Below are positions 1 to 64,000 of a stretch of 64,000 bases of DNA, in pieces. A program made the translations under genes and the position numbers. The notes under the pieces were generated by a model, which worked only from the letters and a program-made list of their open reading frames with translations, did no database searches and was not told the origin of the DNA. Location: contig NZ_JBBOCA010000001.1 in the NCBI RefSeq assembly GCF_038002225.1, positions 7,254,001 to 7,318,000 on the forward strand, given 5' to 3'. The DNA comes from Paenibacillus sp. FSL R7-0204. Lineage in GTDB: Bacteria > Bacillota > Bacilli > Paenibacillales > Paenibacillaceae. How positions within the stretch are numbered: the first letter of the stretch is position 1; each line of letters starts with the position of its first letter.

Positions 1-108
1 GCGTTCCAGCACTACTTGCTAACTTTATTATACATACATACTCTGCGAAAGCAAGAGACGCAGCCTGCCGCTGCAAGCCCCGAAACGGTGCCGTCCCCGT
101 GAAATCCG

Positions 109-1830
109 CTACATATATACAGGGCTCTGGACCGCTCCCTCTCTGGACTCCACCGGAAAAGTAACGATGACCGAGGTCCCGGACCCTACCTCCGATTCCA
201 CCCGGATCGTTCCGTTATGCCGCTCCGCAATACTGAGACAGAGCGGCAGGCCAAGACCTGTCCCCTGGCTCTTGGTGGTGAAGAACGGAGTGAACAATTG
301 ATTCAGCTGGCTCTGGGGCATGCCTTCTCCGGTATCCGTAATAATCAGCAGCACGGTATCCTCATGCTCACAGGCAGCCAGCGTCAGTACGCCCTTGGCC
401 TCCATCGCCTCCATGGCGTTGCGGGCCAGATTCAGAATCAGCTGCTTGATCTCCCGGACATTCAGCTGCAGCAGCGGCATCGTCGGGCTGATTTTCAGCT
501 CCACACTCTGGCCGCGGAGATTGGCATCCGCCCAGATCAGCGGCGTAAGCTCCTCCAGAATGTGCTGGAGCCCGGCCGGCTCCTTGTCCGATACACGGGT
601 CTGTGCCAGCGACAGAAAGTCATTGATGATGCTGTTGGCCCGGTCCAGCTCCTCCATGACAATATGATAATAGGAGTGGAGATCCTCCGGGCTTTTCTCC
701 CGCATCAACTGCAGGAAGCCCCGAACTACCGCCATCGGGTTGCGGATCTCATGCGTAATGCCCGCAGCCATCTGTCCGACCAGCGACAGGCGCTCGACAT
801 TGTCAAGCTCACTGCGCATTTTCTCCTCTTCCGTCAAATCCTGAATAATCATGACGATGCCGCCCGGCAGCCCCGATTCATGCTGGAGCGGCGCGGTAAA
901 AATATGATAGGTCATCGAATCGACCCTGATCTTGGTATTGGAGCGCTGTCTGCTCCGCAGAACCGCCTGTAACCGGTCCAGGGTAGCCTGATCCATGCTT
1001 TGGCCGAAGATATCACTAGCCGACCTGGACAAAATAAACTCTCTGGTTAACAGGGGGCAATGACGCTGCATCAGGCTCAGCATATATTCATTCACCTTTG
1101 TCACATACCCGTTGTCATCGAACTCCATAATATTCAGCGGAACCACATTAGTAATCTGCTGCAGCTTCTCCGATTCCCACTGGAATTTCTCGGAGATTCC
1201 CTGCATTTGGACCCTGACCTGCAGCTTGTCCCACGCCTTATCGATATAGGTGATGAACAAGGCACCCAGAATGAGGGCCGTTAATCCGTATAGTCCGGCG
1301 AGAGCCGCTTCGCTAGGAGGTATATCCATGACGTTCCTGCCCTGTATATTCGGTACAATGACTATGAATAACATGCTCGGGAAAAGTGCGCCCCACAGGA
1401 TGAAGATTTTGCCGGGTATCGCAGATTTCTTGAACATCCCGGACATACCGAAGAGCAGCGGATACAGCAGGACCCCTGTATTCAGGAAGAGATGCTCCAG
1501 ACCTGAGGGCACCGAGAACAATGCAGTACAGAAGAAGAAATACAGCGCCAGATAGATGCTGGAGCGCAGATTACCATATAAAACTCCTATATATGCTGGG
1601 AGAATCGCCAGGTTCAAATAGACCACCCCGAACATCGTAGATGATAGTGCCATGCACAACGTAATGCCCAGCGCGCAGCAAATCATCAGAAAGGTCTGAT
1701 CATCGGGAAACCTGATGCTCCGGCGTAAGGGATCGCCTCGGTCCAGCCTCCACTGAAAGAGAAACAGAAAAATGCAGGCAGCCGATATTTGCAATAAAAT
1801 ATCCTTTACCGCATAAATAATTGCAATCAC
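109..1830 (-). CDS. PAS-domain sensor histidine kinase, membrane bound
   Basis: Predicted membrane sensor kinase of 573 residues. The first ~200 residues hold about six hydrophobic segments (5TM-LYT/KinB-like input region), followed by a PAS-like segment (~225-335), a HisKA H-box with phospho-acceptor His360 (THEIRNP), an N-box around 467 (NLARNAMEA), G1 at ~499 (DTGEGM) and G2 at ~523 (GTGLGL). The arrangement resembles sporulation-type kinases that feed Spo0F, but no response regulator lies beside it, so it is an orphan here and the target is inferred only. The GTG at 1830 sits directly behind a GAGGA motif with no spacer, so the true start may lie a few codons downstream. It is transcribed divergently from the flavoprotein at 1992. 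Confidence 0.85.
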   Translation of the reverse strand: MIAIIYAVKDILLQISAACIFLFLFQWRLDRGDPLRRSIRFPDDQTFLMICCALGITLCMALSSTMFGVVYLNLAILPAYIGVLYGNLRSSIYLALYFFFCTALFSVPSGLEHLFLNTGVLLYPLLFGMSGMFKKSAIPGKIFILWGALFPSMLFIVIVPNIQGRNVMDIPPSEAALAGLYGLTALILGALFITYIDKAWDKLQVRVQMQGISEKFQWESEKLQQITNVVPLNIMEFDDNGYVTKVNEYMLSLMQRHCPLLTREFILSRSASDIFGQSMDQATLDRLQAVLRSRQRSNTKIRVDSMTYHIFTAPLQHESGLPGGIVMIIQDLTEEEKMRSELDNVERLSLVGQMAAGITHEIRNPMAVVRGFLQLMREKSPEDLHSYYHIVMEELDRANSIINDFLSLAQTRVSDKEPAGLQHILEELTPLIWADANLRGQSVELKISPTMPLLQLNVREIKQLILNLARNAMEAMEAKGVLTLAACEHEDTVLLIITDTGEGMPQSQLNQLFTPFFTTKSQGTGLGLPLCLSIAERHNGTIRVESEVGSGTSVIVTFPVESREGAVQSPVYM

Positions 1831-1941
1831 TCCTCAAATTGGTTAAAATTCCTTTTCCCCTTAGATTAAAGCATAACCCCGCATTCCTGACAACGATAAT
1901 CAGGTTTCGACACTCTGGATCTGGCTACACTCCGCCCGGAA

Positions 1942-1950
1942 TGGTATGAT
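1942..1950 (+). promoter_or_regulatory. possible extended -10 promoter
   Basis: TGGTATGAT is an extended -10 type element (TGn followed by TATGAT) about 40 bases before the start of the flavoprotein gene at 1992. The -35 region is poor, as expected for this promoter class. No experimental support. Confidence 0.3.
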
Positions 1951-1991
1951 GCCGTTAATAGAGTGTCGCAATAAGCAAAAGGAGCAAATGA

Positions 1992-3251
1992 ATGAGTAAC
2001 TATGATGTAATCGTCATTGGAGGCGGCCCGTCCGGGCTGATGGCCAGCGTAGCCGCAGCCGGACACGGGGCGTCCGTACTTCTGATCGACAAAGGGGCGA
2101 AGCTGGGCCGCAAGCTGGGAATCTCGGGCGGCGGGCGCTGCAATGTTACCAATATAAAGGAGACCTCGGAGCTGATCGCCCATATTCCGGGCAACGGCCG
2201 TTTTTTATACAGCTCGTTTGATCATTTCAACAACCGGGATATTATAGATTTCTTTGAGGGGCTGGGCATTGCCTTGAAGGAGGAGGATAACGGAAGGATG
2301 TTCCCAGTATCGGACAAGGCCGCAAGCGTAGTATCCGCTCTGATAGGCAAAGTGCGGAGCCTTGGTGTGCAGATCATGACGGACAGCCCGGTACGGGAGG
2401 TTCTGTACGATGAAGGAGCCGTCCGGGGCATCCGCCTGGAGTCAGGCCAAGCGTTCGGCGCGAAGGCTGTCATCATCGCCACCGGGGGTAAATCTGTGCC
2501 GCAGACCGGCTCTACCGGCGACGGATACCCTTGGGCTGCCGCTGCCGGACATACGATCACGGAGCTGTTTCCGACCGAGGTCCCCATTCTCTCCCGGGAG
2601 GCGTGGATCAAATCCGGGGAGCTGCAGGGCTTGTCCCTCCGCGATGTTATGCTGAGCGTCTGGAATCAGAGGGGCAAGAAAGTGATCTCTCACAGGGGTG
2701 ATATGATCTTCACCCATTTCGGCTTATCCGGCCCGATTGCGCTGCGCTGCAGCCAGTTCCTCCGCCAGGTTCAGCAGAAGTCGGGAACCGATACCGTGGA
2801 GATGTCCATCGACTTGTTCCCGGACCTGTCCCTTCAGGAGGCGGAGTCTATGCTCCAGAATAAGCTCGATCTGGAGCCGAAGAAGGCTATCCGCAACTCG
2901 CTGAAGGGCCTGCTGCCCGAGCGCCTGATCCCGCTGCTGCTGGCGAAGGGCGGGCTGGACGGGGAGATTACAGGCCATCATCTGCCCAAGCTTGGCCTTG
3001 GGGCGCTCGCTGCCCTGGTGAAGCGGATGCCCGTTCAGGTTCATGGGACACGTTCGCTGGCGGAAGCCTTTGTGACCGGCGGGGGAGTTGCGCTCAAGGA
3101 GATCGACCCCAAGACCATGCAGTCCAAGCTGACCGCAGGCCTCTATTTCTGCGGTGAGATTCTCGATATTCACGGGTATACCGGCGGCTATAATATTACC
3201 GCCGCCTTCTCCACCGGCTATACTGCCGGTAAGCATGCGGCGGAGCAGTAA
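1992..3251 (+). CDS. HI0933/YhiN-family NAD(P)/FAD-dependent oxidoreductase
   Basis: Flavoprotein of 419 residues, the usual length for the HI0933 (YhiN/BaiN-like) family. The N-terminus carries the Rossmann FAD motif GGGPSG at 10-15, then the family signature RKLGISGGGRCNVTN at ~40-54. The C-terminal FAD-contacting stretch (CGEILDIHGYTGGYN) is intact. The start is supported by AAGGAG eight bases upstream of the ATG. The physiological substrate of this family is mostly unsettled; a gut-bacterial member (BaiN) acts on bile-acid intermediates, but that role should not be transferred here. Monocistronic, ended by a strong hairpin at 3293. Confidence 0.88.
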   Translation: MSNYDVIVIGGGPSGLMASVAAAGHGASVLLIDKGAKLGRKLGISGGGRCNVTNIKETSELIAHIPGNGRFLYSSFDHFNNRDIIDFFEGLGIALKEEDNGRMFPVSDKAASVVSALIGKVRSLGVQIMTDSPVREVLYDEGAVRGIRLESGQAFGAKAVIIATGGKSVPQTGSTGDGYPWAAAAGHTITELFPTEVPILSREAWIKSGELQGLSLRDVMLSVWNQRGKKVISHRGDMIFTHFGLSGPIALRCSQFLRQVQQKSGTDTVEMSIDLFPDLSLQEAESMLQNKLDLEPKKAIRNSLKGLLPERLIPLLLAKGGLDGEITGHHLPKLGLGALAALVKRMPVQVHGTRSLAEAFVTGGGVALKEIDPKTMQSKLTAGLYFCGEILDIHGYTGGYNITAAFSTGYTAGKHAAEQ

Positions 3252-3292
3252 GGCGGATAAGCAGCGCCTATAGTTAGAACAGCCAGAACCGC

Positions 3293-3328
3293 AAAGAGCC
3301 TTCCCCCGAATGTGGAGGAAGGCTCTTT
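3293..3328. terminator. bidirectional rho-independent terminator
   Basis: A 12-bp perfect stem (AAAGAGCCTTCC / GGAAGGCTCTTT) lies between the convergent ends of the flavoprotein gene and ecsB. The A-run and T-run on the arms allow use from both sides. Confidence 0.8.
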
Positions 3329-3332
3329 CCCG

Positions 3333-4583
3333 TTATCTTGCAAACCTTATGACACTGAAGATGCGGCCGATCCAGATTCCGGCGGCAGCCCCGACAGGGA
3401 TAAAGATCAGCAAGCCCCACCAGCCATAGGCTGGCATGCAGAGCACTGCGGAGCACAGAACGGCGAAGGGCATCAGCAGAATAGGCATCGCCTTGGAACC
3501 GGCGTCCGCCTTCTGCACCTTGGTGAACGGCAGAATGCCGATATAATCATCCCCGGAGAACAGATTCCAGAAGGAGGTCAGCCAGTACGCCATCATACTA
3601 GTCAAGACAATATACAGCAGCCACTTCAGCACTACCGGTACAATAAAGATTGCTATCAGCGACACCCCGGTGAACTGCAAATACAGCTTGAGGTGGGCCG
3701 GATTGCGCAGCAGCGCCTTCATCCCTGCGGCGGCGAAGCGGCTCTCGGGCAGCTTCGAAGCCAGCAGCGGCTGTGACTTGCGGAAGATCCAGGGCTTATA
3801 GCGTGTCGGCCGCGGCTTATCCAGCACACGGCGCAGCAGAATCGCTGCAATTCTCATCCGCTGCTTGTAGTCTTCGCGCACATCATTCATGAACGTGCCG
3901 CGCAGACGCAGGCGGGCTCTGAAGGCCAGGACGGTCACCACCGCATAAGCGGCTGCCGCCAGGAACAGAAGGGCCGGGCTGTCCTTCCAGAAGAGCGCGA
4001 GACGCAGGTAGATCCCGCAGGGTACGGCCACCGCCACGATCAGCCACAGCCGGCGGCGGAAGCCCTGCCGCTGCACCTTGACGATATGACCCAGCAGCTT
4101 AACGGCCCAGCTGCAGGTTATTGTCAGCGCCAGCAGGCCATAGGCGCTTGCCGCGCTCAGATCATAGCCGCGGATCAGAAACGGCAGCAGAATGACGTAC
4201 ACCACCGCCATCTTCAGCGCAGTTACCGCTAGGCTATAGACCATCCCGCCCTTGAGGATCGTGCTGATCCAGTTCTGCCGCTGCCGCAGGAACAGCAGAT
4301 CACCTTCCTGGAGCAGCAGCACGATACCTCCCGTAGCCAGCAGAATGGCCAGCAGCGAAGGCACGACCACAAAGGGTACATGGCTGAACCAGCCCGGAAG
4401 ATCACCGTTCCAGTAGCCATAATAGAAGCGGCCGCCGAGGAGGCCCCCCGGGATAAGGATATACAGCAGGACTGTCCAGTCTACAGCCGTACGGATAATA
4501 GCAGTCTGCTCCCGGAAATGGGAGAACAGTCTTCGTCTTAAGAGATTCCTTGCAGCCGGGAACGCAAATGAATTCCGGCTCAT
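3333..4583 (-). CDS. ecsB: EcsB-type ABC transporter permease
   Basis: Integral membrane subunit with many hydrophobic helices, about 416 residues and close to the length of Bacillus EcsB. The preferred ATG at 4583 overlaps the ecsA stop codon as ATGA, so translation is probably coupled; an in-frame start six codons upstream would lie inside ecsA. EcsAB is a heterodimeric ABC system known in Bacillus to influence secretion, regulated intramembrane proteolysis (RasP activity) and competence. The identification rests on the paired order, size and hydrophobic layout rather than on a single motif. Confidence 0.82.
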   Translation of the reverse strand: MSRNSFAFPAARNLLRRRLFSHFREQTAIIRTAVDWTVLLYILIPGGLLGGRFYYGYWNGDLPGWFSHVPFVVVPSLLAILLATGGIVLLLQEGDLLFLRQRQNWISTILKGGMVYSLAVTALKMAVVYVILLPFLIRGYDLSAASAYGLLALTITCSWAVKLLGHIVKVQRQGFRRRLWLIVAVAVPCGIYLRLALFWKDSPALLFLAAAAYAVVTVLAFRARLRLRGTFMNDVREDYKQRMRIAAILLRRVLDKPRPTRYKPWIFRKSQPLLASKLPESRFAAAGMKALLRNPAHLKLYLQFTGVSLIAIFIVPVVLKWLLYIVLTSMMAYWLTSFWNLFSGDDYIGILPFTKVQKADAGSKAMPILLMPFAVLCSAVLCMPAYGWWGLLIFIPVGAAAGIWIGRIFSVIRFAR

Positions 4584-5443
4584 GTTAATTCGTCGAAGCA
4601 ATCAAACAGCGATCCCTCCGGCAGCCCCGCTTCCCCGCGTATCGCCGCAAGTGTCCCCTCGGCGGCAATTTTGCCTCCGGAGATCAGAATGAAGCTGTCG
4701 CAGATTTTCTCCGCTGTATCCAGAACATGCGTGGACATCAGCACCCCTGCGCCGCGTTCCCGTTCCGCCTCCAGCAGGCGCAGGAAATCCTTGGTGGCCC
4801 TGGGATCAAGCCCGATGAACGGCTCATCCACTATATAGACATCCGGTTGTACCAGGAAACCGAGCATCAGCATCATCTTCTGCTTCATCCCCTTGGAGAA
4901 GCCCGCCGGCAGATCATCCCGCACATGGGTCATGCTGAACTGTATCAGCAGCTGTTCCGCCGTGGACTCGAAGGCTTCATAGCTTAAGCCATAGGCAGCG
5001 GCAGCCAGATCAAGATGCTCCCACAGCGTAAGGTCCTCGTAGAATACCGGCTGCTCCGGTACGTAGGCGTAGGACTGGTTCTCGCCGCCCAGCTTCACCC
5101 GGGCCTTGGCATGCTTCAGCAGACCAAGCAGTGTCTTGATTGTAGTGCTTTTGCCGGCCCCGTTCGGTCCGATCAGTCCCAGCAGCTCGCCCTTTCTCAC
5201 CTGGAAGGAGATTCCTGAGATGCGGATATCTCCTGCCTCATAGCCCGCTTCCTCAATCACCACATCAAGTACGGTATCCTCTTCGTCCTCATCATCGTCG
5301 TAATACTTGTTGATCAGGTTCTCCTTCTCCTTCGGAGCCTTCTGTTCCTCTGAGCCTTCTGTCTCTTCCATATCTATCTCCATCCCCTGCATCATCATTG
5401 AATATAATGCGATCATAGCACCATAGACGAGCCTTTGCTGCAA
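4580..5443 (-). CDS. ecsA: EcsA-type ABC transporter ATP-binding protein
   Basis: ATPase subunit with Walker A (GPNGAGKST, ~92-100), Q-loop (YVPEQ), a slightly atypical signature FSKGMKQ (~182) and Walker B (VYIVDEP, ~202-208), plus the H-loop (STHVLD). It is translationally coupled to ecsB. The annotated TTG start has an AGGGTG motif at good distance; an internal ATG at 5371 (MEETEG) also has a good GGAG. Either way the protein has an unusual acidic leader, with DDDEDEED near residues 49-56, ahead of the nucleotide-binding fold, longer than the usual EcsA. Confidence 0.85.
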   Translation of the reverse strand: MQQRLVYGAMIALYSMMMQGMEIDMEETEGSEEQKAPKEKENLINKYYDDDEDEEDTVLDVVIEEAGYEAGDIRISGISFQVRKGELLGLIGPNGAGKSTTIKTLLGLLKHAKARVKLGGENQSYAYVPEQPVFYEDLTLWEHLDLAAAAYGLSYEAFESTAEQLLIQFSMTHVRDDLPAGFSKGMKQKMMLMLGFLVQPDVYIVDEPFIGLDPRATKDFLRLLEAERERGAGVLMSTHVLDTAEKICDSFILISGGKIAAEGTLAAIRGEAGLPEGSLFDCFDELT

Positions 5444-5706
5444 TAATTTTCACCCTTCACCCGTCCCGCGGTCTGTAGCCTTCATTATACGGATAACCAG
5501 TGACTGACTTCAAATTTCGTGCAGGCCTACATTTTTTATGCACCTTCAAAAGATTGTTCAATTTTTCATTATTAAAAGTGTGCTTATTGTGACAAATGAC
5601 ATGTTCTTCAATCTTTGTTTGACGTATTGTAAAACTAGATATCAGGAAGCAAGTATTCCAAACCGTGCGGATAACCCCGTACGATTAACAATAGAGGTGG
5701 AGAAGC

Positions 5707-6174
5707 ATGATACAATCCTATGAACGCGATACTCAGTTGACCCTGCATTTGTACAGAGTTTTTGCCAAGTCCTTCAAGAGCATTAACGAGCATGCTGTAA
5801 CCGGCAGCAAGATCGAAGGCTTCAACCCGACCGCCTTCGCAGTCATGGAGGTTCTCTATTACAAAGGATCGCAGCCGATCCAGCAGATCGGTGCCAAGCT
5901 GCTGCTTCAGAGCGGCAACGTTACTTATGTGATCGATAAGCTGGAAGAACGCGGCTACCTGCAGCGCAAGCCTTGCCCTAGTGACCGCCGCGTTATTTTT
6001 GCCGAGCTGACTACAGAGGGCGAACGTCTGATGAACGAGATGTATCCGAAGTACTCGGAGCGCCTGCATCTGGCCTTCAGCGGACTCAGCGACGAAGAGA
6101 AGGAACAGATGATTGTACTGCTGAAGAAGATGGGCCTGCAGGCCGAGAAGCTCTCCCCGCTCCCGCGCAAATAA
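5707..6174 (+). CDS. MarR-family transcriptional regulator
   Basis: Protein of 155 residues with the MarR winged helix: the recognition region IQQIGAKLLLQSGNVTYVIDKLEERGYL followed by the wing motif CPSDRRVIFAELT. The start is supported by AGGTGGAG before the ATG. No cysteine-based redox sensor pattern of the OhrR type is evident at the N-terminus. Target genes are unknown; it stands alone, with a repeat-rich gap downstream and the divergent ecs operon upstream. Confidence 0.85.
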   Translation: MIQSYERDTQLTLHLYRVFAKSFKSINEHAVTGSKIEGFNPTAFAVMEVLYYKGSQPIQQIGAKLLLQSGNVTYVIDKLEERGYLQRKPCPSDRRVIFAELTTEGERLMNEMYPKYSERLHLAFSGLSDEEKEQMIVLLKKMGLQAEKLSPLPRK

Positions 6175-6235
6175 GGGTAGTTGAGGAATCAGTGGTTGTG
6201 AATCTAATCACTAACTCAGTCAGTTATCAGAGTAT

Positions 6236-6285
6236 GGGTTGTTCCAAAAAGCATGAACTGGCTGCTTGGAACAGCCCTTTGTTTT
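6236..6285 (+). terminator. rho-independent terminator after the MarR gene
   Basis: GGGTTGTTCC pairs with GGAACAGCCC (one G-T pair) across a 22-base loop and is followed by TTTGTTTT. Confidence 0.7.
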
Positions 6286-6293
6286 GAGCAGGA

Positions 6294-6716
6294 TTAACGT
6301 AAGCACTCGGATGGACGCTGCGTGAACGGACCGATGCTTGGGTCGCTGTGATCGTAAGAATTTTTTTCATTCCCCTTTTGCGGTGAAAATCCGGAGACTA
6401 AGGCGAACGCTACCGCTTTTCCACATTCGTTCCGTCCTCTCCGCTGTTTAAGCGGGATACGAACATATAAATTCTTATATTGCTTGTAAGGAGCAGCATC
6501 TTGCAGGATTCCTTTATAAATGTTACTGATTGAAGCACAATGTTGCATTATTTACACAAATTTCGTTGTTTAGAGCAAGTTAGCGCTAATTTTGTTGCAT
6601 TTCCTGCAGGATTTCAGCATAGACCGCTCCTATGGGGCAATATTTTTGCACTTCTTGCAAGATTTCTCTATAATCCACAATAGAAGAAAATCATAATTTC
6701 CTAAACAAACACAAAA
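6294..6716. other. intergenic gap with repeat-like sequence, no credible gene
   Basis: This 420-base stretch has no credible coding region: an 84-codon frame on the minus strand lacks a ribosome binding site and any recognisable fold. It includes the AT-rich motif ACATATAAATTCTTATAT at 6463-6480, which recurs at 35108 and, in variant form, at 10229 and 43716. The composition looks like short dispersed repeats rather than decayed protein sequence. Confidence 0.5.
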
Positions 6717-6772
6717 AAATCGCTCCTTTGGGTAAATGGAAGGTCTCCCATCCATCCCCAAAGGAGCGATTT
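6717..6772. terminator. repeat-type bidirectional hairpin terminator
   Basis: A 16-bp perfect stem (AAATCGCTCCTTTGGG and its complement) encloses a 24-base loop, with an A-run on one side and a T-rich tail on the other. It lies just beyond the 3' end of the minus-strand DHA2 exporter gene. A homologous hairpin in opposite orientation is at 30428-30491. Confidence 0.75.
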
Positions 6773-6839
6773 CTTTGTATGTTCAAGCCCTCACCCGATA
6801 AAGCTCATAATTAAGACAATCCGTGCTAAGACTTCAAGC

Positions 6840-8354
6840 TTAACGCTTCGACGGTGTGCTTGCTTCCTGTATGGAAGGCACCCCTTGGTCAAGACGCACC
6901 GAGATCACCAGGGAGATCACAGCGAACACCGCCATTAAGATGAACAGGGAGTGCAGACCGCCCTCCAGCGCACCTTGCAGACTGCTCCAGGCTTCCTTAG
7001 GCAGCACGCTTCCGCTATGCGGGTTAAGCAGCTGGTTAATATCTGCTCCCGAGGCGGCGGCTCCAGGCTGTTCCGCCAGCTTCCGGTCAATACTGAAGTT
7101 CAGCCACGAGCCGAAGATCGCCACCCCGACGGTCTGCCCGAGTGAGCGGGTGAAGGTGTTCAGTGCAGTAGACGCACCTCGCTGCTCATGCTGCACCGAG
7201 GACTGGGCGATAATGGTGAAGACGGTCGAGGCATAGCCGAAGCCCACCCCGCAGCACAGCATCAGTACCAGAAGCAGCAGCTGGGAGGAATCTGCATTCA
7301 TCAGCGTTAGTCCCACAGCCGCGATAACAATCAGCGACAGGCCCAGCATTCCCGTGCGGCGCGTGCCTGCGCGCAGAATCATCCGCCCGCCCGCAATAGA
7401 GCCCAGCATCCAGCCGACCGACATCGGCGCCAGGAGCAGGCCTGAGAGGGCGGCGCTTTTGCCGAATACACCCTGTACCCACAGCGGAACATACGTAGAC
7501 AGCCCGATAATGAGCGTACTGACCAGCAGATTCGCACCTGTAGAGACTGCAATATTACGGATGGAGAACAGCTCCAGCGGCAGCATTGGCTCGGCGGCCC
7601 GGCGCTCCACGAACAGGAACACCACCAGCAGCAGGACAGCCGCGAGGAGAATAGCCAGGAGCAGCGGAGAAGTCCAAGGCAGACTCTGCCCCCCTGTCGT
7701 CAGACCAAACAGCAGCGCCCCCATCCCCGCAGCGAATAACAACACTCCGGCTACATCGATCTTCGTCTTGCGGCGGACCTTCTCTTCCTTCAGGTACCGT
7801 GAGATGAAGATAATCGACAGCAGGCCGAAGGGCAAATTGAACACGAATACCCAGCGCCAGCTTAAATAATCGACCACATAACCGCCAAGCAGCGGCCCGA
7901 CCAGCGAAGAAATCCCCCACACCGAGCTAAGCAGCCCCTGCGTCTTCGCCCGTTCCTTCAGGCTGTAGATATCTCCGATAATGGTAAAAGTCATCGGAAT
8001 CAGCGCCCCGGCACCAATCCCCTGAATGCCCCGGTAAATAATCAGCTGCTGCATACTCTGCGAGACTCCGCATAACAGCGAGCCTGCCAGGAAGACTACA
8101 GCGCCGCCTATGAATACGGGCTTCCTCCCGATCAGATCACTCAGCTTGCCAAAAATCGGCGTGGTCACTGCCATCGCCAGCAGATAAGCTGTAAAGATCC
8201 AGCTCAGCCACTGCATCCCCTGAAAATCCCCTACGATAGCCGGACCCGCCGGACCCGTTACCGTCCCTTCAATTGCTGCCAGAAATGTAGCCAGCAGTAC
8301 GCCTGTCAATATTAACTTCCGCTGCTTGTCCCCCAGTGAACTCAATGAATCCAT
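6840..8354 (-). CDS. MFS multidrug exporter, DHA2 (EmrB/QacA) family
   Basis: Drug:proton antiporter of 504 residues with about 14 hydrophobic segments, as expected for DHA2 transporters. MFS motif A (GKLSDLIGRKP) is at ~69-79 between helices 2 and 3, and the motif-C-like GPLLGGY pattern follows in helix 5. The start ATG lies only nine bases after the stop of the upstream acetyltransferase gene, so the two probably form an operon. The substrate cannot be read from sequence. Confidence 0.88.
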   Translation of the reverse strand: MDSLSSLGDKQRKLILTGVLLATFLAAIEGTVTGPAGPAIVGDFQGMQWLSWIFTAYLLAMAVTTPIFGKLSDLIGRKPVFIGGAVVFLAGSLLCGVSQSMQQLIIYRGIQGIGAGALIPMTFTIIGDIYSLKERAKTQGLLSSVWGISSLVGPLLGGYVVDYLSWRWVFVFNLPFGLLSIIFISRYLKEEKVRRKTKIDVAGVLLFAAGMGALLFGLTTGGQSLPWTSPLLLAILLAAVLLLVVFLFVERRAAEPMLPLELFSIRNIAVSTGANLLVSTLIIGLSTYVPLWVQGVFGKSAALSGLLLAPMSVGWMLGSIAGGRMILRAGTRRTGMLGLSLIVIAAVGLTLMNADSSQLLLLVLMLCCGVGFGYASTVFTIIAQSSVQHEQRGASTALNTFTRSLGQTVGVAIFGSWLNFSIDRKLAEQPGAAASGADINQLLNPHSGSVLPKEAWSSLQGALEGGLHSLFILMAVFAVISLVISVRLDQGVPSIQEASTPSKR

Positions 8355-8363
8355 ACCTTCTCT

Positions 8364-8933
8364 CTATGTTCTCTCTCCTGCGCCCGTATCTCCTTGCAGC
8401 AGGGAATACATCACTACATCCTGATAGCCGGACGCCGTATGCCGGTATTGCCGCAGCAGCCCTTCCTGCCGGAAGCCAAGTCCCGTAAGCAGCCTCTCTG
8501 CGCGAAGGTTGTCCGGGTGGCACAGGGCTTCCATCCGGTTCAGCCCCATACTGTGGAAGCCGAACGCCAGCACCAGCTCCAGCGCTTCCCGCATGTACCC
8601 TTGGCGCATGGCTGCCGATGACAGCTCAAAGCCGATCTCTCCCCGGTAGGCGCCTTGAAGCTGCCAGTGGTTATAGCCACAGCTGCCGATGACACAGCCT
8701 TCCGGGCCCAGGAGGCTCCAGCGCAGGCTCTCTTCCTCCACGGCCCACTCCGCGAGCAGGGCAATCAGTGCTTCCGCATCCTCCACAGAGGACAGAGGCG
8801 GGCCATCCAGCCAGGGCGCTACCGCCGGATGGCTCCAAATCCCGAACAGCGCCTGCGCGTCCGCAGGCAGCATCGCCCGCAGATGCACCCTCCGTCCGCT
8901 TAATTCCGGGATAACCCCTCCGCACACATACAT
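8364..8933 (-). CDS. GNAT-family N-acetyltransferase, RimJ/RimL-like
   Basis: About 189 residues with the RimJ/RimL-type layout: GRRVHLRAMLPADAQALFGIWSHP at the start, the acetyl-CoA segment around GEIGFELSSAAMRQGYMREALELVL, and the family ending NLRAERLLTGLGFRQEGLLRQY. The ATG at 8933 is chosen because AAGGGGA precedes it; an in-frame TTG six codons upstream overlaps that ribosome site. Likely co-transcribed with the DHA2 exporter downstream, which could fit a drug-modifying partner, but that is inference. Confidence 0.85.
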   Translation of the reverse strand: MYVCGGVIPELSGRRVHLRAMLPADAQALFGIWSHPAVAPWLDGPPLSSVEDAEALIALLAEWAVEEESLRWSLLGPEGCVIGSCGYNHWQLQGAYRGEIGFELSSAAMRQGYMREALELVLAFGFHSMGLNRMEALCHPDNLRAERLLTGLGFRQEGLLRQYRHTASGYQDVVMYSLLQGDTGAGERT

Positions 8934-9020
8934 GTTCCCGTCCCCTTTCAACCCTACCAGTATACATCTTATTCTGCCCGGGCGGCGCGTTTACCTGTCA
9001 CTTCCGCTTACCCATCACAA

Positions 9021-9065
9021 ACAGCGTCTGTCCCTATGGCTTGCCGCCACACGGTCAGACGCTGT
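9021..9065. terminator. hairpin terminator
   Basis: ACAGCGTCTG pairs perfectly with CAGACGCTGT over a 25-base loop, in the gap between the minus-strand small gene ending at 9113 and the acetyltransferase start. Confidence 0.6.
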
Positions 9066-9112
9066 ACCTTATACCTAATGTTATGTTCCATTCCGTGCGG
9101 CAGCATTCAGAC

Positions 9113-9412
9113 TTAACCTGACGCACCCGCTGTCTTAACCGGCTTAAGCACCTCGGTGCACAGTACACCAAGCTTGGCCTGAATGGCTTTGAATTCTTCG
9201 ATTCCCGTTCCCGTGACACTATAAGCGTCGCCATGGGCGGTGAGGAAATTCTCCTGGGTCAGCCGTTCCAGCTCCTGTTTCACTTCGCGCTCCGCCACCC
9301 GGTACCCCAGCTTCTCCAGCTCCGGCAGCATTTCCGTTAGTGTCAGATCCTTCTCATGTGCACAATATAGCATATGGATTCCAATAAACAAGTTCTGTAC
9401 GTCAGCGCGCAT
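9113..9412 (-). CDS. small conserved-looking protein, possible winged helix
   Basis: Protein of 99 residues with no clear family. The pattern of helices (TEMLPELEKLGYRVAEREVKQELERLTQENFL) followed by a short beta-like stretch (TAHGDAYSVTGTGIEEF) resembles a winged-helix domain of the PadR/phage-regulator kind. A ribosome-site-like AGGAGTG precedes the ATG. Monocistronic. Function unknown. Confidence 0.65.
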   Translation of the reverse strand: MRADVQNLFIGIHMLYCAHEKDLTLTEMLPELEKLGYRVAEREVKQELERLTQENFLTAHGDAYSVTGTGIEEFKAIQAKLGVLCTEVLKPVKTAGASG

Positions 9413-9642
9413 GTTTCACTCCTTCTGGCTACTAGCCTGCTGTATTTATAAAAGCATTACCCTGCCCTGAGTTCCCGGAAACATCCGCACTTCAGCAATT
9501 CTTTCTTCTTCCTCTTCTTCCACTAAGCGGAAAAACCTGTTAATCCTTGATTGTACTTGACGTATCACGCTTCCCTGTACTATCTTGATAGTTAACAGTT
9601 ATGGGACTCATACTGACTCAAGGTACAGGAAGGTGATGCTTC

Positions 9643-10122
9643 ATGTTTCAAGCCATGCCTTATGATGGCACTCGCAGCGAACGGTTCGAAGCCGTTCTCA
9701 GCCAGCTCGGGGCACTGATGGAGGGTGAACCGAACGCCATTGCCAACTTGGCCAACGCTTCGGCGCTGTTAAAGCTCTCTCTGCCGGACACCAACTGGAC
9801 CGGTTTCTACTTGTTTGACGGCAAAGAGCTGGTGCTCGGACCCTTCCAGGGGCTTCCGGCCTGCATCCGGATTCCGCTGGGCCGCGGCGTCTGCGGAACC
9901 GCAGCCGCTGAACGCCGCACGTTAGTGGTCGGCGATGTCCATGCCTTCCCGGGGCATATTGCCTGCGATGCTGCCTCTAACAGCGAAATAGTTGTTCCGC
10001 TGGTCAAAGGGGACACCCTCTATGGCGTACTGGATATCGACAGCCCGCTTAAGCACCGCTTCGACGACGAGGAGCGCCGCTTCCTCGAACGGTTCGCAGC
10101 TATGGTATCCGAGGTGCTGTAA
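9643..10122 (+). CDS. msrC: free methionine-(R)-sulfoxide reductase (GAF domain)
   Basis: Single GAF-domain protein of 159 residues matching the fRMsr (YebR/MsrC) family, which reduces free L-methionine-R-sulfoxide using thioredoxin. The catalytic cysteine pattern is visible: PACIRIPLGRGVCGTAA and HIACDAASNSEIVVP supply three cysteines (near residues 75, 85 and 109). The family length is ~150-165. AGGAAGGTGATG precedes the start. Stand-alone gene. Confidence 0.88.
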   Translation: MFQAMPYDGTRSERFEAVLSQLGALMEGEPNAIANLANASALLKLSLPDTNWTGFYLFDGKELVLGPFQGLPACIRIPLGRGVCGTAAAERRTLVVGDVHAFPGHIACDAASNSEIVVPLVKGDTLYGVLDIDSPLKHRFDDEERRFLERFAAMVSEVL

Positions 10123-10162
10123 GGGTATCCTTCCTCATCAGCAGTAAATAAGGCCTGAACCG

Positions 10163-10252
10163 CAAAATACCCCCACAAAGTGGAGCTTAGCTTTGATGAT
10201 GACTCAGGTACTTTGCGGGGACCCCAAAACATATCAATTCTTATGCACCAAA
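10163..10252. repeat. dispersed ~90-bp intergenic repeat, copy 1
   Basis: This stretch aligns by eye with 43651-43739. Shared blocks include CAAAATACCCC near the start, TTCAGGTACTTT-like sequence, GCGGGGACCCCAAAACATAT and the AT-rich tail. CCCC(A)CAAAG and CTTTG(C)GGGG arms allow a hairpin. Confidence 0.7.
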
Positions 10253-10253
10253 G

Positions 10254-10296
10254 AAGCCGCCCCACCGCAGGAATGATTCCTGGATGAGGCGGCTTT
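10254..10296 (-). terminator. terminator downstream of glgP
   Basis: AAGCCGCC pairs with GGCGGCTT with an inner CAGGAAT/ATTCCTG stem; T-rich tail on the minus-strand side. It closes the glgCDP operon. Confidence 0.7.
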
Positions 10297-10357
10297 TGTT
10301 GCTCTGATTACACCGCCTGGAGCTGCGGTTATGAAGCTGCAGCCCGTACCTATGGCG

Positions 10358-12790
10358 TTACAGCCGGACCGGATCGATATGCCAGATCTCGGAGGCGTAG
10401 CGGCTAATCGTATTGTCGCTGGAGAATTTGCCGGAATGGCCGATATTGATGATGGACTTCTTCAGCCATTCCTTCTGGTTCCGGTAAGCCAGGTCAATCT
10501 TGACATGGGTCTCCACATAGCTGGCGAAATCCTTAAGCACGAAGAATTCGTCATTGTTGTCAATCAGCGACTGGAAGAGCGTATCGAACTCCTGGGCATG
10601 GGAACTGAAGGGGCTAGGGACGACTAGCTGATCCAAGACTTCTTTTACCCGGCCGTCGCCATTATAGATATCGCGGGCGTGGTATCCGCCGTACTGGTAA
10701 TAATCAAGTACCTGCTCTGCCCGGAGGCCGAACAGGAACATATTATTGTCCCCTACCATCTCATGCATCTCCACGTTAGCCCCGTCCATGGTTCCAATCG
10801 TCAGCGCACCGTTCATCATGAATTTCATATTTCCGGTACCAGAGGCTTCCTTGCTCGCCGTGGAGATCTGCTCACTAACATCAGCGGCCGGAATAATCTT
10901 CTCCGCCAGCGATACCGAATAATTCTCCAGGAAGAAGATACGGATCTTCCCGTTTATGTCCGGATCTTTGTTCACTACATCAGCCACTGTATTGATCAGC
11001 TTAATGATCCGCTTGGCCAGATGATAGCTTGGAGCAGCCTTGGCACCGAAGATGAAGGTCCGCGGCACAATATTAATGGATGGATTATCCTTGATCTGAT
11101 TATACAGATGCATAATATGAAGCACGTTCAGCAGCTGACGCTTATAGGCATGCAGGCGCTTCACCTGTACATCGAAGATCGAGTCGGGATCTACCGCAAT
11201 CCCGTGCTTTTTCGTGATATATTCAGCCAGATGCAGCTTGTTGCGGCGTTTGATGGCGGCCACCTGCTCCTGGAAGGTGGCATCCTCACTGTATTTGATC
11301 AGTCCGATCATCTCCTGGGGCTGATGCATCCAGCGGGTGCCGATCGACTCGCTGATCAGTCCGGCAAGCTCAGGATTGGCATGCTGCAGCCAGCGGCGGT
11401 GTGTAATGCCGTTGGTCTTGTTATTGAAGCGGTGCGGATACATCTCATTGAACAGCCGCATCTCACGCTTTTGCAGAATCTCCGTATGCAGCGCCGCTAC
11501 ACCGTTCACACTATGGCTGGCGACAATCGCCAGATGCGCCATCCGTACCTGATCGTCATGGATGATCGCCATCTGATTGATCCGGTCCTGGTCCCCGGGA
11601 TATTTGCTCATCAGCTCGCCGCAGAAGCGGGCGTTAATCTCCTCAATAATCAGGAAGATGCGCGGAAGCAGCTCTCTGACCATGCCGATCGGCCACTTCT
11701 CCAGGGCTTCGCTCAGAATGGTATGGTTGGTATACGACACCATCCGGGTAGTCATGCTCCAGGCCTGATCCCAACCCAGATTATAGACATCCATCAGAAT
11801 GCGCATCAGCTCAGGGATCACCAGCGTAGGGTGAGTGTCATTGATATGCAGGGCTACCTTGTCAGGCAGGCTGTCAATCGGCAGGCCCGTCTTGGCGAAG
11901 GTCCGGATAATACTCTGCAGGCCGGCACTGCACATGAAGTACTGCTGCTTCAGACGAAGCAGCTTGCCTTCGTACTGGGAATCATCGGGATACAGGAATT
12001 CAGAGATGGATTCCACCGAACGCTTGTATTCCAGGAACTTGTGATAATCCGTACCGCCCTGAGTACCGAAGACTCTCGATGGCTGGGTGATGGACTCGGC
12101 ACTCCAGTTCCGCAGGGTGTTGACATGTCTGCGGTCTGCACCGATAACGGGAATATCATACGGAACCGCCCGTACGGCTTCATAATTCTTGTGCTCGAAC
12201 ACAAGCTCATCGTTCTCCCAGCGGGTATCCACATGTCCCCAGAAATGCACCTCGACCTGTTTGTCCTCGCGGCGCACTTCCCACACGTTGTCATTCTGCA
12301 GCCAGTAATCCGGGAGCTCCACCTGATAGCCGTCTACAATCTTCTGCTCGAACAAGCCGTATTTATAACGGATGCCGCAGCCGTGTCCTGCATATTGCAG
12401 GGAAGCGAGCGAATCCAGGAAGCAGGCGGCCAGACGGCCCAACCCCCCGTTGCCCAGACCGGCATCGGCTTCCACCTCTTCGATATCCTGCAGACAGAAC
12501 CCCAGATCCGCGAGACCCTCGCGGACAACCTCCAGCACGCCCATATTCAGCAGGTTATTGCCCAGCAGCCTGCCGATCAGGAATTCCATGGAGAAATAAT
12601 ATACCTGCTTATCCTTGTCGATCTTGAACTTCTGATTGGTGTCCGCCCAGTCCTTACCGGCACTCTCCCGGATCATGTTGCCGAGAATATTATAAATGTC
12701 GGCGTTCGAAGCTTCTTCCAGCGGCTTGCCTAATTTCCCGATGAGTTTCTCACGGAACACTTGTTTGAAAGTCTCTTTATCGTTGAACAA
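10358..12790 (-). CDS. glgP: glycogen/starch phosphorylase
   Basis: PLP-dependent alpha-glucan phosphorylase that releases glucose-1-phosphate from glycogen. From the TTG at 12790 it is 810 residues, the normal family length; this start is favoured because AAGGAGG lies nine bases ahead, whereas the longer reading frame would begin upstream of that site. Family landmarks: NGGLGRLAACFLDS near the start, VALHINDTHP mid-protein, and the PLP-lysine segment EASGTGNMKFMMNGA near the C-terminus. Last gene of glgC-glgD-glgP. No branching enzyme or synthase gene is adjacent. Confidence 0.95.
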   Translation of the reverse strand: MFNDKETFKQVFREKLIGKLGKPLEEASNADIYNILGNMIRESAGKDWADTNQKFKIDKDKQVYYFSMEFLIGRLLGNNLLNMGVLEVVREGLADLGFCLQDIEEVEADAGLGNGGLGRLAACFLDSLASLQYAGHGCGIRYKYGLFEQKIVDGYQVELPDYWLQNDNVWEVRREDKQVEVHFWGHVDTRWENDELVFEHKNYEAVRAVPYDIPVIGADRRHVNTLRNWSAESITQPSRVFGTQGGTDYHKFLEYKRSVESISEFLYPDDSQYEGKLLRLKQQYFMCSAGLQSIIRTFAKTGLPIDSLPDKVALHINDTHPTLVIPELMRILMDVYNLGWDQAWSMTTRMVSYTNHTILSEALEKWPIGMVRELLPRIFLIIEEINARFCGELMSKYPGDQDRINQMAIIHDDQVRMAHLAIVASHSVNGVAALHTEILQKREMRLFNEMYPHRFNNKTNGITHRRWLQHANPELAGLISESIGTRWMHQPQEMIGLIKYSEDATFQEQVAAIKRRNKLHLAEYITKKHGIAVDPDSIFDVQVKRLHAYKRQLLNVLHIMHLYNQIKDNPSINIVPRTFIFGAKAAPSYHLAKRIIKLINTVADVVNKDPDINGKIRIFFLENYSVSLAEKIIPAADVSEQISTASKEASGTGNMKFMMNGALTIGTMDGANVEMHEMVGDNNMFLFGLRAEQVLDYYQYGGYHARDIYNGDGRVKEVLDQLVVPSPFSSHAQEFDTLFQSLIDNNDEFFVLKDFASYVETHVKIDLAYRNQKEWLKKSIINIGHSGKFSSDNTISRYASEIWHIDPVRL

Positions 12791-12897
12791 CAGCAGGTTC
12801 CTCCTTACACATGCATGTATTGGTTGATAATAGTGCCTATTACAACACTGGATCAGAAGAAATGCCCTGAAGTGGCACATTTCCCCTGATCCAGATA

Positions 12898-14001
12898 TTA
12901 TATCTTGCTGCTCTTGGCTATGACAAATGGACGCCTGCTGTCTCCAACGAGTATCCGGTCTTTGCTGAGATGCACATCTTTGTCCATGATCACATTCTCA
13001 ATCACGGCATTCTCTTCAATCACGCATTTCTGCATAATCACAGAATTAATAATTCTCGCACCCTTACGAATCTGTACGCCCCGGAAAATAACGCTGTTCT
13101 CCACCGTACCGGCGATTACACAGCCGTTGGCCACCAGCGAGTTGCTGACGGATGCACTATCCAGATAACGGGTAGGCGCCTCGTATTTAATCTTGGTCTG
13201 CACCGGATTCTCTTTGAACAGGCCGAAGTAATTCTCCTGCTTCAGCAGCTCCAGGCTGTTCTTATAGTAGCTCTCCAGCGAATTGATAACGGCATGGTAA
13301 CCCTTATATTCATAGGCGGAGATTTTGAATTTGTGACGGTTCTTCTGAATGGCATCACGGAAAAAATAGCTCTCGCCATGGGCGATGCAATGCTCCACCT
13401 GTTCCAGGAACAGCTTCTTTTCCATAATAAAAATATCCAGATATACATTTGGATGATGCTTCTCATGGTGGATATTCGTTACTACGTTGTCTTCATTAAG
13501 CTCGACCCGCAGACACGGATCATGCTCCGGCTGAAGCTCGTCGATCTGCTTGTAGACCATCGTTACGTCCGCGCCCTGCTCCAGGTGATACTGATAGAGG
13601 TCCTGCAGATCCACCGTGTTAATGTGCTGGCTGCCGGAGAAGACGATGTATTTGGCCGAAGCCCTTCTGAAAAAATCCAGATTGTTATGATAATGCTGCA
13701 GGTCTCCCAGGGAGGTATCTGTAGGGTCATTCCAGTCCGGCGGCAGGATGAACAATCCGCCATGCTTGCGGTTCATATCCCACGATTTGCCGTCGCCGAG
13801 ATGATCCATCAGCGACCGGTATTTGCGGCGGACGAACAGTCCCACGCTCTCCAGCTCCGCACGCATCATGTTGGACAAGACGAAGTCAATCAGCCGGTAA
13901 CGGCTGGCGAAGGGGACCGCTGCCCCGCAGCGGAAATAGGTCAATTCATTTAAATTATCCAGTTCATGATCAAGATTAATTACGCCCATAAGCTCTTTCA
14001 T
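12898..14001 (-). CDS. glgD: GlgD, regulatory subunit of glucose-1-phosphate adenylyltransferase
   Basis: 367 residues, homologous to GlgC along its length (SWDMNRKHGGLFILPP, left-handed beta-helix end) but with the catalytic features gone: the GGxGxRL nucleotide loop is missing, and the sugar-phosphate site [10 protein letters not shown] of GlgC is replaced by SGSQHINTVDL. This is known for Firmicute GlgD, which modulates GlgC in a heteromer rather than acting alone. The gene starts 23 bases after glgC with GGGGGAT-type ribosome site, consistent with co-expression. Confidence 0.93.
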   Translation of the reverse strand: MKELMGVINLDHELDNLNELTYFRCGAAVPFASRYRLIDFVLSNMMRAELESVGLFVRRKYRSLMDHLGDGKSWDMNRKHGGLFILPPDWNDPTDTSLGDLQHYHNNLDFFRRASAKYIVFSGSQHINTVDLQDLYQYHLEQGADVTMVYKQIDELQPEHDPCLRVELNEDNVVTNIHHEKHHPNVYLDIFIMEKKLFLEQVEHCIAHGESYFFRDAIQKNRHKFKISAYEYKGYHAVINSLESYYKNSLELLKQENYFGLFKENPVQTKIKYEAPTRYLDSASVSNSLVANGCVIAGTVENSVIFRGVQIRKGARIINSVIMQKCVIEENAVIENVIMDKDVHLSKDRILVGDSRRPFVIAKSSKI

Positions 14002-14024
14002 CGGAATCCCCCGTCCTCTTGTGG

Positions 14025-15188
14025 TTATATGGTTTTGGCTGCTACAGATTTGAGCTTCTTGCTTCGTCTGTCGATCAGGAGGATTTCATCCTCATTCTCC
14101 CGGTCGACGCCGATTTCCATATTATCCTCAATGACCGTGTTCTGACTGATGATCGCTTTGTGAATTCTCACGTTCTTGCCGATCTTCACCTTGGGCATAA
14201 TGACAGAATCGGTAATGACACTGCCTTCGCCCACTTCTACCCCGTAGAAGAGGACGGAGTGCTTCACCTCACCATGCACGATGCAGCCCTCATTAATGAT
14301 GCAGCTCGACACCTTGGCTCCCGGTGCCACATATTGTGCAGGCTGATTCGGATTACGGGTGAAGATTCTCCAGCCGGTATCATTCAGGTTCAGGGGAGGC
14401 GTATCGCTCAGAAGATCCATATTCGCTTCCCACAGGCTGTCGACTGTACCCACATCTCTCCAGTAGCCTTCGAATGGATAAGCATAGAGGGACTGTCCCT
14501 CATCCAGCATCATCGGAATAATGTCCTTACCGAAGTCATGGGATGATCCGGCGTTCTCCCCGTCCTCAAGCAAATGCTTGCGCAGAACATCCCATTTGAA
14601 AATATATACACCCATCGAAGCAAGTGTGCTCTTTGGCTGGGCTGGCTTCTCTTCGAACTCGTAAATCTTCAGATCATCTTCCGTATTCAGTATGCCGAAG
14701 CGGCTCGCTTCCTCCAATGGAACGTCAATAACCGAGATGGTGCAGTCGGCGTTCTTGGATTTGTGATACTGCAGCATGGCATGATAATCCATCTTGTAAA
14801 TATGGTCTCCCGACAGAATTAACACATGCTCCGGATCGAATTGATCCACGAACTTAAGATTGCGGTAAATGGCATCCGCCGTTCCCCGGTACCAGCTGCT
14901 TCCATTCTCCCGTTCATGCGGTGGCAATACAAATACGCCGCCATCCTTGCGGTTCAAATCCCAGTCGCTGCCGACTCCGATATACGAATGCAGCACCAGC
15001 GGTTCATATTGTGTCAGCACACCCACGGTATCGATGCCCGAATTCGAGCAGTTACTTAGAGGAAAATCGATGATCCGGTAGGTTCCTCCGAAATAAACAG
15101 CCGGTTTGGCAATCGATTTGGTCAAACTTTTTAATCTTTTCCCTTGGCCTCCCGCCAATAGCATGGCTACCATCTCTTTTTTCTTCAT
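14025..15188 (-). CDS. glgC: glucose-1-phosphate adenylyltransferase, catalytic subunit
   Basis: Makes ADP-glucose from ATP and glucose-1-phosphate, the committed step of glycogen synthesis. 387 residues with the nucleotide loop GGQGKRL at 13-19, WYRGTADAI near 100, the catalytic [10 protein letters not shown] near 125-134 and FEEKP near 178, then a C-terminal beta-helix. AGGAGG-like AGGAGGCTC precedes the ATG. First gene of the operon; the promoter should lie in 15189-15660, but no confident -35/-10 pair was found. Confidence 0.95.
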
Positions 15189-15660
15189 GGAAGAGCCTCC
15201 TTGACTTATGGGTAATGGAACATGTAATAAATTAGGTTGAATGAGTGATGCTGTGAAGTGTAGACCTAAGTAAATACCCTAAAAAGAAGTGTTGTGAAAA
15301 GATGTAGCCCAAAAGAAATGCCTAGACAGGATGAATACGGGTTATACGGGGAGGATAACAGCTGATCGGGACATATTACCGGTTAAGCCGGATCAAAAGC
15401 AAAACCAGGTTGTATCCTTTATTCTAATAGTGTTCTATACCCGCCGTCAAAACCCTTTATTGCCCGCCTTAAACTGATTAATTTCTAACTGTATTTCATA
15501 ATTCATAGCGCGATAAATGACTATAATTAGATTAACCATTATGATTAACCGCAATCAGCGCGAATGAATCGAAGGTTTGGCTCCAAAGACCTATTTTCAG
15601 CAAACGTTCAACCGGGGAATTCATACTATGGACATACTGCACTAACTATACTTACTTAAA
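15189..15660. other. divergent intergenic region, no gene seen
   Basis: 472 bases between divergent glgC and the response regulator. It must hold both promoters. It is AT-rich in 15470-15560, with several TATAAT-like hexamers, but none has a convincing -35 partner. No small gene, hairpin or riboswitch fold was recognised. Confidence 0.4.
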
Positions 15661-15675
15661 TTGGAGGAAATGATA

Positions 15676-16362
15676 ATGAAAGCGCCACAAGGCGTCCGGT
15701 TGCTGCTGGTAGATGATGAGCCTCATATCCTTCAGTTTCTGGAACTGGGCCTAATTAACGAAGGCTTTGAGGTACAGACCGCCGCAGATGGCGCTGAGGC
15801 GCTGGCAGCGGCGGCCGACTTCAAGCCGCATGTCGTTATTCTCGATGTGATGATGCCCGGCATGGACGGATTCGAGGTCTGCAGGTGCCTCCGTTCCGAG
15901 GAAGCGGAGGTGGCGATCATTATGCTGACCGCGAGGGATGAGGTGGACGACCGCGTCACGGGCCTGTCCCTGGGCGCAGATGATTACATGGTGAAGCCGT
16001 TCAGCTTCGAGGAGCTGCTGGCCCGGATTCAGGCCCGGCTGCGCAACCAGTTCCCCGGCCTGCTCGGCGAGGTCCGCTGCGGCCCCTTCCGGATTGACGG
16101 CCGCCGCAAGGAGATCCGCCATAAGGAGGAGGTGCTGGAGCTGTCTCCGACTGAATATGAGCTGCTGCAGTATCTGGTGATCAACCACGGTCTGGTCCTG
16201 AGCAAGCCGATGATTCTGGACAAGGTGTGGGGCTATGACTTCGGCGGGGAGGAGAATATCGTGGAGGTCTATATACGCTCCCTCCGGGAGAAGCTCGGCG
16301 ACAAGGAGCACCGGATCATCCGCACCCTGCGCGGGGCGGGGTACCGGGTGGATCTGGTATGA
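15676..16362 (+). CDS. OmpR/PhoB-family response regulator
   Basis: 228 residues: receiver domain with acidic pocket VDDE (12-15), phospho-acceptor Asp57 (VILDVMMPGMDG), Thr (MLTA) and Lys (MVKPF), then an OmpR-type winged helix ending in YIRSLREKLGDKEHRIIRTLRGAGYRV. The ATG at 15676 is used because GGAGGA lies eight bases before it; the upstream in-frame TTG overlaps that site. Overlaps the cognate kinase by ATGA. The regulated genes are unknown; the downstream flavoprotein is a possible target. Confidence 0.93.
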   Translation: MKAPQGVRLLLVDDEPHILQFLELGLINEGFEVQTAADGAEALAAAADFKPHVVILDVMMPGMDGFEVCRCLRSEEAEVAIIMLTARDEVDDRVTGLSLGADDYMVKPFSFEELLARIQARLRNQFPGLLGEVRCGPFRIDGRRKEIRHKEEVLELSPTEYELLQYLVINHGLVLSKPMILDKVWGYDFGGEENIVEVYIRSLREKLGDKEHRIIRTLRGAGYRVDLV

Positions 16363-17828
16363 CTGCCCGGACCCGGAGCTTCTCGGGCAGATTCCATGCT
16401 CCGCGTTCCCTGCGCAAGCAGCTGCTCGCCGCCTCGCTGCTCATTCTCTCAGGATTGCTTATACTGATCGGCACACTCCAGTATGTACTCATGCGGAATT
16501 TCATATACAGCAACCGGGCAGAGGCGATGGAGACCCAGATACGCTCTGTGCCATTTGAAATCTTCAATAATGCAGGTAACAGACGGCCCGGGGGAGACCG
16601 CCGTCCCCTGCTGCTGGACGCCCATACTACCCTCGCTATCTACAATCAGGATGGCGGCTTCATGGATTTGAAGGAAGAGACCCTGTCCGCTTCGCCTGCA
16701 CCGAGAATGAGTAATGAGGCCTATAACCAGCTGTTGAGGCTCGCCCCAGACAAGCGGGGCGGGAAATACCAGCTGATTACCGCCGGGGATGGCAGCCGGC
16801 ATCTGGCGGTCTTCATGAATCTGGGCAGGCCCGGTGCTGCGCGGATGCTCCTGCAGATGACAGTGGAGACCGGACCGCTGAGGGATGTCATCCTGCAGCA
16901 GCTGCTTATATTCGGAGCGTTATCGGTAGCAGCTCTGCTGGCCGGGCTGCTGCTGTATTTGCCTGCGCTGCGCAAGACGCTGGTCCCCTTATCCAACATG
17001 GGGCGTTCGGCCCAGATTATCGATGCCGGTAACCTGAATGTGCGGTTCCCTGAGCAGCAGGGCCAGCTTGAGATCGACCAGCTCTCCCAGTCCTTCAACG
17101 GTATGCTGGAGCGGCTGGAGATTTCGTTCAAAAATGAGCTGGAGGCGAAAGAGCAGATGCGCCGGTTCGCCGCCGATGCTTCCCATGAGCTGCGGACGCC
17201 GCTGACGTCTATCTACGGCTTCCTGGAGGTACTGCTGCGCGGAGCTGCCGATAACCGGGAACAGCTCTATAGCGCGCTGAACAGCATGCACGGTGAAGCC
17301 AAGCGGATCAACAAGCTGGTGGAGGACCTGCTTCTGCTCGCCCGGATGGACGGTGCCCCCCGGCTGCGGGTCAAGCAGGTACTGCTGGGCGAGCTGATCG
17401 ACGACATGCAGGCACAGCTCCGGGTGCTGGCTGGAGAGCGGCAGGTCGTATTCGACCTGGCATACGGTATCCGTTGCCTGGTTGATCCTGACCAGATCAG
17501 ACAGGTCCTTCTTAATCTATTCCACAATGCGGTTCAGCATACCGATGCGTTCAAGGGCATCATCCATATATCGCTGCATGCCGGGGGAGAACTCGCAGAG
17601 CTGACCGTGAAGGATAACGGCTCCGGCATCTCTGCGGAGCATCTCCCGCATGTCTTCGACCGCTTCTACCGCAGCGATTCCTCCCGCACACGCAAATACG
17701 GCGGCTCCGGGCTTGGTTTATCGATTACCAGGTCCATTGCCGAAGCGCATCAGGGAGAAGTGACAGTATCCAGCACCCCGGGTGAGGGGGCCGCCTTCAA
17801 GGTCTCTCTTCCATGCCTCCAGGATTAG
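16359..17828 (+). CDS. sensor histidine kinase with HAMP domain
   Basis: 489 residues, partner of the preceding response regulator (ATGA overlap). TM1 at ~21-43, an extracytoplasmic sensor segment of ~135 residues, TM2 at ~181-203, HAMP (~204-256), HisKA with His276 (ASHELRTP), N-box LLNLFHNAVQHT and G-boxes DNGSGIS and GSGLGLS. The extracytoplasmic part has no recognisable sensor fold. The EnvZ/BaeS-like architecture suggests an envelope stress signal, but the stimulus is unknown. Confidence 0.92.
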   Translation: MTARTRSFSGRFHAPRSLRKQLLAASLLILSGLLILIGTLQYVLMRNFIYSNRAEAMETQIRSVPFEIFNNAGNRRPGGDRRPLLLDAHTTLAIYNQDGGFMDLKEETLSASPAPRMSNEAYNQLLRLAPDKRGGKYQLITAGDGSRHLAVFMNLGRPGAARMLLQMTVETGPLRDVILQQLLIFGALSVAALLAGLLLYLPALRKTLVPLSNMGRSAQIIDAGNLNVRFPEQQGQLEIDQLSQSFNGMLERLEISFKNELEAKEQMRRFAADASHELRTPLTSIYGFLEVLLRGAADNREQLYSALNSMHGEAKRINKLVEDLLLLARMDGAPRLRVKQVLLGELIDDMQAQLRVLAGERQVVFDLAYGIRCLVDPDQIRQVLLNLFHNAVQHTDAFKGIIHISLHAGGELAELTVKDNGSGISAEHLPHVFDRFYRSDSSRTRKYGGSGLGLSITRSIAEAHQGEVTVSSTPGEGAAFKVSLPCLQD

Positions 17829-17864
17829 CCAATGAGCTGTAAATAGCGATATAATAGTTATAGA

Positions 17865-18000
17865 CTATCAAAGCTTAAGCATATGCTTCCGAAGCGAGTT
17901 TTGCGAAGTGATTCAATGAGGTTTATGCTATCAAAACTTAAGCATATGCTTCCGAAGCGAGTTTTGCGAAGTGATTCAATGAGGTTTATGCTATCAAAAC
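17865..18000 (+). repeat. tandem 63-bp duplication carrying a promoter and palindrome
   Basis: Two consecutive 63-bp units (17865-17927 and 17928-17990, nearly identical with one early mismatch) plus the first ten bases of a third. Each unit contains the perfect palindrome AAGCATATGCTT (17877-17888, 17940-17951) and a sigma-A-like pair TTGCGA / TATGCT with exactly 17 bases between (17901/17924 and 17964/17987). The unit length is a multiple of three, so it leaves an open frame upstream of the gene that follows, but that frame lacks its own ribosome site. Confidence 0.85.
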
Positions 18001-18017
18001 TTTTAGGAGGTTATTTC

Positions 18018-18584
18018 ATGTACGAAATCGTCATTATCGGTGCCGGTCCTGCCGGTGCAAGCGCCGCCCTGTTCGCTGCCAAGGCCGGCAAAAAAACGCT
18101 GCTGATTGACAACGACAAAGGTATGACCCGCAGAGGCTGGTATGAAAATTATTACGGAATTAGCGAGATCGGCGGACCTGAGCTGGTAGAAACCGGACAT
18201 AAACAGGCCGTGAAGTTCGGGGCCGAGCTGGTTGCCGGACAAGCGACGTCGCTGGAAGCCAGCGGTGAGGGCTTTGTCATTGGGACGGAGAGCGGAGCTA
18301 CTTATGAGGCTAAGCATGTCGTGCTGGCGACAGGTGTTCTGACGGATCTGGCTGCCGCAGCCGGGGTAACGACCAAGGAGGGTACGGAGCCAAGAATCAA
18401 GACCGTGATTGCCGCCACACCGGAAGGCAGAACCAATATCGACGGGATCTGGGCCGCCGGAACCGTTGCCGGAATGAGTGTTCACGCGATTATCACTGCC
18501 GGGGACGGCGCCAAGGTTGCCGTCAACATTATCAGTGAGCTGAACGGGGCACGTTATGTCGATCACGATTTGCTGAAGGGTTAG
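18018..18584 (+). CDS. short FAD-dependent oxidoreductase, thioredoxin-reductase-like
   Basis: 188 residues starting with the FAD Rossmann motif GAGPAG (8-13) and ending with the second FAD contact IWAAGTVAGMSVHAIITAGDGAKVA, as in thioredoxin reductase. The NADPH-binding domain and the redox CxxC of thioredoxin reductase are both absent, so it is a compact single-domain relative rather than TrxB. The ATG at 18018 has TAGGAGG seven bases upstream. The frame stays open upstream through the duplicated 63-bp promoter units, but those codons are unlikely to be translated. The electron donor is unknown. Confidence 0.82.
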   Translation: MYEIVIIGAGPAGASAALFAAKAGKKTLLIDNDKGMTRRGWYENYYGISEIGGPELVETGHKQAVKFGAELVAGQATSLEASGEGFVIGTESGATYEAKHVVLATGVLTDLAAAAGVTTKEGTEPRIKTVIAATPEGRTNIDGIWAAGTVAGMSVHAIITAGDGAKVAVNIISELNGARYVDHDLLKG

Positions 18585-18596
18585 CTGATACTACAT

Positions 18597-18636
18597 AAGA
18601 ACCGCCTTTCCTTAAGAGGAGAGGCGGTTCTTTTTT
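18597..18636. terminator. rho-independent terminator between convergent genes
   Basis: AAGAACCGCCT pairs with AGGCGGTTCTT, followed by a run of T; it serves the flavoprotein gene and possibly the convergent GT2 gene. Confidence 0.85.
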
Positions 18637-18647
18637 ACGAAATATTG

Positions 18648-19631
18648 TTATTTGTTGAGACTGGCGACTCTCTGCTCCGGTGCGCTCTGCTGCGGCCTGC
18701 CGCTGTAGAATTCCTGAACGATGTAGAGGGGACGGCCCTTCGATTCATCATAGATTCGTCCGACATACTCGCCCAGAATACCCAGCATGAGCAGCACGAA
18801 CCCGTTGAAGGTCAATGTGATCCCGATCATCGATGCCCATCCCTTCACGGCCGCATCCGTAAAGAGCGCCAGATACAGCACATACATCAGGTACAGAAAA
18901 CCGGATACGGACAGAAGCACTCCAAGAACACCAGCCAGCTTCAGCGGCTTATAAGAGAAGGAGGTAATGCCGTCCAGCGACAGCTTCAGCATCCGCCCTA
19001 ACGGATATTTGGTCTCTCCGGCCAGCCGCTCCTCCCGCTCGTATTCTATCGCCTTCTGGCGGAATCCAACCCAGCTGACGAGACCGCGAACGAAGCGGTT
19101 CTTCTCGGGCAGACGCTTCAGCTCATCGCAGACTCTGCGGTCCATCAGGCGGAAATCACCGGTGTCCACCGGAATGGAGATATCTGTCGAATAACGCAGC
19201 ACCCGGTAAAATAAGCTGGCCGTCCACTTTTTGAACAGGGACTCTCCGTTTCGCTTGATCCGCTTGGCGTACACGACCTGGTAGCCTTGCTTCCACTCCG
19301 CAATCATCTCCGGAATCAGCTCGGGCGGGTCCTGGAGATCCGCGTCAATGATCACAACCGCATCGCCCAGCGCATAATCCATCCCTGCGGTAATAGCGAC
19401 CTGATGCCCGAAATTGCGGGACAGATCGATCAGCTTCACACTTTCATCCCAATAGCTGTACTCCTCGATCATCTGCGCGCAATTGTCGGTGCTGCCGTCA
19501 TTGACGAAGATCAGCTCGTAGGGCTCGCCTGTTGTGCCCATTACTTTTTTGATGCGCCGGTAGGTCTCCTGAATAACAGCCTCTTCATTGTACATCGGTA
19601 TAATAATGGAATAGCGCACTTGAACACTCAT
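18648..19631 (-). CDS. GT2 glycosyltransferase, YkcC/CsbB-like (undecaprenyl-phosphate sugar synthase type)
   Basis: About 327 residues. The N-terminal GT-A fold shows SIIIPMYNEE, FVNDGSTD and the metal-binding DADLQDPPE; two C-terminal transmembrane helices (~235-260 and ~270-295) follow, as in DPM1/CsbB-type enzymes that attach a sugar to undecaprenyl phosphate on the cytoplasmic face. The ATG at 19631 has GAGGAGGAG upstream. The GT39 gene lies directly upstream on the same strand, a YkcB-YkcC-like pair in which the GT39 enzyme would use the lipid-linked sugar outside the cell. A GtrA-type flippase is not adjacent. Confidence 0.88.
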   Translation of the reverse strand: MSVQVRYSIIIPMYNEEAVIQETYRRIKKVMGTTGEPYELIFVNDGSTDNCAQMIEEYSYWDESVKLIDLSRNFGHQVAITAGMDYALGDAVVIIDADLQDPPELIPEMIAEWKQGYQVVYAKRIKRNGESLFKKWTASLFYRVLRYSTDISIPVDTGDFRLMDRRVCDELKRLPEKNRFVRGLVSWVGFRQKAIEYEREERLAGETKYPLGRMLKLSLDGITSFSYKPLKLAGVLGVLLSVSGFLYLMYVLYLALFTDAAVKGWASMIGITLTFNGFVLLMLGILGEYVGRIYDESKGRPLYIVQEFYSGRPQQSAPEQRVASLNK

Positions 19632-19715
19632 GGGCAGCTCCTCCTCAAAAGTAGTAAGGAAGCGCGCCGGCACATGACCGGATATACGCGCTTCCCGATC
19701 TCCTGCTTCCGCAGG

Positions 19716-21926
19716 TTAGTTCAGGGTTATCTCATAAAGGGTTCCGGCATTGCCGCTGTTCTGTGTTCCCTGCCATTCTGCGGCCGGAACCTCCGTGCCG
19801 TTCTTGGTAATCCATTCCGTAATCTCCGAACTGCCGCCCCTCATCCCGCCCATGCCGCCGCCGCTGACCAGGAAGTACTTCACCTGCCCGCTCTCTACAA
19901 GCTCCTTCAGGCTGTCCGGGGTGTAAGGGGTATCTGACGCATTGAAGCCGTTCAGGATGACAACCTGCTCCCCTTCGTCGATGATATACGGGCCTGCTGT
20001 TCCATAATCCATCGCTGCGAACAGATATTTCTCGCCGGTATTATGCTCCTTGAGATAGCCCAGCAGAGATTCATTAATACCAGCGGCGTTATTTCTTCCC
20101 CCCATGCCACGCACGCCCGGCATGTTGGCTATGTCGGGCATGTTGCCCGTTGCGCCCATTGCGCCCATTACGCCCATTCCGAAGGAGCTGCCGCTATCCG
20201 GCCCTGCTGCCGGCGTCATGCTGTTATTGCCATAGACAATCGGCGTAAATGCCCAGTAGAGCGGACCAATCAACAGCACCATGAACCCTGTTACCGCAGC
20301 GGCATGTAACCAGGAATGCCTATTGCGTATCGCCTTCAGCAACCGCAGAATGATTAGCACTACTGTCATTGCAATACCTGCTGCCAGTATGCCCACGGAC
20401 CACCCGCTGCCGATGATATCGTCATACGGACGGATAATGTACACCTCAAGCACCGTTGTAGCAAGCACAGCTGCGGGCAGCAGCCAGGACAGCCAGGCCT
20501 TCCGCTCCTTATAGTAGCTCCAGAGCTGAGACCAGCCTGCACCTGCCAGCGCCGCCACCGGCGGAGCCATCATAATCAGGTAGTACTGGTGGAAGAAGCC
20601 GGCGATGCTGAAGAATCCCATGACCGGAACCAGCCAGGCCAGCCAGAACAGGGCTTCCTTATGCTGCCGGGTAAAATTCCTGCGCCGCAGGCTGGCCAAG
20701 ATCCCGATGCTGCTGAGCAGCACGAACGGCAGCAGCCAGCTCCCCTGGCCGGACAGCTCCTGCTGGAACAGCCGCAGCGGACCGGCAGTGCCGGTGTTGA
20801 ACATGCCGCCACCGCCCATCCCGCCTCGTCCGTCCAGGCTTCCGAACCCGCCGAATCCGCTGTTCTCTCCTTCTCCGCGCCGTCCGCCGTCCTGACCGCC
20901 CGGCACCATGCCGCCACCGCGTCCATCCTGGCCTGAAGCAGTCCCGCCGCTGTCACGGCTCTGATTGTCCCCGGCAGCGGAATCACGACCGCTCGTCGTC
21001 CCTTGCCCGTCTGCGCCCCCTTGCCCGCCAGCTCCATCCACGGGCGGGAATTCACCGTTAAAGTCCGGCATTTCCCCGTTCATTCCGGGCATACCGCCAC
21101 CGCCAAAGCCGCCACCCCCGGCTCCTCCAGTGCTGCGGTCACCGGTCAGACGGGACACACCATTATAGCCAAAAGCCAAATTCAGCACAGAGTTCGTGCC
21201 GCTGCTCCCGATGTAAGGACGCTCATCCGCCGGAATGGAATCGACAATTACAGCCCAGGATAGAGACACTGCCAGCAGTACGGCAGTGCAGGCTGCAAGG
21301 GTGCCGGTTTTCTTTTTCCAGTTCACCTTGGCTGCCAGGAGATAGAATAGATAAAAGGCCGGAAGAACCATATAAGCCTGCAGCATCTTCTCATTGAAAG
21401 CGACACCGATGAGTCCGAAGGCTGCCAGCAGGCTGCCAAGCCGGTGGGTCCGGGTGCCTCTGAAGAGGAACCATGCCGCCAACAGTAGTGTAAACACCAG
21501 CAGCGTATCAATATTGTTCGTCCGGCTTACCGCCGCTGCTACCGGAGTAGCGGCCATAACGAGCGCTGCAAGCCGTGCCGCCGCCCGTCCGAAGGTTGGC
21601 TTCACCAGCAGATAGACCAAGAGTACCGAGCCTACACCGCTGAGCACCTGCGGCAGAATGACACTCCAGCCATGCAGTCCGAAGACCAGCGCGCTTAAGG
21701 TCTGCAGCCAGAAGGTTACCGGCGGTTTATCGACCGTTACAGACCCTGCCGAATCCAGGGAAGCGAAGAAGAAGTTATGAAAGCTCTGCAGCATGCTGCC
21801 TACTGCGGTTGTATAGTACGTATTGGCATATTGGTCATTCCAGATTCCGTATCCGTACAGGACGGCTGCCAGCAGCATAATCATTAGCAGGACAACATCG
21901 GTACCCGGCCTCTTCAGTAATTTCAT
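19716..21926 (-). CDS. GT39/ArnT-like membrane glycosyltransferase (YkcB-like) with glycine-rich insert
   Basis: GT-C fold enzyme of ~736 residues with an N-terminal helix, a first extracytoplasmic loop holding the acidic motif LDSAGSVTVDKPP, and roughly eleven further membrane helices. Between ~264 and ~376 lies a low-complexity Gly/Asp/Gln-rich insert (GGAGGGGFGGGGMPG and similar), and a second Gly/Met-rich stretch precedes the C-terminal extracytoplasmic domain (EKYLFAAMDYGTAGPYIIDEGEQV region). These loops should face outside. ATG at 21926 has CGGAGTGG upstream; a GTG four codons earlier is possible. Partner of the adjacent GT2 enzyme; the glycan acceptor is unknown. Confidence 0.85.
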   Translation of the reverse strand: MKLLKRPGTDVVLLMIMLLAAVLYGYGIWNDQYANTYYTTAVGSMLQSFHNFFFASLDSAGSVTVDKPPVTFWLQTLSALVFGLHGWSVILPQVLSGVGSVLLVYLLVKPTFGRAAARLAALVMAATPVAAAVSRTNNIDTLLVFTLLLAAWFLFRGTRTHRLGSLLAAFGLIGVAFNEKMLQAYMVLPAFYLFYLLAAKVNWKKKTGTLAACTAVLLAVSLSWAVIVDSIPADERPYIGSSGTNSVLNLAFGYNGVSRLTGDRSTGGAGGGGFGGGGMPGMNGEMPDFNGEFPPVDGAGGQGGADGQGTTSGRDSAAGDNQSRDSGGTASGQDGRGGGMVPGGQDGGRRGEGENSGFGGFGSLDGRGGMGGGGMFNTGTAGPLRLFQQELSGQGSWLLPFVLLSSIGILASLRRRNFTRQHKEALFWLAWLVPVMGFFSIAGFFHQYYLIMMAPPVAALAGAGWSQLWSYYKERKAWLSWLLPAAVLATTVLEVYIIRPYDDIIGSGWSVGILAAGIAMTVVLIILRLLKAIRNRHSWLHAAAVTGFMVLLIGPLYWAFTPIVYGNNSMTPAAGPDSGSSFGMGVMGAMGATGNMPDIANMPGVRGMGGRNNAAGINESLLGYLKEHNTGEKYLFAAMDYGTAGPYIIDEGEQVVILNGFNASDTPYTPDSLKELVESGQVKYFLVSGGGMGGMRGGSSEITEWITKNGTEVPAAEWQGTQNSGNAGTLYEITLN

Positions 21927-22021
21927 TGTATGATCCACTCCGATTCGTTCATTTCTTAGGTGTATTATGGCATCCGTACCTTAACCCGTAATGAATGCCC
22001 GCTGAATGTTTGCTGAACGTG

Positions 22022-22061
22022 CCAAATACCCCGACGGGAGATGTCCCAGCGGGGTACTTGG
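22022..22061. terminator. hairpin terminator
   Basis: CCAAATACCCCG pairs with CGGGGTACTTGG (one G-T pair), placed after the 3' end of the DUF1697 gene on the minus strand. The T-run is weak. Confidence 0.6.
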
Positions 22062-22078
22062 TAGAGCTATTATTTCCC

Positions 22079-22624
22079 TTACGGCTTACGGGCCAGCGCT
22101 GCTACCTTGTTCAGGGTGTTCCAGTTGCGCGCGGTAAGCGCCGTTCCCAGCAGCTTGTCGAACGGCACCTTGAACAGCGGCGACTCGCTTACACTCACTT
22201 CATAGAAGGCATACAGCTCCCTGCCGATCAGCTGTACCTTATCGGCTCCATTCTCATAGGGGCGGAGCTTCTCCAGCGCTTCAGCGGCTGGCTCCGCTGC
22301 CAGGAACGAGACGTACAGGCGCTTGTAGGCTTCCTGTTCACTCTGCGGGAACGGATTGCCGGCAATCACCGCCTCCAGTTCCTCCAGAGAACGGATCATC
22401 ACCGGAACCTCAAAGCCGAAGGTCTCCTGAATCTTCCCGCTAATCATCTCCGCCAGCCTGTCGCCGGTTAACGCTTCACTCTCAAATATAACATTGCCGC
22501 TCTGGATGTAGGTGCGTACATTCCTGAATGGAAGCGTTCCGAGGGTGGCCTTCAGATCCTGCATTTTGATCACTTTGTTGCCGCCGACATTGATGCCGCG
22601 CAACCATGCAATGTATGTATTCAT
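22079..22624 (-). CDS. DUF1697 family protein
   Basis: About 181 residues with the DUF1697 signature at the N-terminus (YIAWLRGINVGGNKVIKMQDLK, then FRNVRTYIQSGNVIFES). The family is widespread and uncharacterised; the fold is reported as two alpha/beta repeats. The ATG at 22624 begins directly at the conserved motif and has AAGGCGG upstream, better than the start eight codons earlier. Confidence 0.88.
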   Translation of the reverse strand: MNTYIAWLRGINVGGNKVIKMQDLKATLGTLPFRNVRTYIQSGNVIFESEALTGDRLAEMISGKIQETFGFEVPVMIRSLEELEAVIAGNPFPQSEQEAYKRLYVSFLAAEPAAEALEKLRPYENGADKVQLIGRELYAFYEVSVSESPLFKVPFDKLLGTALTARNWNTLNKVAALARKP

Positions 22625-22664
22625 CTGTGTTCCGCCTTCCCTATACAATCTATTACCCGCAGGT

Positions 22665-23465
22665 TTATGCTCTCAGGCGTCTGTGGATCTCACGGACCAG
22701 CAGCTCCTTCTCAGGAACCGGAAGGCCTTCTACCAGCCGTGCCGCCGCTACCGGCAGTATCCACGCTTCGATATCCTCATGCGTCAAGCCTGACAGCTTC
22801 AGATACCTGCCGACATATTGTGCGGTCAGCCGTTTTCTGGCGAACCCCAGGAACCCCTTAGCGAACACGGAAGCCTGCGGAGGCATGGCCCCGATACTGA
22901 ACATGATTACTGACCGTGCCACATCTGCCGCAGGATTGCCGCGGACGCCGGTCATCCAGTCAATGACCCACAGCTTATCGTCCAGCAGGATATTATCCGG
23001 GTGGAAATCGCCATGGCATAGCTTCTCCCCGTCCGGCAGCCGGGCAAGCCGGGACAGAATCTGTGTTTTCTCCTCTGTCTCAAGCATGGGTGCGGCGATA
23101 ATATGCTGCTCCAGGCGCTTCTTCTGCGCCCCGGCTTCGCCCATGCCGTCGAGCTGATGGAGGCTGTAATGCAGGCCGGCCATCTGTTTGAAGCCGCTGA
23201 AGTTCAGCCAGGGCTTCCGGTTCATCTGCTGCAGCAGGGTAGGACCGGCGATCTGCTGATATACAATTCCCCGTTTGCCCTCTACAACTACCCGCTCATG
23301 GGGCTGCGGAGTAGCAACACCTTGTTCATAGACCCATTTACTGATGCGGTATTCCAAGTCCACATGCTCTTCCGGAACGTCATCGCGGTACAACTTAAGA
23401 ATTGTCTCTTCCCCATACTGCAGCACTTCCGCCGTTCTGCCTTGACCGATTACCTTCCCCTGCAT
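22665..23465 (-). CDS. aminoglycoside phosphotransferase-like kinase
   Basis: About 266 residues with the APH/choline-kinase fold: a nucleotide-binding start (VIGQGRTAEVLQYGEETILKLY), catalytic loop CHGDFHPDNILL and metal-binding DxD-type VIDWMTG. The ATG at 23465 (MQGKVIGQG) has GGGAGGGC upstream. Members act on small hydroxyl compounds, not necessarily antibiotics. The following hydrolase gene ends seven bases before a possible upstream start, so they may share a transcript. Confidence 0.85.
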   Translation of the reverse strand: MQGKVIGQGRTAEVLQYGEETILKLYRDDVPEEHVDLEYRISKWVYEQGVATPQPHERVVVEGKRGIVYQQIAGPTLLQQMNRKPWLNFSGFKQMAGLHYSLHQLDGMGEAGAQKKRLEQHIIAAPMLETEEKTQILSRLARLPDGEKLCHGDFHPDNILLDDKLWVIDWMTGVRGNPAADVARSVIMFSIGAMPPQASVFAKGFLGFARKRLTAQYVGRYLKLSGLTHEDIEAWILPVAAARLVEGLPVPEKELLVREIHRRLRA

Positions 23466-23522
23466 ATCAATGCCCTCCCGGCTAATCCAGACTGATCCGC
23501 GAGTAAATGCTCTCATCTCCCT

Positions 23523-24143
23523 TTATAATGAATCGCGGAAAAACTCATGATAGAAATTAATAATAACCAGCAGCACAGCCAGCGATTCGTTGACACTGTC
23601 CACTTCCAGAGCGTGGTTGGCATCGTCAATCCTGTATACCCTTACCTGCTTCATGCTGCTAAGCTCGGCAGGATGCTGCCCGGTGAACATCGGGTCACTC
23701 CCGCCGTAAATTACACTGCCCCGGCTCTGCCTGATGAACGGAAGGCTCTCGGGAACAGGCGTAAGAAACAGATGCGAGACCTTCTCGCCCATTCCGGGCT
23801 CCGACGCCACCTTACCGGCAATAATTGTGCCCATACTCTTACTGATGAACAGGAACTGCTCGTAGTCGGGAAGCGAAGCAAGCGCAATTTTGCATTCCTC
23901 GGCAACAATATCAATCTCCTCGCGCTTGAAGGCTACTCTCGCAGCCTGGTAGCCGTATTCGAGCAGCAGCAGGTCACAGCCGTATTCCCGGGCCAGCTTG
24001 CCCGCATAATCCAGCAGCGGCCGCTCGGCGGAATAATTCTGTCCCGGGAACACCACAGCCAGCACCTTGGAGCCTTGCGTGATAAGCTTATGTCTGACCT
24101 CTCTGCCCCAATGTGAGGACATTACAATGCTCGATACGCTCAT
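23523..24143 (-). CDS. alpha/beta-fold hydrolase
   Basis: 206 residues with a nucleophile-elbow-like ISKSMGT (Ser near residue 100), preceded by VLAVVFPGQNYSAERPLLDYA and followed by a candidate acid (GGSDPMF) and catalytic histidine in DDANHALE. This is the small alpha/beta hydrolase pattern seen in uncharacterised Firmicute proteins. AGGAAAGG precedes the start. Substrate unknown. Confidence 0.75.
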   Translation of the reverse strand: MSVSSIVMSSHWGREVRHKLITQGSKVLAVVFPGQNYSAERPLLDYAGKLAREYGCDLLLLEYGYQAARVAFKREEIDIVAEECKIALASLPDYEQFLFISKSMGTIIAGKVASEPGMGEKVSHLFLTPVPESLPFIRQSRGSVIYGGSDPMFTGQHPAELSSMKQVRVYRIDDANHALEVDSVNESLAVLLVIINFYHEFFRDSL

Positions 24144-24230
24144 CTATAATCCACGCCTTTCCTACCTGTTCTATGAGATTCTCTCTTGCCTCTCATTATA
24201 GCTAACTTCAGCACAGGTTGAAAACCGGAC

Positions 24231-24249
24231 AGCCCCGCAGGGCGGGGCT
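24231..24249 (-). terminator. short GC-rich hairpin after gerB
   Basis: AGCCCCGC/GCGGGGCT with a 3-base loop, between the gerB-type stop at 24267 and the hydrolase start. The T-run on the minus strand is weak, so termination is a guess. Confidence 0.4.
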
Positions 24250-24266
24250 GAATAGCTGACGCTGCT

Positions 24267-25391
24267 CTATGAACCTTCTGGCTGCTGCTCTGGAAGGGCC
24301 TTGTGTCTACTGTTCCTTCTGCGGGCGAGAAGCTCCGCTGTAAGCCACAGCAGTACAGGGATAACTACCTGGAACGGGAGTGCATATATCTTGTAGATAT
24401 GATACGCGAAATACTCCATTTCCATAATATTGGAATAGATGAAATCCGACAGATAGACCATGATCAGTCCCATCTGAAGCACTACAGACCGGTAGCTCTC
24501 CAGCTTGAATACCTTGGCCACACCGTTGCAGGTTACATACAGGCACAGACTGACCTTGATGAAGAGCGCCGTAACAAACACAATGGCAGCGGAGCCTTCA
24601 ATCCGGGTGACGAAATCTCCGATATTAATCCGGCTGACCGCCACGTAAGAGGGGTAGTACAGGCTGGACAGAATATCAGGGCCGAGCATCAGCAGGTTGC
24701 GCAGCGTGATCATAATAATGATCCCCCCTGCAATCAATGTGCTGCTGATCAGCACCCGCTTGGCAGAGCCCTTGGCCGGAATGGCGCTGAATGCGCCAAG
24801 GAAGACTACAATCTCGGCAAAAGGGAAGGTGAACGAGCCTGCTGTATCTGCAAGAATAAGGTTAAATCTGGTATTGAGTAGCGGCTTCAGATGATGGTAT
24901 TCAAATTTGGGTACGGAGAGTAGTTGTAAGATCACAATTACAATCAGCGAGAACAGCAGCAGGAATTTGGCGCTTCTTCCAAGCACCTCGATCCCGGCGT
25001 GGACCACCCACATACAGAGCAGGCCAATCATAAGCATGGGTGCGAGCATCGGAGTTGCGGTTAAAGCCACGGTCTTGCTGAACTCCCCGAAATTGCGCAG
25101 CACCAGCGCTCCCAGATGTAAAGCATACCAGATATACAGACAACAGAGCATCCGTCCCAGGACGGATCCGAACACTTCAATCAGCATGTCATACAGATCC
25201 TTGCCCGGAAACAGGACATGGAGTCTCGCATAGACCAGCATAAGCGGAACGGCCAGCAGAATTGCCAGCAGTTGGGCAATCCAGCTGCTGTTGCCGGACT
25301 GTGACGAGGTTCCCAGGAACAGGGAAGCACCGGTGACAAATAATACAGCGATGCTGATGGACTGGCCAGCCGGAATAGTCTCTTTGCTCAC
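24267..25391 (-). CDS. GerAB-type spore germination permease (B subunit)
   Basis: 374 residues, about ten membrane helices, APC-superfamily GerAB/ArcD/ProY type; it would bind the germinant in the inner spore membrane. The N-terminus (GQSISIAVLFVTGASLFLG) and the mid-protein LSVPKFEYHHLKPLL match the family. Starts at GTG with a strong AGGAGGAGGAG. It is the last gene of the operon, after a small membrane protein, whereas many operons place B between A and C. Confidence 0.9.
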   Translation of the reverse strand: MSKETIPAGQSISIAVLFVTGASLFLGTSSQSGNSSWIAQLLAILLAVPLMLVYARLHVLFPGKDLYDMLIEVFGSVLGRMLCCLYIWYALHLGALVLRNFGEFSKTVALTATPMLAPMLMIGLLCMWVVHAGIEVLGRSAKFLLLFSLIVIVILQLLSVPKFEYHHLKPLLNTRFNLILADTAGSFTFPFAEIVVFLGAFSAIPAKGSAKRVLISSTLIAGGIIIMITLRNLLMLGPDILSSLYYPSYVAVSRINIGDFVTRIEGSAAIVFVTALFIKVSLCLYVTCNGVAKVFKLESYRSVVLQMGLIMVYLSDFIYSNIMEMEYFAYHIYKIYALPFQVVIPVLLWLTAELLARRRNSRHKALPEQQPEGS

Positions 25392-25418
25392 ACTCTCCTC
25401 CTCCTTCAGCGGTGCGCT

Positions 25419-25622
25419 CTAATATAGCTTTTTCACCCATTCCACAAACAGCGGTGACGGACTGGGAATCTCCCAGCGCATCGACAGTGCGAAGGCCAGC
25501 CCGAAGGAGATCAGGTACAGGGCGGAGCAGACCAGGAAATCCCGCTTCATTCCCTTCTTCCGCAGCCCATATGGATCAATTACAGCTATCAATGCGTAGA
25601 TCAATATCACGTAAATGAACAT
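25419..25622 (-). CDS. small two-helix membrane protein, germination D-subunit-like
   Basis: 67 residues with two hydrophobic helices (MFIYVILIYALIAVI and FLVCSALYLISFGLAFAL) separated by a basic turn (YGLRKKGMKRD). Its position within the ger operon, ATG just after the C-subunit stop (TAAGGATG), and its size match the small D-subunit proteins described for some Bacillus ger operons, which modulate germinant response. Assignment is by context and topology only. Confidence 0.75.
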   Translation of the reverse strand: MFIYVILIYALIAVIDPYGLRKKGMKRDFLVCSALYLISFGLAFALSMRWEIPSPSPLFVEWVKKLY

Positions 25623-25624
25623 CC

Positions 25625-26782
25625 TTAATCCCCCAGCCGGATGGCCCGCGAAGTCTTGGCACTGCTCTGTATCGTCAGCTTGGACTTGACGCTCACTTCA
25701 AGACCGGCAAAGGCCTCAGGCCAGTGGTCTTTCACTTTGGCCCAGAGCTTAGGATGATTCTCGTACAAGCTCTCTCCAAAGCCAAAAATATCAGCATCGT
25801 ATCGCTGCTGCATCTTATGAATTAACGCCAGAATATCCGCCTGCAGCCGCTCAGCTGCCCTTTGCTCGATATCCTGAATTGTCTCATCCTTAAGGAATCC
25901 CTCCGTTATCATAACCTCATCCAGCCCTGTCTTGGTTACCGTATGAATCTGTATCTGGAGCTTGCCATCCACCATTTCGTGCTTCAGCTTGGTCTGATTG
26001 GAGACAATCTCCAGCGAATACGCCGGATTCCCCCGCTTATCATCTACAGCCAACACCCCTCCCTGCATTACATTTTTGATTATAAGCATCGTCTTCGTCT
26101 CATCGCCGCTCAGTTTGCCCACCATCCGGTCCTTCACAAATACGGCGGTACCTGCCACCCTTTCGCTCTGCTCACCATTTTTTCGGTGAATATGAATGAT
26201 TGGGGCCGTCGCATTAATCCCCGAAGTCTCCAGCTTGTCGATGAAATCCCAGATCTCCACAGCTGGAGCGATGTTCGTATACTTCTCGTCACGCATCATC
26301 TGGGCCAATTCAAAGGACAGGATGGCTTCCGTGGTGCTTTTCATATTGAGCACCTCGCGGGCCGTCTTCTCTCCAGACACGAAGATGAACACATCCGAGC
26401 GGGTCTCCGTGTCCCGGCTGTACCAGTCAATGACTTTGACTAGCCCCTCTCTGGCGACTTCCTCACTGATGATGATTGCCTTCGCATGACTCCAGAAAAG
26501 CTTCTTGCCTGTCATAGAGATCATATTGCGGACGATCTCAAACATCGTATTCCCGCTGAGGCTGACCATCTTGTAGCCCGCCTGGGCCTTGTCCGCCGAC
26601 CCGCCTGTATCCACTACCTCTGCTGTAAGCAGCAACTTCCCATCCTCATTCTTATCAATGGCCACTCCGGCGACAATCGCCATATCATCCACCTCGGCAT
26701 AATTCCAGCAGCCGGTGAGTCCCAGGCTCAGCAGCAGCAACAGTGCGATAAGAGAGGTATACCCTCTCAGCAGAGATCTCAT
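25625..26782 (-). CDS. GerAC-family spore germination lipoprotein (C subunit)
   Basis: Spore membrane lipoprotein of ~385 residues. Signal peptide LIALLLLLSLGLTGC ends in a lipobox with the modified cysteine; the mature start CWNYAEVDDMAIVAGVAIDK is the classic Ger(x)C opening. The ATG at 26782 overlaps the A-subunit stop as ATGA, which favours it over an upstream frame that runs through the A gene. Confidence 0.92.
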   Translation of the reverse strand: MRSLLRGYTSLIALLLLLSLGLTGCWNYAEVDDMAIVAGVAIDKNEDGKLLLTAEVVDTGGSADKAQAGYKMVSLSGNTMFEIVRNMISMTGKKLFWSHAKAIIISEEVAREGLVKVIDWYSRDTETRSDVFIFVSGEKTAREVLNMKSTTEAILSFELAQMMRDEKYTNIAPAVEIWDFIDKLETSGINATAPIIHIHRKNGEQSERVAGTAVFVKDRMVGKLSGDETKTMLIIKNVMQGGVLAVDDKRGNPAYSLEIVSNQTKLKHEMVDGKLQIQIHTVTKTGLDEVMITEGFLKDETIQDIEQRAAERLQADILALIHKMQQRYDADIFGFGESLYENHPKLWAKVKDHWPEAFAGLEVSVKSKLTIQSSAKTSRAIRLGD

Positions 26783-28326
26783 GACCGCTTGGCCGGTCTC
26801 TTGGCCGGCTTCCGTCTCCGGTTGCGCATTCCAATCATCGCCGGACGCAAATTCATATCCCACCAGGGGGCACGGATGGTTGTATCCTTAATATCCTGCG
26901 GGCGGATCGAGCCAACCCCAAGCATGTAGGAGACCCCGAAGGAGCGCAGACTCATCAGATGAATGACCAGACCGAGCAGACCGAAGAAATATCCGTAGAG
27001 GCCGAGGAAAAAGGTGGTGCCGAGCAGCACCAGTCTGGCGATGATCAGCGGCCCGGTCAGCCTCGGATTGAGCAGCGTCGTTATCCCTGTCAATCCCACC
27101 ACGATGACCATCGGCGCACTGACAATCCGTGCATCCACAGCAGCCTGGCCCAGCACCAATGCTCCGACAATGCTTACCGCCTGCCCAATCGAAGTCGGTA
27201 TCCGCGCGCCCGCTTCCCGCAGCACCTCGAAGATGGTCAGCATGAGCAGCGCTTCAACTATAGTTGGAAAAGGCACCGATTGCCTGGCAGTCGCAATGCT
27301 AAGCAGCAGCAGAGTGGGGACCATCTCCTGGGCATAGGTTACAAGGGCAATATAAGCGGCCGGGATACTGATCGACATGAAGGCTCCCAACACTCTAAGC
27401 ACACGGTTAAACGATGCAAAATAATAGTTGATATAATAATCCTCACTGGCCTGGAAGTTCTCAACGAATACATAAGGAACGGTCAGCGCAAAAGGGGTGC
27501 CTTCGACGAGGACCGCAACCCGGCCCTCCATGATTTTGCTCACGAGTGTGTCCGGCCGTTCGGTACTTCCAACGGTTTCAAACGGAGAGTAGGGCTCGTC
27601 ACGGATCAGCTCGGACAGATAACCCGTGTCCAGAATAAGATCAAGCTCCACCTTCTCCAGCCTGTCATACAGCTCCTTAATAATGTCGGGAGAGGCCAGG
27701 CTCCCCATATAGCAGATACAGGTCTGCGTCTTGCTGCGTGTTCCGATTTCCGTGAATTCAAATTTCAGATCCGGGTCGCGCACCCTGCGGCGGATCAGGG
27801 TCAGATTCACAAGCAGCGATTCAGTGAAGCCCTCACGGGGGCCACGCACCGTTTTCTCTGTAGTAGGCTCTTCTATCGCTCTGGAGTCCCATCCCTGAAC
27901 ATTGATGAGAAGCCCTCCGGCATAGCCTTCCAGCAGCAGCACCGCCTTCCCGCTGACGACCGCCCCGATCAGTCCATCCATCTCCTCGGAGACCATGACA
28001 TCTGGGGTATCAATGACAGTCAACCGGATTCTCTCCATCAGAACCTTAGGGTCCCGGTGCTCTTCTTCTGCGGGCTGGTAGGCGAGTACCGGCTTGATAA
28101 TCCCCGTCTGAATCAGATTCCGGTCCACCATTCCATCGACATAGATTAACCCGCAGCGGACGGGAGCGCCCTGGCTGTTCTCTATAATCCTTACTCTTAA
28201 TGTCCCGTCGTTATTGAATATCTTCCGCAGCCGATCCACCGTCTCCTCCAGCGAAGGGCTTAGTGGAGGATGCGCTGATAGGGTACCGGCAGCTTCGCTG
28301 TTCAGTGCAGGTTGCTTGTTCTTCAC
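26779..28326 (-). CDS. GerAA-family spore germination protein (A subunit)
   Basis: About 515 residues from the GTG at 28326, chosen because AGGAG lies nine bases upstream; the frame is open further but lacks a ribosome site. A large soluble N-terminal domain is followed by membrane helices after ~300, with family motifs such as KIMEGRVAVLVEGTPFALTVPYVFVENFQ and FPTIVEALLMLTIFEVLREAG. A basic tail (RNRRRKPAKRPAKRS) ends the protein. First gene of the A-C-D-B operon; expression should be forespore-specific, but no firm sigma-G promoter was identified. Confidence 0.93.
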   Translation of the reverse strand: MKNKQPALNSEAAGTLSAHPPLSPSLEETVDRLRKIFNNDGTLRVRIIENSQGAPVRCGLIYVDGMVDRNLIQTGIIKPVLAYQPAEEEHRDPKVLMERIRLTVIDTPDVMVSEEMDGLIGAVVSGKAVLLLEGYAGGLLINVQGWDSRAIEEPTTEKTVRGPREGFTESLLVNLTLIRRRVRDPDLKFEFTEIGTRSKTQTCICYMGSLASPDIIKELYDRLEKVELDLILDTGYLSELIRDEPYSPFETVGSTERPDTLVSKIMEGRVAVLVEGTPFALTVPYVFVENFQASEDYYINYYFASFNRVLRVLGAFMSISIPAAYIALVTYAQEMVPTLLLLSIATARQSVPFPTIVEALLMLTIFEVLREAGARIPTSIGQAVSIVGALVLGQAAVDARIVSAPMVIVVGLTGITTLLNPRLTGPLIIARLVLLGTTFFLGLYGYFFGLLGLVIHLMSLRSFGVSYMLGVGSIRPQDIKDTTIRAPWWDMNLRPAMIGMRNRRRKPAKRPAKRS

Positions 28327-28621
28327 CGCTATCACTCCTCTCAGAGATCTATTGCTCTGATTATCCCCCGTCTCTCTGACTCCTATTCGCCAGAATTTGC
28401 TGGATAGGAGAAGCAGAAGCCGCCCGGCCCTTGAACGGCACAGCAAATAAGCCCGCTCTGTAACAGAGGGGCCGGCTGGACCAAGCTTCGTATGATATCG
28501 TCAGCCGCTGCTCCACTAAGGCAAATGCTCCTTGCAGCAGCCGCTTTATGTTATGGTTAGTACAGTTAGAAAACAGCGGTGGGACTGTTACAGACAGAGA
28601 AAGGTAAAAGGAGCACGTAAA

Positions 28622-28993
28622 ATGACACCATTCACGCGAAAAGTTATTCTCATTATTCAGTCGATCCCGGAAGGCTCCGTCATGACCTACGGCGGGATTG
28701 CCCGAGCTGCCGGAAGTCCCCGGGCGGCCAGGCAGGTTGTGCGCATTCTGCATTCCATGAGCAGGAAGTACAAGCTGCCGTGGCACAGGGTCATCAACGC
28801 CAAAGGAATGATCTCGCTCACCGAAGACGAATCCGCTTCCCTGCAGCAGCTATATTTAACCGGAGAGGGCGTTATCTTCGATGAACGGGGCGTGGTTGAC
28901 CTGGAGCGCTACCAGTATGTTCCGGCTCCTGAGCTGGAGATGGAGATGGACATGGAGCTTCCGCCTGAACTCGGCGATGAGGAGGAGGCTTAA
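28622..28993 (+). CDS. alkyltransferase-like (ATL) DNA-damage binding protein
   Basis: About 123 residues related to the C-terminal domain of O6-methylguanine methyltransferases. The active-site PCHRV is replaced by PWHRV (KLPWHRVINAKGMIS), the hallmark of ATL proteins that bind O6-alkylguanine and hand it to nucleotide excision repair without transferring the alkyl group. TYGGIARAAGSPRAARQVVRIL supplies the helix-turn-helix and arginine finger. An acidic tail (ELEMEMDMELPPELGDEEEA) is extra. ATG at 28622 has AAAAGGAG upstream. The 3' end overlaps the convergent DUF1361 gene by four bases. Confidence 0.88.
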   Translation: MTPFTRKVILIIQSIPEGSVMTYGGIARAAGSPRAARQVVRILHSMSRKYKLPWHRVINAKGMISLTEDESASLQQLYLTGEGVIFDERGVVDLERYQYVPAPELEMEMDMELPPELGDEEEA

Positions 28994-29697
28994 CCTATCT
29001 TCCTCCGGCCCTCGGAATAACTCCTGCGGCTCCCGCCCGCCAGCCCGTTCAGCAGGCAATACATCGTGGCATAGATCACCAGCAGCACAAAGGCGACGAA
29101 TAGGCTGAAGAACACTGACTGCCGGTTCAGACTGTCCATGACCAGCCGGTAGAGCTGATGGCGGTCCGTCAGCACATCCCAGCTGTTCAGCCGGTAGACT
29201 CTGCCAAGCAGGACGCCGTAGCCGCCCATGACACAGGCGAACAGGACGAAGACCCACGAGAGCAGCATGTTGCTTTTCCGGTAGATCACGTGCTGGAACT
29301 GGTACAGGGAGAAGAATCCGGTCAGCCAGCCGCTCCAGGTGAACAGGAGGAGGGTGGTCAGATCATACCAGTACCGGTTCTGGATCGTTCCACCGACGAT
29401 ATACTTGCTTTTGCGGACAGTCAGATGGATCAGATCAGTCATAATATAAGGCGCATTCGGAAAAAACAGCAGCCAGGCTACGCCCAGCGGCAAAATCAGC
29501 AGCCCCCCGATCTTCCGCTTATCCAGCTCATGCGCAGCCATGGAGAAGAAGAACGGCACCCAAGCCAAAAACAGATTCCAGAGCAGAAACGCATAGTACG
29601 TATCCGTCTGCAGCGAAACTACCTGATACACTGCAATGGTTGCCGCGGACATTCCAGCCAAAAGTATAAAGACTTTGGTATAATTCAGTTCTTTCAT
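28990..29697 (-). CDS. DUF1361 integral membrane protein
   Basis: About 235 residues with six to seven hydrophobic helices. The stretch WLLFFPNAPYIMTDLIHL, with the FPN motif, and the following YWYDLTTLLLFTWSG are typical of the DUF1361 family, whose function is unknown. ATG at 29697 has TAGGAG upstream. Confidence 0.85.
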   Translation of the reverse strand: MKELNYTKVFILLAGMSAATIAVYQVVSLQTDTYYAFLLWNLFLAWVPFFFSMAAHELDKRKIGGLLILPLGVAWLLFFPNAPYIMTDLIHLTVRKSKYIVGGTIQNRYWYDLTTLLLFTWSGWLTGFFSLYQFQHVIYRKSNMLLSWVFVLFACVMGGYGVLLGRVYRLNSWDVLTDRHQLYRLVMDSLNRQSVFFSLFVAFVLLVIYATMYCLLNGLAGGSRRSYSEGRRKIG

Positions 29698-29836
29698 GAA
29701 GGATAATCTCCTAACCTTGATATAGTCCATTTCTGTAATTGTACAAATATGGGGCTGGAGTGTCCAATATCGGGAGGTTTAGCGGGAAATGCGGTGACTA
29801 GTGGAGACGGCTTTGCCGTCTTTTCATACATTTCGC

Positions 29837-30106
29837 TTACAAATTAAATTCACTGTACTCATCCTCAGTCGTCTGCACGTTCTTCAGATACATAATCTGC
29901 CCCATATCATTCACACGCACAATATCTATACCCGCCTTCGCATAGACCATGCCATCGGCAGCTTGTCCGCATACTGCCCAGTTGGTCAGGTAGCTGCCGT
30001 CAGGCTGAAGTACCCATGCGTCCCACATATGTTTAATGTCTTTGTTGTGTTCATAAAAAGTCTTAATCACTACCTCGAATCCTGTGCGGCTTCTCCCGCC
30101 CGACAC
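29837..30106 (-). pseudogene. remnant of NTF2/SnoaL-like protein, 5' end missing
   Basis: An 89-codon frame that reads as the C-terminal part of a small NTF2-like (SnoaL) protein: FEVVIKTFYEHNKDIKHMWDAWVLQPDGSYLTNWAVCGQAADGMVYAKAGIDIVRVNDMG. The domain normally has ~110-140 residues, and the first part is absent. It abuts the divergent ArsR remnant at 30107 with no intergenic space, which suggests a deletion that removed the 5' ends of two divergent genes. No ribosome site is present at the apparent GTG. Confidence 0.6.
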
Positions 30107-30391
30107 AATTTCAGCAATCTGACCACGGTCTGTAATGCATTAGGTGACCCGTTGCGTATGAAGATTGCCTATTGTCTAGCCAGTTCTGGCGAGAAACGCT
30201 GCTCCGCCTTTGAAGTCGACCACATCTCAAAATCAACGTTGTCCCACCACGTTAAAATGCTTCGTGAAGCTGGAATTATCCAGCCGCGCATAGAAGGCAA
30301 ACAGCACTTTTATTCGCTCAGAAAAGATGACTTAAATACCCGTTTCCCAGGTCTGGTCGATATGATTCTGCACACAGGAGACTTAGAATAA
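30107..30391 (+). pseudogene. remnant of ArsR-family regulator, 5' end missing
   Basis: 94 codons reading as an ArsR winged helix without its first residues: CNALGDPLRMKIAYCLASSGEKRCSAF, the recognition helix STLSHHVKMLREAGII, and wing QPRIEGKQHFYSLRKDDL. No ATG, GTG or TTG with a ribosome site precedes the domain; the upstream in-frame codons are antisense to the NTF2-like remnant. Original role was probably control of the divergent neighbour. Confidence 0.6.
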
Positions 30392-30427
30392 TATATGATA
30401 AAGCGGGTACATGTTATATTAAACGAC

Positions 30428-30491
30428 AAAGAAATCGCTCCTTTTGGGATGGAAGGCGAACCCTCCATTTTACCAAAAAGGCGATTTCTTT
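30428..30491. terminator. repeat-type hairpin terminator, relative of 6717-6772
   Basis: AAAGAAATCGC(T)CCTTTTGG pairs with CCAAAAAGGCGATTTCTTT. Read on the minus strand it aligns with the hairpin at 6717-6772, so the same element occurs twice in opposite orientation. It sits at the 3' end of the SulP gene. Confidence 0.75.
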
Positions 30492-30507
30492 TTCCGGATT
30501 ACAAGGG

Positions 30508-32286
30508 CTATACCCCGCCGCTCAGCTTGCGGGCCACCGCCGGAGTGCGGCCCTTGAAGGCCGCGCTGCGCGATGAGGATTCCTCCAGCCCCGAGAGGGC
30601 GCTGCATTCTCTGAAGGCCGCATGCGCGCAGCCCCGGCACCGGCTGGGATTCACGCTTCCCAGCGCTTCATTGATCGCTTCGCCGGTATGATCATAGAAC
30701 TGGGAGGCTCCGATCCGGTCATACAGCCCTGTTCTCTTCAGCAGCTCCAGCGGCTGGCTCTGGATGCCTGAGATCATCAGCCTGCCGCCTGCCGCCTGCA
30801 GCTCCTTCACCAGCGCTGCCAGATTGGCCTCGCCTGTCGTATCCATCAGCGGCACCTTGCCCATGCGCAGCAGGATAAGCTTAGGCTGATCCGGGCCGAG
30901 CTCGGGCATGGTGTGGTCGAAGCGGTAAGCGGCGCCGAAGAACAGCGGTCCCTCCACATTGTAGATGCCGATCTGCGGACAGTCGTGGCTCTCGGTTACC
31001 ATATGGGCCTCGACCTTGACGGAAGACGGGTCAGGCAGCACCTTGGAGATTCTATGCACCTCGCCCATGCGCTTAACGAAGAGGACAACAGCCAGGATCA
31101 GCCCCACCTCTACCGCCACGGTCAGATCGGCGAATACCGTTAGCAGGAAGGTAATCGCCAGCACCAGTGAATCCCCGGTCTTCAGCTTCAGCAGGTGGAG
31201 GAACTCCTTGCGTTCACTCATATTCCAGGCTACGACCATCAGAATCGGGGCCATCGCTGCCAGCGGAATGCTGGAGGCATACGGGGCGAACAGCAGCAGG
31301 ATCAGGAACACGACCACGCCGTGAATGATCCCGGATAGTGGAGAAGCGGCACCGCTGCGGATATTGGTGGCGGTTCTGGCAATCGCACCGGTAGCCGGTA
31401 TCCCGCCGAACAACGGCGCGGCGATATTGGCGACCCCCTGGCCGATCAGCTCACGGTTACTGTCATGGCGGCTGCCCGACATGCCGTCAGCCACGACTGC
31501 GGAGAGCAGCGACTCAATGGCTCCCAGCAGCGCAATGACAAAGGCTGGACGGATCAGCAGTTTGATTTTCTCCCACGTAATGACCGGGAAGTGAAAGCTA
31601 GGGAGTGTATTCGGAATATCTCCGTAAGCAGAGCCGATGGTCGTCACCTTGCCGCTGAAGAACAGGGCTGCGATAACCGTGGCACACAACAGTCCAATCA
31701 GAGAACCCGGCACCTTCGGGGCAAACCGCAACCCCAGCACCACTACGCCGAGACATACTCCCGCAGTCAGAATGCTGTACAGATTGATTGTGGAGAGATG
31801 CGCCCCGATCTCCTTCATATTGTCGATAAAGCTCTCATGCCGCTTCATATCCCTCAGGCCAAGGAAGTTTGCAATCTGCCCGCTGAAAATAATAACGGCA
31901 ATCCCGGCCGTAAAACCAATGGTCACCGGCTTGGGAATGAACTTAATCAATACCCCCAGCCGCAGAACACCCATCAAGACAAGGATCACACCGGCCATCA
32001 TTCCGGCAATCAGCAGATTCTCATACCCGTACTGCATGGCAATAGCGAACAAAATAGGAATGAATGCACCCGTAGGCCCGCCAATCTGAAACCTGGACCC
32101 GCCGAATAAGGAAATCAGTATTCCGGCCACAATGGTTGTATAAATTCCGTACTCCGGCTTCACACCGGAAGCAATAGCAAATGCCATCCCGAGCGGGATG
32201 GCAATAACGCCGACGATTGTCCCTGAAATGATATCCTTACGCAGCGAAGCAATGTTATAGCCCTTGAATCGGCCCCACCCTGTCAT
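30508..32286 (-). CDS. SulP-family anion transporter with STAS domain and Cys-containing tail
   Basis: 592 residues: SLC26/SulP transport domain (first helices IISGTIVGVIAIPLGMAFAIASGVKPEYGIYT, with the family motif FQIGGPTGAFIPILFAI), then a cytoplasmic STAS domain from ~440 (GIYNVEGPLFFGAAYRFD ... LILLRMGKVPLMDTTGEANL). After the STAS domain comes a ~50-residue tail with CRGCAHAAFREC. Likely substrates for bacterial SulP are sulfate, bicarbonate or dicarboxylates; none can be assigned. The ArsR gene directly upstream on the same strand is its probable regulator. Confidence 0.9.
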   Translation of the reverse strand: MTGWGRFKGYNIASLRKDIISGTIVGVIAIPLGMAFAIASGVKPEYGIYTTIVAGILISLFGGSRFQIGGPTGAFIPILFAIAMQYGYENLLIAGMMAGVILVLMGVLRLGVLIKFIPKPVTIGFTAGIAVIIFSGQIANFLGLRDMKRHESFIDNMKEIGAHLSTINLYSILTAGVCLGVVVLGLRFAPKVPGSLIGLLCATVIAALFFSGKVTTIGSAYGDIPNTLPSFHFPVITWEKIKLLIRPAFVIALLGAIESLLSAVVADGMSGSRHDSNRELIGQGVANIAAPLFGGIPATGAIARTATNIRSGAASPLSGIIHGVVVFLILLLFAPYASSIPLAAMAPILMVVAWNMSERKEFLHLLKLKTGDSLVLAITFLLTVFADLTVAVEVGLILAVVLFVKRMGEVHRISKVLPDPSSVKVEAHMVTESHDCPQIGIYNVEGPLFFGAAYRFDHTMPELGPDQPKLILLRMGKVPLMDTTGEANLAALVKELQAAGGRLMISGIQSQPLELLKRTGLYDRIGASQFYDHTGEAINEALGSVNPSRCRGCAHAAFRECSALSGLEESSSRSAAFKGRTPAVARKLSGGV

Positions 32287-32393
32287 CCTATAACCTTCTT
32301 TTCTCTGAATATCTGATTATTTGAATATAATACCCACATTACTCCTGCCCGCTGCTCTTGTCAACGGGGTAATCCGCCCCCCGGAAGCCGGGG

Positions 32394-32720
32394 TTATTCG
32401 CTGCGGATGCCTTCAAGCAGGGAAATGGTACTCACCAGATGATTGTCGAAAATCTGTCTGGCTACAGCCAGAAGCTCCTTGATCAGAGGATCACGGAGAG
32501 CATAGATGACAGTGGTCCCTTCCTTGACGCTGGTGACCACATTTTTAGCCCGGAGGACGGCCAGCTGCTGGGATACCGCAGAGCCTTCGGAGCCCAGGAT
32601 CGCTTGCAGCTCGTTCACATTCTTCTCGCCTTCGCTAAGCAGCTCCAGAATCCGAATCCGCATCGGGTGAGCCAGCGCCTTGAAGAATTCCGTCTTAAAT
32701 TGTTGAATATCGCTGTTCAT
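32394..32720 (-). CDS. ArsR-family transcriptional regulator
   Basis: 108 residues with a full ArsR winged helix: FKALAHPMRIRILELLSEGEKNVNELQAILGSEGSAVSQQLAVLRAKNVVTSVKEGTTVIYAL. No cysteine residues are present, so a classic thiol metal site of the ArsR/SmtB a3 type is lacking. It precedes the SulP gene by ~110 bases on the same strand. A TAATATAAT-type AT-rich promoter region lies upstream at ~32755-32770. Confidence 0.88.
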   Translation of the reverse strand: MNSDIQQFKTEFFKALAHPMRIRILELLSEGEKNVNELQAILGSEGSAVSQQLAVLRAKNVVTSVKEGTTVIYALRDPLIKELLAVARQIFDNHLVSTISLLEGIRSE

Positions 32721-32835
32721 CAGATTTCTGCTCCTTATGCTGTTACTTGTTTCAATCTATATTATATTAGCGCATTTGCCTGAAGGTGGCTATGCCGGGG
32801 CAGGAAATCGTTCGTAAGCCGGGGGCCTACGGCCC

Positions 32836-33216
32836 TTACAGATTCACGGGATACAGCTTGGCTTCACGGGTCCTCAGCTCAACGAACCCGCCCAGCGCCA
32901 TTGGTTCGCCGAGACATTCGAACATGATCAGGTCGCGGCCGATCCGCAGATAACCCGCGCCGTCCTCCTCTATATTTTCCAGCACGCCCGTCAGAATAAC
33001 CGTGTCCCCTTCGATACGCAAGCCAAAGGCACCCCCGGGAGCCGGCACAATATCGACCCAGCTCATGAACAGCACCGGCAGCTCCCATTCAGCTTCCCAT
33101 ACCTCTCCCGTTTGTACAGGCGGCCCGCACCAGATGGCTCTGGCTTCCCCCCATTCCGCTGCCGCGAATCTGATTTCCCCGGTCCGGGGGCCTTGTCCAA
33201 GAATGTGTATGTTCAT
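32836..33216 (-). CDS. uncharacterised beta-rich small protein
   Basis: About 126 residues, no family recognised. The sequence has alternating hydrophobic stretches consistent with a beta-barrel-like fold (IHILGQGPRTGEIRFAAAEW, TVILTGVLENIEEDGAGYL, LRIGRDLIMFECLG), no signal peptide and no helices. GGAG precedes the ATG at 33216; starts at 33222 and 33231 are alternatives. Monocistronic. Confidence 0.65.
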   Translation of the reverse strand: MNIHILGQGPRTGEIRFAAAEWGEARAIWCGPPVQTGEVWEAEWELPVLFMSWVDIVPAPGGAFGLRIEGDTVILTGVLENIEEDGAGYLRIGRDLIMFECLGEPMALGGFVELRTREAKLYPVNL

Positions 33217-33283
33217 CTTCATTAGCTCCATCTTCGTTCATTGGTATAACGTCATTATACATGACCGGGTGCCGGAGAGGATA

Positions 33284-34912
33284 TCAGGTGTAATTCTGCG
33301 TTGCTTTATTCAGATACGTACTGGGATGCAGCCAGGGATGCTTGAAGAACTCGTGTTTGTCGGTGACCTTGCGGGAGACGCTGAGGTCATAATCAATCAT
33401 GCGCTTCACCTTCTCCGCGAGATCTCTGCCCTTCACCAGCAGGCCCAGCTCGTAATCATGGCAGGCACTCCGTTCATTAATATTATAAGAGCCGTGAAAT
33501 ACCGCCTGCGCTCTGTGGTCGTAAATGATTTTCCAGTGGGAGAAGCGTTCAGTCGCACTATAATCATAGAAGGATACGCCGTTACAAAAAGGAACGTACA
33601 TGTTGCTGCGCACCGCCGCCCGGTTTGTCGGATGATCATTGACCAGGAGCGGATTACAAATGACGAGATGGCAGGCACGCTCCGGTCCCACTTCACCCAG
33701 CCGGTCCCAGAAGGCCTGATCGATCAGATACGGATTCACAATGAGGGTCTCATCGGCCGCATAGGTGATCACATCCAGAATATATTGCTGAATCAGATTC
33801 ACCGGGTTGCCGGGAAAGCTCGCGAAGAGCGTACACTCTTCCTCCCCGAACGCGTAGTCCACCGCAGGACGATAGAAGGGTGACGCAAGGTCAAAGTGAT
33901 CTCCCCCGAGCAGCAGCCACCTGGAGTGAAAAACAGCGTTCAGCGACTGGGCCACAGCCCCTTGAATACGGAAGCAGCCGTCATGCCACTCCTCTTCCTT
34001 CGCGGGGATACCGAGCGGACGTCCATCCACCTGCTGGTCCGGGGCTTCCTGAATGGGGGTTGCAAAGGTATACTGGTCCCCGATATTCAGACTGCCGATA
34101 ACGGAAGTTATTCCGTCTATAATCATGAATTTGCGGTGGTCAATCACATTCAGCCCGGTCACTTCCACATCCTCTTGAACCTTATCCTGCAGAAAAAGGA
34201 TGCTCTCAGGAACGCCCTGTGACTTCAGCACCTTGCGCTTCCCAGCCCATTCCTCCGCACCGTAATAGGAGTGGAAGGTATCCAGCAGCCTCGCACCCGC
34301 CTGCTCCAGACGCCCGGCAATGTCGGAGAATTGTCCCACCTCCAGATTCTGGCCGTATCCGAGCGCAGTGACCTTATAATTCACCATGATTCTAACCTGG
34401 ACCCCGCGCTCAAGCGCATGAAGCAGCTCATCCGCGATAAGGTTCCCCGAATGGTCATTGAAGAACAGCATCACGGACAGATGAATATAACGTTCAGCCC
34501 GGCGGATCTCGCCGAGCAGCATGCCCAGACACTGCGGCCCGTTCACATAAGGATCTACCTGGTTATGCCGGGTGGTCTGCGGGGCCAGAGCTCTGAGCTT
34601 GCCGGAATCGAGCCCCGCTAGGGTATCCGTGAGCTGATTAAGCCATTCCTGGCTTATACCCGGCAGCTGCCCGAGCTGCTGCATATCCGTTATGACGCCC
34701 CCGCACTCCTGCCGGTAAGCGCGCGCGGTATCACTTTGCAAAAGAGGGGCAAAAGCCGGCTCAGCCTCCTCCGCGCCTTCGGTAAGCGAAGCCAGGGAGC
34801 CGCCCGAAATATGATAATTCACGTAGTCTATGAGATCCTGCAGGAGCTGCCCGTCCTGTTCCGCAGCAGCAGGATTAGAGGGTAACCGGTGATTTTTATG
34901 TACATTAGTCAT
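33284..34912 (-). CDS. phospholipase D-superfamily protein, cardiolipin-synthase-like
   Basis: About 542 residues with two PLD half-domains. The first HKD motif is canonical (DHRKFMIIDG, then GSLNIGDQYT); the second reads FSHWKIIYDHR followed by HGSYNINERS, with the Asp one place earlier than in HxKxxxxD. There is no obvious membrane anchor, unlike ClsA, so it may be a soluble or peripheral PLD enzyme. The ATG at 34912 has AAGGAGATG upstream. Either a phospholipid-modifying enzyme or an unrelated PLD hydrolase; context does not decide. Confidence 0.8.
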   Translation of the reverse strand: MTNVHKNHRLPSNPAAAEQDGQLLQDLIDYVNYHISGGSLASLTEGAEEAEPAFAPLLQSDTARAYRQECGGVITDMQQLGQLPGISQEWLNQLTDTLAGLDSGKLRALAPQTTRHNQVDPYVNGPQCLGMLLGEIRRAERYIHLSVMLFFNDHSGNLIADELLHALERGVQVRIMVNYKVTALGYGQNLEVGQFSDIAGRLEQAGARLLDTFHSYYGAEEWAGKRKVLKSQGVPESILFLQDKVQEDVEVTGLNVIDHRKFMIIDGITSVIGSLNIGDQYTFATPIQEAPDQQVDGRPLGIPAKEEEWHDGCFRIQGAVAQSLNAVFHSRWLLLGGDHFDLASPFYRPAVDYAFGEEECTLFASFPGNPVNLIQQYILDVITYAADETLIVNPYLIDQAFWDRLGEVGPERACHLVICNPLLVNDHPTNRAAVRSNMYVPFCNGVSFYDYSATERFSHWKIIYDHRAQAVFHGSYNINERSACHDYELGLLVKGRDLAEKVKRMIDYDLSVSRKVTDKHEFFKHPWLHPSTYLNKATQNYT

Positions 34913-35029
34913 GTAGTCTTCATCTCCTTCGTTCTTCCCCCCGCCTTGCTTCGCCAGCAAATGACAAGCCAAGTAAGGGTAAGGTAAGATACCCTGGTTG
35001 TACTTTTTATAAACGGTACGGCGTCTTGC

Positions 35030-35125
35030 AAGTGGAAACGGCTTTGCCGTCCTTTTAAAGGACGGTACCGTTTCAGCGAGAAATAGAAGGATAATTTATG
35101 GTGTGCAACATATAAATTCTTATAT
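35030..35125. repeat. intergenic repeat with nested hairpins
   Basis: Begins AAGTGGAAACGGCTTTGCCG, also found in shortened form at ~29800 (GTGGAGACGGCTTTGCCG), forms nested stems (AAACGG/CCGTTT and AAAGGACGG-type arms), and ends in ACATATAAATTCTTATAT (35108-35125), identical to 6463-6480. Confidence 0.65.
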
Positions 35126-35170
35126 TTTAAAAAAAGGATGCCACAGCAGTCAAAGACTGCCGGAGCATCC
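35126..35170 (-). terminator. rho-independent terminator of the nitroreductase operon
   Basis: On the minus strand GGATGCTCCGGCAGTC pairs with GACTGCTGTGGCATCC and is followed by TTTTTTT. Its tail runs into the repeat that ends at 35125. Confidence 0.85.
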
Positions 35171-35210
35171 CGGATTCCAGAACATATAGGGTAACCGCTT
35201 AATTCCGTAA

Positions 35211-35507
35211 TTATTTGCTCAATTCCTCAGCGCTGTACACCTTAACATCAAGCGGTGCGGTCAGGAACTCTCCCGCTTTGGCGGCAAAGCCGGTGAAGTG
35301 GGGGCTTGTGTTGTGAGCGGCAACGGCTGCCTGGTCGCGCCAGGTCTCAACCATAATATAGAGACTTCCGTCTGCTGCATGCTTATACAGTTCGTAGGAC
35401 AGGTTCCCTTCTTCTTCGTGCGTGGCGGCAATCAGCGGTTTCGCTGTGGCCAGGAACTCTTCCTCCCGTGCAGGATTCACATGAAGCAGCGCATGGATAA
35501 TTAACAT
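35211..35507 (-). CDS. putative quinol monooxygenase (ABM/YgiN-type)
   Basis: About 98 residues, an antibiotic-biosynthesis-monooxygenase fold: MLIIHALLHVNPAREEEFL, EEGNLSYELYKHAADGSLYIMVETWRDQAAVAAHNTSPHF. Such ferredoxin-like dimers act on quinones or similar aromatic compounds. The ATG at 35507 has TAGGAGGAA upstream. Downstream of the nitroreductase gene on the same strand, in a likely marR-controlled redox operon. Confidence 0.85.
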   Translation of the reverse strand: MLIIHALLHVNPAREEEFLATAKPLIAATHEEEGNLSYELYKHAADGSLYIMVETWRDQAAVAAHNTSPHFTGFAAKAGEFLTAPLDVKVYSAEELSK

Positions 35508-35538
35508 TATTGTATTCCTCCTAAGTTTAGGCCTGAGC

Positions 35539-36174
35539 TTATTTCCACTGGGCGATCTTGTCGATTGGCAGACGGACGGAGGCGTAGCCTTCATCCAGCG
35601 CTTTGCCGATCGAGATCAGCATAACCGGAATGTAGCGCTCTTTGTCCATACCGAATACTTCAGCAATTTGATCCTTTTCAAATCCGCCGATGGCATTGGT
35701 GTCATATCCGTGTGCCCGGGCAGCCAGCATCAGTTGCATGGAGACCAGACCGCCGTCAATCATTACAGTCTCTCTGTTAACATCGGCCGGCAGATTGGCG
35801 AAGTGGGCGCCCAGAGCAGCCAGCTGTCTTTCTTTGACTTCAGCAGGCATAAGTCCGCGTTCTACCGCTGTACCGTAGATTTCTTCAGCATAATCGAAGT
35901 TCTTCAAATCACCGAATACAGCAATCATGGCTGCGGAGGTTTCAACTTGAAGCTGGTTGAACTTGGCAATAGGGGCCAGCTTAGCTTTGGCTTCCGGGCT
36001 TTCGATGATCACAAAACGCCAAGGCTGCATATTCACGGATGAAGGGGCCAGCGTAGCTTCTGTAAGGATTTCGGTCATTTCGTCTTTGCTGATTTTGACG
36101 GCCGAATCATATTTGCGGATCGAGCGGCGTCCTGTAATAATGCTCATGAAATCATTGTTTTTGGTAGTGTTCAT
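35539..36174 (-). CDS. nitroreductase-family FMN oxidoreductase
   Basis: 211 residues; N-terminal FMN-binding RRSIRKYD, then APSSVNMQPWRFVIIESPEAK, and the late GYDTNAIGGFEKDQIAEVFGM typical of NfsB/YodC-like nitroreductases, which reduce quinones and nitro compounds with NAD(P)H. AAAGGAG precedes the ATG. Between the MarR gene and the quinol monooxygenase gene; the trio resembles quinone-stress operons. Confidence 0.9.
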   Translation of the reverse strand: MNTTKNNDFMSIITGRRSIRKYDSAVKISKDEMTEILTEATLAPSSVNMQPWRFVIIESPEAKAKLAPIAKFNQLQVETSAAMIAVFGDLKNFDYAEEIYGTAVERGLMPAEVKERQLAALGAHFANLPADVNRETVMIDGGLVSMQLMLAARAHGYDTNAIGGFEKDQIAEVFGMDKERYIPVMLISIGKALDEGYASVRLPIDKIAQWK

Positions 36175-36212
36175 ATGAAATAGCTCCTTTAAGGTTTGAT
36201 TATAGGTGACGG

Positions 36213-36641
36213 CTACAGTAAATTAATGTTATATTGCAGCCGTGTAAGCATGTCTGCGAGCACTGTACGCTCCTGTTCATTGAAGCCGGTCAGCAGATCG
36301 CTGATGAACTGGGTTTTGTTCTCCCGGTAGGCATCGATATGTTCGCGTCCCTGGCGGGTCAGAGAGACAAGTGTCACTCTGTTATCGGCCGGATTATTCC
36401 GGCGGGTAATCAGTCCGGAGTCCTCCAGCCCTCTTAAGTGGCGGGTGACCGCTGCAGCGTCGATATCCACTAGCTTTTGCAGCGAAATTTGGCTGATCTC
36501 CGAACTGTGATATAACTCCTGCAGCAATCTGAACCGGGTAGGAGTCACGCCTGCACAGCGCTCGAACTTCGGGCTGATGCCTTTGTGCAGAGCTTGCAGC
36601 AGTTCAAAAATCTTATGTTCATCGGGCTGAGCTTCCCTCAA
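36213..36641 (-). CDS. MarR-family transcriptional regulator
   Basis: 142 residues with winged helix QISLQKLVDIDAAAVTRHLRGLEDSGLITRRNNPADNRVTLVSLT. A single cysteine (FERCAGVTPTRF, residue ~29) is near the N-terminus where redox-sensing MarR proteins often carry one. The start is TTG with AGGGGGT five bases before. It heads the nitroreductase/monooxygenase transcript and probably controls it. Confidence 0.85.
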   Translation of the reverse strand: MREAQPDEHKIFELLQALHKGISPKFERCAGVTPTRFRLLQELYHSSEISQISLQKLVDIDAAAVTRHLRGLEDSGLITRRNNPADNRVTLVSLTRQGREHIDAYRENKTQFISDLLTGFNEQERTVLADMLTRLQYNINLL

Positions 36642-36665
36642 AATATACCCCCTAACGCAAATATA

Positions 36666-36687
36666 TTGTGCAAAACCTTTTCTACAA
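36666..36687. promoter_or_regulatory. candidate MarR operator
   Basis: An imperfect 22-bp palindrome: TTGTGCAAAAC on the left, CTTTTCTACAA on the right, 8 of 11 positions symmetric. It lies 25 bases ahead of the MarR start and within the divergent gap to the nitrilase gene. Confidence 0.45.
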
Positions 36688-36749
36688 AATACACTTTACA
36701 CCGAATTCATTGACCCGTCAACTAATATTATTCAGGAGGAGATTTCCAC

Positions 36750-37532
36750 ATGAGAATTGCCTTGATTCAGCTTGATATAGCATTCGGCAAACCCGAGGTG
36801 AATTATGCTGCGGCGGAGCGCAAAATACGTGAGGCTGCCGCCGGCCGGCCGGACTGCATCATTCTTCCCGAGCTTTGGGCAACGGGATATGATCTGACCC
36901 GGCTGGGCGAAATCGCCGATCCCGGCGGACATACCACGGGTGCCTTGATGTCAGGTCTGGCCCGTGAATACGGCGTGAATATCGTTGCCGGCTCCATTGC
37001 CGTCAGGCAGGAGAACGGTGGCATTACGAACAGTATGTATGTCTTTGACCGCAGCGGGGCGTGCACCGGGGAGTACAGCAAGCTGCATCTGTTCAAGCTG
37101 ATGGAGGAGCATGTGTACCTCCAGCCCGGCGGTGCCAAAGGACTGTTCACGCTGGACGGCATTCTCTGTGCCGGGCTGATCTGCTACGACATCCGGTTCC
37201 CGGAATGGGTTCGGGTCCATATGGCCGGAGGGGCAGAGATTCTGTTCATCAGCGCCGAATGGCCGCTGCCCCGCCTCTCTCATTGGCGCGCGCTGCTGAT
37301 CAGCCGGGCGATTGAGAACCAGTGCTACGTGGTGGCATGTAACCGGGCCGGCGCTGATCCGGCGAATACCTTCGCTGGACATTCCCTGATCATCGATCCT
37401 TGGGGCGAGATTGTCAGCGAGGCCTCCGGCGGCGAAGAGATCCTCAGCGGCGAGCTTGACCTCGCCCGGGTCCGGGAGATACGGAGACAGATCCCGGTCT
37501 TCGCGGACCGGCGTCCGGAGTTGTATATGTAG
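36750..37532 (+). CDS. carbon-nitrogen hydrolase (nitrilase superfamily), MtnU/omega-amidase-like
   Basis: 260 residues with the Glu-Lys-Cys catalytic triad: LPELWATGYD (Glu), YSKLHLF (Lys) and LICYDIRFPEW (Cys). The pattern matches omega-amidases that hydrolyse 2-oxoglutaramate, including MtnU of the methionine salvage pathway, though no other salvage gene is nearby. CAGGAGGAG precedes the ATG. Divergent from the MarR operon. Confidence 0.88.
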   Translation: MRIALIQLDIAFGKPEVNYAAAERKIREAAAGRPDCIILPELWATGYDLTRLGEIADPGGHTTGALMSGLAREYGVNIVAGSIAVRQENGGITNSMYVFDRSGACTGEYSKLHLFKLMEEHVYLQPGGAKGLFTLDGILCAGLICYDIRFPEWVRVHMAGGAEILFISAEWPLPRLSHWRALLISRAIENQCYVVACNRAGADPANTFAGHSLIIDPWGEIVSEASGGEEILSGELDLARVREIRRQIPVFADRRPELYM

Positions 37533-37554
37533 TTGGCAGCGGTACGCACGTAAA

Positions 37555-37600
37555 GGATGATCGCGGGGGCTACATCTCTTACCCCCGCGGTCATCCTCTT
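37555..37600. terminator. strong rho-independent terminator
   Basis: GGATGATCGCGGGGG pairs with CCCCCGCGGTCATCC (one mismatch) around a 12-base loop, just after the nitrilase gene. Confidence 0.75.
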
Positions 37601-37684
37601 GGACTGCCTCAGGTCCGCGCACACCCCAGCCTGCACAATGTATGCTGTTTTTCGCATACAGCCCGCCACCCGCTGCAGCCCGCC

Positions 37685-38590
37685 TCAGCGGGCATACCTC
37701 TCGCGCAGCATACGCGCTGCTTCAAGCACCTGCGGGTCGCTGTACCGCAGGCTGTAGCCTGTCTCCTGCTGCAGCAGCTCCGCCGGCAGCAGGCGGGTTC
37801 CCCGGCCGGCAACTGCCTGCCGGATACCCGCGGTGAACTCGGCCGCCGAAGACGGGCCGCCAAGCTCCGCGAGCGCGGCGATGGTCTCCGGCCGCACGCG
37901 CGGATAGTCCAGGGAGGCATCGCCGTCCGCTGCATCCTGATAGAAGCGGCGGATGCACTCTCCGCGCGCGAGCCCCGAGCCGGACACAATCACGAACGCG
38001 TGGACGAAGTACGCGCTGCTCTGTCTGCGCTGGGCGATACCGCAGAACTTGCGGCCGCCGATCGCCAGGTCGAAGTCACCGGGGCAATACGACCCGGTGA
38101 CTTCCTCCGCCCGGATCTGCGCCGCTGCCTGCGGATAGCCCTCAGCTACCGCTTCGGTAATGACCGAAGCCAGCAGCCGGAAATCATCGTGGAAGTCCAG
38201 CTTGCCCGCAGGCTTCGGCAGCAGCAGGGACACGTTGATCACTCCGGCATCCAGCGGCACCGCAGCGCCGCCCGAATGGCGGACTGCCGTACGGATGCCC
38301 TGCTGCTCCAGCGCCTGCATCGCCTCTGCTGCGCGGGGCAGCTTGCTGTCCCGCAGCCCAAGCGCGACTCCGCCGGGGTGGCTCCAGAGATGCAGCACCG
38401 GCGGGACCCTCCCGGCCCCGACATCGCGGCACAGCACCTCTTCAAAAGCAAACGGAATCAGCATCTCCTCCGCAGATGCCGCTTCCGCTTCTTCCCCTGC
38501 TTCACCGCCGGTATGCGTGAAGAGCATCATCTCCTCCGGCAGCCTTCCCGCCGCCCCCTTCTCCAGTACATCATAAGGTTCACTCCGCAT
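37685..38590 (-). CDS. lipL: LipL-type octanoyl-[GcvH]:protein N-octanoyltransferase
   Basis: 301 residues of the BPL/LPL catalytic fold. The family motif GSYCPGDFDLAIGGRKFCGIAQRRQ contains the acyl-acceptor Cys169 and conserved Lys181; LWSHPGGVALGLRDSKLP and TAVRHSGGAAVPLDAGVINVSLLLP are also typical. In Bacillus LipL transfers octanoyl from GcvH to E2 subunits during lipoate assembly. Distinguished from LipM and LplJ by the Cys position within GSYCPG. AAGGGGA precedes the start. Monocistronic. Confidence 0.8.
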   Translation of the reverse strand: MRSEPYDVLEKGAAGRLPEEMMLFTHTGGEAGEEAEAASAEEMLIPFAFEEVLCRDVGAGRVPPVLHLWSHPGGVALGLRDSKLPRAAEAMQALEQQGIRTAVRHSGGAAVPLDAGVINVSLLLPKPAGKLDFHDDFRLLASVITEAVAEGYPQAAAQIRAEEVTGSYCPGDFDLAIGGRKFCGIAQRRQSSAYFVHAFVIVSGSGLARGECIRRFYQDAADGDASLDYPRVRPETIAALAELGGPSSAAEFTAGIRQAVAGRGTRLLPAELLQQETGYSLRYSDPQVLEAARMLRERYAR

Positions 38591-38814
38591 GCTGATTCCC
38601 CTTTCTATCTATATGACCTGCGCTAATTTTAACTCCGTTAACTATTCACATTGTAACCGATCTCTCCCCGTACCGTACAACCGGCAGTGTATGCCCTTAC
38701 AGATTTGAAATGACGGAGCGAACCCGTTATCCTTGATGTAGTACAGAAGAATATACCAGCCATAAGATTCGCACATAAGCTCATGCTATACACAACCTCT
38801 AGGAGTGATGCTGC

Positions 38815-39708
38815 ATGACAACCGAACCACAGGCAAAGGACAGGCACCTAAGCAAATCCAGGCAATGGGAACAGGCCATGAACAAGCTGTATATTAATTT
38901 TCAGGACTACAGCAAGGATGCACGCAAAGGGTTCAACGATGAGGATATTCATCAGGCCAGAGTCAATAGCCGCAAGCTGCTGACCCTGTTATCCATTCTT
39001 GATCCGGGCCATACTGCAACAGCAGACTTGTATAAAAGCTTCAAGCAGGCCCAGAAGAAGCTCGGCAGAGTCCGTGATGCAGATGTGCTGATCGGGTCAT
39101 TTGAGGCCCGGCGCAAGGCGGCGGAGGAGGCGGGCGATAAGAAGACTGCCAAGCTGCTGAGGGCGGTAATCGAACACCAGAAGGATACACGGAAGGCCGC
39201 CCGCAAGAAGCTGAAGAAGGCACTGCCCAAGCTGTCCGGCCAAGCGCTCGAAGCGCTGTGGACACCTTTTACCCGGACAGGGCTAGAGCCCCTCGCTGCC
39301 AAAAAAGACGCCAATGTCGCCATGCGCGAGCTTGAAATCGCCTTTGAACAGAAGAAAAAAGCCTGCAAAGCCCTATTCAAGGGACCGGCAGCCGAATCGC
39401 AGGAAGCCTTCGAGGCTCTGCATGAGCTGCGAATTGCGGCCAAAGAACTGCGGTATACGGCGAGTGCGGCTGCTTTTGCGCTGGATCAGAAATTCCATGC
39501 CCATGAAGCCTTCTATAAGGACATCCAGGAACAGCTCGGACTCATTAATGACAAGCGGGTATGGCTTGAAACGCTGCAATCGATTGGACGTGAAGAGCTG
39601 GATGTCGGCAAAAAAATCTGGGCCGCCTTCACCGATACGCTGCGGGCAGAGGTACTGGAGGCCCTTCATCAGAACGAGGTCGTCCCTGTTGCTGAACCCC
39701 CGAAATAG
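38815..39708 (+). CDS. CHAD-domain protein (polyphosphate-binding type)
   Basis: 297 residues, helical and rich in Lys/Arg. The two half-repeats show the conserved histidine motifs HQARVNSRKLLTLLSIL (~45) and HELRIAAKELRYTASA (~200). CHAD domains bind inorganic polyphosphate; this protein lacks the CYTH/triphosphatase domain found in fused relatives. AGGAGTGATG precedes the ATG. No polyphosphate kinase gene is nearby. Confidence 0.88.
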   Translation: MTTEPQAKDRHLSKSRQWEQAMNKLYINFQDYSKDARKGFNDEDIHQARVNSRKLLTLLSILDPGHTATADLYKSFKQAQKKLGRVRDADVLIGSFEARRKAAEEAGDKKTAKLLRAVIEHQKDTRKAARKKLKKALPKLSGQALEALWTPFTRTGLEPLAAKKDANVAMRELEIAFEQKKKACKALFKGPAAESQEAFEALHELRIAAKELRYTASAAAFALDQKFHAHEAFYKDIQEQLGLINDKRVWLETLQSIGREELDVGKKIWAAFTDTLRAEVLEALHQNEVVPVAEPPK

Positions 39709-39740
39709 GGCATCATAGCTGATCATCCCATTTCTTACAC

Positions 39741-39784
39741 AAAGGCAGGACACCGCATGTTATCCAAGCGGTATCCTGCCTTTT
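39741..39784. terminator. bidirectional terminator
   Basis: AAAGGCAGGA pairs with TCCTGCCTTT, with an inner ACCGC/GCGGT stem, between the convergent CHAD and ThuA genes. Confidence 0.8.
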
Positions 39785-39801
39785 ACCATTAACGTCACGT
39801 A

Positions 39802-40437
39802 CTATAGCATTCCGGCAGCCCACAATCCGCCTCTGCGGATCATCCGGCGCAGCGGCTCTGAGGAGAAGGAAGGCAGATGGTGCCCAGGCATCAGATAGAC
39901 CACCCGGCCCTCGCCGAAGGTATGGCACCATGCCGCCGGTCGCATCGCTCCGTCATGCGGATATTCGGCCAGCACCGTTGTCCCGAAGTGGGGATGCTGC
40001 TCGAAATAGTATGGCTCGTCCTCTATCACAAAATCAGAGATCCCCTCCATAATCGGGTGCTCCGGCGCAGTCACCTTCATCTGCAGCGCTGTGAACGCCG
40101 GATGATGGGTGAACCGGGCACCGAGCATTGCCCCAAGCTCCTGATTACGCTGCAGGGATATGCCGTTGTGCACGACAAGCAGCCCGCCGCCGCCAGCCAC
40201 ATAAGCAAGCAGAGCTCCGCTCTGCACAGCGGGTAACTGCTCCTCGGAGAACTCCGTATAGGAGACCACCAGTCTGCATTCTTCCAATTCTGTCCGGTTC
40301 ATCCGTCCGTAATCCTCCGTACAAATTACCTGGAACTCCGGTTCAAGAAGCTGCTCCAGCTCACGGTCTACCCCCTCGAAGGGATGATACTTCACTTCGG
40401 TATAGCTGCCGAACGCCAGTGCTTTGTATGAAGACAT
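39802..40437 (-). CDS. ThuA-domain protein
   Basis: About 211 residues of the ThuA/glutamine-amidotransferase-like fold: VSYTEFSEEQLPAVQSGALLAYVAGGGGLLVVHNGISLQ, FTHHPAFTALQMKV, and the closing WCHTFGEGRVVYLMPGHH. ThuA domains are linked to sugar (trehalose) catabolism in rhizobia; function here unknown. The ATG at 40437 has AGAGAGGTG upstream. The SDR gene is just upstream on the same strand. Confidence 0.85.
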   Translation of the reverse strand: MSSYKALAFGSYTEVKYHPFEGVDRELEQLLEPEFQVICTEDYGRMNRTELEECRLVVSYTEFSEEQLPAVQSGALLAYVAGGGGLLVVHNGISLQRNQELGAMLGARFTHHPAFTALQMKVTAPEHPIMEGISDFVIEDEPYYFEQHPHFGTTVLAEYPHDGAMRPAAWCHTFGEGRVVYLMPGHHLPSFSSEPLRRMIRRGGLWAAGML

Positions 40438-40486
40438 GATGTACACACCTCTCTTTTGCCAAGATAGCCTGTCCTGAATGTTCGTG

Positions 40487-41209
40487 TCACCAGGGCCAGA
40501 GATTGCCGTCCAGATCGATATAAGCCGGTTCTTCAGCAAGATACATCTTGTGGTTATGAACGATCGTCATAATTTTGCCTGCCGATTCTTCAGGAGTTAC
40601 AGGCGCCTTCGCATCCTTCTCCCCGTTCATATAGGTCTGCAGCCAGCCGGGATGGAAGACCAGCACTTGTCCGCCCATCGTACGCAGATGATTGTGCAGC
40701 AGCGAAGACTGCATATTAAGCGCGGCCTTGGACATACAATAGCCATACATATTGATCCGCTTGTTCCGTCCGATGCTTCCGGCCTCTGACGAGATATTAA
40801 CCACCAGACGCTGTCGGCCTTGCAGCAGTAAGCCCATCAATGCATTGCTCACCCTCAGCGCACCCAGCGTGTTCACGTTATAAATCTCCGCCATCGCTTC
40901 ATCATCCATATCCACGAGCACCGTTGCATCATCCGACCGGTGGATAATCCCCGCATTATTGATAATCATATCAAGGTGCCCTGTACTCCCGGCAATACTC
41001 CGTGCGGCCTCCTTTACGCTCCCTGCATTGCCGATATCAAGAGGGACCAGCCGCAGGCTATCCGGATATTGCGCTTTCAAAGCTTCAAGTAGCGCAGGGT
41101 CCGGCAAATACTGTCCGGCAAACACCATGTACTTACTCTCCAAAAGAGATCGAACGAGGCACAATCCCAGTCCACGGTCAGCACCGGTAACACAAGCAAC
41201 CCTTTTCAT
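40487..41209 (-). CDS. short-chain dehydrogenase/reductase
   Basis: About 240 residues with NAD(P)-binding TGADRGLG at the N-terminus, LDMIINNAG, catalytic Ser in NISSEAGS and the YxxxK pair in YGYCMSK. The ATG at 41209 is chosen for the GGGGGGAG upstream. Substrate unknown; probably co-transcribed with the ThuA gene, which might suggest a carbohydrate substrate. Confidence 0.88.
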   Translation of the reverse strand: MKRVACVTGADRGLGLCLVRSLLESKYMVFAGQYLPDPALLEALKAQYPDSLRLVPLDIGNAGSVKEAARSIAGSTGHLDMIINNAGIIHRSDDATVLVDMDDEAMAEIYNVNTLGALRVSNALMGLLLQGRQRLVVNISSEAGSIGRNKRINMYGYCMSKAALNMQSSLLHNHLRTMGGQVLVFHPGWLQTYMNGEKDAKAPVTPEESAGKIMTIVHNHKMYLAEEPAYIDLDGNLWPW

Positions 41210-41372
41210 TAGCTCCCCCCTCATATCTGCATGATTATGCACCGAGCCTAGGTTCATCCCTCTCACATTAGCATGGCCTCGCGCCGTTAACAACATCCTG
41301 CAAGGGAGGGGCAAGCTAAGCTTAACTTTACTTTTGCTTTAATTTTGAACTATGTTACAATCAAGATTAATA

Positions 41373-41399
41373 GTTGTTAACAACACAATTGTTGACAAC
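41373..41399. promoter_or_regulatory. paired palindromic operator candidate
   Basis: GTTGTTAACAAC (41373-41384, perfect palindrome) is followed by a second TTGTTGACAA (41389-41398), so TTGTTnACAA occurs twice about 15 bases apart. They sit 40-65 bases upstream of ytxJ, just after an AT-rich TACAAT hexamer at 41356 that could serve as a -10. Confidence 0.45.
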
Positions 41400-41437
41400 A
41401 GGTTTCATTAACTTTTACCCGGGAAGGTGATCCTAAG

Positions 41438-41764
41438 GTGTCTATTCAACAAATCCACACTAAAGAAGAATTACAGCAATATATCGGGCAGCCTGGCAAA
41501 AAACTGCTCTTCAAGCACAGCACCACCTGCCCGATCAGCGCCAAGGCCAATGAAGAATTCCAGGCCTATGCACAGCATTCAGATACTCCTGCAGCCGTGG
41601 TCCATGTAATCGAAGACCGTCCTGTCTCCAATCAGATTGCTGAGGATTTCGGAATCAAGCATGAATCCCCGCAAATCTTCCTGCTGGAGGACAGCGAAGT
41701 CCGCTGGAACACCTCACACTGGAAGATTACCCAAAAAGCGATAAAGGAAGCAGTGGAACAATGA
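41438..41764 (+). CDS. ytxJ: YtxJ-type monothiol redox protein (bacillithiol system)
   Basis: 108 residues, thioredoxin-like fold with a single active cysteine in KHSTTCPISAKA, then VHVIEDRPVSNQIAEDFGIKHESPQIFLLED with the cis-Pro (SPQIF). YtxJ is a proposed monothiol bacilliredoxin in Firmicutes. The GTG start has GAAGGTG eight bases upstream. Translationally coupled to a glutaredoxin gene (ATGA), consistent with a thiol-redox operon. Confidence 0.9.
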   Translation: MSIQQIHTKEELQQYIGQPGKKLLFKHSTTCPISAKANEEFQAYAQHSDTPAAVVHVIEDRPVSNQIAEDFGIKHESPQIFLLEDSEVRWNTSHWKITQKAIKEAVEQ

Positions 41765-42003
41765 GCGCGAACGTAATTGTCTACTCGACCTCCGGCTGCA
41801 GCGAATGCAATCAGGTCAAGCAGTTGCTGGAGAGCAAAGGAATTCCCTTCGAGGTCCGGGATGTGATGACAAGCTCCGTCTATCAAGAGGAAGTAGAGAA
41901 GCTGGGCTTCATGGGCATTCCTGTCACCGTATCCGGGGACCGGGCAGTCAAGGGCTTCAATCTTCCTGAGCTCCAGGAGCTTATGGATGCTGCTGTTCTG
42001 TAA
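41761..42003 (+). CDS. glutaredoxin-like protein, CxxC type
   Basis: 80 residues with active site SGCSECNQVKQLL, cis-Pro MGIPVTV and the GFN motif (KGFNLPELQELM) as in NrdH-type glutaredoxins. CSEC instead of CPYC/CVQC is unusual. The ATG overlaps the ytxJ stop. Confidence 0.9.
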   Translation: MSANVIVYSTSGCSECNQVKQLLESKGIPFEVRDVMTSSVYQEEVEKLGFMGIPVTVSGDRAVKGFNLPELQELMDAAVL

Positions 42004-42010
42004 TATACAC

Positions 42011-42049
42011 AAAGGTGCTGTCCTCTCAAGAGGAGCAGCACCTTTTTTT
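42011..42049 (+). terminator. rho-independent terminator
   Basis: AAAGGTGCTG pairs with CAGCACCTTT with an inner TCCTCT-type stem, followed by seven T. Ends the ytxJ-glutaredoxin transcript. Confidence 0.9.
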
Positions 42050-42109
42050 GCGGTTCATTGATGTGAAATTTGTATATTTATATATATCTGGAACAGGAGG
42101 ACTGATCAA

Positions 42110-42358
42110 TTGAAGTGGCTACAGGATGAGCATGCCGCCAAATGGCGTGAAGAAGGGCAGCGTTATGTAAGCGACGTCAATCAATTAGCTGTCAATTCGG
42201 ATGAGACGCTGCTGGCTGTAGGGACTTATGGAGGGATGCTGCACTTCCTTGACCTTCATGCCACCAACCGCAGCGACTATGAGATTACAACTGGAACCGT
42301 TCGTGAGGTGAAGCGGATGATTGCCTGGAAGAATCAGAAGGTTCCGCTTTGGTGGTGA
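42110..42358 (+). CDS. small hypothetical protein, single WD40-like blade
   Basis: 82 residues. The TTG start has ACAGGAGGA well placed upstream, which supports real translation. The stretch VNQLAVNSDETLLAVGTYGGMLHFLDL reads like one blade of a WD40/quinoprotein-type propeller, but a single blade cannot fold alone, so this may be a remnant of a longer gene or a coincidence. No downstream continuation was found in any frame. Confidence 0.5.
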   Translation: MKWLQDEHAAKWREEGQRYVSDVNQLAVNSDETLLAVGTYGGMLHFLDLHATNRSDYEITTGTVREVKRMIAWKNQKVPLWW

Positions 42359-42494
42359 TCTCTGCCAAAAATAAAAAACAGCGCTTGAGCGAGATAAATG
42401 GCAGATAAACTGCTACATATATGAGTTTTGGCTTCCCTATGCACTGCCATTCAGCCATTTGCTGAAAAAAAGACGAATAGCACTCTTTTCCATT

Positions 42495-42524
42495 TTTACA
42501 AACCCCCTCCGAAAAGAGTATGAT
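42495..42524 (+). promoter_or_regulatory. sigma-A promoter of the riboswitch transcript
   Basis: TTTACA (42495-42500) and TATGAT (42519-42524) with an 18-base spacer, each five of six to consensus, about 60-70 bases before the riboswitch core. Confidence 0.6.
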
Positions 42525-42581
42525 TCGTGTTGAAAGCAAATGAACGCATTCATGAAAATGAGCATATGCATGCACGCTGAA

Positions 42582-42748
42582 TTTCCGTCATGTGGAAAAC
42601 GGGGGAACCATCCGGCCGTCAGGCCGACTTGGGGTGAATCCGAAGGAGAATGCCACGCGCAGGTCTCCGGCAGGTAGGGCGACTCTCACCGTCCGAATCC
42701 GACAGCTAACCTCGTAAGCGCCAAGAGAGAGCCCTGATCCGCCATGCT
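42582..42748 (+). promoter_or_regulatory. c-di-AMP (ydaO-yuaA) riboswitch
   Basis: The stretch carries the conserved blocks of the ydaO-type riboswitch: GGGGGAACCA near 42601, TTGGGGTGAATCC at ~42629-42641, GTAGGGCGACTCTC at ~42674, and CCGTCCGAATCCGACAGC then TAACCTCGTAAGCG at ~42689-42720. The closing stem is near CATGTGGA and TCCGCCATG. This class usually turns expression off when c-di-AMP is high. It is followed by a strong terminator, so the mechanism is probably transcription attenuation of the gene at 42869. Confidence 0.93.
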
Positions 42749-42780
42749 TTTGTGCCAGGCGTCTTACGCCTGTTACCCAA

Positions 42781-42818
42781 AACCGCAGGCAGAGGTCCTC
42801 CTCTGCCTGCGGTTTTTT
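42781..42818 (+). terminator. riboswitch-controlled terminator
   Basis: AACCGCAGGCAGAGG pairs with CCTCTGCCTGCGGTT around a 4-base loop, followed by six T. It lies between riboswitch and gene, as expected for an off-switch. A small hairpin CAGGCGT/ACGCCTG at ~42757-42773 may belong to the switching region. Confidence 0.92.
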
Positions 42819-42868
42819 GCGCGCTGGAATGAACTGCACAGTATAGATTCAGGAAGGAACGTGACCAC

Positions 42869-43321
42869 ATGCCTGACCCCTTATCGCCCAAGGCAGCTGC
42901 TGCTGCCGGATTCAACCACTACACCCGGCAATATAGCAGTCCCGTCTATGCGCTTAGCTGTCTGCTGCTGGAAAAAGGCGCCCGCGCCGAGCAAGCAACC
43001 ACCGCCACCTTCGTGGCACTCCATCCACTATGGCTCAAGAGCAGCCTCTCAGGGGACGGCGCTGCTGCGGCTGCCTACAAAGAGTGCATCCGCCAATGTG
43101 CCGTGCTCGCGCGGAACCGTAGCCGATCCGCTTCTGCGCTTAACTGGGACGATCACGTTGCCAGTGCCTTATGGTACGGCATCCAGCTCCCCCTGCCCGA
43201 CATCAGCCGGATCCTGGAGTGCAGCATCCCCGAGCTGAAGGCCCGGCTAAGAGGAATACGCGAGCAGATGGCAGCCGCACATTCTGCCTTGCCTGCGGTC
43301 CACCGCCCTTCGGCGGGATGA
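42869..43321 (+). CDS. riboswitch-controlled protein, weakly sigma-factor-like
   Basis: 150 residues; no known family with confidence. The layout suggests a divergent ECF-sigma-like protein: a helical front (YALSCLLLEKGARAEQATTATFVALHPLW ... AAYKECIRQCAVLARNRSR) reminiscent of region 2, and a C-terminal stretch IQLPLPDISRILECSIPELKARLRGIREQM resembling the region-4 helix-turn-helix. AGGAAGGA lies ten bases before the ATG. It is the only gene on the riboswitch transcript before the repeat region. Typical ydaO targets are potassium transporters and wall hydrolases, so this target is unusual. Could alternatively be a simple orphan with coincidental similarity. Confidence 0.7.
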   Translation: MPDPLSPKAAAAAGFNHYTRQYSSPVYALSCLLLEKGARAEQATTATFVALHPLWLKSSLSGDGAAAAAYKECIRQCAVLARNRSRSASALNWDDHVASALWYGIQLPLPDISRILECSIPELKARLRGIREQMAAAHSALPAVHRPSAG

Positions 43322-43513
43322 GGTGGGTGATTAGCATGGGCTATGGGAATGTGTGCGCCGGAACGAGTTGGATGTAGCGGAGTTATGATACGGGTATGGC
43401 AGAAGGAGTCTGATGTGGCGGAATTAGGATACCGGTGCGGCAGAAGGAGATAGCGGGCGGGCTGCGGACTACAAATCCGCTATTTCGGCAAATGAGACTA
43501 TTCTGAAGGCCAT

Positions 43514-43592
43514 GCGGACTGAGAGGCGCTTAATTAACCCATTCCGCCTCATTTTCTGCTCCACCCAGCCCGTTAAGGTCCTCTCAGTCCGC
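43514..43592. repeat. 20-bp inverted repeat
   Basis: GCGGACTGAGAGGCGCTTAA (43514-43533) is matched in reverse by 43573-43592 with 18 of 20 positions, with ~40 bases between. A third partial arm (GGGCCTCTGAGTCCGCC) follows at ~43627-43643. Confidence 0.7.
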
Positions 43593-43650
43593 AACGGGGA
43601 GATAATCGGTCTTTTTCACAAAATAAGGGCCTCTGAGTCCGCCTACAATA

Positions 43651-43739
43651 CAAAATACCCCTCAATGGGGCTCTAGCTTCGATATTCATTCAGGTACTTT
43701 TGCGGGGACCCCAAAACATATAAATTCTATCAAATAAAG
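43651..43739. repeat. dispersed ~90-bp intergenic repeat, copy 2
   Basis: Second copy of the element at 10163-10252, in the same orientation; roughly three quarters of positions match by eye, most strongly in GCGGGGACCCCAAAACATAT. Confidence 0.7.
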
Positions 43740-43868
43740 CCGCAGCATCCGCCGCGACTTAGTCCTTGACTCTCAGTACCAGCACCCATGCAGTGCTTGG
43801 CTCATCTTACATAGCTCGATCATCCCATGCACTGATCCTGTCTCCGCCTGCCGTTCACTACATAGAAC

Positions 43869-44072
43869 TCAGCTCTTGCCCTTGCCACCCTTGCCGCCCT
43901 TGGCAAACCGCCAAAAAGCCATACAGCAGCCGAGCAGTCCGGCTCCCAGCAGAAGGGTCTGTAACGCCCCCAGCCAAGTCGACTGATCCGAGGGGATCAG
44001 GCTGCTGACAATAATGAGCAGGATAGAAGCCGCGACCAGCACGGGGGTTTGTCTACTTTTCTTCACAACCAT
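43869..44072 (-). CDS. small two-helix membrane protein
   Basis: 67 residues with two hydrophobic helices (TPVLVAASILLIIVSSLI and LGALQTLLLGAGLLGCCMAFW) and a Gly/Lys-rich tail (KGGKGGKGKS). TAGGAGTGG precedes the ATG, which supports expression. Family unknown. Confidence 0.6.
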   Translation of the reverse strand: MVVKKSRQTPVLVAASILLIIVSSLIPSDQSTWLGALQTLLLGAGLLGCCMAFWRFAKGGKGGKGKS

Positions 44073-44189
44073 TCACCACTCCTAAAGACTAATACTACTA
44101 AGGTACACCATCTCCGGCGTTTTCACCAGTTCAGGGTCCGGGTAAGCAAGACTCTAGGGAATGATCGTCACATGATTTAAAGGATACCT

Positions 44190-44882
44190 TTAATTGCTTT
44201 TTAAAGCCTTAATCTCACTAATAAGATTATCCAGTTTATAGCCGTTAGTATCCTGGGAGAAGCCTCTCATTTCTTCACTTTGACCCTCAAACGCAGATAG
44301 AACATAATCGTCCTCAACCACATAATACGTACCATATCGCGTAAACGAGTAGCTTCCCTCCTGCTCTTTACCTACACCCTTTTTCACGGCTACGACAATT
44401 TTCATACCTGGTTTGAGTTCGGGTTCAATTCCCTTAAACTCAGAGTTGTAAATCAGGTTAATGGTGCTGCCAACCTCCTCGCCTGTGACGACTTCATCTA
44501 CCTTCACTTGAAAAGAAGTGAACTCCGGCCGATACGGCTGCTCTCCGGCTGCTTCTAATTTCTCAGCCAAATTGCCCTCCGGAGTACCTGGCTCCGTAAT
44601 TAGATCCACGCTGAAATCCGGCATTTGCTGAATGACCTCCGCTATAATAACCGAATCCGTATAATCCAGCACCTGCTTAAATGTCAAATCCTGTAGATCG
44701 ACATTTTGGGGTGATCCAGTGGATACAGGATATGTTTTACGAAGCTCTTTTATTTTCTCCGGAGAAAGGCTTGTGGCGGAAGACATATCTGATGTTGAGG
44801 AAGTAACACTTGAACAGCCTGTGATCAGCCCCAGTACGATAAATGCCATGACCGCAGGGGTCATTAATTTTTTTATATTCAT
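44190..44882 (-). CDS. predicted lipoprotein paired with the metalloprotease
   Basis: 230 residues with a type II signal peptide (MAFIVLGLITGC) and Ser/Thr-rich linker, so it should be lipid-anchored outside the cell. The rest is beta-rich and lacks a known domain: SVIIAEVIQQMP, EFTSFQVKVDEVVTGEEVGSTINLIYN, MKIVVAVKKG, YGTYYVVEDDYVLSAF. This pattern resembles small beta-sandwich proteins that report dissolved ions or proteins, but that is only an impression. It follows the metalloprotease gene by 19 bases on the same strand and has a lower GC than neighbouring genes. Confidence 0.75.
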   Translation of the reverse strand: MNIKKLMTPAVMAFIVLGLITGCSSVTSSTSDMSSATSLSPEKIKELRKTYPVSTGSPQNVDLQDLTFKQVLDYTDSVIIAEVIQQMPDFSVDLITEPGTPEGNLAEKLEAAGEQPYRPEFTSFQVKVDEVVTGEEVGSTINLIYNSEFKGIEPELKPGMKIVVAVKKGVGKEQEGSYSFTRYGTYYVVEDDYVLSAFEGQSEEMRGFSQDTNGYKLDNLISEIKALKSN

Positions 44883-44901
44883 CTCAATCCTCCTTATAAA
44901 T

Positions 44902-45573
44902 TTAATATTTATTAGTCAAGTCATTAATATCGTGTGCTCTAGGAGTATAATATCCTTCATAACTTCCACCAGTTCGCATAATGGACTCAGCATTAGTGGG
45001 GTAATAATATTCGTTAGGATGACCAAGCCCCAGCGCATGGCCAATTTCATGGGTAATTGTAGCGATTTTATGATTATTCTTATCGGAGCTACTATACATC
45101 GATGTATAGGGTGTCATAAAAATCTGTGCGTACCGGACCTTCCTTGAAGAGTTTTGTACATTTGAAGAGTTAATAATATATCCATCAGTTGACTTGGAGT
45201 CAGTTATTCCAAGTATACCTGTACCGATAACACCGAAGCGTTGGTCCCAATAAGCCTTAGTAGCTGAAGCTATATCAAGAGTAGAGGCTCCAAAACTAGC
45301 TTGACTCGTTGTAACTTTTTTTGAATATGTTGACCATAAAAAGGAAGCAGTGGAATATGCGCTGGTATACTCAGTGCTCAAGTTATCTCCATTAATTTTT
45401 AAATTTGCCTTACCATTACTTAAATTATCCCATTTAATCGGGTAAGCAGTCGCATTAGTGGGTGAACCTGTGTAGTATATTTCATGTGCGCTTGCTGTAG
45501 AATGAAGAATAGGGACAGTGGAAGTCAAAAATGCTATAAGTGATAATGTTAACGCTTTCTTTTTACTATGCAT
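44902..45573 (-). CDS. secreted matrixin-type zinc metalloprotease
   Basis: 223 residues with a Sec signal peptide (cleavage near AHEIYY, residue ~29). The zinc site HEIGHALGLGH (His175, Glu176, His179, His185) and the Met-turn SIMRTGG (Met199) match the metzincin/matrixin catalytic fold. The mature protein is close to the minimal catalytic-domain size with no propeptide or extra domain. First gene of a two-gene unit with the lipoprotein. AT-rich compared with the flanks, which hints at acquisition. Confidence 0.88.
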   Translation of the reverse strand: MHSKKKALTLSLIAFLTSTVPILHSTASAHEIYYTGSPTNATAYPIKWDNLSNGKANLKINGDNLSTEYTSAYSTASFLWSTYSKKVTTSQASFGASTLDIASATKAYWDQRFGVIGTGILGITDSKSTDGYIINSSNVQNSSRKVRYAQIFMTPYTSMYSSSDKNNHKIATITHEIGHALGLGHPNEYYYPTNAESIMRTGGSYEGYYTPRAHDINDLTNKY

Positions 45574-45695
45574 GTAAAATTTTCACCTCTCCTTAAAAGT
45601 TATTATATCTAAATATGTTTATATTTTACATATAAATCCTCCTTTTTTCATTACTTATTTGTTATTTTTTTTCATATTCCAATTCAATATAAATC

Positions 45696-45725
45696 AAAAG
45701 ACCATCCTTTAAAGGATGGTCTTTT
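45696..45725 (-). terminator. terminator downstream of the GH43 gene
   Basis: AAAAGACCATCCTTT followed directly by its complement, a 30-bp near-perfect palindrome with T-run ends, sits ~55 bases beyond the GH43 stop. Confidence 0.8.
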
Positions 45726-45780
45726 CCTACTACAAGTTTCAGACGAATCTTTTAGCATGATAAGCTTCTGCTTTGTCCAA

Positions 45781-47439
45781 TTAGTAATTCTTCACGCCAT
45801 AGTAGTCAAAATCAGCGAAGGAGTCATGCTGGTGAGCATCAACGGAACCGATGAAATTGAACAAGCCTGTAAATCCGCCAATCTCTCCCGGCTCCCCGTT
45901 CACGCCTTCATCCGACAAATAGAGAGCATCGATATTTTCTACAAAAGCTTGCCATTCCCCGTTATCCCCGAAGCGGTAAAGGATACTCGCGATGCCTGAA
46001 TGATAGATAATCTTGAGCTCCGCTGTGTCATCAGGGACTGGAATGTAATGGTGGACCAGCTCAATACGTTCCCCCAGCTTGGCCTGCAGCACATATAGAA
46101 CCGTGCCCTCTGATTCGGAGTGGGTCAAGTGAACGTACAGCCAATTATTCGAATCATAGTATAGCCCCATCCCCGCCGTTTCCGAGTAATGATCGGGATG
46201 AAACTCCACCTTGGTTTGCACTTCATAATGAAGGGAGGTTGCACGCGTAGCCATAATCGCCGGATGAATCTGCGAGAAAAAAGAATTCTCTCCATGAATG
46301 CGTAAGTAACCCGGACGTTCAACCGTATTCACCCATGCCCCCTGCTGTTCACGGTACGGAGTCAGAAAATGAAGATCATATTTCTCCTGATTAAAATCAT
46401 CAAATACGTCATGAGAGAGTCCATCGGCCTCTAATTCAACACCTGTCATCCCCTCAACTTCCATTTTCGCTACATTCGATCCATCCTTCATTTCCAGCCA
46501 GCCATCCTCTGTCCAATGCATTTTTTGAATAGAGGTTTCACGGCCTAATGGATTCATTAGCGTTCCTTCCACAGGCCGTGACATTAGATGTGCAATGTAC
46601 CATTCGCCTGTTTGTGTTTGAACTAATGAGCCGTGACCTGCTTTTTGCATGATCGAGCTTGGATTATACATCTCAAAATGCCCGGCATCCGGATTCCCAA
46701 GTGAAAATAGATGGCGCGGCGAGGAGGTGATGATCGGCTCTCCCGACGGATGCGGTTCATAGGGACCAAAAATATTCTCCGAGCGTCCCAGCTCAACACC
46801 ATGAGCATACCCAGTTCCGCCAGCAGCTAATAAAAGATAATACCTATCTCTATATTTATAGATCTGCGGTGCTTCAGCACAGCCGCGGCTGGTGAAGCCT
46901 TGCGTCACCCGGTGCCATTGTCCAGCGATCTTCCCCTCATTCAAATCAAATTCAGCGATCACAATATGTCCAGGGGCTTGGTACCCTTCACGGGTCTCCC
47001 ATTCCAGGATGGACACATAGTGCTTACCGTCTTCATCATGGAAGAGTGCCGGATCGAAACCAATGGAGGTCAGATAGATGGGGTCCGACCAGGGTCCATG
47101 GATATCTTCTGCCCACATGGCATAGGAATCCGAGTTGAATTCACGGCCTGCCATGTTTAACATATGCGAATAGGCTAACCAGTACCGTTTCGCCCTAGGA
47201 TCGTAGGATAGATGCGGCGCCCAGATCCCGGCCGGAGTATTGGTCCCCCTCAAATTCACTTCACCTTTACTTAATACGGAGGCTGTCAGCGTCCATTGGG
47301 CTAAATCGGTTGATTTGAAAATTTGAACGCCGGGATTCCAATGGAACGAGGATGTCGCAATATAATACACATCATCCACTCTTATAATAGAGGGATCTGG
47401 TGCCATTCCAGGGATTATAGGATTGTTAATCTTCGTCAT
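45781..47439 (-). CDS. GH43 glycoside hydrolase (beta-xylosidase/arabinofuranosidase type)
   Basis: 552 residues with no signal peptide, so probably cytoplasmic. N-terminal five-blade propeller with catalytic base Asp15 (GMAPDPS), pKa modulator near Asp129 (GFDPALF) and acid Glu189 (GCAEAPQIY). A C-terminal beta-sandwich (~350-552) is the usual GH43 xylosidase addition (FDDFNQEKYDLHFLTPYREQ, AGMGLYYDSNNW). Divergent from an AraC regulator, an arrangement typical for xylan/arabinan-derived oligosaccharide use. No transporter for the sugar is adjacent. Confidence 0.92.
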   Translation of the reverse strand: MTKINNPIIPGMAPDPSIIRVDDVYYIATSSFHWNPGVQIFKSTDLAQWTLTASVLSKGEVNLRGTNTPAGIWAPHLSYDPRAKRYWLAYSHMLNMAGREFNSDSYAMWAEDIHGPWSDPIYLTSIGFDPALFHDEDGKHYVSILEWETREGYQAPGHIVIAEFDLNEGKIAGQWHRVTQGFTSRGCAEAPQIYKYRDRYYLLLAAGGTGYAHGVELGRSENIFGPYEPHPSGEPIITSSPRHLFSLGNPDAGHFEMYNPSSIMQKAGHGSLVQTQTGEWYIAHLMSRPVEGTLMNPLGRETSIQKMHWTEDGWLEMKDGSNVAKMEVEGMTGVELEADGLSHDVFDDFNQEKYDLHFLTPYREQQGAWVNTVERPGYLRIHGENSFFSQIHPAIMATRATSLHYEVQTKVEFHPDHYSETAGMGLYYDSNNWLYVHLTHSESEGTVLYVLQAKLGERIELVHHYIPVPDDTAELKIIYHSGIASILYRFGDNGEWQAFVENIDALYLSDEGVNGEPGEIGGFTGLFNFIGSVDAHQHDSFADFDYYGVKNY

Positions 47440-47578
47440 TTTTCTGCTTCCCTTCGCTGTTTAGCCATATTATTTACCCTTTTCCTATTGTCTATGTATA
47501 TTATAATAACTACTAACGCACTTATGCGATGGGATGATTACGGCTACATTTACCCAAATCAAAGGACGGTGCTGCACA

Positions 47579-48472
47579 TTGGAACATAGGAATAGCCAGC
47601 TCACAGGCGCACAGACGCTGCTGCTGCCGCGCATTGATTGGAATATACGCTTTTTTGGCGCACATACTCAAACCGTTCCAGCTGACTGGAGCATGACGAA
47701 AGAATCCCACCATGCCTTTGAGATTCTCATTGTGCTGGATGGGGCTCAAGAGACAAAGATGGATCATGAACAATTCATTGTGAACAGTGATGATATTCTG
47801 CTGATTCCGCCTGGGTTCGAGCATACGAATACATGCATTTCCGCTACATCGATGACTTATTTTTGTGCTCATTTCGATATAGACGAGCCCTCCTTACGGA
47901 TGAAAGTACTGAAAAACTGTGACTGGGTCTATTCGCCCTCCAATTCGTATCATCCTAAGCTGAAAAAATGTCTTCAAGCATGGATAGATATTCTGCATGA
48001 GCCTGAGTTGTCGTTCACCAAAGCGAAGCTAAAAGCACAAATGGTCTTGTTCGAGTTATTGGAGGTGCTAGTAGATATCCAGCCGGTCCAGACGGAGATA
48101 CGTGCGAACCAATCCATGACCACAGCGAAATATGCCAAAGAAATTGCCGAAGCCATCAAAAGGGCTTTTAAGAAAAATTGTATCGAGGGCAATTCCGATT
48201 ACACCCTTCACATCCAGCCTATCATTGCTTCGCTTGGGATCAGCCCCAACTATGGATTAGAGGTATTTCAAAAAATATACAAGATGTCGCCCCGCACCTA
48301 TCTATCTGACTTAAAGCTGCAGGAAGCCAAAATATTACTTCAGCAGCCCAGAATATCTTTAAATGAGATTTCAAACCGTTTGGGCTACAAGAACCTCTCT
48401 CACTTCAGCAGACAATTCAAAAGATGGACAGGAATCAACCCCTCTGACTTTCGTAAAAATAATGGTGTATAA
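47579..48472 (+). CDS. AraC-family transcriptional regulator
   Basis: About 298 residues: N-terminal cupin-like sensing domain (HAFEILIVLDGAQETKMDHEQFIVNSDDILLIPPGFEHTN) and a C-terminal double HTH (LNEISNRLGYKNLSHFSRQFKRWTGINPSDFRK). The TTG at 47579 is preferred because AAAGGACGG lies nine bases ahead; an ATG 15 codons earlier lacks a ribosome site. Divergent from and probably regulating the GH43 gene. Confidence 0.88.
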   Translation: MEHRNSQLTGAQTLLLPRIDWNIRFFGAHTQTVPADWSMTKESHHAFEILIVLDGAQETKMDHEQFIVNSDDILLIPPGFEHTNTCISATSMTYFCAHFDIDEPSLRMKVLKNCDWVYSPSNSYHPKLKKCLQAWIDILHEPELSFTKAKLKAQMVLFELLEVLVDIQPVQTEIRANQSMTTAKYAKEIAEAIKRAFKKNCIEGNSDYTLHIQPIIASLGISPNYGLEVFQKIYKMSPRTYLSDLKLQEAKILLQQPRISLNEISNRLGYKNLSHFSRQFKRWTGINPSDFRKNNGV

Positions 48473-48474
48473 CA

Positions 48475-48506
48475 AAAAGCCCGTCCATTAAACCAGACGG
48501 GCTTTC
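48475..48506. terminator. bidirectional terminator
   Basis: AAAGCCCGTC pairs with GACGGGCTTT between the convergent AraC gene and the ABC permease gene. Confidence 0.85.
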
Positions 48507-48520
48507 CTACAAAATATTCC

Positions 48521-49810
48521 TTAGATTTTATAAGCCTTCATTGCTTTTCTGATCTCCTTGATGCTAGGGCGCTTGCCGTACATCAGGACGCCGGTGCGGT
48601 AGATTTTGGCGGCAAGCCAGCCGAAGAGGAAGGTTGTCGCCAGCAGGATCGCCAGCGAGACCATGATCTCCCAGAAGGCCACATGGCCGACCCCGATCCG
48701 CAGCAGCAGGCTGAGCGAAGAGGTGAAGGGCACGAAGCTGGCGACCTTCACCAGCAAGGTATCCGGGTTCGAGATACTGAACAGCGGCAGATAGAAGCTG
48801 ACGAAGCCCAGCATCATGACCGGCATCACGGCCTGTCCCAGATCCTCTGTCCGGCTGACAATCGAGCCGACAGCGGCATACATCAGGGCGTACAGGAAGT
48901 AGCCCAGGATATACAGGATGAAGCCATAGACGATCATGCTGACATTAAGCTGTCCCAGATTCAGATCGAAATCGCTCAGGATCGTGGAATTATGCGGCAG
49001 CATCAGGTTGACAGCGATAGCAGCCGAGATAATGGCGATCTGCATCAGTCCGACGAGGAAGATTCCGATGACCTTGCCGAACATCTGGGTGAGTGGCGAG
49101 GCGCTGGTAATGAGAATCTCCATAATGCGCGAGCTTTTCTCCGAAGTAATCTCGGCTGAGATCATGTTGCCGGTCATCATCACCGACATGAAGAACAGAA
49201 TCAGTAAGATATAGACAATCACATAGTTGATAATTGGTTTGGACTGATCCTGATCTGCGCCACCTGCAGCACCGTCAGTACTTAGCTGTGCGGTATCAAT
49301 CGACACCGGAGCGAAGATCGCCGCCACCTGGCTCTCGGTCAGCTTGTCGCCGACAATCAGCCCGGTATTCACCTGCTGCAGAGCAGCTTGCAGATTCGTT
49401 CTCAGCTTGCTGCTGATGTCTCCGTCTTTGCTGTGATACGTTACCGGAGGCACGCCTTCCGTTCCTTCTGCGGCAAAGGTCAGATAGCCTTCAATTTTCT
49501 CATCCTCCACTCCCTGCTTCAGCGTTGCATCATCTGCGGAAGGATAAGCGGTAAATACGACTTTGTCTTCTGCTTCAGCCGGCGGGGTATAGGCAAGCAG
49601 CAGCTCGGCAGGCCGGAAGCCCTGCTCAGCAACAACTCCGATCTGTGTCGCGTCCTTGGCACCATCTTCTCCGTTGAACACTTTGATTAGATAAGGAATA
49701 TTCATCCCGATACTAAGCAGAAGCACCAGAATTAAGGTGGTAATCATAAAGGATTTCGTTCTTACCTTGTTCTTGAATGTGAAGCCGATAATGGTTGCCA
49801 TTTTATTCAT
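48521..49810 (-). CDS. ABC-2 type transporter permease (NatB/YhaP-like)
   Basis: About 429 residues; first helix after FTFKNKVRTKSF, an extracytoplasmic domain of ~150 residues, then five to six helices including MTGNMISAEITSEKSSRIMEILITSASPLTQMFGKVIG, the classic ABC-2/NatB cytoplasmic motif. ATG at 49810 is close to GGTGGG and overlaps the end of the ATPase gene. Last gene of the GntR-controlled operon; substrate unknown (sodium or antimicrobial efflux are family options). Confidence 0.87.
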   Translation of the reverse strand: MNKMATIIGFTFKNKVRTKSFMITTLILVLLLSIGMNIPYLIKVFNGEDGAKDATQIGVVAEQGFRPAELLLAYTPPAEAEDKVVFTAYPSADDATLKQGVEDEKIEGYLTFAAEGTEGVPPVTYHSKDGDISSKLRTNLQAALQQVNTGLIVGDKLTESQVAAIFAPVSIDTAQLSTDGAAGGADQDQSKPIINYVIVYILLILFFMSVMMTGNMISAEITSEKSSRIMEILITSASPLTQMFGKVIGIFLVGLMQIAIISAAIAVNLMLPHNSTILSDFDLNLGQLNVSMIVYGFILYILGYFLYALMYAAVGSIVSRTEDLGQAVMPVMMLGFVSFYLPLFSISNPDTLLVKVASFVPFTSSLSLLLRIGVGHVAFWEIMVSLAILLATTFLFGWLAAKIYRTGVLMYGKRPSIKEIRKAMKAYKI

Positions 49811-50705
49811 TGGATTCACCCACCGCTCTGATAAAGATTTGGTTTAACGTCGGTTCCTTGATCTCGAAATGCTCGACCTCGCCTTGGGCCACAGCCAGCT
49901 GCAGAATGCGCTGCGCCGCTCCCAGGTCACTGATGGATAACACGTACCCGCGTTCCTGACGCTGCACTCCGGTAACTCCGGCAACCTCGGCAAGTCCGTT
50001 CACTTCCCCGGCGGTGCGCAGTACAACCTCTTCCCGCGGATACCCCTTCTTGATCTCGCGGATATCTCCCTGAACCACGGTGTTCGAGCGGTCAAGAATC
50101 GTGATATTGCGGCATAATTCCTCCACATGCTCCATGCGGTGCGTGGAGAACAGAATGCTCGTTCCCAAATCCCGCATCTCTCTGACGGTATCCTTCAGCA
50201 GCTCCACATTGACCGGATCGAGGCCGCTGAAGGCTTCATCCAGGATCAGAATCTTCGGCTTATGGACCACAGCGGCGACGAAGCCCATCTTTTGCTGATT
50301 CCCCTTGGACAGCTCTTCAATCTTCTTATTGTAATATTCCGGTACATCGAAACGCTCCAGCCAGTACTTCAGGCTCTTATCCGCTTCACTGGCGGACATC
50401 CCGCGCAGCTGAGCCAGATAGATAATCTGATCGCTGACCTTGACCTTCGGGTACAATCCCCGTTCTTCCGGCAGATAGCCCATCAGATGCTGGAGCTCCT
50501 TACTATACGGCTTGCCGTTATACAGGATGCTTCCTTCGTCGGGATAGATCAGGCCGAGCACCATGCGCATAGTTGTTGTTTTGCCGGCACCGTTGGCACC
50601 CAACAGACCGTAAATCTCGCCTTGCTCCACCTTTAGACTGATTCCGTTGACGGCTGTCTTCTCACCGTACTGCTTCACTACCTGCTTCAACTGCAATGCT
50701 TCCAT
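49803..50705 (-). CDS. ABC transporter ATP-binding protein (NatA/YhaQ-like)
   Basis: About 300 residues with Walker A GANGAGKTT, Q-loop YLPEERGLY, signature LSKGNQQKMG, Walker B LILDEAF and H-loop STHRMEHVEEL, and a C-terminal extension of ~75 residues. ATG at 50705 lies two bases after the upstream stop and has AGAGAGGGG upstream. Serves the permease at 48521. Confidence 0.9.
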   Translation of the reverse strand: MEALQLKQVVKQYGEKTAVNGISLKVEQGEIYGLLGANGAGKTTTMRMVLGLIYPDEGSILYNGKPYSKELQHLMGYLPEERGLYPKVKVSDQIIYLAQLRGMSASEADKSLKYWLERFDVPEYYNKKIEELSKGNQQKMGFVAAVVHKPKILILDEAFSGLDPVNVELLKDTVREMRDLGTSILFSTHRMEHVEELCRNITILDRSNTVVQGDIREIKKGYPREEVVLRTAGEVNGLAEVAGVTGVQRQERGYVLSISDLGAAQRILQLAVAQGEVEHFEIKEPTLNQIFIRAVGESNE

Positions 50706-50707
50706 TC

Positions 50708-51637
50708 TTATTCCCCTCTCTTCTGGTCGATCAGAACCGGACGATGTCCCCGGGTCCATAAGCTTAGGATTTCATCCAGCTCCAGGCTGCGGCTCTTGAG
50801 TACCTTTACGCCCAAATCGTGAATACGTTTCTCATACAGATAAATTTGCTGGGTTAAAAAGGAAGCCACTCCCGGCGTCTCGAGCTTCAGCTCCAGCGCC
50901 TGCGGCAGCTCGGCTGCCAGTTCCTGCAGCTCTTGCTCTCCCTCAATTTGAACCCATATTTCACTCCATGAACCAAACAGGCTGTCCTTCTCGGTCATTC
51001 CCAGCAGCTGCCCCTGGTGCATCAGCACGATATAATCGGCCAGCCGCCGCACCTCTTCAACAATATGAGTGGAGATGATAATCGTCGCTTCATGCTCCTC
51101 CATGTAATTCTGCAGCGTCTCAATCATAAGCTTCCAGGCAAAAGGGTCCAGGCCCGAGGACGGCTCATCCAGCAGCAGCAGCCGGGGCTTCGCCGCGAGG
51201 GCGGCGGCAAGCTCGAACTTGCGGCGTTCCCCCTTGGACATCTTGCCCAGTCTGGCGTTCGGCGGCACTTCAAACTTACGGATTAGCTCCTCGAAGTAGC
51301 CGTGATCCCAGGAAGGATACCAGTGGCGGCGGAACTCCGCAGCCTCAGCGGCTGTCCAAAAGTTCTCCTCAGGCTGGGGCATCTCCGGCACGTAAGCGAT
51401 GGTCTGGCGGAGCTCCATCGGCAGCACTCCGCGGTAAGTCTCTTCATACCAGCGGATCTCCCCTTCATCCGGCAAAATCAGCTGCAGGAGCATATTCAGC
51501 AGCGTGCTTTTGCCCGCGCCGTTCTGGCCCACCAGCGCTGTAATATATCCTTGCGGCAGCCGGAGATTCATCGGCCCGATGGTCTTGTTGCGCCGCTTCT
51601 TGCATACATCCCGCAGTTCTATGGCTTGCTGTCCCAT
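50708..51637 (-). CDS. ABC transporter ATP-binding protein (YtrB-like)
   Basis: 309 residues with Walker A GQNGAGKST, Q-loop VPEMPQ, signature MSKGERRKF and Walker B LLLLDEPSSGLDP. The size, the GntR regulator partner directly upstream and the neighbouring small permease resemble the Bacillus ytrABCDEF system. ATG overlaps the gntR stop as TGATG. Confidence 0.9.
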   Translation of the reverse strand: MGQQAIELRDVCKKRRNKTIGPMNLRLPQGYITALVGQNGAGKSTLLNMLLQLILPDEGEIRWYEETYRGVLPMELRQTIAYVPEMPQPEENFWTAAEAAEFRRHWYPSWDHGYFEELIRKFEVPPNARLGKMSKGERRKFELAAALAAKPRLLLLDEPSSGLDPFAWKLMIETLQNYMEEHEATIIISTHIVEEVRRLADYIVLMHQGQLLGMTEKDSLFGSWSEIWVQIEGEQELQELAAELPQALELKLETPGVASFLTQQIYLYEKRIHDLGVKVLKSRSLELDEILSLWTRGHRPVLIDQKRGE

Positions 51638-52050
51638 CAGCTTCCCCCTCTTTCTGCCTGCTTCCCGTATTTGTTCTTCACAATCTCTGTGAACAGCCTG
51701 ATCAGTTCCTCTTCGCTACATTGGACGGATAGTCCCGCCTCCACGGCACTCTCCAGCGCTTTGCGGACGGTCTCCTGCTTATAGTCCTCCATGGCTCCGG
51801 TACCGATATGGGACACGAAGGTGCCCGTCCCTTGCCGGGTACGCAGCAGCCCTTCGTTCTCCAGATCCTGATAGACACGGCGGACCGTAATGACACTGCA
51901 CTTCAGGTCACCCGCGAATTCGCGGATGGAAGGAAGCAGTGTCCCTTCTGTAATCGCGCCTGAGATAATCAGCGATCTGAGCTGCGTCTCGATCTGATGG
52001 TACAGCGGCTCTGCGCTGTTCTCATTAATTTGTATAGGTATCCACATCAT
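51637..52050 (-). CDS. GntR-family regulator (YtrA subfamily)
   Basis: 137 residues: short YtrA-type GntR protein with a winged-helix front (EPLYHQIETQLRSLIISGAITEGTLLPSIREFAGDLKCSVITVRRVYQDLENEGLL) and only a small helical C-terminus. YtrA-type regulators repress ABC transporter operons; the promoter-overlapping palindrome at 52911 is its probable site. Confidence 0.9.
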   Translation of the reverse strand: MMWIPIQINENSAEPLYHQIETQLRSLIISGAITEGTLLPSIREFAGDLKCSVITVRRVYQDLENEGLLRTRQGTGTFVSHIGTGAMEDYKQETVRKALESAVEAGLSVQCSEEELIRLFTEIVKNKYGKQAERGGS

Positions 52051-52099
52051 TTACACCTGCCTTCCAGGCCCGGCCCCCGGATGAACGCCTTGCCCCGTC

Positions 52100-52828
52100 T
52101 CATACGAGATCACGGCTCTTCAGCCGGTGAATCGTCCATCTGGAGAATAACTGAACCGATAACACGCCAAGTACCAGCGTTCCCCACATCAGGGGAGATA
52201 ATAGGCCCCACTCCTTGGATACAGCGACCGTGGCGAGCAGTATATTACCTCCAGCCAGATAGACCAGACCGGACACGCCCAGCGCCAGCAGCATAACGGC
52301 TGAGATGATCCAGAAGTACATGACGCCGCTGACCGAGAACTCGATGATAATATACATGCCAGCGACAATCAGGCTGTAACCGATCCAGGTAAAGGCAAAA
52401 GCCAGATACGAAGCAGGCGGCAATTCAGCGCGTATTCCGGGGCCGATCGCATAGAGCAGGCTGAAGAACAGCGTGCTGTTCATGGTCACAGCTAACAGGG
52501 TGTCCAGCTTTCTTTTACAGAGAATAGCAGCTACCGGTACCGGCAAAGCCCGCATATACGCCAGCATCCGGGTATAGGAATCCTCTGAGATATACTTCAT
52601 TGTCCGCCGGGAAAAGGTAATCGTGAGCATGAGCATCATCGTAACCATCAGCACATCGCTTAGCAATTGCTTATCATGTCCCGTGATCGTATCGTCGATG
52701 ACCATTCCTGACAGTGCAGCAAAATATCCCATAAACAGGAGCGAGAACAGCAGCGCCCACAGCAGCTTCCAGCGGTCACCGTGGAATTCGCTGCGTACGA
52801 TGACCCACGCTTGCTTTAATGTTGTCAT
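52100..52828 (-). CDS. ABC-2-like membrane protein, first gene of the GntR operon
   Basis: 242 residues with six hydrophobic helices and no catalytic motif. TFSRRTMKYISEDSYTRMLAYMRALPVPVAAILCKR resembles the cytoplasmic loop of ABC-2 permeases that pair with YtrB-type ATPases. GAGGTTAGAAG precedes the ATG. It is the first gene behind the promoter at 52930. Confidence 0.8.
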   Translation of the reverse strand: MTTLKQAWVIVRSEFHGDRWKLLWALLFSLLFMGYFAALSGMVIDDTITGHDKQLLSDVLMVTMMLMLTITFSRRTMKYISEDSYTRMLAYMRALPVPVAAILCKRKLDTLLAVTMNSTLFFSLLYAIGPGIRAELPPASYLAFAFTWIGYSLIVAGMYIIIEFSVSGVMYFWIISAVMLLALGVSGLVYLAGGNILLATVAVSKEWGLLSPLMWGTLVLGVLSVQLFSRWTIHRLKSRDLV

Positions 52829-52910
52829 AACTTCTAACCTCGCTTTATTCGTCTTGAACGGCAGGAGCTGGCAGATCAGCTAACTTCAGTGTGTATCTGT
52901 GTGTGCTTAC

Positions 52911-52928
52911 TGTATATATCTATATACA
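52911..52928. promoter_or_regulatory. candidate GntR (YtrA-type) operator
   Basis: TGTATATATCTATATACA is symmetric in 16 of 18 positions and lies directly downstream of the -10 hexamer of the minus-strand promoter, a standard repressor position. Confidence 0.65.
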
Positions 52929-52929
52929 C

Positions 52930-52958
52930 AGTATATGACCTGTGCTTTTCACTGTCAA
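52930..52958 (-). promoter_or_regulatory. sigma-A promoter of the ABC transporter operon
   Basis: On the minus strand TTGACA (52953-52958) and TATACT (52930-52935) are separated by exactly 17 bases, a near-consensus pair about 100 bases before the first start codon. Confidence 0.85.
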
Positions 52959-52980
52959 TAGAAAACCTCTGCTATTTTTA

Positions 52981-53132
52981 TGATTTAGATTTCCACGCAC
53001 GAAAAAAACCCCGCACATAGGCGGAGTCTGGACTTTATTATTGGAGCTTACGCGGGATTTGCGGCACAAGTGCCGGATTTCGATGCAAAAAACCGCATGA
53101 AGCTAAGTCTGTATGTATACTTTGATGTTTTT
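52981..53132. other. gap left of the recombinase element
   Basis: About 150 bases without a gene. It has some short GC-rich palindrome-like fragments (GGCACAAGTGCC near 53063) but nothing with a firm function. Confidence 0.4.
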
Positions 53133-53157
53133 TGTCGTACAATATCACTTATGCGAC
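53133..53157. repeat. left 25-bp inverted repeat of the recombinase segment
   Basis: Perfect reverse complement of 54317-54341. The core begins TGTCGTACAATATCACTT. Within it two diverging 10-base arms (GTCGTACAAT and, reversed, GTCGCATAAG) flank a 4-base centre, the form of a tyrosine recombinase crossover site. Confidence 0.9.
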
Positions 53158-53325
53158 TTTTTTGGAGCAAAACAAGAGACACTATGCATACTTGCGCATA
53201 ATCAAGCAGCAATGCGTTTATTATAGGTCATTTCCTAACTTCTGTATAGAAACTTTGCCGGATCAGCCCCTCTGCTTCCACAACAATGGTCAATTCGTGT
53301 CGCCGCAATTTTTGTCGAATTCAAT

Positions 53326-54285
53326 CTATTGAATGAACGTACGCAGGCTGTCCTCCACAAAATCCGGGGCGGCCTTTTGAATCTGCTGAACGGTGTGGAG
53401 GTACCGCTGGGTGGTATTGATGTGGGAATGCCCCAACGATTCCTGAACCTGCTGAAGCGACGCTCCCTGGAGCAAGGCCAGTGTGGCATTCGTATGCCGC
53501 AGCCAGTGCGGCGTCAGCTTTTTCTCAATCGTGCTGGCGGCTCCGGCGTTCTTAATAATCCGTTCCACCTGCCGTGAAGATAACGGAAACATCCTCTGCT
53601 CCGGGGTGACCTCTTCCTTCCTTGGCAGGGTATCAGACAACTTGGAATACAGCTGCCAGAGGGTCGGCGGAACCTTGATTTCTCTGGGCTTGCCCCCCTT
53701 GCCGTTCTCCACGGTCAGCCAGACCGAGGTCTCCAGCAGATCATTATGGAAGTCTCCCCACTTCATTGCTGTCAACTCCGATACCCGCAGACCCAGTACC
53801 ACTAGCGTCAGCCCGATCAGATAGTTGCGCAGTCCTTGTTTCTCCAGTACATTCAGTAATTCTCCCACCTCCCGTTTGGTCAGGAAGTTTTTGCGGCTGG
53901 TCACGTTTATTTTGGGGATGCGCACCGAGGAGGTCGGATTCACTGCAAAAAAACCGATATGCTGGTCACTCCCCCATTTATAAAAAGACTTCAACGGCGC
54001 AAGGAATGCGGCTATGCTTGCCGGTGCCAGCTGCCTCTGATAGCTGTAGCCCCCCTGCGTCAGGAAAATCTTATACGCCTCAATCTCCCTCCAGCTCACT
54101 GCCCGCAAAGAGGTGCCTGCAATAAATCTGCGGAAATCGGCAATCGCCCGCTTATAATTTCGACCTGTATTAACATTCGTACAGCAGGTAGCCATAAACA
54201 TCTGAACAATCTGATCATCGCTTAGGTAGCCCTCTTCGGGGTACACCAAGCTGAGCGCCGTACGGCTAAATTCGGTCTGGCTCAT
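53326..54285 (-). CDS. tyrosine site-specific recombinase (integrase/XerD-like)
   Basis: About 319 residues. The N-terminal SAM-like core-binding domain (~30-130) is followed by a catalytic domain with the full set of residues: Arg in GLRVSELTAMKWGD, Lys in NGKGGKPREIKV, HWLRHTNAT (His and Arg), and GHSHINTTQRYLH (His and nucleophile Tyr). The ATG at 54285 is used; the longer frame upstream runs through the right inverted repeat, and GAGGAG is 13 bases ahead of this ATG, so the start is not perfect. It is not a phage-borne gene by context: no other phage genes are present. The 3' end lies ~170 bases from the left inverted repeat. Confidence 0.9.
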   Translation of the reverse strand: MSQTEFSRTALSLVYPEEGYLSDDQIVQMFMATCCTNVNTGRNYKRAIADFRRFIAGTSLRAVSWREIEAYKIFLTQGGYSYQRQLAPASIAAFLAPLKSFYKWGSDQHIGFFAVNPTSSVRIPKINVTSRKNFLTKREVGELLNVLEKQGLRNYLIGLTLVVLGLRVSELTAMKWGDFHNDLLETSVWLTVENGKGGKPREIKVPPTLWQLYSKLSDTLPRKEEVTPEQRMFPLSSRQVERIIKNAGAASTIEKKLTPHWLRHTNATLALLQGASLQQVQESLGHSHINTTQRYLHTVQQIQKAAPDFVEDSLRTFIQ

Positions 54286-54316
54286 TCTTTTTTCATCACT
54301 CCTCAGGAATAGACAT

Positions 54317-54341
54317 GTCGCATAAGTGATATTGTACGACA
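54317..54341. repeat. right 25-bp inverted repeat of the recombinase segment
   Basis: Exact reverse complement of 53133-53157. It lies between the recombinase start and the chemotaxis operon; an extended -10-like TGGTATTTT follows at ~54348 on the plus strand and could drive cheW. Confidence 0.9.
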
Positions 54342-54495
54342 TTTTTGTGGTATTTTGTCCCATTATCACACAAGGATGGCTAAAGACCGGAACATGCAAG
54401 ATCAGCAGCAAGTAACGCGAAGAACTCAGGAGGGAGACGGAGACAGAATAGCGGCTGCGGGCCAGCTAAGTAATATGAGAAGCCGGAGGGTAACT

Positions 54496-54924
54496 ATGGA
54501 GACCGTTTTGCAGAAACAATATGTTGAATTCGGGGTAGATCACGAGCATTATGCGATCCCGATCTCAGATGTTCATGAAATTATAAGAATGCAGGAAATA
54601 ACGGAAATCCCCAGCAGCCGTCACTACGTTAAGGGCATTATCAACCTCAGGGGTAAAATTGTGCCGGTGCTCAGCCTTAGAGTGCTGCTTCAGATGGAAG
54701 AAGTGGAGCCGACCAAACACACACGCATTCTGGTGGTCCATCACCAGGAGGAATCCCTGGGCGTTATTGTCGACAACGTGAATAAAGTGACGACCTTCAG
54801 CGATATTCAGCCTGCACAGGGCAGCCTCTCTGGAGTCAGCGGCTCCTTCTTCAACGGAGTAGGCTTCTCTTCTTCCGAGCTGGTCGGCATTCTGCGGCTG
54901 GATGAGATCCTGCTGCGAGACTAA
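54496..54924 (+). CDS. cheW: chemotaxis coupling protein CheW
   Basis: About 142 residues with the CheW beta-barrel motifs: YVEFGVDHEHYAIPISDVHEIIRMQEITEIPSSRHYVKGIINLRGKIVPVLSLR and the closing FSSSELVGILRLDEILL. ATG at 54496 has GGAGGGT upstream; the frame is open back to 54355 but without a ribosome site. Couples MCP receptors to CheA. Confidence 0.92.
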   Translation: METVLQKQYVEFGVDHEHYAIPISDVHEIIRMQEITEIPSSRHYVKGIINLRGKIVPVLSLRVLLQMEEVEPTKHTRILVVHHQEESLGVIVDNVNKVTTFSDIQPAQGSLSGVSGSFFNGVGFSSSELVGILRLDEILLRD

Positions 54925-54953
54925 ACAAAGGCTAAACGGAGAGAAGGCGAACC

Positions 54954-56954
54954 ATGGTTGATTTATCGGAATACCGAGGGATATTTCTGGAGGAACTGGA
55001 GGACCAGCTGCAGCTGATCGAGGATGAGGTGCTCAGGCTGGAGCAGACCGGGGAGACAGAAGACGGAATCCAGCAGTTCTTCCGGGCGGCCCATACCCTT
55101 AAGGGCTCCTCGGCCTCTATGGGCTACAACGGGCTGAAGGAAGTCACGCATCATCTGGAGCATCTGCTTCATCAGATGCGGGGAGGGGAACGGACGGTCA
55201 CGCCGGAGCTGATCCGCCTGTTCTTCGGAGCGCTGGATGGAATGCGCGCGCTGCAGAGCGAGATCGCTGCTACGGATCAGGAGACCACAGATGTGTCCGG
55301 TCTGGTGCAGCGGCTGAGTACATTCGCAGCGGAGGAGCTGCAGAAGCCGGAGGATAAGGTCCCTGCTGTGCAGACAAGTCAGGCAGAGCTTCCCCTCCAG
55401 CTGTTCTGGGTGCATGTGTGGCTCTCTTCCGGCTGTGAGATGAAGCTGCCCCGTCTTCACCTGATCGATGCCAAGCTGCGGAGTGTCGCTGCGGTCCTGC
55501 GCATGAAGCCGGAGCTGGAAGAGATAGAGGACCACGACAGCCGGATCGACGAGGCCTCCTGGTTGCTGTCGCCTAAGATCGATATCGAGGAGCTCCGTCA
55601 GGAGGTCTTATCCATTATGGATGTTGATCGTATATACATAGAAGAAGTGCTTAACGATTCCCCGCGTCCCGGTGAATTCGTGAGACCGCCCCATCCGGAG
55701 ACGGGGAGCCGGGAGCTCCCGGAAGTACCAGAATCCCCGCCGTCTGCCGCTGACAAAACCAAGCCGCAAACGATCCGCGTCCAGGTGGAGCGTCTGGAGA
55801 AGCTGATGAACCTGGCGGGTGAGCTGGTCATCGATCAGACCCGGTTCCATCTGCTGAACCGCAGATTCCACCAGCAATACGGAACCAATGATCTGACAGA
55901 GGAGCTGGGCCAGCTTGCCGACCATCTGGCTATGATTACGGGGGAACTGCAGGAGAGCATGATTAAGGTGCGGATGCTGCCGATAGAGCAGCTGTTCAAC
56001 CGTCTGCCCCGCATGGTCCGGGACTTGTCCGGCTCCCTGAACAAGCAGGTTGAGCTGGTTCTTGAAGGCAAGGAGACAGAGCTGGACCGGACGCTCATTG
56101 AAGAGCTTGGCGACCCGCTGATCCATCTGCTGCGCAATGCCGTTGATCACGGCATAGAGACCCCTGAAATCCGCCGCAGCGCCGGCAAAAGCGAGACCGG
56201 AACCGTCCGCGTCGCGGCCTCCCATGAGGATAATCAGGTCATCCTGGTCATCGAGGACGACGGGGCCGGGATTGATTCCAGCCTGATTGCAGAGTCTGCC
56301 CTGCGGAAGGGCATCATTACGGCTGAAGAGGCCGGCGGGATGACTGAGGATGAAGCGCTGCGGCTTATTTTCCGGCCCGGCTTCTCCACCGCCCCGCACA
56401 TCAGCGATATTTCCGGCCGCGGGGTCGGAATGGATATCGTCCGCAATGATATTGAACGGATTAACGGCATGATCGATATCGAGACCACGCGGGGGCAAGG
56501 CACCCGCTTCCGGATTCGTCTGCCCCTGACGCTCGCTATCATCCGGGGTCTGCTCGTTCATGCCGGGGGAGCCACCTTCGTGATTCCCATGAGCAGTGTG
56601 GCCGAGATTGTCCGCGTCACTCCAGAGGAGATCAGCTCTGTCCGGGGCCAGCCTGTCATTACCGCACGGGGGCAGCTCGTGCCGGTGGTCTGGCTGCAGG
56701 ATATCCTGCGGCTCCCCGCAGGTGCGGGTGGCAGATCAGCATCCATTCCGCTGATTATCGTGGGACGGGGAGAGAAACGGCTGGCACTTGCCGTGGATAC
56801 ACTTATCGGCAATCAGGATATCGTAATCAAATCGCTCGGCGCCTACATGGGCAAGACTGAGAACATATCAGGAGCTACCATCCTGGGAAATGGCAATATC
56901 GCTCTGATCATAGATACAGCCAGCTTATTTTTCAATACGGGAGTCTTCGCTTAA
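54954..56954 (+). CDS. cheA: chemotaxis histidine kinase CheA
   Basis: 666 residues in the standard domain order: P1 Hpt with phospho-His47 (FRAAHTLKGSSASMGY), a P2-like CheY-binding region (~145-245), P3 dimerisation (VQVERLEKLMNLAGELVIDQTRF, ~280), P4 HATPase (LLRNAVDHGIE, DDGAGID, SGRGVGMDIVRNDIE) and P5 CheW-like domain from ~535. No catalytic residue is missing. It lies 29 bases after cheW and directly before an MCP gene. Confidence 0.95.
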   Translation: MVDLSEYRGIFLEELEDQLQLIEDEVLRLEQTGETEDGIQQFFRAAHTLKGSSASMGYNGLKEVTHHLEHLLHQMRGGERTVTPELIRLFFGALDGMRALQSEIAATDQETTDVSGLVQRLSTFAAEELQKPEDKVPAVQTSQAELPLQLFWVHVWLSSGCEMKLPRLHLIDAKLRSVAAVLRMKPELEEIEDHDSRIDEASWLLSPKIDIEELRQEVLSIMDVDRIYIEEVLNDSPRPGEFVRPPHPETGSRELPEVPESPPSAADKTKPQTIRVQVERLEKLMNLAGELVIDQTRFHLLNRRFHQQYGTNDLTEELGQLADHLAMITGELQESMIKVRMLPIEQLFNRLPRMVRDLSGSLNKQVELVLEGKETELDRTLIEELGDPLIHLLRNAVDHGIETPEIRRSAGKSETGTVRVAASHEDNQVILVIEDDGAGIDSSLIAESALRKGIITAEEAGGMTEDEALRLIFRPGFSTAPHISDISGRGVGMDIVRNDIERINGMIDIETTRGQGTRFRIRLPLTLAIIRGLLVHAGGATFVIPMSSVAEIVRVTPEEISSVRGQPVITARGQLVPVVWLQDILRLPAGAGGRSASIPLIIVGRGEKRLALAVDTLIGNQDIVIKSLGAYMGKTENISGATILGNGNIALIIDTASLFFNTGVFA

Positions 56955-56983
56955 CAAAATCATCTTTACTGGGGGAAACAGGT

Positions 56984-58573
56984 ATGAAATGGTTCTATAA
57001 TCTAAAAACAAGCGTGAAATTAATCTCGTCCTTCCTGACCGTCGCTCTCATTCTTTCCTTCGTGGGCCTCTACGGTCTCAGCAACCTCGGCTCGATTAAT
57101 AACAGTCTGGACGATATGTATGTGAACAATCTGGTTCCCGTCTCCTCCCTGCAAAGCTCACAGAACAGCTTCTCGGTCATGCGTGTTATCGTCAGGGATC
57201 TGTACATTAAAAAGACCCCTGAGGAACGCCAGCAGCGGGTGGACGATTATAAAAAAGAGAAGCAGAACGTACTCGATAACATCGCGGCCTTCCGCAAAAC
57301 CAAGCTGAGCGCGGAATCGGTTCAAGCCATTGCCCCTTTTGAAGCGGCATGGAATGATTATCTGTTAACGTACGATTCTCTTGTCAGCCTCTCCCTGACT
57401 GGACAGGACGAGAAGCTGCTGGAGATGCTGCGCGGCAGCACGCTTAACAACCAAGGCGATACCTTGAAGAATATTCTGAACGAGCTGATTCTCACCAACA
57501 CCAAGGAAGCGGATCAGGCCAGACAGAGCGGAGCCGCACTCTATAGCTCTTCACGTAATATTACCCTCAGTATCATTATCGGTGCAGTCATTCTGTGCAT
57601 CCTGCTAGGGTATATCATCTCCCGGATTATTTCTAATCCGCTGGCGAAGGTTGTCAAGGTTCTCTCGAAGGTGGCTGACGGCGACCTGCGCAGCCAATCC
57701 GATATCGACACCAGAGATGAAATCGGCATCCTGGCTGCCAAGGTGAATGAGATGGTCAGCAACCTCCGCCGGACGGTGGGGTCCATTCTGCTGCATTCCC
57801 AGAGCCTGTCTGCTGCGGCCGAGGAGATCTCCGCCAGTACGCAAGAGGTGGCAAGCGGCAGCACGACCACAGCGGATGATGCCGGGACCATCAGCGAGTT
57901 ATTCAAAGAGCTGTCCAGCGCGATCCACTCTGTAGCCCAGAATACCGAGCAGGCCTCGGTAATCTCCGATGAGACCGTTACGATTGCCGAGAACGGGAAC
58001 AGCATCATTCAGGAGTCGATGGAGAGTATGCAGGCTGTCAGCGGACAGATGGCTAAGCTTGAGGAGGACTCGCAGAAGGTCGGCGAGATTATCGATGTTA
58101 TTGAGGATATTGCAGATCAGACCAACCTGCTTGCTCTGAATGCCGCCATTGAAGCCGCAAGAGCGGGGGAACAGGGCCGCGGCTTCGCGGTGGTGGCTGA
58201 CGAGGTGCGCAAGCTGGCCGAGCGCAGCGGCGAGGCCACTAAGCAGATCACCAGCATCATCAAGGGGATGCAGGTGAATACACGCTACAGCGTGAGCGCT
58301 GTGCAGGAGAGTGCGGAGCTGTCGCAGAAGACCGGCGTTTCTTTTCATCAGATCGTGACGATGGTCAACAGCGCCGGCCAGAAAATCTCCGAAATCGCCG
58401 CCGCCAGCGAAGAACAAGCCGCCCAGTCCACCAACGTCCTCGCTGCCGTGGAGAGCATCTCCGCCACCACCCAGCAGTCCGCCGCCAGCAGCGAAGAGAC
58501 CGCCTCCTCCGCCCAGTCCCTGGCCAGCCTGGCCGAGGAGCTGCAGAGCACGGTGTCTTCGTTCCAGTTGTAG
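56984..58573 (+). CDS. methyl-accepting chemotaxis protein with 4HB sensor domain
   Basis: 529 residues: TM1 (~11-31), a four-helix-bundle type extracytoplasmic sensor (~32-185), TM2 (~190-212), HAMP (~213-265), then the MCP signalling hairpin with the conserved tip IADQTNLLALNAAIEAARAGEQGRGFAVVADEVRKLAE. The sensor domain resembles the 4HB_MCP type and its ligand is unknown. No cheR, cheB, cheY, cheC or cheD is in this cluster. Confidence 0.93.
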   Translation: MKWFYNLKTSVKLISSFLTVALILSFVGLYGLSNLGSINNSLDDMYVNNLVPVSSLQSSQNSFSVMRVIVRDLYIKKTPEERQQRVDDYKKEKQNVLDNIAAFRKTKLSAESVQAIAPFEAAWNDYLLTYDSLVSLSLTGQDEKLLEMLRGSTLNNQGDTLKNILNELILTNTKEADQARQSGAALYSSSRNITLSIIIGAVILCILLGYIISRIISNPLAKVVKVLSKVADGDLRSQSDIDTRDEIGILAAKVNEMVSNLRRTVGSILLHSQSLSAAAEEISASTQEVASGSTTTADDAGTISELFKELSSAIHSVAQNTEQASVISDETVTIAENGNSIIQESMESMQAVSGQMAKLEEDSQKVGEIIDVIEDIADQTNLLALNAAIEAARAGEQGRGFAVVADEVRKLAERSGEATKQITSIIKGMQVNTRYSVSAVQESAELSQKTGVSFHQIVTMVNSAGQKISEIAAASEEQAAQSTNVLAAVESISATTQQSAASSEETASSAQSLASLAEELQSTVSSFQL

Positions 58574-58592
58574 CTCTTGGTTCATTCAGGTG

Positions 58593-58627
58593 CCTGCAAG
58601 CTCCTTTTCGGAGCTTGCAGGTATTTT
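58593..58627 (+). terminator. rho-independent terminator of the chemotaxis operon
   Basis: CCTGCAAGCTCC pairs with GGAGCTTGCAGG, followed by TATTTTGG. Confidence 0.85.
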
Positions 58628-58687
58628 GGTTTCTTGCGGGATCAGCCGGGAAAAGTGTACAGTTCTGAATGCAGCCGGTGTGGCGTT

Positions 58688-58870
58688 AATTGGATTTTGT
58701 CCATCTATTTTGACGGCATCGCCCCATTTGCAGACAGCAGTTGGACAAACAACACTTAATTTCTACGATTCCGTCTGAACCAAGGAATTTTGAGAAATTA
58801 GATGGACTTAATCCAATTGCTTACCTGCAACCGTCTGTATCGCTAAAATTAAGTGTGCTTTTTCCAACTA
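58688..58870. repeat. inverted repeat cluster
   Basis: Two elements recur in inverted form: TTAATTGGATTTTGTCCATC (58687-58706) against AGATGGACTTAATCCAATTG (58800-58819), and AGTTGGACAAACAACACTTA (58739 on) against the block ending in GTGCTTTTTCCAACT (58832-58869). They could fold into a long hairpin and look like a degenerate mobile or regulatory repeat. The right end overlaps the last codon of the phosphotransferase gene. Confidence 0.65.
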
Positions 58871-59878
58871 TGATTGTGGCCCCTCTTCGCCGAACCCATC
58901 GATTAACGAAATCCCCTTGGTAATACGCACTGTACTATCTTGCAAGAACCTACGGGTCCAATCGTCAGCCTGGGTTAAATCCCAACTCCGGTGCATGCCG
59001 ACGACTACGATAATCTCACGCAGTTTAAGAAACAAATCCAGTTGACTCTTCCAGCCATCGGGGAGCTGCCGGCCATCCTCCGCGTAGCCCAGCTCGAAAT
59101 GCCGGATAAAAAGCTCGTATTGCGCCTTACGTTCAGACCTTGAATCCTCCCCAAATACATATAGTAAATAATAGAGCTGGATAGCAATATCCTCAGCATA
59201 CCAGCTGTACTGACACTCATCGAAATCAAAAAGCGTTATCCGCCCTGACTCATCCACCGAAAAATTACCTACGTTGATATCCCCGTGAATCAATCCAAAA
59301 TTATCTGAGGTAACAGGCAGACTGGCCAACTCTGCTTTTAATCCATCAAGGGCATGGATAATGGAACCAAGCTCTGCCGGTAAATAATCTTTCGCCCGCA
59401 TAAGGTATTCATTAGTCTCCCAGGTATGTCTTTTGGATACCGGTTTGTACCGCTTAGTCAGTTCATGAAGACGGCCTGTAATACGGCCACATTGTTCGTA
59501 TAGCATCGGATTCCCCAGGCATTCCGGATATCCGACTTTTGTGCCGGGTGCATAATTGAACGCTGCTGCGTAAAAATCCATCGTGTTCCCATGAATACGC
59601 TCAAAATCCTTTCCACTCACCGATAGAACCGGAGTTGAAACTGACACCCCCTTCTCCGAGAGATAACGAATCCATTCGATTTCGGCTGCAAGTCCTTCAG
59701 ATGTACGAAGAGTTCCAGGAGTAAAACGAAGAATATATTGGGACTCACCCAGGATGTAAGAATATATAAAGTTTTGAAAACCTCCAATGAAGGTCAGATC
59801 CTTGAAGCTAATCCCAAAGCGCCTAGCACCTTCAGCAGCATATTCGTCCAGGAACATTCGTTTGATGTGTGGGTCCAT
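58868..59878 (-). CDS. APH-family phosphotransferase, SrkA/homoserine-kinase-like
   Basis: 336 residues with a kinase-like fold: N-lobe IGGFQNFIYSYILGESQYILRFTPGTLRT, catalytic loop LIHGDINVGNFSVDE and metal-binding TLFDFDECQY. The length fits the stress-response kinase A/homoserine kinase type II group, and it is longer than the other APH-like gene at 22665. AGGAG precedes the ATG. Substrate unknown. Confidence 0.82.
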   Translation of the reverse strand: MDPHIKRMFLDEYAAEGARRFGISFKDLTFIGGFQNFIYSYILGESQYILRFTPGTLRTSEGLAAEIEWIRYLSEKGVSVSTPVLSVSGKDFERIHGNTMDFYAAAFNYAPGTKVGYPECLGNPMLYEQCGRITGRLHELTKRYKPVSKRHTWETNEYLMRAKDYLPAELGSIIHALDGLKAELASLPVTSDNFGLIHGDINVGNFSVDESGRITLFDFDECQYSWYAEDIAIQLYYLLYVFGEDSRSERKAQYELFIRHFELGYAEDGRQLPDGWKSQLDLFLKLREIIVVVGMHRSWDLTQADDWTRRFLQDSTVRITKGISLIDGFGEEGPQS

Positions 59879-59968
59879 ATTTTCTCCTTAGTATGTATAA
59901 TTGGCTCGCCGCCAGCTCAATGTGTTCGGTTTTCCGCTTACATTCGGCCCACTCCAAGCCCCTAACCC

Positions 59969-60018
59969 AAAAAAGCCCGCCCCTCCCCCGCAGCAGCGGC
60001 AGATGGACAGGCTTTTTT
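59969..60018 (-). terminator. terminator of the cta operon
   Basis: AAAAAAGCC and GGCTTTTTT arms close a large hairpin and end in a T-run on the minus strand, ~28 bases beyond the DUF420 gene. Confidence 0.65.
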
Positions 60019-60045
60019 CCTTTTCACCTCAGGCTTCCCCTCGGC

Positions 60046-60510
60046 TTAAGCGCCCAAAATGATTTGCCAGACCGGCTTCGTGTGGCCGCCCGGATATAAG
60101 ATATACAGCAATACATAGACAGCGACTCCGGTGATGGCGGTGATGAACCAGATGACGGAGGTCACTCTGCCCCACTTGCGGTGCTTGGCATACTTGGCCT
60201 TGAAGCCGAGCGTCAGCGTAGTGATGCCGAATACAGCAGCGACGGTAGCCAGCACGATGTGGAAGATCAGGAAGACATGGTAGATCGTCGTCAGCTCATC
60301 CGGGCCGCCCCAGGAGGTATTGCCTACGAACACCGTTCTTGACGAGTACACCAGGAAGAACAGAATCGCTGCCACCGCAGCCGCAATCATCGTCTTCTTG
60401 TGCGCTTCGCGTTTGCCTTGAATGATCTGTCTCCAGCCGATTGCCACCAGCACCGCGCTTATGACGATGAACGATGTACTGATCGTAGGAAACAATGTGA
60501 AAATATCCAT
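60046..60510 (-). CDS. DUF420 membrane protein (CtaM/YozB-like)
   Basis: 154 residues with four to five hydrophobic helices; FPTISTSFIVISAVLVAIGW, REAHKKTMIAAAVAAILFFLVYSSRT with a conserved His, and TIYHVFLIFHIVLATVAAV with two more histidines match the DUF420 family. In Staphylococcus a DUF420 protein (CtaM) is needed for maturation of an aa3-type oxidase. Its position at the end of the cta operon fits that role. Confidence 0.88.
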   Translation of the reverse strand: MDIFTLFPTISTSFIVISAVLVAIGWRQIIQGKREAHKKTMIAAAVAAILFFLVYSSRTVFVGNTSWGGPDELTTIYHVFLIFHIVLATVAAVFGITTLTLGFKAKYAKHRKWGRVTSVIWFITAITGVAVYVLLYILYPGGHTKPVWQIILGA

Positions 60511-60546
60511 GAATATCCCCCTCGGTACTTACCAGCTCATTATAGT

Positions 60547-61458
60547 TCAGACCTCCTCCGCCAGGGCAGAGGGTGACGCGGACACATCTGTGTCCTCTTG
60601 TCCGTTCTCTTTTTTATACCAATGATAGAACACATAAGCAAGCATCGAGGCGAAAATAAATTCCTGAATGAACTTCATCACGATGCCGCCGACCTGCTGA
60701 TCTACCTTGGGGGACAGAGATCCGAAGAAGCCGGGACCGCCAAAAGCCTGCAATAATGCAGCCGGACTCTGCGGTACACAGTAGCCCATCGCCTTCGCCC
60801 AGGTGCCCGGGTCGCTATACGTAGCATAGAGGGGGGAGCCCGCAAAAATAATCAGCCCGCAGGCCGGTGTCAGCAGCACCATGTTCAGGAAGATGAAACC
60901 CACCTGCCCCAGACCGCTAAGCGCCCGGTATTCCGGCAAGGGGTTGATCAGATTCCACCACATCAGCGCCGAGGTCAGGAACAGGACGCCATAATACAGA
61001 CGGTGAACGGTGAAATGCAGCATGACATAATCATGGATGGCGGGGATGTGGTAGAGCGAGAACAGGCCATTGAAGAGCAGGGCCGCCACTACCGGCTTAG
61101 CGAGAAAAGCCAGTCCCTTCAGCGGATTCACCCGCAGCAGAGCGCGCCAGCACCAGTCGGGGATACCAAGCATAATCAGCGGGACCGCCACCAGATAGGA
61201 TAAGGCCATACTCACCATATGGAAGGAAAATAAGATATGTCCCAGCAGACTGACAGGTCCTCCCTGCGCAAGATAGAGGGCCAGCATTCCGCATAAGAAC
61301 AGCCCCCTCCGCCAGAAGGGGACTGCAGTGCTGCCCTCAAAACGGGAGGCCAGCGGACCGATCAGCACAAAATATCCGGCAGTCAGGAGGAGCATCAGGG
61401 CCAGAAACAACGGACTCCATAGTTCCGTAAAGCTGAAATATTGCAATCCCGGTATCAT
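60547..61458 (-). CDS. ctaG: cytochrome c oxidase assembly factor CtaG (caa3_CtaG type)
   Basis: About 303 residues, seven-helix membrane protein. The motifs AQGGPVSLLGHILFSFHMVSMALSYL and YHIPAIHDYVMLHFTVHRLYYGVLFLTSALMWWNLINPLPEYRALS match caa3-type CtaG, needed for copper loading of subunit I in Bacillus. ATG at 61458 has GGGGAGG upstream; the six-base-longer TTG start is less likely. Confidence 0.9.
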   Translation of the reverse strand: MIPGLQYFSFTELWSPLFLALMLLLTAGYFVLIGPLASRFEGSTAVPFWRRGLFLCGMLALYLAQGGPVSLLGHILFSFHMVSMALSYLVAVPLIMLGIPDWCWRALLRVNPLKGLAFLAKPVVAALLFNGLFSLYHIPAIHDYVMLHFTVHRLYYGVLFLTSALMWWNLINPLPEYRALSGLGQVGFIFLNMVLLTPACGLIIFAGSPLYATYSDPGTWAKAMGYCVPQSPAALLQAFGGPGFFGSLSPKVDQQVGGIVMKFIQEFIFASMLAYVFYHWYKKENGQEDTDVSASPSALAEEV

Positions 61459-61483
61459 CCTCAAGACCTCCCCGGAGATAGAA

Positions 61484-61807
61484 TCAATCCCACCATACCC
61501 AATAGAGCGCCATTACAATACAGGTACCTGCGATAAAAAAGCCGCCCAGCATGAAGATAATCGGGAGCATATGCCCTTTGTCCTTCAGATGCATCCAGAA
61601 GCCCATCTGCAGGAACACCTGCAGCACAGCCATTACCAGCAGCAGGATGATCGCAAAGGTAGCATTCACCCCTCCGGCCGCCACCGCAGCAAAAGCGATC
61701 AGCGTCAGCACCACAGAGAATACAAACACCACAATATGCCGCTGCGGTCCTTCCGGACGGTGCCGGTGCTTCACCGCAGAATCTGAAGAAGGCTGCTTTG
61801 TCGTCAT
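61484..61807 (-). CDS. ctaF: cytochrome c oxidase subunit IV
   Basis: About 107 residues with three membrane helices (VVFVFSVVLTLIAFAAVA, ATFAIILLLVMAVLQVFLQMGFWMHLK, IFMLGGFFIAGTCIVMALYWVWW) typical of CtaF/CyoD. The ATG at 61807 has AAGGTGGGG upstream and overlaps the ctaE end; a frame running 37 codons upstream lies inside ctaE. Confidence 0.92.
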   Translation of the reverse strand: MTTKQPSSDSAVKHRHRPEGPQRHIVVFVFSVVLTLIAFAAVAAGGVNATFAIILLLVMAVLQVFLQMGFWMHLKDKGHMLPIIFMLGGFFIAGTCIVMALYWVWWD

Positions 61808-61811
61808 GGCT

Positions 61812-62438
61812 TCACCCCACCTTTCCGAGCAGGTATACGACTGTGAAGATAAAGACCCACACCACATCAATGAAATGCCAATACATCGCTGAGACATAGA
61901 TCTTCGGTGCAGTAACAACCGTCAAGCCTTTATGCATCAATTGTCCGATCAGCACGGTGATCCACAGAATCCCGAAGGCGACATGGGCACCGTGAAACCC
62001 GACCAGCGTATAAAAGGCCGAGCTGAACGCACTCGTCGTCATCCCGAATTCCTCATGCCGGATATATACACTGAACTCGTAGATCTCCAGGATCAGGAAT
62101 GCAAGACCAAGCAGGACGGTTACCAGCAGCCAGTTCCGGAGCTGGGCCACATTCCCCCGGTGCATGGCCTGAATGGCGAACACACTGGTCAGACTGCTGA
62201 CCAGGAGGAGCAGGGTCGCTGCCGCAACCAACGGCAGATGGAACAGCTCCGCCGCCGAAGGTCCCTCATTCGTCTGATTGCGCAGCGCCAGGAAGGTAGC
62301 GAACAGGGTGCCGAAGAGCACCGCTTCCCCCCCGAGGAACAGCCAGAAGGCCAGTACTTTATTGCGTCCTTCCAGAGAAGCTTTCTCCGGTTCATGCGGG
62401 AGTGTACCTTCCGCTGCTTCAGCATGTGCCGTTGTCAT
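61812..62438 (-). CDS. ctaE: cytochrome c oxidase subunit III
   Basis: 208 residues with about five helices, the short Firmicute form of subunit III. LAFWLFLGGEAVLFGTLFATFLALRNQT, TLVGFHGAHVAFGILWITVLIGQLM and YWHFIDVVWVFIFTVVYLLG are diagnostic. Starts six bases after ctaD. Confidence 0.95.
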   Translation of the reverse strand: MTTAHAEAAEGTLPHEPEKASLEGRNKVLAFWLFLGGEAVLFGTLFATFLALRNQTNEGPSAAELFHLPLVAAATLLLLVSSLTSVFAIQAMHRGNVAQLRNWLLVTVLLGLAFLILEIYEFSVYIRHEEFGMTTSAFSSAFYTLVGFHGAHVAFGILWITVLIGQLMHKGLTVVTAPKIYVSAMYWHFIDVVWVFIFTVVYLLGKVG

Positions 62439-62444
62439 CTCTGA

Positions 62445-64000
62445 TCACCTTCCTTCCAGCTCTTCGGGTTCAATATGCCAGCCGTGATCGTCGAACAGCG
62501 ACCGCATCAGCATTGATCCGAAGGTAATAAGAAGCCCCAGCGCCGTAACAATATAGTTATTGAACAGGAAGCTCATGATACTGCTGCTGAATTCATCGCG
62601 GCTGAACATGAAGCCAAGGCCTGCAATGAAGATACCGACGGACATCAGGAACGGCAGAATCGTAGCAGAAGGCATATGAATCGGGCCAACCGGCTCCGCC
62701 GGGGTCATCCCCTTATGCCCGGCCATTTTCTCTTTCCAGAAAGCATCCAGGCCCCGCACCAGCGGTGTCTGCTTGAAGTTATATTCCGGCGGCGGCGAAG
62801 GGATCGTCCATTCCAGGGTCCGCCCGTCTTCCCACGGATCTTCCGGTGCATCCGCCGGCCGTCTGGAGGTCAGGAACACATTCACCAGGAAGATAATCAT
62901 GCCCACTCCCATCAGGAACGCCCCCACCGTACTGACCAGGTTGAGCGTATCGAACTGTTGGTTCGGCAAATAGGTAAATACGCGCCGCTGCATCCCCATC
63001 AGTCCCAGGAAATGCTGGACGAAGAACGTTAAGTGGAACCCGATAATGAAAGTCCAGAAGGTCCACTTGCCCAAGGATTCGCTGAGCATCCGCCCGAACA
63101 TCTTCGGCCACCAGTAGTGCAGCCCGGCGAACAGCCCGAGCACCAGACCGCCAACAATGACATAGTGGAAATGCGCCACCACGAAGTACGTATCATGGAA
63201 CTGGAAGTCCGCCGGCGCGGAGGCCAGCATCACCCCGGTTACCCCGCCCATCGTGAAGGTGGGAATGAACCCGGCCGCAAACAGATTCGGAGTCGTGAAC
63301 CGTACCTGTCCGCCCCACATGGTGAACAGCCAGTTGAAGATCTTGATCCCGGTCGGAACGGCAATCAGCATGGTAGAGACGGAGAACAAAGCATTTGCTA
63401 CCGGACCGAGGCCGGTGGTGAACATATGATGCGCCCAGACCATGAAGCCCAGGAAGGCGATCAGAATCGTCGCGAAGACCATAGAGCTGTACCCGAACAG
63501 CCGCTTGCGCGAGAAGGTCGGAATGACCTCGGAGATGATCCCGAAGGCCGGTAGAATCAGAATGTATACTTCGGGATGGCCGAAGATCCAGAAGATATGC
63601 TGCCACAGCACGGGATTGCCCCCTCCGGCAACATTGAAGAAATTGGCGTCCAGAATCCGGTCGAAGGTAAGCAGGACAAGTCCTACGGTAACCGCAGGGA
63701 AGGCAAATAGAATAATGGCTGAGGTAATAAAGGTAGCCCAGGCGAACATCGGCATCCGCATGAAGGACATCCCCGGCGCGCGCATCGTGATGATGGTAGC
63801 CAGGAAGTTAATCCCGCCAATCAGGGTGCCGAGACCGGCAATCTGCAGTCCTATCGTATAAAAGTCCACGCCATGGGAGGCGCTGTAGCCCTTACCCGAT
63901 AGCGGGGTATAGGCCGTCCAGCCCGCATCGGGCGCGCCGCCCATCACCCAACTGAGGTTAAGCAGGAGACCGCCGAACAGGAAGGTCCAGAAGCCCAGCG
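62445..64000 (-). CDS. ctaD: cytochrome c oxidase subunit I (5' end outside window)
   Basis: C-terminal ~518 residues of the haem-copper oxidase core; the coding frame continues past 64000, so the true N-terminus is not seen. HPEVYILILPAFGII holds the CuB-ligand His and its cross-linked Tyr, VWAHHMFTTG holds the next two CuB His ligands, and DTYFVVAHFHYVIVGG holds the haem ligands. The C-terminus has an extra pair of helices (LPFLMSVGIFIAGLGFMF, YIVTALGLLITFGSMLM) as in caa3-type enzymes. Followed by ctaE, ctaF, ctaG and the DUF420 gene. Confidence 0.95.
   Translation of the reverse strand, partial: LGFWTFLFGGLLLNLSWVMGGAPDAGWTAYTPLSGKGYSASHGVDFYTIGLQIAGLGTLIGGINFLATIITMRAPGMSFMRMPMFAWATFITSAIILFAFPAVTVGLVLLTFDRILDANFFNVAGGGNPVLWQHIFWIFGHPEVYILILPAFGIISEVIPTFSRKRLFGYSSMVFATILIAFLGFMVWAHHMFTTGLGPVANALFSVSTMLIAVPTGIKIFNWLFTMWGGQVRFTTPNLFAAGFIPTFTMGGVTGVMLASAPADFQFHDTYFVVAHFHYVIVGGLVLGLFAGLHYWWPKMFGRMLSESLGKWTFWTFIIGFHLTFFVQHFLGLMGMQRRVFTYLPNQQFDTLNLVSTVGAFLMGVGMIIFLVNVFLTSRRPADAPEDPWEDGRTLEWTIPSPPPEYNFKQTPLVRGLDAFWKEKMAGHKGMTPAEPVGPIHMPSATILPFLMSVGIFIAGLGFMFSRDEFSSSIMSFLFNNYIVTALGLLITFGSMLMRSLFDDHGWHIEPEELEGR

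Follow-up and report, generated by a model that had tools for sequence, protein, structure and literature searches.

The window, a 64,000-nucleotide stretch of the Paenibacillus sp. FSL R7-0204 genome, holds a gene for a tyrosine recombinase that is framed by two inverted repeats and lies between a chemotaxis operon and a group of ABC transporter and GntR genes. In order of position, the features of this region are:

48521–52828, minus strand: ABC transporter and GntR genes, the non-target flank
52930–52958, minus strand: promoter-like sequence (TTGACA-17-TATACT) of the ABC/GntR genes, past the terminator
53006–53029, minus strand: terminator-like hairpin with a T run, just outside site 1 and opposite the outward promoter in the present orientation
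53134–53157, plus strand: putative crossover site 1, GTCGTACAA-TATCAC-TTATGCGAC, within the 25-bp repeat 53133–53157
53220–53248, minus strand: outward promoter-like sequence (TATACA-17-TATAAT, a 10/12 consensus match) between the recombinase stop codon and site 1
53326–54285, minus strand: tyrosine recombinase gene of 319 residues, an uninterrupted open reading frame with a Phage_integrase domain match
54317–54340, minus strand: putative crossover site 2, the inverted copy of site 1, within the 25-bp repeat 54317–54341
54362–54370, minus strand: TGTGATAAT, a weak candidate -10 element of the recombinase gene, read from the sequence outside site 2
54496–54924, plus strand: cheW, which opens the predicted target operon (start 54496 chosen by us; the open reading frame list has it start at 54355)
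54954–56954, plus strand: cheA
56984–58573, plus strand: methyl-accepting chemotaxis protein gene (mcp)

The two repeats are exact reverse complements of 25 bp each, 1159 bp apart, and form the only 100% inverted pair of that length between positions 50000 and 58000, where, by our calculation for 8 kb with equal base frequencies, about 3e-8 such pairs would be expected by chance. The first-pass annotation had described perfect inverted repeats around the gene, each with two diverging arms about a short centre, and had suggested looking for the repeat elsewhere. Its description is exact, with arms and centre at 53134–53157 and their reverse complement at 54317–54340, and the strain's own 7.7-Mb genome, searched with 53100–54400, has the 25-mer twice only, at the two segment ends. 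It had also stated that the enzyme keeps all its catalytic residues, and this agrees with our alignment of 16 rows from diverse relatives, in which R167, K196, H260, R263, H286 and Y295, the catalytic residues of this enzyme class, are invariant.

The recombinase combines a Phage_integrase domain with a SAM-like N-terminal domain, which places it in the tyrosine class and not among the serine recombinases. By profile, the nearest protein of solved structure is XerA (5hxy); the recombinase of Paenibacillus silagei (L161) is 98% identical. A housekeeping Xer identity was considered and rejected, as scores fall far under the family cut-offs (127.2 bits against 335.15 for XerC, 116.1 bits against 329.6 for XerD, with the XerA cut-off likewise not reached) and the same genome has a separate XerD at 351.5 bits. 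No promoter of the recombinase's own was found in a scan of the flanks, where promoter-like matches occur in 25 of 88 loci on the recombinase side (10.1 expected) and in 17 of 88 on the other (14.7 expected).

Homologues of this gene are widespread among relatives and nearly always lie between such sites. Among 100 genomes sampled from the genus, the window's own included, 18 contain a recombinase match at a threshold of E 1e-40, one per genome (in G075 as two fragments), and an exact inverted pair surrounds the recombinase at all 18 loci. Searching the same genomes for the 24-base site with up to three mismatches gave sites in 20, of which 19 have one copy on each strand and one (G001) has a single copy. 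Across the family, a match at E 1e-60 is present in 84 of 394 genomes; all 94 listed places were fetched, and inverted dif-like sites with 9-bp arms and a 6-bp centre are present at every one. They enclose the recombinase gene at 93 of the 94, including one locus where the second site is half lost (L095) and another where the contig stops at the second site (L106). The exception is L109: upstream of its recombinase gene, two inverted sites with starts separated by 217 bp bound a 241-bp segment (L109:3692–3932) whose 10/12 promoter faces cheW and a methyl-accepting chemotaxis protein gene, so that the recombinase is not enclosed. In a draw from the order, 81 of 392 genomes and 22 of 49 genera had matches (E 1e-70), and a sampled draw from the phylum gave the window's own genome alone (1/398, E 1e-90). 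Among 80 of 135 named relatives, a set that overlaps the 94 family places, an inverted pair occurs in 79, with one end incomplete in three of them (L181, L195 and L225); no site pair was found in the remaining one, Tepidibacillus (L193).

Several of these loci appear damaged. The lone site of G001 (L143, 6180–6203) has the centre TATGAC, no recombinase, and an outer flank like that of G065; it is apparently a decayed switch. In G075 (L039) the recombinase is in two pieces, yet both sites are identical over 43 bp. At the half-lost site of Cohnella thermotolerans (L095, which is also L181), the sequence past the centre of the half-site is unrelated, as if an insertion or recombination had occurred there.

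The sites follow the consensus GTCGNAYAA-N6-TTRTNCGAC, and their arms are near-palindromic (a mean of 1.56 mismatches of 9 over 91 loci), which fits one enzyme acting on both. The 93 pairs have 32 different centres, none of them palindromic. Within pairs, mismatches number 86/1674 in the arms versus 6/558 in the centres (Fisher P 5.9e-6 for the 93 pairs and 8.3e-4 for the 52 distinct pairs, statistics that ignore relatedness), in a set whose detection required one exact 9-base word and so favours like pairs. All six centre mismatches come from the damaged pairs L095 and L106, without which the counts are 0/546 in the centres against 70/1638 in the arms; similarly, the 77 pairs of the named set have 3 centre and 60 arm mismatches, and all three of the former are in L181, the same Cohnella thermotolerans locus. 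Where the centre has changed within the genus, it is identical in both copies (TATCTC in G067; TAACAC in G083 and G043). We attribute this agreement within pairs, together with the variation between lineages, to strand exchange, because exchange requires such agreement and binding does not. As each lineage has its own 6-bp centre, the family offers a natural collection of recombination sites for comparative work.

Past inversion of the segment can be read from relatives that share its flanks. A flank screen flagged 150 of 912 flank-similar pairs as flipped, many via a single shared gene, and seven pairs were checked at the DNA level, of which three are clean on both sides. L151 and L155 (Paenibacillus sp. 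GM2) have ∼3.5 kb in common on each side at 88–90% identity, with the segment reversed and the breakpoints at the sites, and the same reversal, at 79–90% identity, separates L093 (Paenibacillus sp. D2_2) from L155 and L144 (Paenibacillus sanguinis) from L153 (Paenibacillus senegalimassiliensis). The other four pairs are less tidy: L141/L159 and L138/L159 are reversed on both sides with unaligned stretches beside one or both sites, L086/L087 has reversed stretches of 838 bp to one side and about 230 bp to the other, and L120/L084 has a single distant reversed stretch only. A tree of 86 recombinases, each marked ON (22) or OFF (64) according to its target side, requires at least 11 changes of orientation. 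In addition, the contig of Paenibacillus sabuli (L126, also L228) crosses one site and then continues for 66 bases that mirror the other flank, which is the junction that a flipped segment would give, or may be a fold-back artefact. Both orientations between the same flanks, a mark of invertons, are thus found between related species and at one contig end. The first-pass annotation had predicted inversion and not excision, and these reversals, with their breakpoints at the sites, the changes on the tree and the P. sabuli junction, bear it out. The comparison of orientation among relatives that it had proposed has a divided outcome: related species do differ in orientation, whereas the window's own genus group has a single orientation at 18 of 18 loci, so that there the segment may flip seldom, with a bias, or no longer.

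Contig ends also cluster at the sites. Five of the 80 named contigs end inside a site or within 105 bp of one, a limit set post hoc, versus 0.19 expected, and such ends could also arise in other ways. The G065 sequence consists of Ns that begin and stop just inside the two sites; the assembly may have broken where the segment is mixed, there may be a gap, or the bases may have been masked. The contig of P. silagei (L026, also L161) ends 213 bp past the promoter-side site, where it diverges from its relatives inside the terminator.

What such an inversion would switch is suggested by the sequences on either side of the segment. Taken alone, the window region has promoter-like matches (3 versus 2.3 in shuffles) and terminator-like matches (3 versus 1.7) that are not above the shuffles, and the case therefore rests on relatives. 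The TATAAT of the outward promoter is retained in 18 of 18 genus loci and the TATACA in 16, the remaining two (L030 and L031) having TAGACA 18 bases ahead of TATAAT. Over the wider family, an outward TATAAT lies between the recombinase stop codon and the site in 70 of 93 tails, compared with 16.2 expected from shuffles and 6 counted on the opposite strand, and an outward promoter matching at least 9/12 lies in 85 of 91 tails (24.8 in shuffles, 15 on the other strand), leaving six of the 91 without one. Five long tails examined for extra genes contained short open reading frames of 39–50 codons only. As in invertons, then, inverted repeats bound the segment and a promoter inside it, recognized by consensus match only, points outward; as in Hin-type systems, recombinase gene and outward promoter share the segment, with the gene enclosed at 93 of 94 loci.

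At 71 of the 93 loci, exactly one flank begins with a gene for an HD-GYP protein, mostly of ∼200 residues, that reads away from the site; it is on the promoter side in 22 loci and on the other side in 49. Twenty of the 22 have a TATAAT tail, and the other two have a 10/12 match. The five HD-GYP proteins that were scanned match HD_5 and HD, and from their family we infer that these proteins are predicted c-di-GMP phosphodiesterases. Other flanking genes that read away from the site are cheW at 16 of the 93 loci (the window included), secA at four and GGDEF-EAL genes at two, one call of each kind resting on a domain scan and the rest on clustering. Terminators within 350 bp occur on 38 of 89 non-target flanks versus 2 of 92 target flanks, with 1.6 expected for each, where, at the 22 loci that lack an HD-GYP neighbour, the recombinase-start side was taken as the target. 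Within the genus, 17 of 18 loci are flanked on one side by the ABC/GntR genes (the G050 contig ends first) and 14 of 18 by cheW–cheA on the other. The SecA gene adjoins the switch, on the side away from the promoter, in L112, L116, L117 and L157 (Paenibacillus dendritiformis G25-126, also L217), where it was identified by Pfam and NCBIfam in L112 and by clustering in the other three.

In the deposited orientation, the window's promoter faces the terminator at 53029–53006 and, beyond it, ABC genes with a promoter-like site of their own, so we read this orientation as OFF; a flipped segment would drive cheW–cheA–mcp. That neighbours might be turned on or off had been raised tentatively in the first-pass annotation, and they become the likely switched genes through three features that it had not described: the outward promoter, a terminator in one flank and signalling genes in the opposite one.

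From the sites, the layout of promoter and terminator, and the past inversions seen in relatives, we hypothesize, with a probability of roughly 0.8, that the segment 53134–54340 is an invertible promoter with its recombinase encoded inside, in a Hin-like layout with an Xer-type enzyme. The recombinase, if catalytically active, would act alone on the near-palindromic arms and swap strands in the asymmetric 6-bp centre, and because the sites are inverted the segment would flip. The promoter behind the recombinase gene, if transcribed from, would aim at the terminator in the present orientation (OFF) and would drive the chemotaxis operon in the flipped form (ON); in most relatives the switched gene would be that of the HD-GYP protein. 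Reversible switching in culture, and effects on motility or c-di-GMP, would be predicted from such a device.

The uniform orientation of the 18 genus loci could instead mean that the switch, real in relatives, is locked in the window's clade, its flipping lost or too rare to matter, and the decay within the genus (the gene in two pieces in G075, the lone site without a gene in G001) points the same way. Such locking is unlikely in our judgement: the clade's recombinase keeps its catalytic residues, site pairs are identical even where the centre has changed (G067, G083, G043), and the N run between the sites of G065 may reflect either masking or an assembly that broke because the segment was mixed.

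Two further readings seem to us very improbable. One, named as the main alternative in the first-pass annotation, is a single-gene mobile element that ends at the repeats and is inserted and excised by its recombinase. One gene inside inverted repeats has that appearance, some genomes of other genera carry two or three homologues, and direct matches just outside the sites exceed random pairing (4 bp in 9 of 90 versus 2.5; 5 bp in 8 of 90 versus 1.5), the window's own being a run of five A or T. However, no direct match reaches 6 bp (0/90), the segment occupies the same genomic place throughout the genus group with the same neighbour type in most loci, 19 of 20 site-bearing genus genomes have one site per strand, and the segment is found reversed between unchanged flanks; moreover, inverted sites are not known to allow excision by this enzyme class. 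The insertion-element alternative therefore fits poorly, and as an insertion sequence proper the locus was rejected on both target-site duplication (none of at least 6 bp) and scattered copies (in the genus, one match with the same neighbours). The other, to which we likewise give very little credence, is that the repeats are operators, bound by a protein that regulates its own gene and the neighbours, with inversions as rare accidents. The sites do lie close to the recombinase start codon (a median of 24 bp ahead of it), but operators would account neither for centres that agree within pairs yet vary between lineages nor for repeated flips with breakpoints at the sites.

An invertible promoter with its recombinase inside invites comparison with known systems. 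The hin gene lies inside its segment, the fim recombinase genes lie outside theirs, the Clostridioides difficile recombinases act from elsewhere in the genome, and XerC/XerD-dif sites have two arms around 6 bp. The window segment is like that of Hin in being a ∼1-kb segment that holds a recombinase gene and an outward promoter; it differs in its Xer-type tyrosine recombinase, its dif-like sites, and its HD-GYP or chemotaxis neighbours in place of flagellins, and it is not a member of the Hin group because the enzyme belongs to another recombinase class. It differs from fim in having the recombinase inside, L109 alone having a fim-like layout. With XerC/XerD-dif and archaeal XerA it shares fold family and site format, but scores far under their cut-offs and has two inverted sites beside its own gene. 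The Salmonella Hin switch is a ∼1-kb segment with inverted sites (hixL/hixR) and an outward promoter driving the neighbouring operon, fljBA (PMC9368917), Hin being a serine recombinase that needs a Fis-bound enhancer (PMC3798978); fim consists of FimB, FimE and an invertible promoter (PMC11868660), and in fim-type systems a tyrosine recombinase inverts the promoter segment (PMC6083910). The C. difficile flagellar switch is inverted by RecV (PMC7446863), and in C. difficile pdcB and pdcC an invertible promoter lies ahead of c-di-GMP phosphodiesterase genes (PMC9286219), an arrangement that resembles ours except that the targets there are GGDEF-EAL proteins.

Paenibacillus dendritiformis is known for its colony morphotypes. 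We consider it about an even proposition that these loci form an order-wide family of self-contained Hin-like inversion switches with an Xer-type tyrosine recombinase, by which Paenibacillus, Cohnella, Brevibacillus and their relatives turn c-di-GMP and chemotaxis signalling heritably on or off, and that the exchange of target to SecA in the P. dendritiformis group makes the switch a candidate mechanism for those morphotypes. If so, the Hin layout has been reached with an unrelated enzyme class, maintained throughout an order and coupled to signalling genes, and the switch could be tested as a mechanism of phenotypic variation in Paenibacillus. For Paenibacillus polymyxa, one source states that the direct mechanism of variation is yet to be elucidated and counts inversion among general mechanisms (PMC3694910), and another treats the variation as probably epigenetic (PMC11322358). 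Surveys of invertible regions exist (PhaseFinder, PhaVa; PMC11868660), and a term search of PMC5903667 and PMC11892184 gave no mention of Paenibacillus. In the literature searched, mostly without subscription papers, we found no such switch for Paenibacillus, and we do not claim its absence from print.

Two smaller observations concern the recombinases themselves. In Cohnella laeviribosi (L128), a 73-bp inverted repeat takes in the start of the recombinase gene, from its ribosome site through the start codon to the first codons, and recurs inside the other segment end. Finally, the window's own genome has five XerD-like matches within 14 kb (G000:C1:6395472-6409107), one of them with an internal stop codon.
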